From: Candidatus Zhuqueibacterota bacterium
GTDB lineage: Bacteria > Zhuqueibacterota > Zhuqueibacteria > Residuimicrobiales > Oceaniaggregativiventaceae
Direction: 5' to 3'
NCBI GenBank assembly: GCA_016929055.1
Contig: JAFGJN010000165.1
Coordinates: 1-38,663 of the forward strand
DNA length: 38,663 nt
A program made the position numbers and the translations under genes. Of the stretch, positions 1-38,663 are shown one piece after another. Under the pieces are notes generated by a model, which made no database searches, was not told the DNA's origin, and was given only the letters and a program-made list of their open reading frames with translations. Every line of letters starts with the position of its first letter. Position 1 is the stretch's first letter.

Positions 1-2
1 GT

Positions 3-113
3 TACATAAATTATGAGGCAACGAACATCATGCCAAATGCGCATGGTTACCTTTTTTATGAGTCAATGCGTGTACCCGATCTGCTGAAAAAGCCCTTGCA
101 TTTTAACGCTTAA
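3..113 (+). CDS. C-terminal fragment of an unidentified protein truncated by the window start
   Basis: Open frame from base 3, translating YINYEATNIMPNAHGYLFYESMRVPDLLKKPLHFNA, stop TAA at 111-113; precedes the next gene on the same strand. Confidence 0.45.
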   Translation, partial: YINYEATNIMPNAHGYLFYESMRVPDLLKKPLHFNA

Positions 114-184
114 GACTTTATATTTTGTGGTTATACCTAAATCACCAGAAAACTGCGTGACCGAGATAGCAGCGAGGGTATTTT

Positions 185-1981
185 ATGGCAATGATGAATC
201 GAATGCGAGAGAATACCAAGACGATCCTTATGATCCTCGTCTTCGCATTCATTTTAACCATCATCATCGATTGGGGAATGGGGGGATTGAGCAGCGGCCC
301 GAGCCGCGGCGTGATCGCCACGGTTAACGGTGATGAGATAGCTTATGACGAGTTTTATCAGCAGTACCAGAATCAATTGCGCACGGTTCGCGAACAATCC
401 GGAAGAGATCCGGAAGGCCTTCAGCTGACACAATTGGAAAATCAGGTTTTCGAATCTTTGTTGCAGCAACGTCTGGTCAATCAGGAGATCAAGCGCCTGA
501 ATCTCAAAGCGACCGATAAAGAAGTGCTCGAACAAGTCCTGAACAATCCGCCGGAACTGCTGCGCAATCAGCCGGTTTTCCAGGATTCGAACGGCGTTTT
601 CGATATGCGTTTGTATCAACAAGCGCTCGACAATCCGGAAATGGATTGGGTGCAGATCGAGAATTATATCCGCATGACCCTGCCGTACAGCAAACTGGAA
701 AACCTGCTTCGACTGACCGCCACAGCTTCCGAAGCGGATGCCTGGTTGCTTTACTTGAAACAAAACGCCAAGGCCAAAGTCGATTATATTTTTTACAACG
801 CCGATGCTTTTACCGATCAGGTTGAAGAACCAGATGAAAAAGAGATCGCCGAATTTTATTCCAAACACAAAGAGGATTACCGTTTGCCGGAGCGTCGCCA
901 GTTGGATTATATCCTTCTGGAAACCAAAGCAACGCCTGCGGATACACAAATGGTTTATATGCGTATGGAAGAGATTCTTGCCGATTTACGGTCGGGGGCT
1001 GATTTTCTCCAGATGGCAAGCATCTATTCGGAAGATCCGGGCTCGGCTCAAAACGGTGGCGATCTTGGATATTTCGCCCGCAGCGCTATGGTCGAGGAAT
1101 TTGCCGATGCTGCTTTCGGCGCCAAAATCGGATCGACTGTTGGCCCGGTCAAAACCCAATTCGGTCTGCATCTGATCAAGGTTGAGGATCGTAAAAAGGA
1201 AAACGGCGAAGACAAAGTTCAGGCACGCCATATTTTGCTGAAATTCGACCCCTCACCCGCTACACGAGAAGCCTTGCGTGAAGAAGCGGCCTATGTAGCG
1301 GAATACGCCAAAGAGGTTGATTTTCGCCAGGTGGTTGAGTCGGAAAATTTAAAGCTCCAGAGCACTCCGCCCTTTGAAGCCGACGCCTACATCCCAGGAA
1401 TCGGTATGGAACCGCGGATCAGCCGGTTCGCATTCCGAGGCAAAGAGGGTGACGTCAGCGATGTTTATGAAACCAACGAAGGTTACGTGGTGGCGATGAT
1501 CAGCGCCGTCATCAAAGAGCATATCCAGCCTCTGACCGAGGTGCGCAACCAGATCGTTACAGAGGTCAAGAACGAAAAAAGCAAAGAACTGGCGCGAGCC
1601 AAAGCTCAGGCCGCCTATGATCGGTTGCAGCAAGGAGCCGCCTTTGATCAGATTGCTGAGCAAGATGGTTTAAGCGTCAAAAATCTGGATTCCTTTTTGA
1701 TGAATCCCTCTGTTCGTGGTTTGGGCAACGAGCCCGAATTCGTCGGTACCGCCTTTAGCCTCGAGGTCGGTCAGGTTTCGCCCCCGGTCAAAGGCAGCCG
1801 CGGCTATTATCTGATTCAATTGCTCAACAAGACCGGGATCGATGAGGAAAAATTTCAGGCTCAAAAAGAAAATCTAAAGTTGCAGGTGCTCAAGAATCGC
1901 CAGTCCCGGGCTTTCAGCCTCTGGTATGAAAAGCTAAAGGAGCAGAGCGATATTCAGGATTACCGGCAAAAATATATGTGA
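185..1981 (+). CDS. SurA/PpiD-like membrane-anchored peptidylprolyl isomerase (parvulin type)
   Basis: 598 aa; N-terminal TM segment (TILMILVFAFILTIIIDWGMGG), SurA_N-like region, parvulin motif (FLQMASIYSEDPGSAQNGGDLGYFARSAMVEEFADAAF...GPVKTQFGLHLIKV). Confidence 0.9.
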   Translation: MAMMNRMRENTKTILMILVFAFILTIIIDWGMGGLSSGPSRGVIATVNGDEIAYDEFYQQYQNQLRTVREQSGRDPEGLQLTQLENQVFESLLQQRLVNQEIKRLNLKATDKEVLEQVLNNPPELLRNQPVFQDSNGVFDMRLYQQALDNPEMDWVQIENYIRMTLPYSKLENLLRLTATASEADAWLLYLKQNAKAKVDYIFYNADAFTDQVEEPDEKEIAEFYSKHKEDYRLPERRQLDYILLETKATPADTQMVYMRMEEILADLRSGADFLQMASIYSEDPGSAQNGGDLGYFARSAMVEEFADAAFGAKIGSTVGPVKTQFGLHLIKVEDRKKENGEDKVQARHILLKFDPSPATREALREEAAYVAEYAKEVDFRQVVESENLKLQSTPPFEADAYIPGIGMEPRISRFAFRGKEGDVSDVYETNEGYVVAMISAVIKEHIQPLTEVRNQIVTEVKNEKSKELARAKAQAAYDRLQQGAAFDQIAEQDGLSVKNLDSFLMNPSVRGLGNEPEFVGTAFSLEVGQVSPPVKGSRGYYLIQLLNKTGIDEEKFQAQKENLKLQVLKNRQSRAFSLWYEKLKEQSDIQDYRQKYM

Positions 1982-2022
1982 TCGAACTTGGCTTTTCTGC
2001 TTTACCGCAAAGCTGTCAAATG

Positions 2023-2062
2023 AAAAAAAAGGGCTCTCGATTCATCGAAAGCCCTTTTTTTT
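2023..2062. terminator. Bidirectional intrinsic terminator between convergent genes
   Basis: AAAAAAAAGGGCT-CTCGATTCATCGA-AAGCCCTTTTTTTT, GC stem flanked by A-tract and T-tract, between the + PPIase and the - TonB receptor. Confidence 0.85.
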
Positions 2063-2104
2063 GCCGGTCGTCTGCCTCCACTGGGCGCTTGCGCTCAAAC
2101 CCTG

Positions 2105-4279
2105 CTACAATTCCCCTTTGACACCGATTGTCACATGCCGCATGGGCATCAGATTGCTCTCCATTGGCGCATAATTGTATTGAAAAATGTTGTTGATGCC
2201 CAGCTGCAGGGAATAGCTTTTCCAGCGCCAGGAAACTCGACCATCGACGAATTTCATGGGCACACGATCGTTAATTGGATAGACCTTGACCGCGTCGATT
2301 CGGGCAGCATAACGATAGTCGATTTCGACCTGAACCGCTCCGGTTTTGAGGGACGCTTTGGCGCTGGCCAGAACTTTGGGACGATAAGGCAGGGCTTCGT
2401 CCCATTGCCGATCCCGGTGATCCATGGCGGTGAGGCTGAGCTGCAGGGCTGGTATCCAGGATCGACCGAGCAGGGCAACCTCACTGCTGAGGTTGCTCGT
2501 CGCCTCGACGCCGCGAATCGTGGCGCGGGGAATGTTGCGGAACTGGATCTGGCCGCGAATGAGATCCAGATGGGCCTCGACCATCTCCCAATACTCGTTA
2601 TTGAAAAGAGAGAGATCGATATTCCAATTGGGTGTGAGGTATTGCCGAAAGCCGAGATCATAGGCCCAGGAACTTTCGGATTTCAGGTCGGGATTGGCGA
2701 TGATTTTGAAATTCATGACGCTGAGTTCAAGAAAGCGTTCAACGATGGTTGCGGCACGAAAACCGCTGCCCACCGAAGCACGCAGGCTGGTGCTTTCCCA
2801 GGGTTGCCAATTGAGCCCAAGGCGCGGGCTAAAGAGATCTTCTTTTTGGCCGTCGATCAGCTGATAGCGGTCGTAGCGAAAGCCCGCGGTTAGACGCAGG
2901 TCGCCCCCGATTTTCCATTCGTCCTGCAGATAGGGGCCGATGAAATAGCCTGTGTGGTCGCCGAAATACTTGGTGCTGCCAGCGTCATATTGCACCTGCA
3001 CGCCGGCTGTCAAGGTGTGATTCGATTGAGGAATCCAGTCCGCCTGTACTTCAAATCCCTGGCCGATCGCCGGATTGAATCCGGCGCCCTGACCGAATTG
3101 ATTGCCCATCAGGGTGCGCACAAACGACGCGCGCAGATTGATGGCAAACCGCGCCGAAAAGGGGATCGCCAGTTTGCTATAGGCGGAGATCTGATGGGTT
3201 TTGGCGCGGTTGTCGAGATTTTTGGGGTCGACTTGATAGGGATCGTTTTGCCCGAACCATTGGACAAAAAAGCCGCGATCGATATGGCTGTAAGCGGCGA
3301 ATCCCGTCCATTTGATACCATTGGCGAAACGGTAATCGACTTTGCCGGTCAAATTGCTTTTTTGCGCGTCGCCGAGCTCGGTGTAACCGGTCGTGGCAAA
3401 GCGTCCCACAGAAATTCGCAGGCCCAGGGATTTGTAGCGTCGGCTGTAACTCACATCAGTACGGGTATAGTGCAGCCGATCGGGATCGGTCCAGGACCAT
3501 TCGGAAAAAACCGGCTTGTCATAGCGTCCGGCGCTGGCAGAGAACATCAACTTGCCCTGAGGGCTGGGGTCTTTGGTGATGACATTGACCACACCGCCAA
3601 GAGCCGACGAACCCCAAAGCGTCGAGCCCGCGCCTTTAAGAACTTCGATCTGCTCGACGTCCAGAGGCGGCAGCATATCCCAGTTGAATTCTCCGGTATC
3701 GCTGGCATGGACCGGCACGCCGTCAAGGAGCAACAGCACCTTGTTTCCGGCGCCGAAGGTATAACCGGTGGAACCGCGGATGTTGATCTGATTGCCGACA
3801 AAATGCACACCCGGAGCACTCTCCAGCGCCTGCTGCAGATCCATGGGATTCCGCCTTTCGATCTCGCTCGATGAAACCACCGAGATCGAAACCGAAGCCT
3901 GATCCAGGCGTTGCTGGGTTTTTCCGGCCAACACGACGATCGGGTCGAATTGGATAGCGGTTTGCTGCAACTCTGCAGTCAGCTCGGTCGAGCGCTGCGG
4001 TTGTACCCGAATGTTTTCCACGGAATGGGCGCGAAACCCGATCATGGAAACCCGCACAGTATAGATGCCTGGCGGTATCCTGTCTATTTCGAACCGGCCG
4101 TCCGGGTCGGCTGAAGCGCCGCGCAGCGTGCCGAGAATCTGAATGTTGGCACCGGGCAGCGGTTCACGCGTATCCGCGTCGATCACTCGGCCATGGATCG
4201 ATCCGTTTACCGCCAGAGCCGGAAGAACGGCGACGAGAAGCAAAACCGTCGACCAGAGTGCCAGGGTTTGTCGTTTCAT
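2105..4279 (-). CDS. TonB-dependent receptor with N-terminal carboxypeptidase-regulatory-like domain (paralog A)
   Basis: 724 aa; signal peptide, GSIHGRVIDADTREPLPGANIQILGT...RGASADPDGRFEIDRIPPGIYTVRVSMIGF, plug domain (DLQQALESAPGV...INIRGSTGY...LLLLDGVPV...IEVLKGAGSTLWGSSALGGVVNVITK), C-terminal beta-barrel. Confidence 0.93.
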   Translation of the reverse strand: MKRQTLALWSTVLLLVAVLPALAVNGSIHGRVIDADTREPLPGANIQILGTLRGASADPDGRFEIDRIPPGIYTVRVSMIGFRAHSVENIRVQPQRSTELTAELQQTAIQFDPIVVLAGKTQQRLDQASVSISVVSSSEIERRNPMDLQQALESAPGVHFVGNQINIRGSTGYTFGAGNKVLLLLDGVPVHASDTGEFNWDMLPPLDVEQIEVLKGAGSTLWGSSALGGVVNVITKDPSPQGKLMFSASAGRYDKPVFSEWSWTDPDRLHYTRTDVSYSRRYKSLGLRISVGRFATTGYTELGDAQKSNLTGKVDYRFANGIKWTGFAAYSHIDRGFFVQWFGQNDPYQVDPKNLDNRAKTHQISAYSKLAIPFSARFAINLRASFVRTLMGNQFGQGAGFNPAIGQGFEVQADWIPQSNHTLTAGVQVQYDAGSTKYFGDHTGYFIGPYLQDEWKIGGDLRLTAGFRYDRYQLIDGQKEDLFSPRLGLNWQPWESTSLRASVGSGFRAATIVERFLELSVMNFKIIANPDLKSESSWAYDLGFRQYLTPNWNIDLSLFNNEYWEMVEAHLDLIRGQIQFRNIPRATIRGVEATSNLSSEVALLGRSWIPALQLSLTAMDHRDRQWDEALPYRPKVLASAKASLKTGAVQVEIDYRYAARIDAVKVYPINDRVPMKFVDGRVSWRWKSYSLQLGINNIFQYNYAPMESNLMPMRHVTIGVKGEL

Positions 4280-5127
4280 TCGCCCCTCCCGTCCCCGGGT
4301 AGGGTTTGTATAGCGGATTCCCGAACCAGAGACCAGTCGGCTTCTATATCGATGCCTGAGATGATTTGACCGGAACTGACAAAGACCCGGCCTTCGCGCT
4401 CGGGGCGGCGCGGATCGCGGTAAAAGCCGAGGGTGCGGAAATCGGTCAGCGCGGCGCGTTCCGGCAGCCAGAATACCGCGATGTAGCTGATCATGCCGCT
4501 GGTAATCGGCAGATCAAAGTGATGCGGATTGGTTTCGACGCTGAAATCAATGGATTTGAGAAAAATTAAATAGTCGATCGATTCTACCGGTTTGACCTCA
4601 TAGGCCGCCACTGCCACCGCCGAAGTATTAGGCGGAAAGGGACCGTTAAAGGTGACTGTTCCGGTGATGCGCGAATCGCGCTTGACCGCACCCCAGTGGG
4701 CGTTGAGCCGGGCTTCATAGACGGGATTGTCGGCCGTCAGGTCAAACGATTCGGGCAGTTTGCTGGTCAGATCGATGGACATGGAGAGAATATCGGCGAG
4801 ATTCGACTTGCGGTCCGTGCTGTACCACCAGAGCATATAAGCGTCATAATGGCCATAGGGCAGATCGAGCTCGGCCCACACCGTGTCGCGATCAAAAGCA
4901 AGACTGTTGGGGCTGTGATAGAGCTCGTTGATGGCGTGCGGCGGAAACTCGGGCGCCACCACCAGGTAAACGCCCTGAGTATCGGCCGGCCGCTCGCCTT
5001 GATAAACGACTCGAACGCGCAGCTTGCCAGGCAAAGGCTCGATGCCATAGTCAGTTGTGCAGGCTGAAAAGAGCAGGAGCAGGCCCCAACAGATTGTGTG
5101 TGTGGATTTAATACAAATTTTTATCAT
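4276..5127 (-). CDS. Hypothetical lipoprotein (receptor-associated, paralog A)
   Basis: 283 aa; lipobox LLLLFSACTTD; ATGA overlap with the downstream TonB receptor; C-terminal beta-domain ending DIEADWSLV, similar in layout to ORF 14641..15150. Confidence 0.75.
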   Translation of the reverse strand: MIKICIKSTHTICWGLLLLFSACTTDYGIEPLPGKLRVRVVYQGERPADTQGVYLVVAPEFPPHAINELYHSPNSLAFDRDTVWAELDLPYGHYDAYMLWWYSTDRKSNLADILSMSIDLTSKLPESFDLTADNPVYEARLNAHWGAVKRDSRITGTVTFNGPFPPNTSAVAVAAYEVKPVESIDYLIFLKSIDFSVETNPHHFDLPITSGMISYIAVFWLPERAALTDFRTLGFYRDPRRPEREGRVFVSSGQIISGIDIEADWSLVRESAIQTLPGDGRGE

Positions 5128-6965
5128 CTGAGCAACACCATTTTTTGCGTCTGTTGCTGATCGGGTGTGGCCACTCGTACGACATAGAGCCCACCAGCGA
5201 CAACTCGGCCTCTATCGTCGCGCCCATCCCAGGACAATTCGTGCACTCCGGCATCGAAACGCTCCTCGGCAAGCTGCCGCACCAGCCGGCCGCGCACATC
5301 GAATATCCGTGCCGTAACCTGCCGGTCTCTCCCGAGCCGAAAACGCACGACTGTGCCCGGATTAAAAGGATTGGGATAGACCGGTAAGAGCTCGAATTGC
5401 TGTGGCAGGCCGATGTCGGGGCGGGATTCCACCTCGGTCATCAGGCGTGATGCTGTGATAACCGGGTTTTCAATCCATCCGACGATTTTTTCGGCCAAAG
5501 CCGGGTCGGTATGGGCAGGCAGAAAATAAGCGGTGTAATCGAGTTCGAGATTTACCGGACTGTCCGGCGTCAGGGAAAAAAACGAGATGCCGTGATCTCC
5601 GTAGGAAACGAGATCGCCGCTGTCTGATATTTCGGGACTGTTCGTCGTCTCCCGGCGACCGACGACAATCGCTTCGTCCGCGACGCCGCCCTCCTCACTG
5701 TCGTGGTAATAGAGCGACACGCTCTTCCAGTTGGTCTCGTCGAAACGGGTAAAACTCAAGAGCGCACCCGGGTCGCCGGTGATTAGAGACCATTCTTCGA
5801 TCGGAACGTCGACCGTTGTATCCGGTGAATCCGCCACGCCATCCACCAATAGCCCGTTTGGATTGTTACGGTTGTAAAATCGCATACCCGATGCATTGGC
5901 GTTGAAATCCCAGGACTGGCGCATATAGTTGAATTCGACGGTCAAACCGATACCGAAAACCTGGCGCAATTCCACCGGATCCAGACTGGCCCCGCCTTCG
6001 ATCGTGCCGCTGTGAGGATAGAACTTGGTGCGTACGTAAAATGCCAGATCATCGTAGCGCAGCAGAATGTTATAGCGGCATTCGCGCACGATGCGCACGA
6101 CCGGATTTTTTGTGTACGAGAGATAATCGTCGTTGTCATAGAGCATAAAGGCATTTTCCTGCGCCGACGGTGTGTTTTCATTGTCGCCGAATGTGATGTT
6201 GTAAGGCGAGCCTTCGATAAAAAACCGTCCATTGAAGCGCATCTTTTGCCGGTCAAAAATATCGACTCCGGCGCCAAAGGGCGGTTTGATGACCATGTCC
6301 CGCACCAATCCGTCTTCCGAATCCAGGCGCATGGCATAGTGGTTGCTTGCGGCGGTCTGGGTTTCCGGATCGAATGTGAGGCCGTATTTGTCGGCCACCG
6401 CTTCCGGCATACGCAGGGTGGAAGAGCGGTAGAGGTAGGCATAGGCGGCGATTTGCGGATTGCGGGGATCAGTCAGCTCAATTTCCAGCCTGTCGGATTG
6501 TTGCGCTTCGGCATCGTCGATCCACGATCGTTCCGGCGCTCGGTCGCCCATATCGCCGATCATAAAGACGAGCTCGTCGTCGATGTCGAACAGGGTCACC
6601 CATTCACCGCTCGGGTTTTGGGCCATGTAGAGGGTGTCCTGAAAGCTGTAATCGCCATAGACATTGGTGTTTTCATTGATATAGAAATGGCGCAACATGC
6701 GAAGGGATTCGGGTTTGCCGAAAGGAAAGGGATCGCGAATCCGAATGCGTTCGTCGATCTGAAACGGGATCATTTCCCAGGTTTCGCTCGCCTGATGATA
6801 AGCATAGCAAAAGATTTCCTGGACTGGAATGCCGGTAAAGGCGTCCAGTTCTCCGCCGTTGATGACAAAGGGCTCATAGGGGCGCTCCTCGTAAAGCGGT
6901 GCGGCCAAAAGCCCTGTGGCAAAAAGCAGAGCGGAAACAATCGAGTAAAAAATGCGATTTTTCAT
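5124..6965 (-). CDS. Secreted protein with FlgD-Ig-like/T9SS-like C-terminal domain (paralog A)
   Basis: 613 aa; signal peptide; C-terminus LLPVYPNPFNPGTVVRFRLGRDRQVTARIFDVRGRLVRQLAEERFDAGVHELSWDGRDDRGRVVAGGLYVVRVATPDQQQTQKMVLLR; 4-bp overlap with the next gene. Confidence 0.85.
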   Translation of the reverse strand: MKNRIFYSIVSALLFATGLLAAPLYEERPYEPFVINGGELDAFTGIPVQEIFCYAYHQASETWEMIPFQIDERIRIRDPFPFGKPESLRMLRHFYINENTNVYGDYSFQDTLYMAQNPSGEWVTLFDIDDELVFMIGDMGDRAPERSWIDDAEAQQSDRLEIELTDPRNPQIAAYAYLYRSSTLRMPEAVADKYGLTFDPETQTAASNHYAMRLDSEDGLVRDMVIKPPFGAGVDIFDRQKMRFNGRFFIEGSPYNITFGDNENTPSAQENAFMLYDNDDYLSYTKNPVVRIVRECRYNILLRYDDLAFYVRTKFYPHSGTIEGGASLDPVELRQVFGIGLTVEFNYMRQSWDFNANASGMRFYNRNNPNGLLVDGVADSPDTTVDVPIEEWSLITGDPGALLSFTRFDETNWKSVSLYYHDSEEGGVADEAIVVGRRETTNSPEISDSGDLVSYGDHGISFFSLTPDSPVNLELDYTAYFLPAHTDPALAEKIVGWIENPVITASRLMTEVESRPDIGLPQQFELLPVYPNPFNPGTVVRFRLGRDRQVTARIFDVRGRLVRQLAEERFDAGVHELSWDGRDDRGRVVAGGLYVVRVATPDQQQTQKMVLLR

Positions 6966-7101
6966 AATTCACCCACGTTTGACACTTGGCCGGCGGATTG
7001 CCGGCGATTTGCTTGTGATCGGTTCTTTAGCGAACCGAGTCGACGCGGTTTTTCTTTGAATTACGCGCAGTCGTCCCGAATTGCGTGTCCTCGGCAGCGA
7101 A

Positions 7102-8238
7102 TCAGCGGTTGCGTGCTTGTATCGGGCAGCGGGGATCCTCTATTTCTCCTAAATGTCCGATACGGCAAAAGTATTCCCACAGATTGACTGTGGAGCAGAC
7201 ATGGCGCGGTGCAAAGAGCACATACTCTCCAATACCGACCTTGCTGGATCCGTTCAGCTGCACCACGGTGTGTTCCTCGCTCCAGCGCACGAATTTCGCT
7301 TCGGCCAGGCTGATGCGATCGGGTGGCCCCTGATCGACGGCCCAGCGTTTGTGGCCGACATTGAGCGTGACATGCTGGTCGTCGATGCGGTCCATGACCT
7401 GAGCGAGTATCAGGGCCGCAAGCTGAAATTTTCCGGGCATCAGAGCCTCATAGGTCGAGTCGTGGTAAACCCAGGTCCCGGGAGAAAGGCGGATTTGTCT
7501 GTTGGGTACGAAATCGAGCAGATTTTCCAGATCGACGAGTGCACTGGGTGTCCCGCCGACCATAATTTCGGCTGCATTCAGTCCGGCATGGTCGAATTTG
7601 TGGAGAATCTGCACCAGCGTTTGCATGCAGTGCGCGGATTCGCTTCGGCGCTGTTCCGGATCGGGATAATGGTTATGCCCGTCGTAGGCATGAAGACCGA
7701 CAAAATGCAGAAAACCTTGCGCCTGAGCGGCACGCCCGAGTTCCAGTGCGAGTTGTGGTTCGATGCCGGTGCGGTGCATGCCGATGTCGATATCGATATA
7801 GAAATCCCATGTCCGCCGGGAATTTTCGCCTATCCAGGCGATGTGCTCGAGTTGGGAAATCTGAATCGCCCAACGAGTTAGCGGGTAACGTTCCGCCAAC
7901 CTGTCCAGCCGTTGAATCAGATGCGGAAGGGGCGGATAAGCAACAAAAACCCGTTCAGCTCCTGTCTGGGCGAGCATATCAATTTCGTTGGGAGAGGCTT
8001 TGAAACAGGTGACCCCGTTTTCCATCAGCAGCCGGGTCACCCAGGCCGATTTATGGGTTTTCACATGTGGACAAAGGATTCCCAGATCTTGTTTTCCGGT
8101 GAGTTCGGCCAAATAGTTGCGCATGCGACGGATGTTTTCCTCCACGCGATCACGGAACACCACCAGACGCGGGGTTTCGATCGCCTTTGGATCGGCGATG
8201 ATGTATCGACCGCTAATGCCGGGAAGATTAAAAATCAT
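7102..8238 (-). CDS. Alanine racemase N-terminal domain / D-threonine aldolase-like (DSD1) PLP enzyme
   Basis: 378 aa; PHVKTHKS PLP-lysine motif near the N-terminus, C-terminal metal-site-like segment (FAPRHVCSTVNLWEYF). Confidence 0.85.
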   Translation of the reverse strand: MIFNLPGISGRYIIADPKAIETPRLVVFRDRVEENIRRMRNYLAELTGKQDLGILCPHVKTHKSAWVTRLLMENGVTCFKASPNEIDMLAQTGAERVFVAYPPLPHLIQRLDRLAERYPLTRWAIQISQLEHIAWIGENSRRTWDFYIDIDIGMHRTGIEPQLALELGRAAQAQGFLHFVGLHAYDGHNHYPDPEQRRSESAHCMQTLVQILHKFDHAGLNAAEIMVGGTPSALVDLENLLDFVPNRQIRLSPGTWVYHDSTYEALMPGKFQLAALILAQVMDRIDDQHVTLNVGHKRWAVDQGPPDRISLAEAKFVRWSEEHTVVQLNGSSKVGIGEYVLFAPRHVCSTVNLWEYFCRIGHLGEIEDPRCPIQARNR

Positions 8239-9355
8239 CTTCAGCCACCACCAACAGCTCCGAGCTCATGTCCGCCGTAAAACCAGCGGCGGCCGTGGTT
8301 GCCAATTGCATATAAAAGGCGTTTCCATTGTCGATTCCTTCGGCTTTCAATAAAGCCCAGCGAGGGAGATCGACCAGGGGGATGTCTATTCCGACGCACA
8401 TGATCAGGCGGCGGTGATCCAGGTGCCCGATTTGCAGCATGTCGGCAGCGATATCAGCCGGTATCCAGCCGTAATTGGGAAGGAAAAACTCGTTCCAAAC
8501 GCGCTCGCGCAATCGACGGTTCTCCTCGATCGAAAATCCGGAAACCAATCGTGCCGGAATGCCTGACGCTCGACACAGTGCGGTGTAGAGCATGGCGTAT
8601 CGAGCCTCATCGTCCTTTATGGTCTCCAGCATAGTGGCAGCGCCGCGTTTGTTCAATGAATCGGAATAAGCTGCGGTTTGGTGCAGCCATTCGGCTAATG
8701 CGGTTGCCCGATCAAGTGCACTGCCGCAATTGCGGGTGATCTGTCGCGCGCTGTCGCGTAGCACTTCGGTTTGTTCCAGTCCCGGCTCTTCTCGAGTATA
8801 AAAGCGATAAAAAGCGTCCGTTTGATAGGGCCCCACATTTTCCGGCTGCAGATCGTACTTGATGGCATAGGCGCGATAGCGAAAGCGGCGCACTACCTCT
8901 ATTTTTCCCCCATCCAACAGGCGATCGGATAGCACCCAGTGGCGAATGCGATTGCCATGATATCGCTCTTCGTTGGTGTAGAAATTTGGCGGTTCGATTC
9001 TGAGATAATCGATAAACAGCTGGGTCGGCCGTTCGACCGGGTCGGATGCCCAGAGGGTTAGATGGGGCAAAGAGGCCCGGGCGATGCCAAGCGAATCGGC
9101 CAGCCGTTGCATTGCCTCATGCGAAAACAAACGGATGTTTTCGGCCTTCCAGCGCAACTCCACTGTATAGATTTTCCCCTCCTCCAGGGCGGGGCGGTAT
9201 CGTACGTCCGGTGCCTTGAGGGCTGGTAAGGTTTTTACAGCGGTTGTATCTACCTGCGGTCGTTTTTCCAAAAGGGCTGCACAACCCCAAAGGACGGGAA
9301 TGATTACACCAATTATCCACCCGGCCTTGAGGCGCAGGCGATCGAATGCATTCAT
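8228..9355 (-). CDS. Transglutaminase-fold lipoprotein (catalytic residues apparently lost)
   Basis: 375 aa; lipobox VLWGCAALL; TGc-like core MLYTALCRASGIPARLVSGFSIEENRRLRERVWNEFFLPNYGWIPADIAADM. Confidence 0.75.
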   Translation of the reverse strand: MNAFDRLRLKAGWIIGVIIPVLWGCAALLEKRPQVDTTAVKTLPALKAPDVRYRPALEEGKIYTVELRWKAENIRLFSHEAMQRLADSLGIARASLPHLTLWASDPVERPTQLFIDYLRIEPPNFYTNEERYHGNRIRHWVLSDRLLDGGKIEVVRRFRYRAYAIKYDLQPENVGPYQTDAFYRFYTREEPGLEQTEVLRDSARQITRNCGSALDRATALAEWLHQTAAYSDSLNKRGAATMLETIKDDEARYAMLYTALCRASGIPARLVSGFSIEENRRLRERVWNEFFLPNYGWIPADIAADMLQIGHLDHRRLIMCVGIDIPLVDLPRWALLKAEGIDNGNAFYMQLATTAAAGFTADMSSELLVVAEDDF

Positions 9356-9360
9356 GGTGC

Positions 9361-10254
9361 TCAGGCGTCCTTTTTTTGCTGTTGCACATACAGGGGTGGC
9401 GCCATACCTGCCTTGTCCTGACCCATGTAAAGCGTGACATGTGGAAAGGGAATTTCGATATCGTTTTGGTCAAAAATCTTTTTGATTCGGCGGTTGAATT
9501 CCCGCCCCACCCGCCACTGTTTGATGGGCTTGGTGGTCAGAAATCCTTTGACGATGAGGGCGGAATTTGCAAATTTGTCGAGGCCGAGAATCTCGGCCGG
9601 TTGCAGGATATCATCGGCGAATTCCGGATCGTTGCGCAGGGATTCATCCACCCGTTTGATGAGTTCGATCACCTGATCGATGTCTTCTCGATAGGCGACA
9701 CCGATATCGAAAACAAAACGCGAAAAGCCTTTGGTCATATTGGTAACGGTATCGATCTGGCCATTGGGAATGAAGTGAACTTTGCCTTCCAGGTCGCGCA
9801 AAATCGTCAGTTTCAGGTTGACTTTTTCAACCAGACCTGCTTTGCCGGCAATTTCGACCACATCGCCTACGCGGATCTGGTCTTCCAGCAGGATAAAAAA
9901 GCCATTGATCACATCCTTGACCAGACTTTGGGCGCCGAAACCTATAGCCAGGCCGACAATACCGGCAGCGGCCAGGACAGGCCCGATTTCGATATCGAGT
10001 TCGCCGAGTACCATCGCTGCCGCCACTAAAATCAGCATCACGGTCAAAATATGGCGGATGACCGAGCTCAAGGTTTCGGCTCGTTTTTGCGCTTCCACAT
10101 CCAGCGTATGGCTGGTGATCACCCGCGTCAAGCGTTTGGCAACAATGCTCACCACATGCAGGCCGATAAAAGCCAGGATCAAAATAATGACAATATTCAA
10201 GAGATGTCCAAGCATGCCTTCCGGAATTTTATCAAGCCAAGCGGAAAAATTCAT
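9361..10254 (-). CDS. Small-conductance mechanosensitive channel (MscS family)
   Basis: 297 aa; TM3-like AAAGIVGLAIGFGAQSLVKDVINGFFILLEDQIRVGDVVEIAGKAGLVEKVNLKLTILRDLEGKVHFIPNG. Confidence 0.93.
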   Translation of the reverse strand: MNFSAWLDKIPEGMLGHLLNIVIILILAFIGLHVVSIVAKRLTRVITSHTLDVEAQKRAETLSSVIRHILTVMLILVAAAMVLGELDIEIGPVLAAAGIVGLAIGFGAQSLVKDVINGFFILLEDQIRVGDVVEIAGKAGLVEKVNLKLTILRDLEGKVHFIPNGQIDTVTNMTKGFSRFVFDIGVAYREDIDQVIELIKRVDESLRNDPEFADDILQPAEILGLDKFANSALIVKGFLTTKPIKQWRVGREFNRRIKKIFDQNDIEIPFPHVTLYMGQDKAGMAPPLYVQQQKKDA

Positions 10255-10418
10255 AAATAGCTCCTTTGTCCAATATCACATGATCGGTCGGCTGTTCGAA
10301 CTCGAACTTATCATGTGCGTTGGAATCAATACAGATGCAGAATTTTCGGCAAGAGTTCAACTCTTTGCACCGAATGGTTTCCCTATCTTTTGTTATCATT
10401 CTTCTTAAGGTCAGTCGT

Positions 10419-12107
10419 TCAATTCGGCGGCAGCACGAGAATTTTTTGGACGCCCGATCGATGGCCCAGAGAAACGCGCAGCCAGTAAACGCCGGATGGT
10501 ACAGTTTGCCCGAATTCATCGGTGCCGTTCCAGCTCAGGGTGGTTGCGCCGTCGAGCCGGGATCGGGCAAAGCGGTGAATTCGGCGGCCCAACACATCAT
10601 AGATCACCGCTTCGAATGTACCTGTTCCGCCGCTGATGTGGGCGGTCAGGGGCGATCGACCGGGATCAAAGGGATTGGGATAGGCTGGATCGAGGGTAAA
10701 ATTGCCGGGCGTCGTCGGCTCAAAGGCGACGGATGTGGCCGCCGTTTTGCTCTGCTTGTCGGCGCTGACAGCCGGAGCGGTGTTCTCCCAGGCGACCAAC
10801 TTTTGCGCCAGTTCCGCTCCTTGATTTGCCTCCGGTACGAAATAGGAGACAAAATCAAAGGTGATGCGATCCGAAAAGAGAACCTGGTTCGCCTGCTGGG
10901 CCTGGAAGAGCAATCCCACATCGCCATAGGAAACAAGGTCGCCGCTGTCCGTTGTGCCATCCGATGTGCCGCCATCGCTGCGGTCGGCATAATAGAGACG
11001 AGCGGATTCCGGCGGGTTAACCGAGGGCAGTGAATAGATCGAGACCACACTGCCGAAATCACCGCTGATCATCATCCACACGGGTTCACCAACTGTTTGG
11101 TCCAGAGTTTGGTCAATCGAATCTGGCTGGCCATCGACGGTGATCGCTTGATCGGTGTTGCAGTCGGAATAAAAACGCGCCCCCGCCACTTCGGCGTTGA
11201 AATCGAGGGACTGGCGCAGCGTCTTGACGCCGGCGAGTGCCAACATTTGCGGGCTTTCGAGCTGGCCTTCCTGTACAACCAAACGAAAACTGTAGGGGAA
11301 ATAGTGGACTTTGTAATCGATGTTCAGCTGCGGGGATAGAAATTGGGTCGGGTTGGCCATCAGTGTTTCCTGATCCTGAAAGGCGCGCACCGGTTTGACC
11401 ACAACCGCGGATTTTTTCCATTTCAGCGTGTCTTCGTCAAAGGAATAGGGACCGATTCCGTATAATATCGTGGGTTCTCCAGCCAGGCGGATTTTTAGTC
11501 GATCGAGGATGTCGCGTTCAGGTTCGAGCGAGAGGGCGAGATGTTCGGGCCAGCCGTTGGCGCTCAGGCCCAGGGTATAGTTTGGTGTTTCCCAGCGGTG
11601 CGCAGCGGGTCGGCTGGATGGGCCGGGCGAATGCACAAGGTAGCCATCCGTTTTCAGATGGTGGCTGTCCCCGGAAAAAGCAAAGAGGTAACACCAGGCC
11701 TTCCGATTGTCGAGCGGATCGTGCAGAGCGATTTCAATACGAGGTTGCGTTGTATCGGTTGCAGCGGGCCAGTGCCAGGTCGGCGCGCGATCGCCGAGAT
11801 CCTGAGGCATCACCACCAGCTCGTCTTCGGCGTCGATGCGGTTGTTTTGCGATTCGGTTTTGTTGTATTTGCGCACGCCGTTTTCGATCGCGATATCATC
11901 CACCTGCCAGGGCAGGGCTCTCCATTCCTGTTCGAATTCCGCATAGGCAAAGAGGCCCATCGAATCGGTCGGCCAGTCGATGGGCGGCAGTTGTTTGCCG
12001 AGAATCACCACGGGAACGTAGGCGCGGGACAGAGAGTCGGCTGGGGCTTCTGTCGCTGTTCCGAAAAGAATGATCAGTGGCAGATAGAACATGTAAAACC
12101 GATGCAT
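10419..12107 (-). CDS. Secreted protein with FlgD-Ig-like/T9SS-like C-terminal domain (paralog B)
   Basis: 562 aa; DPAYPNPFDPGRSPL...YDVLGRRIHRFARSRLDGATTLSWNGTDEFGQTVPSGVYWLRVSLGHRSGVQKILVL; shares the 'DELVxMxxDxGDRAP' and 'DSGDLVSYGDxG' segments with ORF 5124..6965. Confidence 0.85.
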   Translation of the reverse strand: MHRFYMFYLPLIILFGTATEAPADSLSRAYVPVVILGKQLPPIDWPTDSMGLFAYAEFEQEWRALPWQVDDIAIENGVRKYNKTESQNNRIDAEDELVVMPQDLGDRAPTWHWPAATDTTQPRIEIALHDPLDNRKAWCYLFAFSGDSHHLKTDGYLVHSPGPSSRPAAHRWETPNYTLGLSANGWPEHLALSLEPERDILDRLKIRLAGEPTILYGIGPYSFDEDTLKWKKSAVVVKPVRAFQDQETLMANPTQFLSPQLNIDYKVHYFPYSFRLVVQEGQLESPQMLALAGVKTLRQSLDFNAEVAGARFYSDCNTDQAITVDGQPDSIDQTLDQTVGEPVWMMISGDFGSVVSIYSLPSVNPPESARLYYADRSDGGTSDGTTDSGDLVSYGDVGLLFQAQQANQVLFSDRITFDFVSYFVPEANQGAELAQKLVAWENTAPAVSADKQSKTAATSVAFEPTTPGNFTLDPAYPNPFDPGRSPLTAHISGGTGTFEAVIYDVLGRRIHRFARSRLDGATTLSWNGTDEFGQTVPSGVYWLRVSLGHRSGVQKILVLPPN

Positions 12108-12130
12108 ATATAACCTCTATTGCAATCTCG

Positions 12131-12300
12131 GAGTTTGTGTCAACAGAATCCAATAAAAAGTATTTTTATATCACTCGTGTCCCATCGTCAGATGGGACAC
12201 GAGTGAACTTTATTGTTTTTGAAGCAGTCACCATTTCCACCCGTTTGGCACAAATGCCTTGTTGTGTTTTTTGGGGATTCGGTACGAAGCACCGAATCAG
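12131..12300 (-). repeat. Dispersed intergenic element, copy 1 (with nested hairpin)
   Basis: Reverse complement reads GATTCGGTGCTTCGTACCGAATCCCC...TTTGTGCCAAACGGGTGGAAATGGTGACTGCTTCAAA...[hairpin]...ATAAAAATACTTTTTATTGGATTCTGTTGACAC, clearly alignable to 24387..24515. Confidence 0.85.
12171..12206. repeat. Perfect 16-bp inverted repeat (hairpin) inside repeat copy 1
   Basis: TCACTCGTGTCCCATC-GTCA-GATGGGACACGAGTGA. Confidence 0.95.
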
Positions 12301-12416
12301 GGGCCGTTCAAGACGGTACAAGCTCGCCTTTATAACAACGGTTTAGACGGCCAGTCTGTTCCGTAACAATACACTGCGGACGACTGGCGTTATTTTTGTT
12401 GTTCTGACCGGCCTCT

Positions 12417-14627
12417 TTAGATTTCGCCGCTGACGGCGAGTGCATAGCTTTTGATCTCGCCCAAAACGCGTTCGGAAACGGTGTAATGATAGTTCAGGGC
12501 GTTTTGTATCAACACTTGAAATCGATATTTTTTCCAGTTATAGCCAAGCCGCACATCCCAGACGCGCATGGGCACGCGTTCATCCAGCGGATAAACGGCC
12601 ACGCGCTCGATACGGCTCATATAGCGAAAATCCGTTTCGGCAAAAAAGCCGTTCCAGGAAAACCGCGGAGAGAAAAAACCGATCCACTCGGGGCGATAGA
12701 GCAACGTTTGTCCGGATTCCTTTTCCCGCGGATCCATCCAGGTTGCGGATGCTTCGATGATGAGCCGATCTTTCCAGACGCGCCAGCGCAGCAGTGTCTC
12801 GATGCCCAAAATAGTCGCGGCCGGATAGTTTTTAAACTGAGCTGTGAGGTCGGAAGCCAGGGTCGGCTCGATGAGATGCTTGTAATAGCTGTAAAAGCCG
12901 GTCAATTCGCAGTAAATGCTTTGGCCGATCGATTGACGCATGCCGATGTCGAGAAGAGTCGAGCGTTCCGGCATGAGATCGGGATTGGGCAGGGCGCGAA
13001 AATCTTTTGACCCGGCGCTGATAAAGCGCTCGACCACGGTGGCGGCGCGAAAACCGCGGCCGAATGAAGTGTGCAAAATGGTGCCGTCCAGAGGCTGAAT
13101 GCTCAGCCCGATCTTGGGACTGAACTGAAATTCCACCGAGTCTCCGACTAGGGTATAGGTGTCGAGGCGCAAGCCGGTATTGAGGTGCAAACGATCGGTC
13201 AGGTGCCAGACATTCTGCACATAGGGTGAGATGCCGTCTGCACGCCGGCTACCGTAAAATTCCGATTCAACCCGGTCGTGACGATAATCCATGCCAAAGG
13301 AAAGACTGTGCTGCGGATGCGGCCGCCAGTTGAACTGTGCTTCTCCACCCAATCCGAGGGCCGGCGTAAAGGCCTCGGTTATATTGAACGGTACGCCGAC
13401 CAGCTGCTGGTTATAGGAGAGGCGCAGGCGCAGCGATAATGAGGGCGAAAACAATTTGTCATAGATCAGGTAGGTCAGGTAGCCGTTCAAGCGATAGCGA
13501 TTGCCGACATCCGTGGGTGGAACTTGAAGCGCCTGGTTCTGTTCGCGCCATTGCAAAAAAAGTTCGCGATCGTCGCTGCTGAATGAGGCAAAAGCGGTCA
13601 AAGACGAATAATCGGGCAGGGTCCAGCGCGTTTTTCCTGTCAGGAACCAGCGGTTAAATTCACCGTTCTGTCGATCGCCGGTCGAGCTGTGATGGGAGAG
13701 AGCAAGACGAAGACCGACCGGCCCAAAGCTTTGCGAATAGCCAAGATCGGTGCGCTGATAGTGGAGCTGCTTGTCGGTCCATTTCCATTCGGGGACAGCG
13801 GGATCGGCATAAAGACCGGCGGTTTGCCGAAAGGAAACGGAAGCACGGCGTTCCGGTAGTTTGGTCAGAATGTTGACGACGCCGCTGATTGCGCCCGATC
13901 CATAGATGGAAGAGGCGGCGCCTTTGAGGACTTCGATATGATCCACTTCGGTGATGGGAACGATGTTCCAGTTGACCTGGCCCAGATCGCTGGTCATGAT
14001 CGGCACGCCATCGAGCAGCACCAGTTGGCGATGGCCTCCTAGCCGGTTATATCCGGATCCACCACGGATATTGATATTTTCGCCCACCAGGCTGACTCCG
14101 GCCAGATTGACCAGCGCCGCATCGATGCTCAGATTGTTGCGGCGACGAATCGTCTCTTGCCCGAGTACGGCCACACTGGCGGCCGCTGCGCTCAAGTCTT
14201 CCGGCAGGCGAGAACTGGTGACAACGATTTGGTTGAGTTCGATAAAAGAGGGCTCCAGCTCGACTTGCACACTTGAGTGAGCCGATGCCTGCACCACCAA
14301 GGGGTGGCGCAGGGTCTTGTAGCCGATATAGCTGATTTTGAGAATGTAGTGACCCGGCGGAATGCGATAAAGAGCAAACCGTCCGTCGACGTCGCTGCTG
14401 GTCCCGAGTAAAGTCCCTTCGATCTGAATATTGGCGCCAGCAAGCGGTTCCTTTGTGCCCAGTTCACGAATGGTACCGCTCACACTCCCAGCGATCTGGG
14501 CCTGAACGGCCGGCGCAAAGAGAAAGGGCAGAGCGATGATGACCATCGTCAACAGGAATAGTCGGCTCATACGGAAATCAAAAAGCTGGTGACAGCAGGG
14601 AATGGGTTGTACGGCAAAAAGAGTCAT
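12417..14627 (-). CDS. TonB-dependent receptor with carboxypeptidase-regulatory-like domain (paralog B); start may be the internal Met at 14570
   Basis: 736 aa; AGSVSGTIRELGTKEPLAGANIQIEGTLLGTSSDVDGRFALYRIPPGHYILKISYIGY, plug (INIRGGSGYNRLGGHRQLVLLDGVPIMTSDLGQVNWN...IEVLKGAASSIYGSGAISGVVNILTK); MSRLFLLTMVIIALPFLFAPAVQA is a better signal peptide start. Confidence 0.92.
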   Translation of the reverse strand: MTLFAVQPIPCCHQLFDFRMSRLFLLTMVIIALPFLFAPAVQAQIAGSVSGTIRELGTKEPLAGANIQIEGTLLGTSSDVDGRFALYRIPPGHYILKISYIGYKTLRHPLVVQASAHSSVQVELEPSFIELNQIVVTSSRLPEDLSAAAASVAVLGQETIRRRNNLSIDAALVNLAGVSLVGENINIRGGSGYNRLGGHRQLVLLDGVPIMTSDLGQVNWNIVPITEVDHIEVLKGAASSIYGSGAISGVVNILTKLPERRASVSFRQTAGLYADPAVPEWKWTDKQLHYQRTDLGYSQSFGPVGLRLALSHHSSTGDRQNGEFNRWFLTGKTRWTLPDYSSLTAFASFSSDDRELFLQWREQNQALQVPPTDVGNRYRLNGYLTYLIYDKLFSPSLSLRLRLSYNQQLVGVPFNITEAFTPALGLGGEAQFNWRPHPQHSLSFGMDYRHDRVESEFYGSRRADGISPYVQNVWHLTDRLHLNTGLRLDTYTLVGDSVEFQFSPKIGLSIQPLDGTILHTSFGRGFRAATVVERFISAGSKDFRALPNPDLMPERSTLLDIGMRQSIGQSIYCELTGFYSYYKHLIEPTLASDLTAQFKNYPAATILGIETLLRWRVWKDRLIIEASATWMDPREKESGQTLLYRPEWIGFFSPRFSWNGFFAETDFRYMSRIERVAVYPLDERVPMRVWDVRLGYNWKKYRFQVLIQNALNYHYTVSERVLGEIKSYALAVSGEI

Positions 14628-14640
14628 AAGCGATTTCTTG

Positions 14641-15150
14641 TCAATTCTGTTGCGGGTTTGTGGAGGTCGCCGGGTATTGGCCCATCAAGCGCCAATCCAC
14701 CAGAATGTCGATATCCGTTGCAATTGGGTGATCTTTGGAAAGGACGACTGGCCGGTTTTCGACAGTAAACGATATCGGATCAAATCCATAAAAACTGAGA
14801 ATGTTGCCATAGTTCCAGGTTTTGCCCTTTTCCTTCCAGATTGCTGCGACGATCGAATAGCTTGCCAAAGGTGCGGGAATTTCATAAGATGAACGATCCC
14901 GGCTCAGGTTGATCGCGGAATAGGTAAAGACCACATCGCCGAGAGATTCGGGTGGCACTCGAACAGCGGCGATAACCCGTACCGATTCGACATTTTCCGG
15001 CTGCAGCTCGGGATTGAGGAAAACGATGTCGCCGGTGATTGTTGAATTCAGTGTTCCCAGCCCATGATCCATTTCGCAAGCCGCGTTGAGCAGCAAAGCT
15101 GCAAGCGGGATCAATCCGGCGCGTCGGCGCAACAGCTCCATTGCTTTCAT
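14641..15150 (-). CDS. Hypothetical lipoprotein (receptor-associated, paralog B)
   Basis: 169 aa; lipobox ALLLNAACEMD; ITGDIVFLNPELQPENVESVRVIAAVRVPP...YSIVAAIWKEKGKTWNYGNILSFYGFDP...DIDILVDWRLM; 4-bp overlap with the upstream peptidase gene. Confidence 0.7.
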   Translation of the reverse strand: MKAMELLRRRAGLIPLAALLLNAACEMDHGLGTLNSTITGDIVFLNPELQPENVESVRVIAAVRVPPESLGDVVFTYSAINLSRDRSSYEIPAPLASYSIVAAIWKEKGKTWNYGNILSFYGFDPISFTVENRPVVLSKDHPIATDIDILVDWRLMGQYPATSTNPQQN

Positions 15151-16334
15151 CGTTTTGCCGCTCGCATCTGGTATTCCTGAATGACTTTTTCCGCGCCATC
15201 CTTGTGGAGAAGAATGGCGAGGATTTTTAATTTGATGTAATCGCCATGAAAGAAAAAATAGCCCGGATATCGGCCTTTAAAGGCGGTAGTCGATGAGTCC
15301 TTGATGAGAAACCAGTCCTCGCCGGTTATCTCTGTGTATCCGATCAAATGGACGCCATGATCGTCGGCGGAAGAGCCGTTGTCGAACCGGAATTCACGGC
15401 TGTGCGAATCGATATATTCGGAGGGGATGTCAAAAGTGGGCACCACTGCGAGATCCGCTTCGCCCGTGCGGCCGGGTTCGCTCACGTCGCCAGCAATAGC
15501 GACGCTGATTCCTTTTTGAATAGCGCTTTTGATCGTCATATAAAAATCATCGAGGGGCACATTGTAATAGTCCTTGCTGTTCCACCAGTTGTCGGGCACC
15601 TTGTAGGCATCCTGGGTCCAATAGGGCAGGTGTCGAAAAGAGATCAACGAGACGTAATCATCCAAAGGCAGCTGTAAATCCTCCTCGAGGTATTGCCGAG
15701 GCGTCATCCATTCGCCGTCCACCTGGATCGAATCCGGCGGCGCACCCATAACCTTGTTCAGAATGAGCCGGGTAGCGGTGATCACCTGGTCTTCGTTCCA
15801 GATCTCCTCTTTGGCGATGTAATCGAGATAACCTTTCAGTTCCTCAATCAGGCGTTCCTGATTGTAGGGGTGCTGATCGTCGAGACGTCCGCTATAGTCA
15901 CCGGCGCGCACCGCGCCGTATTGTTTCATCCGTTCGATTACGGCATTGTGCTGCGATCCCTCGGCGATTAGTGAATTGCCCTTTTCGCGTACAAATCGCC
16001 GCACTTTTTCGACATATTCCCAATAAACCGTAAACATACGCGACAAGGCGATTTCACGTCCCGACAGACGTTTGATTTCCGATTCCAGCAGCGAGGTGGC
16101 TGAAAAGCACCAACAGGTTCCGGTGGTGTCCTGGCGCACCGGTACGGTATGGTAAACCGGGCGATAGGCGTCCGGCGACTTGACCGAGAACCGGCTGACG
16201 TCGAATCGCAAAATACTTTTTTCCTTGCCGTAAAAATCGGCCTCGGTTCGATAGATTGTTTTATCGCGAGGTTTATCAGCGGCATGAGCGGACATGACGG
16301 CTAGTGTTAAAAGAATAAATGACAAACGCCTCAT
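15147..16334 (-). CDS. Secreted C1-family (papain/bleomycin-hydrolase-like) cysteine peptidase
   Basis: 395 aa; signal peptide; VRQDTTGTCWCFSATSLLESEIKRL (Cys nucleophile region) and DDHGVHLIGYTEITGEDWFLIKDSS (His region). Confidence 0.88.
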   Translation of the reverse strand: MRRLSFILLTLAVMSAHAADKPRDKTIYRTEADFYGKEKSILRFDVSRFSVKSPDAYRPVYHTVPVRQDTTGTCWCFSATSLLESEIKRLSGREIALSRMFTVYWEYVEKVRRFVREKGNSLIAEGSQHNAVIERMKQYGAVRAGDYSGRLDDQHPYNQERLIEELKGYLDYIAKEEIWNEDQVITATRLILNKVMGAPPDSIQVDGEWMTPRQYLEEDLQLPLDDYVSLISFRHLPYWTQDAYKVPDNWWNSKDYYNVPLDDFYMTIKSAIQKGISVAIAGDVSEPGRTGEADLAVVPTFDIPSEYIDSHSREFRFDNGSSADDHGVHLIGYTEITGEDWFLIKDSSTTAFKGRYPGYFFFHGDYIKLKILAILLHKDGAEKVIQEYQMRAAKR

Positions 16335-16403
16335 TTCCGGTCTCCTCTTTTTTTCTCGGGGACACGATGGCCTGGATGATTTATTCGACAGAGAGTGGAA
16401 CGG

Positions 16404-17258
16404 TTATTCCGGGCGGTCATTCTCCTTGCTTACGGGAAATTCTCCATCGATTGCGCCGACGAGGATCGCGCGGGTTTCCGGGCTCAAGTCCTTGTCCGCC
16501 AACCATTGAAGATAACCAATATCATTTTCCCGCACCCATTGCAGGGATCGACCGCGATATTTTCCAAAGCTCAACACCGCCAGGGAGTTTTTCCAGATTA
16601 ATTTGCGATCGGGATCCAGGTAATCCGAAAATTCGCCGGATGCGTAGCGATGCAAAGCGGCAATAGACCGGGGGAGATCGGAATAGCGATCGAGTTGTGC
16701 ATCAAAGACTTGCAGCGTCGCTTGTACATCTCCGAGCGCATCGTGGGCGTCGTGGTGTTCTTTTTGGCAATAAAAGCGCAACGCTGCGGCCAGATCACGC
16801 GGTTCCTTTTTATGAAAAATGACCTGGACATCGACCAGCCGGGTTTTTTCCATGTCGAGAGAACAAGCGCAGCGGCGCAATTCGGCCAGCAAAAACGGCA
16901 CGTCGAATCGGGCGATATTGAAACCGGCCAGATCGCAACCACCGAGAAAAGCGGTGATCTGGGGCGCAAAATGGGTCATGTTCGGTTGAGCAGCCACATC
17001 GGCATCAGTAATGCCGTGTATACGGGTGGCTTCCGGCGGGATCGGCATTCCAGGATTGACCAGTGCCGTCCATTTTTCCTGTGTTCTTTGCGGATTGACC
17101 TTGATGAAGGCGAATTGGACGATTCGGTCCTGCTGAAAATTCAGCCCGGTGGTTTCGAGATCGAAAAAGACCAGCGGGCGCTCCAGGGTCAAAGCGGCGA
17201 ACAGGCGGCCGGATTTGGGTTCGTCGAACGGCAGCGTTTGTTGAAAATCTTTTATCAT
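16404..17258 (-). CDS. DnaQ-family 3'-5' exonuclease with C-terminal DUF3820/ExoX-C-like domain
   Basis: ORF 16404..17384; internal start MIKDFQQTLPF at 17258 has GGAG upstream. FFDLETTGLNFQQDRIVQFAFI (ExoI), AGFNIARFDVPFLL (ExoII), HDAHDALGDVQAT (ExoIII); C-terminus VLSFGKYRGRSLQWVRENDIGYLQWL. Confidence 0.92.
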   Translation of the reverse strand: MIKDFQQTLPFDEPKSGRLFAALTLERPLVFFDLETTGLNFQQDRIVQFAFIKVNPQRTQEKWTALVNPGMPIPPEATRIHGITDADVAAQPNMTHFAPQITAFLGGCDLAGFNIARFDVPFLLAELRRCACSLDMEKTRLVDVQVIFHKKEPRDLAAALRFYCQKEHHDAHDALGDVQATLQVFDAQLDRYSDLPRSIAALHRYASGEFSDYLDPDRKLIWKNSLAVLSFGKYRGRSLQWVRENDIGYLQWLADKDLSPETRAILVGAIDGEFPVSKENDRPE

Positions 17259-17382
17259 GGGCGCTCCGGTTGTTTTGACAAGAGTGATCGAGCGCGCGGC
17301 AATGAGCCGTCTTGAATATAAAATAGGAAACCGGGGTGCAAATATCAAACGATAAATCCGCACCAATTCGGTCGCGCCGGGC

Positions 17383-17416
17383 AAAAAAAATCCCGGTCGT
17401 TAACGTTCGACCGGGA
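17383..17416 (-). terminator. Intrinsic terminator for the minus-strand parvulin gene
   Basis: Plus strand AAAAAAAATCCCGGTCG-TTAACGTT-CGACCGGGA; read on the minus strand this is a GC stem followed by T8. Confidence 0.85.
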
Positions 17417-17439
17417 CTGGTATCGATGATACGAACGTT

Positions 17440-17877
17440 CTATTTCCGCAGGATAATATGATAGCCGAACGGGGTCTCTATGATTTCGGAAACCTGGCCG
17501 GGCTGGAGACCGAAGGCTGCCTCTTCGAAAGCCGGAACCATCTGCCCGCGTCCAAAAATTCCCAGGTCACCGCCTTTTTGTGCGCTGGGACAATCAGAGT
17601 ATTGTGTGGCCAATTCGGCAAAATCGGCGCCCTCTTCCAGCTGCTGCAGCAAATCGACAGCCGTAGCATAGGCCTCTTCTTTAGTTCGAGTGATATTGGC
17701 AGGCGCGCGTTCGGAACCCTGGTACATGATGAGAATATGCGCCGCATGGATTTCGCCTTCAGCTGGTTGCATTTCTTCGGCCGGGGTTTCGGGAGCGGGT
17801 TTTTCTTTTTTGGCACAGCCCCAGGCCAGGGCAAAGGCGACAGTGGCGATCAATAAAAGAACGGCTAGTCTCTTCAT
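17440..17877 (-). CDS. Parvulin-type peptidylprolyl isomerase lipoprotein
   Basis: Start at MKRLAVLLLIATVAFALAWGCAKK (lipobox) with CTGGAGGAA upstream; AAHILIMYQG...FAELATQYSDCPSAQKGGDLGIFGRGQMVPAFEEAAFGLQPGQVSEIIETPFGYHIILRK. Confidence 0.92.
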   Translation of the reverse strand: MKRLAVLLLIATVAFALAWGCAKKEKPAPETPAEEMQPAEGEIHAAHILIMYQGSERAPANITRTKEEAYATAVDLLQQLEEGADFAELATQYSDCPSAQKGGDLGIFGRGQMVPAFEEAAFGLQPGQVSEIIETPFGYHIILRK

Positions 17878-18104
17878 TTTTTCCTCCAGGTTTATTCGGG
17901 ATCGTTTTATTGACAGGAGACAGAACGACGATCCTTTACACGATTTATTTAAAAATTTAGCAAGATATCGCCTAAAAAGCAAGTCAAGTTTTATCCGGTT
18001 TCGATGAGAAGCGACGAATGCCAAACAAAATCAATTGGATAGGGTCACTCCAGGGGTGCAGACTGTCAATTCCGCAAAAGATTGCATTGCCTTTCAAAAC
18101 TGTT

Positions 18105-18137
18105 TCCCAGATTTTGAGCGAAGTGCCGAATCTGGGA
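18105..18137. repeat. Intergenic inverted repeat
   Basis: TCCCAGATT-(15 nt)-AATCTGGGA, perfect 9-bp arms, in the roughly 250-bp intergenic region 18025-18277. Confidence 0.7.
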
Positions 18138-18194
18138 TCGATAAACCAGATCTGTCATTTACAATAACCCGTGTTCTGTAAGGCAATCAAATTG

Positions 18195-18221
18195 GGTGGT
18201 GCCCCCGAGTGGGACACCACC
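18195..18221. repeat. GTGTCCCA-family hairpin, copy at 18.2 kb
   Basis: GGTGGTGCCCCCGAGTGGGACACCACC; its reverse complement (GGTGTCCCACTCGGGGGCACC) matches 32250..32272 (GGTGTCCCATTCAGGGACACC). Confidence 0.75.
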
Positions 18222-18277
18222 AACAACCCAGATTCTGTTTCAGCAGATTTGGATTCAGGCGCGAGTGAATTCGAGTT

Positions 18278-18973
18278 CTAGTTTGTCAGGATTTTGTACA
18301 GTCTGGCCAGGGTTTCTCCGGCTTGCCCCAGGGGCGGTGTAAAGCGCCAGTGCGGCGAGTCTTCCGTATCGTGGTTGATCAGGATATAATCATAGTCCTT
18401 TGCCATTTCCAGTTCGTCGTATGCTCGGGAGGCTCTTTGGCGAATATCGTCGAGTTCGTCGGGCGAAAGAATTTTGCCCTGCTGCATGGCGCGCAGGACT
18501 TGTTTGTGCGCCATCACGGCCGCCATCGCCTGATGTGGCGAGGGGAAGGACATGTATTCGATCAGCGATTCGATCTCCTCGTGTGTAACTGGTGCAACAA
18601 AAATCCGTTCGATGTGCAACGATAGCCAATCACTGCACCGATTGACCAGGGTTTTTGCCAGTGTCGGATAAATTTCCGCAATAGCCAGTGGTTGGTTTTG
18701 CAGGGCCGAACGCAACTCGTGTAGATCCAGAGCCTGCCAAATGTGGCGAACCTGGCCGACCAGATAACGCTCTTGCGGCAATTGTTGAATCTCTTCTGGC
18801 GAACGAAAATGAAAATGAATGCCATCGCGTTCGCCGGGGCGGGGTTTGCGGCTTGAATAGAGGATCGGTCGATAAAAATCGAGATGTGGATAGACCCGTT
18901 GCAGAGCATCGAGAAGGGGTGTTTTTCCGGCACAGGAGGGTCCGGAAAGGATGATCAGACGGTGTATCGACAT
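18278..18973 (-). CDS. Guanylate kinase-like P-loop protein
   Basis: 231 aa; LIILSGPSCAGKTPLLDAL (Walker A), YSSRKPRPGERDGIHFHFRS (GuK-like GMP-binding region). Confidence 0.7.
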   Translation of the reverse strand: MSIHRLIILSGPSCAGKTPLLDALQRVYPHLDFYRPILYSSRKPRPGERDGIHFHFRSPEEIQQLPQERYLVGQVRHIWQALDLHELRSALQNQPLAIAEIYPTLAKTLVNRCSDWLSLHIERIFVAPVTHEEIESLIEYMSFPSPHQAMAAVMAHKQVLRAMQQGKILSPDELDDIRQRASRAYDELEMAKDYDYILINHDTEDSPHWRFTPPLGQAGETLARLYKILTN

Positions 18974-18998
18974 GGACGTTCAGTTTGTTTTGGGTGGT

Positions 18999-19631
18999 TC
19001 AGGGCATCTGCAAATCGCGGCCGGGAACCTCGAGTTTCTGCATTTTTTTGCGCACCTGAGCATCCTTGATGACAACGTTCAGGCTGGTTGGGCGATGCGA
19101 CTTTAATACTTTGTAGGTTCCGCCGCAAAATTTGACTCGATCGCGCTTGTCTGTTTCTAGGACATATGATCCGGCTTCGGTCGGTATAAAAACCAGGCAG
19201 GCATCGGTATAGCGGCTGAAACAGACGGTAATTTTTAGCTTGTCCATGAAAAGTTTCACACGCCCGATTTTAACCAGCGGTTCCTGAACCACATAACTGG
19301 CCACCCCGGGTGTATTGCGCCGAAGAACGATCACTTCTTGGTCTTTGGTTTTATAGACTTCCAACCCAAGTTTTTTGTCGAGCTTTTTCACCGTCAGATT
19401 TAGCTGTCCAATCAGTGTCAATTCTTCGGTCAGATAATATTTCATCTGCATGAGATCTTGCGGCGTCAGTTTGTACTCTTTAATGAGCTGCGATGTCAGA
19501 GGAATGGTTGCAGTGGAGTAGGTGCCGGGGTTGGAGCAGGAGAAATAGAACCCGCATCCCCACACGATCAGGGAGTAAAAGGCGAATCGTCTAAAAAATC
19601 CGGGCGTCCAATATTTTTTCAACCGCTTCAT
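18999..19631 (-). CDS. Hypothetical lipoprotein
   Basis: 210 aa; N-terminal hydrophobic segment with lipobox-like FYFSCSNP; no family recognised. Confidence 0.55.
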   Translation of the reverse strand: MKRLKKYWTPGFFRRFAFYSLIVWGCGFYFSCSNPGTYSTATIPLTSQLIKEYKLTPQDLMQMKYYLTEELTLIGQLNLTVKKLDKKLGLEVYKTKDQEVIVLRRNTPGVASYVVQEPLVKIGRVKLFMDKLKITVCFSRYTDACLVFIPTEAGSYVLETDKRDRVKFCGGTYKVLKSHRPTSLNVVIKDAQVRKKMQKLEVPGRDLQMP

Positions 19632-19764
19632 TCCAGGGCGTCAGTTTGTTTTTTTCATTCGGCGTCATTGGAAGCATCTTTATTCGCCGTTATCTGCGTA
19701 TACCTCAATATATCAAACTTTCCAGCAAAAGCAATAAAAATTACCGATTTAGCTTTTGAGAGGC

Positions 19765-20262
19765 CTAAACCCGTTCTTCCGTTTTGACAGTGTTAATCAG
19801 TTCCGGCACTTGTTTGGCGTTGACCTTGCTGTAGACTTTATCGTTGATGGTGACCACCGGAGCGAGGGCGCAGACGCCGAGACAGCGGCTGCTTTCGAGA
19901 GAAAAAAGGCCGTCCGGGGTGGTTTCACCCAGCTCGATACCGAGTTCGGTGCGAAAAGCGTCCAGCACCTTATCCGCCCCTTTGACGAAACACGCAGTAC
20001 CGAGGCAGATCGAGATGGAATATTTGCCGCGCGGCTGAAGGCGAAAAAAGTGATAGAATGTGGACACGCCGCTGATGATTGCGGTCGGGATTTGCATATG
20101 CTGGGCTACCTGATCCATATGCGATTGGCAGAGATAGCCGTATCTTTGCTGGATCTTGTGCAGAACAGCGATCAGATAGCTTTTCGGATGCTCTTTTTGC
20201 AGACAGGCATCCATGAATTCGAGGATATCGGCATCCAGTCGGCTGGCAGTATCTGCATGCAT
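19765..20262 (-). CDS. hydC: NuoE/HydC-like [2Fe-2S] subunit of NAD-dependent hydrogenase
   Basis: 165 aa; thioredoxin-like with CLGTACFVKGA (CX4C) and CLGVC (CX3C); 1-nt TAATG overlap with the hydA stop. Confidence 0.9.
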   Translation of the reverse strand: MHADTASRLDADILEFMDACLQKEHPKSYLIAVLHKIQQRYGYLCQSHMDQVAQHMQIPTAIISGVSTFYHFFRLQPRGKYSISICLGTACFVKGADKVLDAFRTELGIELGETTPDGLFSLESSRCLGVCALAPVVTINDKVYSKVNAKQVPELINTVKTEERV

Positions 20263-22016
20263 TATTTGATTCCTTTTGGTTCGCGTGGTAAATAAGTGGT
20301 ATGCAGCAATTTATGGGCGACGGCACTACCCGGTGTTTCGAGAAATTCTTTATAGAGTTTTTCGATAAAGGGATTGCGATGAGCGACGCGCACGGTTTTG
20401 GCCTCGTCGATGCGGTAAAGTGCACCGGCACGCAATCTGGCGATTTCCGGGTCAAGGACGTAATGCCCATCGGGCGGATAGGGTTGGCCGCCTCCGGCGA
20501 TACAGCCGCCCGGGCAGGCCATGAGCTCGATCAGGTGATAGGTCTTGTCGCCTTTTTTCACCCGTTCGAGAATGGTTTTGGCATTGTTCAAACCGTTGGC
20601 GACAGCAACATTCAGGGTGTGTCCGGCAATTTCTATGCTGGCCTCCTTGAGGCCACGGGTTTCGCGAACCTGGGTAAATTCGAGATCCACCAGGGGTTTA
20701 CCGGTGAGCTTTTCGGCTGCGGTGCGCAGGGCGGCTTCCATCACGCCTCCGGTGGTACCAAAGAGATCGGCGGCTCCGGTGGAATAGCCGAGGGGCGAAT
20801 CGAAATCTTCTTCCGGCAGTCGAGCAAAGTCAATGCCATAGGATTTGACCATCCAGATGAATTCCCGGGTTGTAAGCACGATGTCGGTATAGGGATACCC
20901 GTCCGGACTCTGATGTTCCCTGCGCTCGGCCTCAAATTTTTTCGCCGTACAGGGCATGATGCTGACCACAACGATGTTTTGGGGGTCGATTCCGGTTCGT
21001 TTGGCATAATAGGTTTTGAGCAGAACAGAAAGCATGGACATGGGCGATCGGCAGGTGGAGGCGTAGGGAATCATTTCGGGATAAAAGTGTTCCATAAACT
21101 TGATCCATCCGGAGGAACACGAGGTGAGCAAAGGCAGGCGCTCTTTAGTTTTTAACCGTTTGAGCAATTCATGAGCTTCTTCGACGATGGTGAGGTCGGC
21201 ACCGAAATTGGTATCAAAGACGGCATCAAAGCCGAGGCGCCGAAGTGCCGTTACGGTTTGTCCGGTCATGGGTGTGCCGGGTGGCAAGCCGAATCCTTCT
21301 CCAATAGCGGCGCGGATAGAGGGAGCGATCTGCGCCACCACATGCTTGTTCGAGTCTGCCAGAGCGGCCCACACCTCATCGGTGGAGCTGTTTTCCAGAA
21401 AAGCGGCGACCGGACAAACGTTGATGCATTGTCCACAAGCGATGCAGACCGATTCGTCCATTCCCTGTTCATAGGCCGGTGCGACAACGGTATCGACACC
21501 GCGGTAGAGCTGGCTGAGATTGGTTACACCCTGTACTTCCATACAGACGCGCACACAGCGGCGGCAGAGAATGCATTTTTCTGCATCGCGAATAACGGCA
21601 GGACTGGATTTTTCGATATCATAGAGTTTGCGCCGGCCCTCAAAGAGGCGTTCGCGCACACCGAGTGAATAGGCCAGGTTCTGCAGTTCGCAATTGCCGT
21701 CGCGTTCACAGATTTGGCATTCGCGCGGGTGGTTGTCCAGAATCAATTCAACCAAATCGCGGCGCGCCTGGCGAATTTCGGGCGAATTGGTTCGGATACG
21801 CATACCCTCGCTCACCGGGGTTGCACAGGAAGGCACAAAATTGCGATAGCCTTCCACTTCTACGATACAGATGCGGCACGCTCCTTCGAGCGAGAGGTCG
21901 GGGTGATAACAAAGCCGCGGAATATTGATGCCTAACTTTTCAGCCGCATGAAGAATCGTGGTGTTTTCTGCGACGACGACAGGCTGATCATCGATTATCA
22001 GATTGATATCTTTCAT
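20262..22016 (-). CDS. hydA: [FeFe] hydrogenase catalytic subunit (HydA, NADH/bifurcating type)
   Basis: 584 aa; N-terminal [2Fe-2S], HPRECQICERDGNC (His-Cys3 cluster), CILCRRCVRVC and CIACGQCINVC ferredoxin motifs, H-cluster motifs TSCSSGW / IMPCTAKK / ELMACPGGCIAGGGQP. Confidence 0.93.
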   Translation of the reverse strand: MKDINLIIDDQPVVVAENTTILHAAEKLGINIPRLCYHPDLSLEGACRICIVEVEGYRNFVPSCATPVSEGMRIRTNSPEIRQARRDLVELILDNHPRECQICERDGNCELQNLAYSLGVRERLFEGRRKLYDIEKSSPAVIRDAEKCILCRRCVRVCMEVQGVTNLSQLYRGVDTVVAPAYEQGMDESVCIACGQCINVCPVAAFLENSSTDEVWAALADSNKHVVAQIAPSIRAAIGEGFGLPPGTPMTGQTVTALRRLGFDAVFDTNFGADLTIVEEAHELLKRLKTKERLPLLTSCSSGWIKFMEHFYPEMIPYASTCRSPMSMLSVLLKTYYAKRTGIDPQNIVVVSIMPCTAKKFEAERREHQSPDGYPYTDIVLTTREFIWMVKSYGIDFARLPEEDFDSPLGYSTGAADLFGTTGGVMEAALRTAAEKLTGKPLVDLEFTQVRETRGLKEASIEIAGHTLNVAVANGLNNAKTILERVKKGDKTYHLIELMACPGGCIAGGGQPYPPDGHYVLDPEIARLRAGALYRIDEAKTVRVAHRNPFIEKLYKEFLETPGSAVAHKLLHTTYLPREPKGIK

Positions 22017-22093
22017 GGTGTCATTTTCCTGTTTGGCTGAGATCCGCTCATCGGTGTGGCTGTTCTGGGAATTTTTCCGGCTCGCGGTTTCGT

Positions 22094-24277
22094 TCAGACG
22101 CGCAAAACGGCGTCGAATTTACAGACATTAAAACACTCGCCGCACTTGATGCACCGGCTTTGGTCGATGACATGCGGCTGTCGAGGAGCGCCGGCAATAC
22201 AGGAAACCGGGCATCGGCGCGCGCATAGTGTACAGCCGGTGCATTTATCGATGTCGATTTCATAGGTTATAAGTTGTGCGCATTTGTGCGCCGGGCAGCT
22301 TTTATCGCGAATATGAGTGAGAAATTCCTCTTGAAAATTATCCAGGGCGCTCAGCACCGGGTTGGGTGCAGTTTGTCCGAGGCCGCAGAGCGAGGTTTTT
22401 TGGATCAATTTGCCCAGGCGCCGCAATTTTTCCAGATCGGCCATCTCGCCTTTGCCTTCGGTGATTCGTTCCAGAATCTCCAGCATGCGCAGCGTGCCTT
22501 CTCTGCAGGGCACACACTTGCCGCAGGATTCGTTTTGAGTGAATTCAAGGAAAAATTTGGCAGTGGCGACCATGCAGTCCTCGTCGTCGAGAACGATCAT
22601 TCCGCCCGAGCCCATGATGGACCCGATATCGGCCAGTGTGTCATAGTCGACCGGTGTGTCGATCAGACCGGCTGGAATGCAGCCGCCAGAAGGTCCTCCG
22701 GTCTGCACAGCTTTGAGAGTGCGTCCCTCCTGCAAGCCACCGCCGATATCGAAAATAATATCCCGAAGCGTGGTGCCCATGGGCACTTCGACCAGGCCGG
22801 TGTTTTTGACTTTTCCGGCCAGGGCGAAAACTTTGGTGCCGCGGCTTTTTTTGGTGCCGATGCGGCTGAACCAATCGGCGCTGTAGAGCAGGATTGTCGG
22901 CACATTGGCCCAGGTTTCGACGTTGTTGATGACCGTGGGGTGGCCCCAAAGACCCGATTCTGTCGGGTAGGGCGGACGGATGCGCGGCTGACCGCGTTTG
23001 CCTTCGATGGAATAGATCAGGGCCGTTTCTTCGCCGCATACAAAGGCGCCTGCGCCGAGACGGATTTCGATATCGAAATTAAAACCCGAGTTGAGGATGT
23101 TTTTTCCGAGAAGCCCATTGGCGTGCGCCGTTGCGATCGCTTTTTCCAGGCGTTCGATCGCCAATGGATATTCGGCACGGACATAAATATAGCCCATTTG
23201 AGCGCCGATGGCAAAGGCGCCGATAGTCATGCCTTCAAGAATGATAAAGGGATCGCCTTCCAGAGCGCTGCGATCCATAAAAGCGCCGGGATCGCCTTCG
23301 TCTGCATTGCAGATCACGTAACGGATCGGGTCGTCCGTGTAGGTCACCGCGTTGATCCATTTTTGCCCGGTCGGGAAACCGCCGCCGCCGCGGCCGCGCA
23401 AACCCGAGCGCAGGATTTCATTGCGCACGGCTGCTGGATCATTTTGTACAAGCACGCGCGCCAACGCCTCATAACCTTTGTTGAGCAGATAATCCTGCAG
23501 GCTTTCCGGGTCGATTAAGCCGCTGTTGCGCAAAGTCAGTCGGGTCTGCTTGTTGAAAAAGGCGACATCGCCGTAGAGAGAAAAAAACTGTTCGGTGATA
23601 AAATCGGTGTGAATCTGGTGTTTGATGTCGATTCTGTGGTTGACAAAATGCGACTGAACGATTTCGTCGAGATCTTGCTCGGATTCGAACCGGTAGATTG
23701 CGCGCTCCGGCAAAACCATCATGACATGTTGTTTGCCGACCTTGTCTTTTGGGCAGAGGCCGAGGCATCCGCTGTGAAAAATCCGAACCGCGTCGATGGG
23801 AACGCTGTGAGCCGCGAGGCATTTCTTCAGCAACGCCTGTGTGTCCCGGGCCGTCTCATGACCACAGCGGTTGGAAGAGCAGATGGTCACCACATAACTG
23901 TAAAGCGTTTCGGTTTTTTTGTCCAACACCAGCGAGGCTATTGGTTTGCCGCCGATCACATGCTGTTGAAAAATTTCCTGGACCTTGTGGATCGTGACGC
24001 TTTCGTATTTTATTGGAATTTGTCCGGGTATGAAAACCCCGACAATCGGTTCTCGAGCACAGCGCCCCGTGCAACCGGTTTGCTTGAGCAGGATGTCCTT
24101 CCGGCCGGAGGCCTGGATCAATTTGGCGAATTCCTGTCGTACCAGATCCGAACCAGCGGCTTTTTCGCAAGTTGCGGATCCGACCTGGACGATGATTTTC
24201 CCCTTTTGTCCTGATGTCTCAAATTCTTGAGTGAATTTTCGGTAGAGCGACTCGTAGCTGGAAAGCGCTGGGCCCAT
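22094..24277 (-). CDS. hydB: NuoF/HydB-like NADH-binding hydrogenase subunit with two N-terminal thioredoxin-like domains and C-terminal 2x[4Fe-4S]
   Basis: 727 aa; [46 protein letters not shown]-terminal [15 protein letters not shown] and [13 protein letters not shown]. Confidence 0.93.
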
Positions 24278-24386
24278 TTTATTGTCCTTTTCGAGATGCG
24301 CATTCTCCGGTTAGGGATTCAGACCGATCGGCTTAAAAGGAAAAGACGGACAAAACGGATCGGCTGATCGGGTTTAAGTTCGACCC

Positions 24387-24515
24387 GGATTCGGTGCAAA
24401 GCACCGAATCCCCAATATTACAATAGGGTATTTGCACCAAACGGGTGGAAATGGTGGCTGCTGCAAATACAATTATAAAGATGCTTTTTGTTGAATTCTG
24501 TTGACGCAGAATCCG
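24387..24515 (+). repeat. Dispersed intergenic element, copy 2
   Basis: GGATTCGGTGC-AAA-GCACCGAATCC hairpin, core TTTGCACCAAACGGGTGGAAATGGTGGCTGCTGCAAATACAATTATAAAGATGCTTTTTG, end TTGAATTCTGTTGACGCAGAATCC. Confidence 0.85.
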
Positions 24516-24702
24516 GGTTCATATGTTTGCAGGTGTAGTTAAAAATAAAATATAAAATCAGACATTACCGATCAAATACTATTTTGTCCAAATACCCATA
24601 CAACCCATATTCAGCCGATCTTATCGCAAAGGGAATATCGGCGGCAGCAAGCCGGTTGAAAATATTGTGTGACAGTTAAAGGCTCCAAATCAGGAGGTTC
24701 TA

Positions 24703-24915
24703 ATGGAAACAAAGCGAGAAGTGGTTGGTATTTTCGACGATGAGACAGAAGCTGAACTGGCCGGCGGACGTCTGACGAATGCCGGGATTCCGAATTATAT
24801 TGTCAAAGACGATGCAGGCGGCATGTTTCCGAATCTACAACAGACCGAGGGCGTGTTGCTGGTAGTGGATGTGGAATATGCGCTGCGATCGCGTCAGATT
24901 CTTCAAGAGCAGTAA
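24703..24915 (+). CDS. DUF2007-like small protein
   Basis: 70 aa; VGIFDDETEAELAGGRLTNAGIPNYIVKDDAGG...GVLLVVDVEYALRSRQIL; AGGAGG ribosome binding site upstream. Confidence 0.75.
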   Translation: METKREVVGIFDDETEAELAGGRLTNAGIPNYIVKDDAGGMFPNLQQTEGVLLVVDVEYALRSRQILQEQ

Positions 24916-24917
24916 GC

Positions 24918-24956
24918 AAAGGGATCGATCGGCTCAAAGCCGGATCGATCCCTTTT
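24918..24956. terminator. Bidirectional intrinsic terminator
   Basis: AAAGGGATCGATC-GGCTCAAAGCC-GGATCGATCCCTTTT between convergent genes. Confidence 0.85.
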
Positions 24957-24965
24957 GTTGTATGC

Positions 24966-26498
24966 TTATTTGAGTCCGGCTTCCTTTTGCAGCATTTTTC
25001 GCACCATTTCCGTGATGGTGCGAAAGTCCATCTTGCCGCTGCCCATTTTGGGCAGTTCCGGAATGACAACAAACTGTTTCGGTAGTGCCAATGGTGTGAG
25101 TTGCTGGCTCATTTTTTTGAGAATAGCCTTTTCGTTGACCTTTTCCGTGACCGCCGCGACCACCCGTGCGCCTTTGAGAGAATCGGGTACTTCGACGACG
25201 CAGCACGAGACTCCCTCCGGCATAAAGGCTTCGAGAACGGCTTCGGTTCGCACCAGGGAAATCATCTCCCCGCCGATCTTAACAAAACGTTTCAAGCGGC
25301 CGCGATGCCAGAGAAATCCATCGTCATCCAAAAGACCCATATCCCCCGTATCGTACCAGCCGTCCTTGATGTGCAGGGAGGTTTCCTCGATATCGTCGAA
25401 ATAGCCTTTCATCACCAGATCACCCTTGACCAGGATTTTGCCTTCCTTGTTCGGCGGCAGTTCCGCGCCGGTGGTGATGTCGGTGATTTTGACCTTGACG
25501 CTGGGCAGCAGTTTGCCGATGCTGCCGGGACGATTGGCTTCCAGCGTGTTGACCGAAACCACGGGACTGGTTTCAGTGGCGCCATACCCTTCTAACAATT
25601 CGATTTGGTGTTTTTCCCAATAAACCTCACGCAACCAGTCCGGGCATTTGTCCGCTCCGGCCACCATGAGCCGTACTGAATCAAAGTCTCCGGGTTGCGC
25701 TTCGCGCACATAACCGGAAAAAAAGATGGGAGTGGCGGCGATCATGGTCACCTTTTCTTCCGATATAAACGCGGGGATTTTTTTATAGTCGAGTGGACTG
25801 GCATGGGTCACGGCTGTCATACCGAGCGTCAGGGGTAACCAGAAATTGGTTGTATAACCAAAGACGTGAAAAAGCGGCAGAATGGACATGATTATGTCGT
25901 CGCTGGTCAATTTGAAAAAGGGAACAATGTCCTGGACATTGGATCCAATGTTGCGATGAGTAAGCTGAACGCCCTTGGGGTCTTTTTCGCTGCCGGAAGT
26001 AAAGAGGATCACCACGTTATCATCGATCTCAGATGTGGGAAGGGAACGGATGATCATATCAGCCGGCATTTTGCTGCGCAATGCGGCCGCAAGTTTTTCC
26101 GGCGTACTGATCTGTTCCATGATATCCTCGATAAAAATCATACCTGGAACCAGACGACAGCGAATTTTTTCCAGCAGTCCCCGTGAGGTGATGATGGTCT
26201 TGAATCCACACATGTTCTGGGCATATTCGGCATTATCCGCCGCACCGGTGGAATAGTTGATCATGACCGGAACTTTGCCAGCCATGATTACACCCAGCGT
26301 CGTGAGCATGGCGCCGGCGGAGGTGGGGATCATAACCCCGATATAGCCTTCGCGGTATTTCTTTAGTTTTTTGGACAGGATCAGTGAGGCGATCAACGCT
26401 TTGCTATAACTCACGCGTTTGTTGGTTGTTTTGTCTGCAATCGCAATTTTTTCGCCCTGTTGTTTTGCGGTTCGGATGAATTCATGATGCAGAATCAT
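24966..26498 (-). CDS. AMP-dependent synthetase/ligase (acyl-CoA/acyl-ACP synthetase family)
   Basis: 510 aa; VILFTSGSEKDPKGVQLTHRNI (P-loop), LEGYGATETSPVVSVN, DGWYDTGDMGLLDDDGFLWHRGRLKRFVKIGGEMIS. Confidence 0.93.
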   Translation of the reverse strand: MILHHEFIRTAKQQGEKIAIADKTTNKRVSYSKALIASLILSKKLKKYREGYIGVMIPTSAGAMLTTLGVIMAGKVPVMINYSTGAADNAEYAQNMCGFKTIITSRGLLEKIRCRLVPGMIFIEDIMEQISTPEKLAAALRSKMPADMIIRSLPTSEIDDNVVILFTSGSEKDPKGVQLTHRNIGSNVQDIVPFFKLTSDDIIMSILPLFHVFGYTTNFWLPLTLGMTAVTHASPLDYKKIPAFISEEKVTMIAATPIFFSGYVREAQPGDFDSVRLMVAGADKCPDWLREVYWEKHQIELLEGYGATETSPVVSVNTLEANRPGSIGKLLPSVKVKITDITTGAELPPNKEGKILVKGDLVMKGYFDDIEETSLHIKDGWYDTGDMGLLDDDGFLWHRGRLKRFVKIGGEMISLVRTEAVLEAFMPEGVSCCVVEVPDSLKGARVVAAVTEKVNEKAILKKMSQQLTPLALPKQFVVIPELPKMGSGKMDFRTITEMVRKMLQKEAGLK

Positions 26499-26792
26499 TT
26501 TTTTTCTCCTGATTGCCGGAAAATACGGGGGATTGGTCGGTACCTTTTGTGTTGGAAAAAATGAATTTCATTCAAAAGTATACAAAATAAATCACTGTTT
26601 TGCAAAAGAAAAACCGCTGCAAGGTCAAAAATCCCTCATCCTGCAGTCAGGCGTACCGATGCGCCAGAAAAGACACCGTTTTCCACGGGCGTCACCCAAG
26701 TGACATCTGTGGAGTTGAATCGTATTCCAGACAATCTGTTGTGGAGACAAATGACCGTTGCCAATAAAGCAACGATCAAGAGCTATTGATCC

Positions 26793-27076
26793 CTACTTTT
26801 TTGGCACCACCAGGATGGATACGCCAAGAGGCAATAAAAACCAAGGAACAAAAAGCCTTTCGATGGCGAACATGTCGTTGAGACCATCATTGATGTTACC
26901 GGTTGTGAGATTGACATCGCTTTTTTCCGCTCGTTTGAAAAGCTTATTGACCATCCGAATTGTTACCACAACCGGAACGAGAAGCATGTTTAAGTATGTG
27001 GCATAGACTGGCTTGTATTCGACTTTGGACGATCCTCGTTTTCAAACATCTCGCTATACCAGGATTGTTTGCTCAT
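26793..27076 (-). pseudogene. Internally deleted/frameshifted class I SAM-dependent methyltransferase remnant
   Basis: Minus-strand N-terminal piece MSKQSWYSEMFENEDRPKS, then in another frame VEYKPVYATYLNMLLVPVVVTIRMVNKLFKRAEKSDVNLTTGNINDGLNDMFAIERLFVPWFLLPLGVSILVVPKK, resembling the C-terminus of class I SAM methyltransferases; no catalytic core between. Confidence 0.5.
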
Positions 27077-27091
27077 TTTTCCGTCTTAAAT

Positions 27092-28882
27092 CTATTCCTG
27101 TTCCATTTGTTGCACAATCGCTCCCTGACCATTGAAATCCAGGATCAGGCAATCATCGTTGTGGCGGATTTCCAGACGACGGCTCCCGGGTTCGCCGTTC
27201 AAAAAAGGGCCTTTGAAAAAGCCATGTTCGCTGAAATCGATTGGCTGTCCGTTGAGCAGACGATCGCCATCAAAAGCAAAAGTCATCACATCTCCAGCGG
27301 GGGTAGAATAGCTGATCAGACCGGTCTCGTCAAAGGTGTCGTGCACCAGAGTGGTATGGCGCAGAGTCTCTTTGAATGCATCAAAAGAGGGAAAAGAACC
27401 GGCTTGCTCGACCTGCACGACGCATCCGTTCTGCAGCGATTCGCTGCGCATCCGCCAGCCGTGCTCTTCTTTGATCCAGCGGTAGGGTTTGAGCGGATAA
27501 AATGCAATGAAGGTCTGATCACTACGGCAAAAAATCCATCCCGATTCATCCTCATGCCGGGCCTCGAGATCACGGGGGAAAAACCCGTCGATATGGGGAT
27601 AGCGCACCCCAGGCGGAAGGTCGTACAAAACAATGATCGAGTTTCGGTGTTGAAAGGTTTTTTCATACGGCGAGCTGCTCGCCCATTTACCCGGATCGGC
27701 ATAGTAGGTATGCGCTTTGATAACCTGGTCGGTGGCAAATTTCATCTCTTCGGGGAAAAACATGCCCATATCCTCTTCCCCGACAAAAGGATGAACTGTA
27801 AACAGCGTACCATAAGGGCTTGAACCGACGAAGCTGACATCCCAGGTATGTTGCTGAATTGGCTGCAGCACGGCGCCGCCCATCATCGAGCCGAGAGCAA
27901 AGTCTTTGCACATATAGGTGGTCTTGTACACCCGCGGATTGCGTTCCTTTCCCAATCGCAGAATGTGGCGGACGCGTTTGGTTTCATTATGTGTGTAGGG
28001 TTTATCGCGTTCTGTGCCAATTCGGTGGAGAATGTCAGGTGGGACGAAATCGCTCAGTGCGGCAGGCAAAAAGATGCTGTTGAACAGCGGTTCCTCAGTC
28101 TGGGCGAAAAAGAGCCAGGCCCAATAATTCATCTCTGAAGCGGGATGGCGTTTGATCAGCAAGCGATCCGGGTATTCGCGGCTGTGGGCGCCGGCATAGA
28201 CACCTTGCAAATGTTCAACGCTGTAATCGGCTATCAGCCACAAAAGCATACCGTGGATTTTTTCTTTGAGTACCGGGTCTTCACAGAACTGATGCAGGCC
28301 AATCAGACCCGAGAGAAAGACGGCCATATAGGTAGGGGAATCGAATTCTCCCTGACCGATAGTGGTGGTGAGTTCGATCCAGTTTTCGAACCAGCCTTCG
28401 GCTTCCCAGCGGTTTTCCTCGCTCGATTTTCCGGTATACCACTCATGGCCCGGCAGGTTGGGAAAAGCCTGGGCGGCGAGATAGAGAGCGGTATAATAGA
28501 GGGTCAAATGGTTTTCCGTATCTCCGCGATAGAAATTGCCACTGCGGATCAGTTCTTTCACTCCGTTGTGTGTCTCATTTGGCAGCCAGGGTCGCGCTGC
28601 ACAATAACCGATCATCAGGCGATAGAATTGAAACATTCCCATTGGCGTGCCTTGATAATCCTCGGTCAGGCGGTGAAACATTTCGATACCTGTTTGTCGG
28701 TTCGGACCATGGACGATGCGTGCGGCGGCGACGAGAAAATTGCTCTGGTCGGTGCTGTCAGCCCAATCGAGAATGAGTTCACAGCGTTGACGATAGTCCT
28801 GGGCGTATTGGCTTTTGGGCTCGGTCTGCGACGTCCCTGAAACGAACAAAAGAGCGCAGAGAACCGGAATAAATCGATGCAT
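27092..28882 (-). CDS. Secreted protein of unknown function, possibly (alpha/alpha)-toroid plus beta-sandwich as in heparinase/lyase-like proteins
   Basis: 596 aa with signal peptide; Trp/Tyr-rich helical N-terminal half, beta-rich C-terminal half. Family assignment is tentative. Confidence 0.55.
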   Translation of the reverse strand: MHRFIPVLCALLFVSGTSQTEPKSQYAQDYRQRCELILDWADSTDQSNFLVAAARIVHGPNRQTGIEMFHRLTEDYQGTPMGMFQFYRLMIGYCAARPWLPNETHNGVKELIRSGNFYRGDTENHLTLYYTALYLAAQAFPNLPGHEWYTGKSSEENRWEAEGWFENWIELTTTIGQGEFDSPTYMAVFLSGLIGLHQFCEDPVLKEKIHGMLLWLIADYSVEHLQGVYAGAHSREYPDRLLIKRHPASEMNYWAWLFFAQTEEPLFNSIFLPAALSDFVPPDILHRIGTERDKPYTHNETKRVRHILRLGKERNPRVYKTTYMCKDFALGSMMGGAVLQPIQQHTWDVSFVGSSPYGTLFTVHPFVGEEDMGMFFPEEMKFATDQVIKAHTYYADPGKWASSSPYEKTFQHRNSIIVLYDLPPGVRYPHIDGFFPRDLEARHEDESGWIFCRSDQTFIAFYPLKPYRWIKEEHGWRMRSESLQNGCVVQVEQAGSFPSFDAFKETLRHTTLVHDTFDETGLISYSTPAGDVMTFAFDGDRLLNGQPIDFSEHGFFKGPFLNGEPGSRRLEIRHNDDCLILDFNGQGAIVQQMEQE

Positions 28883-28902
28883 GAAACGTACCTCCTCTCG
28901 AC

Positions 28903-29934
28903 TCAGAATTGATTTTCTGCGGTTTCGGGCAAAAGCCAGTGAAAATCCCAGACCTCGCTGGTTTCCAATCCGGCAAATTCCCAGGTATCCCCTTCATTCG
29001 AACTGCGCCATACGCCATCACCCAGAGTGCCCGCATAGACCGTCTCGGGGTTATTCGGGTCGGTGGTGAGAGCGTGAATGGCCAGGTTGGTCAGCCCGTC
29101 GTTCACCGGTTTCCAGGATCGACCCAGGTCGCGGCTGCGATAGACGCCGCCGAGGTAGGTGCCGCAATAAAGGGTTTCAGGTTTTCCCGGCACAAAACTC
29201 AGGGCATAGACAGTCAGGTGTTTCAGACCGGTGGATGCGGATTGCCAGCTTTTTCCGTGATCGATCGAGACAAAGACACCATCATCTTCGGTGCCGGCAA
29301 CCAGGATAGAGCTGTTTTCCGGATGCTGCTGCAGGGTACGAATGCCCTTGCCGAGCAGACCGATCGGTTCCCATGACTGGCCGGCGTCAAGGCTGCGATG
29401 CACACCAGCTTCTGTGGCGCAAAAGAGGTGTTCGGGATTTTCTCTGTCGATGATTAGGGTTGGAGTAAAGGTGCTGATCAGACCGTGATTGCAGCCCGCC
29501 CAACTATTGCCGCCGTCGATACTTTTATACAGGCCGTAAGCGGTTGCTGTATAAAGTATCTGTGGATCGTGGGGATGGATGGCGGTTTTCAGACATTCGG
29601 TGATCTCCCATCCGGTGGAAATGCGCCAGGAGGCGCCGCTGTCCTGGGAAATCAATACACCGTTGCCGCAGGCCTGGCAAAGGAGGGTGTCGCCGTTGTC
29701 GAGGAGATGAGCGCTGACAGAAAAAAATTTGCCGTAGGGCCAGCCGAGGTGTTCCCAGCTTTTACCGCTATCGCGTGTGGCGAATAATCCCGCCGCCGGA
29801 TTTTTGATGCCGGGATGGTGATAATTTTTTGTAACGCGGGTTACAACATAGAGCGTTGGCGGTCCCGCCAACGCCTGGTTGCAGCAACCGGCGAGTACGA
29901 ATAACAGAATTCGAGTGATTTTTGATAAAGTCAT
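28903..29934 (-). CDS. Secreted BNR/sialidase-like beta-propeller (Ycf48/VPS10-like repeats)
   Basis: 343 aa; repeated 'S.D.G.SW' Asp-box motifs (FATRDSGKSWEHLG, LISQDSGASW, YKSIDGGNSW, HRSLDAGQSWE, FVSIDHGKSWQ, YRSRDLGRSWK, WRSSNEGDTWE). Confidence 0.88.
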   Translation of the reverse strand: MTLSKITRILLFVLAGCCNQALAGPPTLYVVTRVTKNYHHPGIKNPAAGLFATRDSGKSWEHLGWPYGKFFSVSAHLLDNGDTLLCQACGNGVLISQDSGASWRISTGWEITECLKTAIHPHDPQILYTATAYGLYKSIDGGNSWAGCNHGLISTFTPTLIIDRENPEHLFCATEAGVHRSLDAGQSWEPIGLLGKGIRTLQQHPENSSILVAGTEDDGVFVSIDHGKSWQSASTGLKHLTVYALSFVPGKPETLYCGTYLGGVYRSRDLGRSWKPVNDGLTNLAIHALTTDPNNPETVYAGTLGDGVWRSSNEGDTWEFAGLETSEVWDFHWLLPETAENQF

Positions 29935-29986
29935 CGGATTCCTCCACTTTGGTAGGGGGGTTGAGTCGATTAATTGTACAAGCGGT

Positions 29987-30991
29987 TCAGCGGCCGAGGT
30001 AGAGGTCGCGACCGGCTGTCAGCGCTTCCATTTTGCGATCGGCGATGCTGCGTTTGAGCATCCAGAAACCGCAGTCGGGGTGTACCCATTTGACCCGTCC
30101 CGGTCCGAGTGTTTTTTCTGCGATTTCGATGCGGCGGGCGACCTCGTCGGCGGTTTCGATGGGGTTCACCTTGATATCCACCACACCCAGGCCGATGGCG
30201 ATCGAGGTATCGATCTCTTTGAGCGCCTGCAGATCTTTGGCCGGTCGGTGCGCCATCTCGAGTATGACGTGATCGCAATGCAAAGAGTTGAGAAACGCGA
30301 CGAGTTGTCGCCATGTGCCTGCCTGAATTGTCTGCCCGCCATAGTTGCCAAAGCAGAGGTGTACAGCGCGTTCCGTGTCTATGGCGTCAAGGACACGGTT
30401 CATAGCTTCTGCAGCCAAGGGAGCATCGGCCGGGTTGCCGGGGATGTTGGCTTCATCCACCTGGACGCAAGCGCAGGGCAAATTGTGGGCCTGTGCGGCG
30501 AGCACATCGCTGAGCGCCATTAGCAGAGCTTTGAAATCGTTGTAATAATGATCGACAAGGGTGCGGGCCAGCATATAGGGGCTGGTCAGGGTGAATTTGA
30601 AATCAGTGCCGGCGACATCGGCGGCGCGCTCGCAGTCGGCGAGCAAATTCAACCGCCCCTCGCCGAGCAGGCTCTCGACCACAGCAGCGGGTTTGCGGCG
30701 AAAACGCATGGGATCGGCGGCGCGAAACTCCTCGGTTTCGCTGCGTCCGACTTGCGATCGAACGCCCTGCATGGCGCCGACAAAATAGTCGATCATGCCA
30801 TTGGTATCGGGGTGGTTGATGTCGAACCGGTAGAGCTCGCCGTCGGTGGGCAGGTCGATTCCGGCTTGGCGCTGAATGTCGAAAACCACACGCGTGGCAT
30901 CCACCAACGTCTGCTCGCTCGGAAAGGCGGCGAGCCACTCTGGTACCGGATAGGAACCGACCGTGGTGGTCTGTATTGCAGGGTGATGCAT
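29987..30991 (-). CDS. Cobalamin-independent methionine synthase-like (MetE C-terminal domain family) protein
   Basis: ORF 29987..31081; internal start MHHPAIQTTTVGSYPVPEWL at 30991 with GAGG upstream. Zn-ligand-like HLCFGNYG, LEMAHRP, HPDCGFWML; QVDEANIP. Confidence 0.85.
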   Translation of the reverse strand: MHHPAIQTTTVGSYPVPEWLAAFPSEQTLVDATRVVFDIQRQAGIDLPTDGELYRFDINHPDTNGMIDYFVGAMQGVRSQVGRSETEEFRAADPMRFRRKPAAVVESLLGEGRLNLLADCERAADVAGTDFKFTLTSPYMLARTLVDHYYNDFKALLMALSDVLAAQAHNLPCACVQVDEANIPGNPADAPLAAEAMNRVLDAIDTERAVHLCFGNYGGQTIQAGTWRQLVAFLNSLHCDHVILEMAHRPAKDLQALKEIDTSIAIGLGVVDIKVNPIETADEVARRIEIAEKTLGPGRVKWVHPDCGFWMLKRSIADRKMEALTAGRDLYLGR

Positions 30992-31016
30992 TTCAAACTC
31001 CTCGTAGTTAGAATAA

Positions 31017-31883
31017 TCAAAGCGGTTGCGGCTCAAAGCCGTGCAGGGCCAAAGCGATCGAGCCCAGCAAAGCGGTTTCATATCCCAGCCGGCTCAACCG
31101 CACCTGCGGGGTCGGAACGATTTTCAAATTGTCGGCCATGACTTTTCTGGCTTGATCGATAAATTGATTGCCGCCGCCGACCGCGACACCGCCGCCAAGG
31201 ACGATGATATCCGGTAGACAGATGGCAGCGATATTGCGCAGCCCCTGACCGAGGTTATAGGCCACCTCTTGCCATTCGTCCGGATGCAGGTTTTCGGCGG
31301 GTTTGCCATAGATGCGGCGGATGCCATTGCCGGAAACCAGCGCTTCCAGACAGCCCTGGGCGCCGCATTCGCATTCCACCCGTTCGGGATAACGGCAGCG
31401 ATAAGGGATGCTCTGATGTCCGACTTCGGGATGACCGCTTTTCATGCCGCGGTAGATGCGGCCGTCGAGTAGAAAACCGCCGCCGATTCCCGTGCTGACG
31501 GTCATGTAGAGAAACCGTTCGGCGTTTTCATCGCCAAAGGTGAATTCTCCAAGGGCGGCGGCGTTGGTATCGACATCGACGAAAAAGGGGCAATGCCAGC
31601 GCTCTTCCATGATCGCTTTCAGCGGCACATCGCGCCATTGGGGTTGATGCAACGGCGAGACTACCCCTGCTTCCCAGTCGAGGGGGCCACCGATCGCCGC
31701 CCCCATACCGATCAAAGGGCCCTCCCCAGCTACCTTTGCAATCATGTCGTGCAGCAGCTCGATTCCCTCATCCAGATCGTGCGGTGTGGAGTGTTTGACT
31801 CGGGCGATGATTTTCCCCTTTTCGTCTGCAGCCGCAACAAGAAATTTGCTGCCCCCTATATCGAGTCCGACACAAAACGCCAT
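31017..31883 (-). CDS. ROK-family sugar kinase/glucokinase-like protein
   Basis: Start MAFCVGLDIGGSKFLVAA at 31883; GIGGGFLLDGRIYRGMKSGHPEVGHQSI, CECGAQGCLEALVSG (ROK Zn motif). Confidence 0.92.
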   Translation of the reverse strand: MAFCVGLDIGGSKFLVAAADEKGKIIARVKHSTPHDLDEGIELLHDMIAKVAGEGPLIGMGAAIGGPLDWEAGVVSPLHQPQWRDVPLKAIMEERWHCPFFVDVDTNAAALGEFTFGDENAERFLYMTVSTGIGGGFLLDGRIYRGMKSGHPEVGHQSIPYRCRYPERVECECGAQGCLEALVSGNGIRRIYGKPAENLHPDEWQEVAYNLGQGLRNIAAICLPDIIVLGGGVAVGGGNQFIDQARKVMADNLKIVPTPQVRLSRLGYETALLGSIALALHGFEPQPL

Positions 31884-31961
31884 TCGCCTCTCCATTTTTT
31901 CGCTGTCAGCCGAGATCATCCGTCGCTTGATCAATCGAATTCGCCTGGGACCCGAATTCGA

Positions 31962-31973
31962 CAGAACGTTCTG
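31962..31973. promoter_or_regulatory. Candidate operator palindrome upstream of the ROK operon
   Basis: CAGAACGTTCTG perfect palindrome flanked by GAATTCG repeats, about 80 bp upstream of the ROK start. Confidence 0.35.
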
Positions 31974-32249
31974 AATTCGCGTATCAAACGACAATTTAAT
32001 GAATATAAAAAAATTCCGCTTTTCCCCAAGGGTTTTTCCTGCCCAACAACCGTGCGCAGGGAATTCCGGTCTTGATTATCAGAATAGAGTTGCTATATTA
32101 ACAAAACAATCGATATCATTTCTATCCAAAGGGATCTTTTAAGCTTGATTTTCCTAGTAAAGAGTAGAAATTTTCAATAAACAACATAATTGCAGATGTG
32201 GTTTTTGATCAGTGTAAAGGGTCGCTGTTTTTACAGTAATTAGAGTTCT

Positions 32250-32272
32250 TGGTGTCCCATTCAGGGACACCA
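32250..32272. repeat. GTGTCCCA-family hairpin, copy at 32.25 kb
   Basis: TGGTGTCCC-ATTCA-GGGACACCA, perfect 9-bp arms, in the divergent intergenic region. Confidence 0.85.
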
Positions 32273-32333
32273 GTGAGTCGATAGAGCGTTTTTTGCACAG
32301 GTGTGCAGATGTTTGAAAAACAAGAGGAGAATC

Positions 32334-33536
32334 ATGGCTTTTAAGAACCGCGATCATTACCAACGTGCCCTTGAAGTCATACCCTGGGCGACTCAAACCA
32401 ACGCCAAACGGTTGTTGCCGGGATGCTGCGAGTCCATGCCCCCATTTATCAAACGAGCCGATGGATGTCGAATGTGGGATCTCGATGATTGCGAATACAT
32501 CGATTTTCGTGCTTCACTGGGGCCGATCATTCTTGGCTATCGTCATCCGGCGGTGGAACAGGCGGTACGAGACCAGATGGAAAATGGTGTTCTGTTCAGC
32601 ATGGCGAGTCCTCTGGAACTGGAAGCCACAGAAGCGGTCATGCAGAACGTCCCCTGGCTGGAACAGGTGCGTTTTATGAAAACCGGTGCCGACGCCTGTA
32701 CCTGCTGCGTGCGCCTGGCGCGGGCTTTTACCGGGCGCGACCGAATCGTTTCGATCGGCTATCACGGATACCACGACTGGTTCGCTTTTCAGTGGCCGAA
32801 CAATGGTGTGCCGGCTGAGTTGAAAAAATTTGTCTACGATATCCCCTATGGCGATAGTCGAGAGGCGGAGCATATTTTTGTAAAGCATGGAGACAAAATA
32901 GCCGCCGTCATCACCGAGCCTTATGATTGGCAAGAGATCCCCGGAGAAGAGTTTATCAAGACCTTGCGCGCCTTGTGCGACCGTCACGGCTCCTTGTTGA
33001 TCTTTGACGAAATACTCACCGGATTTCGTCTGGCACGCGGTGGCGCTCAGGAATACTATGGCGTAACTCCCGATCTCTCTGCATTTGCCAAAGCCATGGC
33101 CAATGGCTATCCGCTTTCCGCCTATGCCGGAAAGAAACGCTATATGCAGCAGCTGGAAAAAACGATCCTCACCACCACGTATGCCGGCGAAACGCTTTCT
33201 TTGGCGGCCTGTATTGCGGTTATGAAGGTCATGCAAAATGAACCTGTACATGACCATATTGTCGCAATGGGACAGCGTCTGAAAGACGGGATGGACGAAA
33301 TCATCAGCGAAATTGGCATACCGGCTCATACCGGCGGTGTGGCACAGATGCCGCTCTTTCGATTCGATTTTGACGATGCCAGTAAAAATATGCTGTGGCA
33401 CGATCAATTGTTCAGCAAACTCTACAGCCGCGGTGTTTTTGCCAACGATCGCTGGATCATCATGTATGCCCATCAAGCTGCGGATATCGACTATACGCTG
33501 GAACAAATTCGCCTTTCGATCAGGGAGCTGTGCTGA
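32334..33536 (+). CDS. Class-III PLP aminotransferase (glutamate-1-semialdehyde aminomutase-like)
   Basis: Start MAFKNRDHYQRALEVIPWATQTNAKRLLPG at 32334 after AGAGGAGA; IFDEILTGFRLARGGAQEYYGVTPDLSAFAKAMANGYPLSAYAGKK (PLP Lys), TTTYAGETLSLAA. Confidence 0.9.
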   Translation: MAFKNRDHYQRALEVIPWATQTNAKRLLPGCCESMPPFIKRADGCRMWDLDDCEYIDFRASLGPIILGYRHPAVEQAVRDQMENGVLFSMASPLELEATEAVMQNVPWLEQVRFMKTGADACTCCVRLARAFTGRDRIVSIGYHGYHDWFAFQWPNNGVPAELKKFVYDIPYGDSREAEHIFVKHGDKIAAVITEPYDWQEIPGEEFIKTLRALCDRHGSLLIFDEILTGFRLARGGAQEYYGVTPDLSAFAKAMANGYPLSAYAGKKRYMQQLEKTILTTTYAGETLSLAACIAVMKVMQNEPVHDHIVAMGQRLKDGMDEIISEIGIPAHTGGVAQMPLFRFDFDDASKNMLWHDQLFSKLYSRGVFANDRWIIMYAHQAADIDYTLEQIRLSIRELC

Positions 33537-33551
33537 CACTACGCGACCATT

Positions 33552-33645
33552 GCACAAAACAACTGGTGGTGCAGAGCAACTGCTGCAAATCGCATAAAAT
33601 TATAAAAATACTTTTTGCTGGATTCTATCAAGACAGAATCCAGGG
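33552..33645 (+). repeat. Dispersed intergenic element, copy 3 (5'-truncated)
   Basis: GCACAAAACAACTGGTGG...AACTGCTGCAAAT...AAATTATAAAAATACTTTTTGCTGGATTCTATCAAGACAGAATCCAG, alignable to the 3' part of copy 2; ends in the 9-bp hairpin CTGGATTCT/AGAATCCAG (33618-33643). Confidence 0.75.
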
Positions 33646-33663
33646 AATTTATTTAGGACAGGA

Positions 33664-35298
33664 ATGATGCAAACCAGCAACGCAATGATTCGCTATATTG
33701 ATTGTCATACGACAATCGGTGCCCTGGCTCAAAGGGATCCGCTGCAGAAATGGAGCGCCGAACATGTACTGGAGATGATGGAGCGCTGCCACATCGATGC
33801 GGCTCTGGTCACGTCTTCTCTTGCCGTCATCAATCCCGATGTCGGCAATCCGCAAATCTCTGAAATTTGTTCGGAACACCCTCGTTTTCTTCCATGTTGG
33901 TCAGGTTTGCCGCATCATACCGGCGAGGTGGCGCCACCGGAGCAATTTGTCGCCGAGATGGAGGCTGCCGGGGTAAGAGCGCTCAAGCTCTATCCCAAAA
34001 GCCACTGCTATGCGGTCGATGGAGCCACCCTTGGCGGTTTGCTGGGTGTGCTGGCAGAAGCCGGTATTTTGATGATTTTCGATGCCGGACATTATCCCGA
34101 TGCTATGCAGATCAGCTGGTCCGAGTTGGCGTGGGTGTGCGACTCTTTTCCCCATCTTGCCATTCTGCTTCACGGCGTGCGCTGGGAATCCACACGGATA
34201 TTAACCCCGCTGATGGATCGCTTTGCCAATCTGCACATTGAATTTTCAAATTACCAGGGCAACCGCATGCTCGAGTTTTATGCCGGACGAGTCGGTGCGG
34301 AACGGGTGCTTTTCGGTTCTGAATCGCCGCTCAAGAGTCCGGGTGCGGCGCGTTCTTATGTGGACTATGCCGATCTGACTCTGGCAGAGCGACAAAAGAT
34401 CGCTGGCGGCAATCTGTTGCGGCTGCTCGGAGAGGAAACAGCCAAAGCCGTTGATACTTCAAAACCGGCTGCTGATGCGATAATGGAAAAAGCTTTGCAG
34501 GGTCGACCGATCGAGGAACTGGAGGTGATCGATGCTCATGCTCATATCGTGCAAAAGGGGGGACGTGGAGCGGCGATGGTGGCGATGAACGCCGCGGATG
34601 CGACGGCAGTCGTCGAACGCAACCGCCGGATTGGCGTCGCCCGTACCTGCGTCAGCGCCTGGACCGCCATCTGGGCTGATCACGAACTGGGCAACCGCGA
34701 TACCTTGCAGGCAATGCACGATTTTCCCGAAGAAATCGTCGGTTATGCCGCCATCCATCCGCTCTATGTCGCGGATTGGCAAAAAACACTGAAATACTAT
34801 TACGAGGAATGCGGCTTTACCGGTATCAAACCCTACTATCCCCGGTGGCGAATTCCCTATAACGATCCGTTGTTTGATCCGTGGTACGCTTATGGAAACC
34901 GCCATAGGCTCTATTGTCTGCTGCACTATTCGGATAATTTTATGGCCGAGGTGCGGGATTTGGCGGCACGCTATCCAGAGATCAGTTTTCTCCTGGCCCA
35001 TTCCGGCACCAGCTGGCAGGTGGCGCGCAGCCATACAGCTCTGGCAAAAGAATTTGGCAATGTTTATCTCGAGCTCACCTTTACATCGGTGCTCGAGGGT
35101 GTGATTGAATACATGGTGAACACGGTGGGGTCGGAACGGGTTTTATACGGTTCCGACGCGCCGATGCGCGATCCCTTTCCGCAATTCGGCTGGGTGGCTT
35201 TTGCCGATATTTCGCAAGAGGACAAGTACAATATATTGGGCCGCAACATGGCGCGCATTTTGGCGCGGGTAAATTTGCCCCGGCCGGCTCAGCCCTGA
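33664..35298 (+). CDS. Tandem amidohydrolase_2-type TIM-barrel protein (two fused domains)
   Basis: 544 aa; domain 1 begins RYIDCHTTIG and ends ERVLFGSESPLKSPGAARSYVDYADLTLAERQKIAGGNLLRLLG; domain 2 begins EVIDAHAHI and ends ERVLYGSDAPMRDPFPQFGWVAFADISQEDKYNILGRNMARIL. Confidence 0.88.
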   Translation: MMQTSNAMIRYIDCHTTIGALAQRDPLQKWSAEHVLEMMERCHIDAALVTSSLAVINPDVGNPQISEICSEHPRFLPCWSGLPHHTGEVAPPEQFVAEMEAAGVRALKLYPKSHCYAVDGATLGGLLGVLAEAGILMIFDAGHYPDAMQISWSELAWVCDSFPHLAILLHGVRWESTRILTPLMDRFANLHIEFSNYQGNRMLEFYAGRVGAERVLFGSESPLKSPGAARSYVDYADLTLAERQKIAGGNLLRLLGEETAKAVDTSKPAADAIMEKALQGRPIEELEVIDAHAHIVQKGGRGAAMVAMNAADATAVVERNRRIGVARTCVSAWTAIWADHELGNRDTLQAMHDFPEEIVGYAAIHPLYVADWQKTLKYYYEECGFTGIKPYYPRWRIPYNDPLFDPWYAYGNRHRLYCLLHYSDNFMAEVRDLAARYPEISFLLAHSGTSWQVARSHTALAKEFGNVYLELTFTSVLEGVIEYMVNTVGSERVLYGSDAPMRDPFPQFGWVAFADISQEDKYNILGRNMARILARVNLPRPAQP

Positions 35299-36368
35299 TG
35301 CCGCTTCCGCCAGTCGGCTGCCCGATCGAACAGTTCTTCAGAGCTCAATCCGGCTTGGGCATAAAGCGCAAACAGGTTTTCGTCCGGCGTTTCCGGCGGG
35401 ACAGTATGAGAAGCGGCGAGGATATAGCCGCCGCCATCGGCGGCTAGGGTTTCGATCAGGCGAGAGGTTTCCCGGCGCACCTCATTCGGAGTGCCGTTGG
35501 GCAACAGTCCCTGGGTGTCGACACCGCCCATAAAAGTGAGATGACGGCCAAAATCGCGTTTCAGGCGTTCGGGTTCCATGCCCGGGCAGTTGCTCTGAAT
35601 GGGGTTGAGCACATCGACCCCAATCTCGATGAGATCGGGAATAATATCGGCGATAGCCCCACAACTGTGATAGGCTACCGGAAGGTTGTGGTTTTTACCG
35701 ACAGCGGTCACCCGCTCTAGGTGGGGTTTAATCGATCGACGCCAGACTGCAGGACTCATCATCATCGACTGCTGCGACGCCACATCGTCTCCGGTCCATA
35801 ACCAGTCGAGCGGAAAACGTTGGCACGCATCTTTTGCCAGTCGGACGCTGAAATCACCGCAGCGGGCGAGAAGATCGTCCCCTTCGGTTAGCAGATCCAG
35901 CAAAGCGTTTTCCATGCCTCGTAACCGGCAGGACATTTCAAATACGCAAGGCGAAACATCACAACCGATAAAAAAGTCTTTAGCGGCCGCGACGACCGGC
36001 TCCATCTGCCGCAACAGCGATTCGCTTTCGCCGGTCGGAAATCGATATGCATCGATCACTTCCGGTGCGGCATCGAGCAGAGGGTAATGAACGATCTGGT
36101 TGAACGCCCCTTGCTTTTCCCAGACGATTCCCCAGGCGTCGCGATGGCCCTCGCCGTCACGGTCATGGACAATACCTTCCATGGCATAGTTGTTGTTGAC
36201 CCAGGCCTGTTTGACGTCGTTGCCCATCACGTCGGGCACCACCGCAGGCGGAACACCGAGTAGATCGGCTAAATGCCGAGTTGTTTGCGGTTGAAACCAC
36301 ATGTAAATCGGAATCCGGTCGGTGGGCTTTCGCTCTAATGCCGCCTGCACACGTTCCTTGCTGGTCAT
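35289..36368 (-). CDS. Uroporphyrinogen decarboxylase (URO-D) family protein, corrinoid-methyltransferase-like branch
   Basis: Start MTSKERVQAALERKPTDRIPIYMWFQ at 36368 with GGAG upstream; LPVAYHSCGAIADIIPDLIEIGVDVLNPIQ, FMGGVDTQGLLPNGTPNEVRRET. Confidence 0.88.
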   Translation of the reverse strand: MTSKERVQAALERKPTDRIPIYMWFQPQTTRHLADLLGVPPAVVPDVMGNDVKQAWVNNNYAMEGIVHDRDGEGHRDAWGIVWEKQGAFNQIVHYPLLDAAPEVIDAYRFPTGESESLLRQMEPVVAAAKDFFIGCDVSPCVFEMSCRLRGMENALLDLLTEGDDLLARCGDFSVRLAKDACQRFPLDWLWTGDDVASQQSMMMSPAVWRRSIKPHLERVTAVGKNHNLPVAYHSCGAIADIIPDLIEIGVDVLNPIQSNCPGMEPERLKRDFGRHLTFMGGVDTQGLLPNGTPNEVRRETSRLIETLAADGGGYILAASHTVPPETPDENLFALYAQAGLSSEELFDRAADWRKRHQG

Positions 36369-36450
36369 GTTTGCTCCAAAATTAGTCTGTTTGAGATTTA
36401 AGTATACGAATCTTTCCCCTCCGATTCCAGAAAAACTTTGGGAGATCGCC

Positions 36451-38556
36451 ATGTCATTTCTCGGACTAGCAGCAGTCGATTGGTTGGTTTTGCTTATTTA
36501 TCTGGGCGGCATGATTTATATCGGCAAATGGGCCAGCAATCGGATCAAAAATACGACCGACTTTTATCAGGGCGGACGCAGCTTTGGCAAGGTTTTGTTC
36601 GCCTTTCTCAATTTCGGTAATATCACCAATGCGGATCAGGCGACCGGGGTATCACGGGAAATCTATCGGCAGGGTTTGTCGGGTTTGTGGTTCCAGAATC
36701 TGGTTCTTTTTATCACACCGTTCTACTGGTTTGGCGCAATTTTGCAGCGCCGTACCCGTTATATCGCTCCCGGCGATATCTATTTGCACCGCTTTCAGAG
36801 CCCCTTTCTGGCAGGTCTGTTTGCGGTTTATATTCTGTTGCTCGCGATCTATGGCGGTTCTATGGGATTCATGCTCACCGGAAAAACCATGAAAGCCTTG
36901 ATGGTCAAGCCCGAGAGCGAGTACACTCTCGAAGAGCGCGCATCGGTGGAAGGGTATGAGCGTGTTCGTGAGCTTGAAACCCGCCAGACATACCAGCCCT
37001 TGAACAAAGATGAAAAGACTGAACTCGTGCTTTTGCGCGAGCGCATGAAAAGGGGAGAGCTGGAACCCTACAAGTCCTATATCAATTTGAACTATTTTTA
37101 TTTTATCTATGCCGGCATTGTCGGTGCTTATACCATTCTCGGGGGGCTTTTTGCGGCCGTTGTAACCGATGTGGTTCAAGGGCTGTTGATTATTTTTCTT
37201 TCCCTGGCCTTAATCCCGATGGGGCTGTCCAAACTCGGGGGGTTTTCTGGACTGCACGATAAAGTCCCGGATCACATGTTTCAGCTTTTCGGATCGGGAG
37301 GTGACAGCGAATACACCTGGTATTTCGTATTCGCAATGGTTGTGGTGAATTTGATCGGTCTGGCGCCGCGCAGTTTTACCATCGGCGGCTCGGCGCGTGA
37401 CGACCGTTCCGCCCGTATCGGTGCGATCACCGGTGCATTCGCCAAACGATTTATCATGATCGGTTGGGCCCTGACCGGATTGATCGCTCTTGGACTCTAC
37501 CAGGGTCAACTGGCTGATCCGACCATGATCTGGGGCCACATGACGCGTGATCTGTTGGGTGCGGGTTTTGTTGGCATGATGATCGCCGCAATTCTTGCCG
37601 CAAACATGTCCACTATTGATGCCCAGAGCATTGAATGGTCCGCCGCCTTTACCAAAAACATTCTATTGCCGCTTTCTCCCAAACTTTCCGAACGCCGACA
37701 GATTTTGTCCGGGCGAGTTGTAATTTTTATCGTTTTGATTTCATCGATTTTTTTCGCCAATCGTGTGGATGATATTTTCGTGATGTTTAAATATATTCTT
37801 TCAGTCGGTACCGTCATCGGACCGGCGCTCTGGCTTGTCTATTTCTGGCGTCGACTCACCACCAAAGCTGTGGTTGTGCAGATGATCCTGACACTGTTTA
37901 CAACAGTCATTATTCCCAATGTCGCGCCTACATTCGAAGGCATCCGCACGCATCCATCGTTGACGCGTCAAACGCCCGAGAGGGTGGAGCCCAAGCGCGC
38001 TCTTGCAACCGAAGAGGATGTACGAAACGGCATGGCTGATTTTATCGGACAGGTGATCGAGAAACGGGTCGTTGTACCTCCGGCACCGATTTTTTTCGAT
38101 GAGCTGATTCGCTCCGATCCGAATGATTTGAACTCGCCTCTGGTCGGAAAAGGCGCTTTTCGCAATCAGCTCTACTATCTTTCCCTGATGGGAGTGCCAT
38201 TGGAGAATATGAAAAAAGCGCAGCTGGCGACACTCTCATTTGTTTTTGACATCGTTTTTCCCTTTATTCTGTTGTTCGGTATCAGCCTGGTAACACGACG
38301 CAATGACAGACGGGTGTTGAACGAATTTTACGGCGCCATTCATACGCCGGTAGTGGCTGATCTCGATCAAGACAGCAAACGGGTGCGCGACTCGATTGAG
38401 CATCCCGATAAAGTCGAGGAACGCAAACTTTTTCCCGGCACTGACTGGGAATTCTGGAAACCCGACCGGTGGGATGTCTGGGGTTTTGTCGGATGCTGGG
38501 TTTTAGTAGGTGTGATCGTTTGGCTCTATATCACGGTTATGCGAATCGGCGCTTAG
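36451..38556 (+). CDS. Sodium:solute symporter (SSS) family transporter with large insertions
   Basis: Start MSFLGLAAVDWLVLLIYLGGMIYIGKWASNRIKNTTDFYQGGRS at 36451 after GGGAGATC; multiple TM helices, YFYFIYAGIVGAYTILGGLFAAVVTDVVQGLLIIF. Confidence 0.9.
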   Translation: MSFLGLAAVDWLVLLIYLGGMIYIGKWASNRIKNTTDFYQGGRSFGKVLFAFLNFGNITNADQATGVSREIYRQGLSGLWFQNLVLFITPFYWFGAILQRRTRYIAPGDIYLHRFQSPFLAGLFAVYILLLAIYGGSMGFMLTGKTMKALMVKPESEYTLEERASVEGYERVRELETRQTYQPLNKDEKTELVLLRERMKRGELEPYKSYINLNYFYFIYAGIVGAYTILGGLFAAVVTDVVQGLLIIFLSLALIPMGLSKLGGFSGLHDKVPDHMFQLFGSGGDSEYTWYFVFAMVVVNLIGLAPRSFTIGGSARDDRSARIGAITGAFAKRFIMIGWALTGLIALGLYQGQLADPTMIWGHMTRDLLGAGFVGMMIAAILAANMSTIDAQSIEWSAAFTKNILLPLSPKLSERRQILSGRVVIFIVLISSIFFANRVDDIFVMFKYILSVGTVIGPALWLVYFWRRLTTKAVVVQMILTLFTTVIIPNVAPTFEGIRTHPSLTRQTPERVEPKRALATEEDVRNGMADFIGQVIEKRVVVPPAPIFFDELIRSDPNDLNSPLVGKGAFRNQLYYLSLMGVPLENMKKAQLATLSFVFDIVFPFILLFGISLVTRRNDRRVLNEFYGAIHTPVVADLDQDSKRVRDSIEHPDKVEERKLFPGTDWEFWKPDRWDVWGFVGCWVLVGVIVWLYITVMRIGA

Positions 38557-38572
38557 CTAGAAAAGGAATGTA

Positions 38573-38663
38573 ATGAAAAAAGCACGCATTGCCTGTGGCC
38601 AATTCGCTCCGCAGCCGGGTGACAAAAAAACGAATTTGGCAAAAATACGGGAATTGGCCACAA
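38573..38663 (+). CDS. Carbon-nitrogen hydrolase (nitrilase superfamily), N-terminus only, truncated by the window end
   Basis: MKKARIACGQFAPQPGDKKTNLAKIRELAT, typical nitrilase N-terminus; AAAGGAATG ribosome binding site upstream. Confidence 0.7.
   Translation, partial: MKKARIACGQFAPQPGDKKTNLAKIRELAT

Follow-up and report, generated by a model that had tools for sequence, protein, structure and literature searches.

Import through TonB-dependent receptors with the help of a lipoprotein has been described mainly from Bacteroidota and with a handful of lipoprotein folds, and the SusC/SusD and RagA/RagB systems of that phylum import glycans and peptides. In the vitamin B12 importer BtuB/BtuG, the surface lipoprotein forms an external lid on the receptor (PMC10404256), and in the xenosiderophore importer XusA/XusB, the lid-like partner is XusB (DUF4374), a lipoprotein with a beta-propeller fold (PMC13142918).

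We analyzed a window of 38,663 nt (the whole stretch of DNA under study, from contig JAFGJN010000165.1), in which two gene clusters on the minus strand, cassettes A and B, lie within positions 2105–16334. As in SusC/SusD and RagA/RagB, a lipoprotein gene and a receptor gene form a conserved pair with several paralogous pairs per genome, and the receptor shares with the SusC/SusD systems an N-terminal CarboxypepD_reg-like domain. However, while SusD is helical with a TPR fold, the lipoprotein here is a predicted beta-sandwich whose gene lies upstream of the receptor gene, and unlike SusC and RagA the receptors are about 720 residues long and reached 109 and 113 bits with the SusC/RagA model TIGR04056, the cut-off of which is 368. 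By both tests, the cassettes fail to qualify as a SusC/SusD system. XusA is similar in size to the receptor and its structure matched the N-terminal domain and plug (PDB 9gbc, E = 1e-12), but the predicted beta-sandwich differs from the XusB beta-propeller and no PepSY reductase gene was found among the annotated neighbour clusters. BtuB/BtuG, a small-molecule version of the SusC/SusD logic, has the same gene make-up of TonB-dependent receptor and lipoprotein; its lipoprotein is nevertheless unrelated, the BtuB model TIGR01779 gave 124 and 96 bits against a cut-off of 600, and no cobalamin riboswitch accompanied the cassettes. Control by a B12 or other riboswitch was rejected, as Rfam returned no match near the cassettes at ten loci. 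The functional class is most likely that of a lipoprotein-assisted TonB-dependent transporter whose lipoprotein is unrelated to those of SusC/SusD, BtuB/BtuG and XusA/XusB.

Gene content and paralogy of the two cassettes

A preliminary description of this DNA had proposed two paralogous cassettes of receptor, lipoprotein and secreted protein with rearranged gene order, and the gene calls agreed with it in content, order and coordinates (Table 1). Inspection of the bases confirmed the 4-base ATGA overlaps that it had reported at both junctions of cassette A and also found an ATGA overlap between the C1 peptidase and lipoprotein genes of cassette B, where 13 bases separate the lipoprotein and receptor genes and a 309-base gap extends from the receptor gene to the secreted protein gene. 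This gap contained strong hairpins (z-score of -5.7 in this genome), and the perfect hairpin listed in Table 1 is a possible terminator or processing site.

Table 1. Features of cassettes A and B and of the region between them
Feature	Position	Strand	Description
TonB-dependent receptor A	2105..4279	-	N-terminal CarboxypepD_reg-like domain, plug and beta-barrel; in the lipoprotein-paired receptor subfamily
Lipoprotein A	4276..5127	-	Two predicted tandem beta-sandwich domains; lipobox followed by CTTDYGI
Secreted protein A	5124..6965	-	N-terminal region of ~490 residues without family name; C-terminal T9SS type A sorting domain (FlgD-Ig-like)
Alanine-racemase-fold PLP enzyme	7102..8238	-	D-serine dehydratase / 3-hydroxy-D-aspartate aldolase type; family-model matches
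Transglutaminase-fold protein	8228..9355	-	PF01841; between the cassettes
Secreted protein B	10419..12107	-	Paralogue of secreted protein A; T9SS type A sorting domain
Perfect 15-bp hairpin	12172..12205	-	In the gap between receptor B and secreted protein B genes
TonB-dependent receptor B	12417..14627	-	1005 bits with the paired-receptor model
Lipoprotein B	14641..15150	-	One predicted beta-sandwich domain, same family as lipoprotein A; CEMDHGL after the lipobox
C1-like peptidase	15147..16334	-	Bleomycin hydrolase type; PF03051

All three components were paralogous between the cassettes, as had been proposed. BLASTP aligned the receptors with 37% identity over 727 columns (E = 2e-158) and the secreted proteins with 28% identity over 633 columns (E = 2e-50), and the two lipoproteins, on whose relatedness the proposal depended, with 31% identity over 126 columns (E = 1e-7). 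Lipoprotein B aligned to each half of lipoprotein A, which thus carries two copies of a domain present once in B. The B and C clades of the lipoprotein tree each had a support of more than 0.99 and the A clade had 0.92, and the B and C receptors grouped as their lipoproteins did. A recent local duplication from A to B was rejected, A, B and C being old lineages common to the order or class.

The C1-like peptidase of cassette B, without counterpart in cassette A, was a facultative neighbour found at 4 loci, as was the transglutaminase-fold protein at 7 loci. The PLP enzyme, encoded directly upstream of A-type secreted protein genes, was a frequent neighbour (cluster c3, 13 loci), and C-type cassettes were adjoined by M49 and M3 peptidases.

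Pairing of the lipoprotein with one receptor subfamily

Both receptors matched the plug and barrel families PF07715 and PF00593 far over the cut-offs, and receptor A also matched PF13715. Receptor A scored 1090 bits with the paired-receptor model, with which the 21 unpaired receptors of its genome reached at most 261. Heme import was rejected as a function, since FRA-/NPDL-like stretches were present without a histidine between them and heme models remained far under their cut-offs (168 and 144 bits for TIGR01785, TonB-hemin, with a cut-off of 317).

Defining the subfamily by a score of at least 700 bits with the paired-receptor model, we obtained 87 receptors in 41 genomes. A lipoprotein gene directly preceded 79 of them, and six of the eight exceptions were located at contig ends. 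Leaving contig-end cases out, 79 of 81 informative receptors in the 41 genomes were paired, so that the linkage on which the preliminary description had staked its proposal holds elsewhere; the remaining two lacked an adjoining lipoprotein gene away from contig ends. In one genome, an A-type lipoprotein was kept without an adjoining receptor (locus L074). In the genome under study, all 3 subfamily receptors and none of the 21 others were paired, the third pair being on another contig (G000:C138, locus L035). Lipoprotein and receptor distances were strongly correlated (Mantel r = 0.90 for 65 pairs from 37 genomes), compared with a mean r of 0.22 and a maximum of 0.51 in 2000 shuffles of partners within genomes. 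The lipoprotein family was present in 75 of the 82 genomes of the phylum, with about three receptor-lipoprotein pairs per genome. Receptor and lipoprotein are thus well supported as the real unit of the cassettes, in line with the SusC/SusD-like logic originally suggested for them, and their near-constant adjacency and evolution in step suggest that they work together at the cell surface in capturing a nutrient and importing it.

The lipoprotein had been called unnamed, and indeed no family model matched it. Neither single queries with lipoproteins A and B nor alignments of 52 and 57 rows found a sequence match in Pfam, NCBIfam or PDB, and a search of 52 members against 24,736 Pfam models with E-values up to 0.1 gave only five isolated weak hits, each to a single member. 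None of these hits was a TonB-associated lipoprotein family such as DUF4249, and the SusD family was also unmatched. The family motif is CxxDxGL, the lipobox cysteine was invariant in the 52 aligned members, and the family model matched lipoprotein B with an E-value of 4e-44. The AlphaFold model of lipoprotein A was all-beta with two tandem beta-sandwiches (mean pLDDT of 76.6), and a fold search returned only generic Ig- or transthyretin-, pilin- and adhesin-like sandwiches with low TM-scores. Domain number varied in the family between one-domain, two-domain and, rarely, longer-repeat forms, all of the 11 B-type lipoproteins having one domain. No conserved cluster of ligand-type residues stood out in the family alignment, and plasmid sequences contained no relative. 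Among A-type cassettes, lipoprotein identity was about 50% as against 65–80% for the receptor, indicating that the lipoprotein diverges faster.

The secreted protein as an optional third member

The secreted proteins had been labelled as FlgD-CTD proteins. The C-terminus is indeed FlgD-like, with secreted protein A scoring 34.7 bits for PF13860 (cut-off of 27), but it is better named a T9SS type A sorting domain, as proteins A and B exceeded the TIGR04183 cut-off of 23 with 34.5 and 24.0 bits, respectively. SprA_N was found in the same genome on two contig pieces, and 19 of 20 genomes were positive for SprA. While these features are those of type A cargo, the body of ~490 residues belongs to no described family (no sequence match in Pfam, NCBIfam or PDB), and, unlike usual cargo, the protein shares an operon with a receptor-lipoprotein pair. 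The N-terminal family of secreted protein A recurred in 58 of 60 relatives, and a contig scan with the secreted protein as query reached only three close relatives. Its structural model had a mean pLDDT of 62.6, with low confidence in places of the N-terminal part, and the fold search was informative for the C-terminus only, which resembled FlgD and T9SS sorting-domain structures.

Cassettes occur with and without the secreted protein. Its gene lay upstream of 38 of 78 lipoproteins and was absent from C-type cassettes; its position depended on the lineage, being upstream of the pair in A and downstream in B. Eleven of 75 copies had no partner nearby and others adjoined their own paralogues, and some genomes encoded the secreted protein with the lipoprotein absent. 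Its divergence tracked that of the lipoprotein (r = 0.87) and the receptor (r = 0.85), with shuffles reaching at most 0.30, although these were full shuffles, which leave shared inheritance of the whole operon as a possible part-cause. The three-family functional unit originally proposed is consequently well borne out for receptor and lipoprotein and more weakly for the secreted protein.

Function of the cassettes

Each cassette is likely to specify a TonB-dependent importer that is assisted by a lipoprotein. In such an importer, the receptor would be the energised outer-membrane channel, and the lipid-anchored lipoprotein, with its one or two, rarely more, beta-sandwiches, would most likely sit on the barrel from outside; by analogy with SusD, BtuG and XusB, of unrelated folds, it may there capture the ligand and pass it to the plug. 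Surface exposure, a physical complex, lid-like action and the ligand are all four points that we infer. Peptides are a weak first guess for the ligand, in view of the peptidase genes next to the B (C1) and C (M49 and M3) cassettes. Counting against the importer are the lack of a conserved cluster of ligand-type residues in the lipoprotein family, the negative Rfam result, the generic nature of the lipoprotein fold match, and the one lipoprotein and two receptors without an adjoining partner. The lipoprotein might instead face the periplasm or assist barrel assembly, neither capturing ligand nor sitting outside. A factor dedicated to assembly or gating would also give rise to obligate pairing and co-variation, and periplasmic contact is conceivable between the predicted beta-sandwich and the CarboxypepD_reg domain of the receptor, which is of a transthyretin-like fold type. 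Nevertheless, we regard such a role as distinctly unlikely, given that the lipoprotein outpaces the receptor in divergence, as an exposed part adapting to its ligand would be expected to do, that its variable repeat number is easier to reconcile with an external module than with a fixed factor for assembly and that lipoproteins known to partner such receptors form external lids (PMC10404256, PMC13142918). It is also very unlikely that the cassettes are SusC/SusD-type or known heme, B12 or siderophore systems diverged past annotation: the receptors do weakly resemble solved receptors and match heme, B12 and siderophore models at low scores, but the curated cut-offs were widely missed and the lipoprotein is predicted to be all-beta, with no lipoprotein family matching among the Pfam models.

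Within the importer that we favour, the secreted protein would leave the cell via the type IX system and probably act as an optional surface helper, for example in nutrient binding or processing. There is, however, a nearly even chance that it stands outside the transporter as one member of a large family of T9SS cargo and shares the operon for regulation only, a reading that concerns the third component alone and is compatible with the importer itself. Its presence upstream of fewer than half of the lipoproteins, the copies without a partner or beside their own paralogues and its occurrence in genomes lacking the lipoprotein are in favour of this, whereas the tracking of the pair, to which shared operon inheritance may contribute, and the placement of its gene before the pair in one lineage and after it in another argue against it. 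A single three-part surface import machine made up of the receptor, the beta-sandwich lipoprotein and the T9SS-exported protein appears rather unlikely; if it exists, a type IX cargo would have a working role within a TonB-dependent transporter, in a system distinct from SusC/SusD, BtuB/BtuG and XusA/XusB and widespread in one uncultured phylum.

In sum, a lipoprotein family that no model describes is now linked with a single receptor subfamily and occurs in 75 of the 82 genomes of an uncultured phylum, so that hundreds of hypothetical proteins can be annotated as likely components of transporters. The cassettes also offer a further case in which to test whether lids made of lipoproteins are a general solution for which different folds have been recruited. 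Should the T9SS protein prove to be part of the machine, a connection would be made between two surface systems that are mostly investigated separately.

Gene layout and paralogy of the cassettes

Reading frames for both cassettes, each a cluster of TonB-dependent receptor, lipoprotein and secreted protein, were confirmed where the preliminary description had placed them. Both junctions of cassette A are ATGA overlaps (n = 2). In cassette B, 309 bases separate the receptor gene from the secreted gene; this gap (12108–12416) folds far better than its shuffles (z = −5.7) and contains two strong hairpins, one of which is a perfect 15-bp stem at 12172–12205. The two genes touch or overlap without a gap in several relatives. 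Elsewhere in the window, a 596-residue protein without a match in Pfam (27092–28882) adjoins a Sortilin/BNR-repeat protein (28903–29934).

Reading frames of the two cassettes
Feature	Position	Strand	Order
Secreted protein A	5124–6965	−	first gene of cassette A
Lipoprotein A	4276–5127	−	second gene of cassette A
Receptor A	2105–4279	−	third gene of cassette A
C1 peptidase	15147–16334	−	first gene of cassette B
Lipoprotein B	14641–15150	−	second gene of cassette B
Receptor B	12417–14627	−	third gene of cassette B
Secreted protein B	10419–12107	−	last gene of cassette B

The paralogy proposed from the sequence held for the receptors (37% identity, E = 2e-158), the secreted proteins (28%, E = 2e-50) and the lipoproteins (31%, E = 1e-7). 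Each half of lipoprotein A aligned with lipoprotein B about equally well, so the B-type domain is present twice in lipoprotein A. Trees resolved A, B and C as three old lineages, where C is a third receptor–lipoprotein pair on another contig of the same genome (G000:C138, locus L035). Lipoproteins of the B type have one domain (11/11), those of the A and C types two and those at two loci approximately four; members with approximately four domains were seen at L131 (5885–7615) and L136 (5373–7193), with 486–488 residues matched. A recent local duplication as the origin of A and B was ruled out because their arrangement, with other genes in between, is conserved across several families of the order. 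Pair C has no secreted protein and adjoins a FadL-type porin and an M49 peptidase, and a block of TetR, FadL-type porin, lipoprotein, receptor and lipidated M49 peptidase (in some cases followed by oligopeptidase F) recurs across the order.

Pairing and co-variation of lipoprotein and receptor

Searches across the phylum, in up to 82 genomes, detected the lipoprotein family in 75/82 and the secreted family in 58/60 relatives. Among 78 lipoprotein genes read in context, a receptor directly followed in 70 of the 75 off contig ends, and the secreted gene was upstream of only 38. Since part of these loci had been selected via the secreted protein or lipoprotein, the reverse test from the receptors matters. 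With at least 700 bits to a profile of the receptor subfamily encoded behind the lipoprotein, 87 receptors were detected in 41 genomes, of which 79 were directly behind a lipoprotein gene; six of the eight unpaired were at contig ends and two were real exceptions, and pairing therefore counts as 79/81. The genome itself encodes 24 plug-bearing receptors: all three of the subfamily (959–1090 bits) were paired, and none of the remaining 21 (at most 261 bits to the profile). Given ∼24 receptors in a 4-Mb genome, the chance that a random gene precedes a receptor should be below 1%. At locus L074 of a relative (G017, 7049–7879), an A-type secreted protein and lipoprotein are retained and the adjoining receptor is absent; far from this locus, the genome also has a subfamily receptor without lipoprotein (C5:2175563).

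The distance matrices of lipoproteins and receptors correlated at 0.90 (65 pairs, 37 genomes), against a mean of 0.22 and a maximum of 0.51 for 2000 shuffles of partners within each genome that kept species relationships. Secreted protein distances also followed the pair (0.87 and 0.85, 32 sets), part of which is shared ancestry because this control shuffled everything.

A sister receptor group (about 500–660 bits) lacks the standard lipoprotein. Of eight sister loci inspected, three have a one-domain relative of this lipoprotein family upstream (E = 3e-11 to 3e-7) and four have an unrelated lipoprotein-like protein there. The sister receptors at L198, L199, L200 and L201 follow another lipoprotein-like family, likewise unnamed (C-x-K-G, then GGD..G.W), which seems to have taken the partner's place. 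These loci suggest that receptors of this branch generally have a lipoprotein partner, the fold of which can be exchanged.

Features of the component proteins

The lipoproteins matched no family in Pfam (including a scan of 52 members) or NCBIfam and no PDB sequence. Lipoprotein A was predicted by AlphaFold as two tandem β-sandwiches (mean pLDDT 76.6), resembling solved structures at the generic sandwich-fold level only; structural models were built from only seven and eight sequences. CxxDxGL follows the lipobox cysteine in almost all members, and in the window is located beside the lipidated cysteine at about 5040–5061 and 15058–15078. It differs from the Bacteroidota lipoprotein export signal, K(D/E)2, and could serve in this phylum as a signal for sorting or docking.

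Receptors A and B have CarboxypepD_reg-like, plug and barrel domains. The C-terminal domain of the secreted proteins, previously read as FlgD, does resemble the FlgD Ig-like domain but is a T9SS type A sorting domain (TIGR04183, 34.5 and 24.0 bits, cut-off 23). In the structure model, the predicted C-terminal part matched FlgD as well as T9SS sorting-domain structures. The body of ∼490 residues matched no described family and is weakly modelled. SprA, the T9SS translocon, is present in this genome, and in 19/20 genomes in that search.

Proposed function

In the solved SusCD, BtuBG and XusAB systems, the anchored lipoprotein forms a cap over the barrel and delivers the ligand that it binds to the receptor (PMC7782687, PMC10404256, PMC13142918). 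XusA directly matched the N-terminal part of the receptor here. A mode of working similar to that of SusCD is proposed, but membership was rejected since the receptor falls short of the SusC model (109 vs 368 bits) and its lipoprotein partner is not SusD. The receptor models for heme and B12 were likewise missed.

The cassettes have the anatomy of lipoprotein-assisted TonB-dependent import, and this is most likely how they work. Recurrent neighbours include peptidases next to B (C1, 4 loci) and C (M49, 6 loci; M3-type cluster, 3 loci) and a PLP enzyme of the D-amino-acid type next to A (13 loci). The ligand might therefore be peptides or unusual amino acids, but this is a weak first guess and FadL next to C points elsewhere. 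The β-sandwich lipoprotein would cap the barrel, bind the ligand and hand it to the receptor, with the secreted protein as a putative optional helper at the surface.
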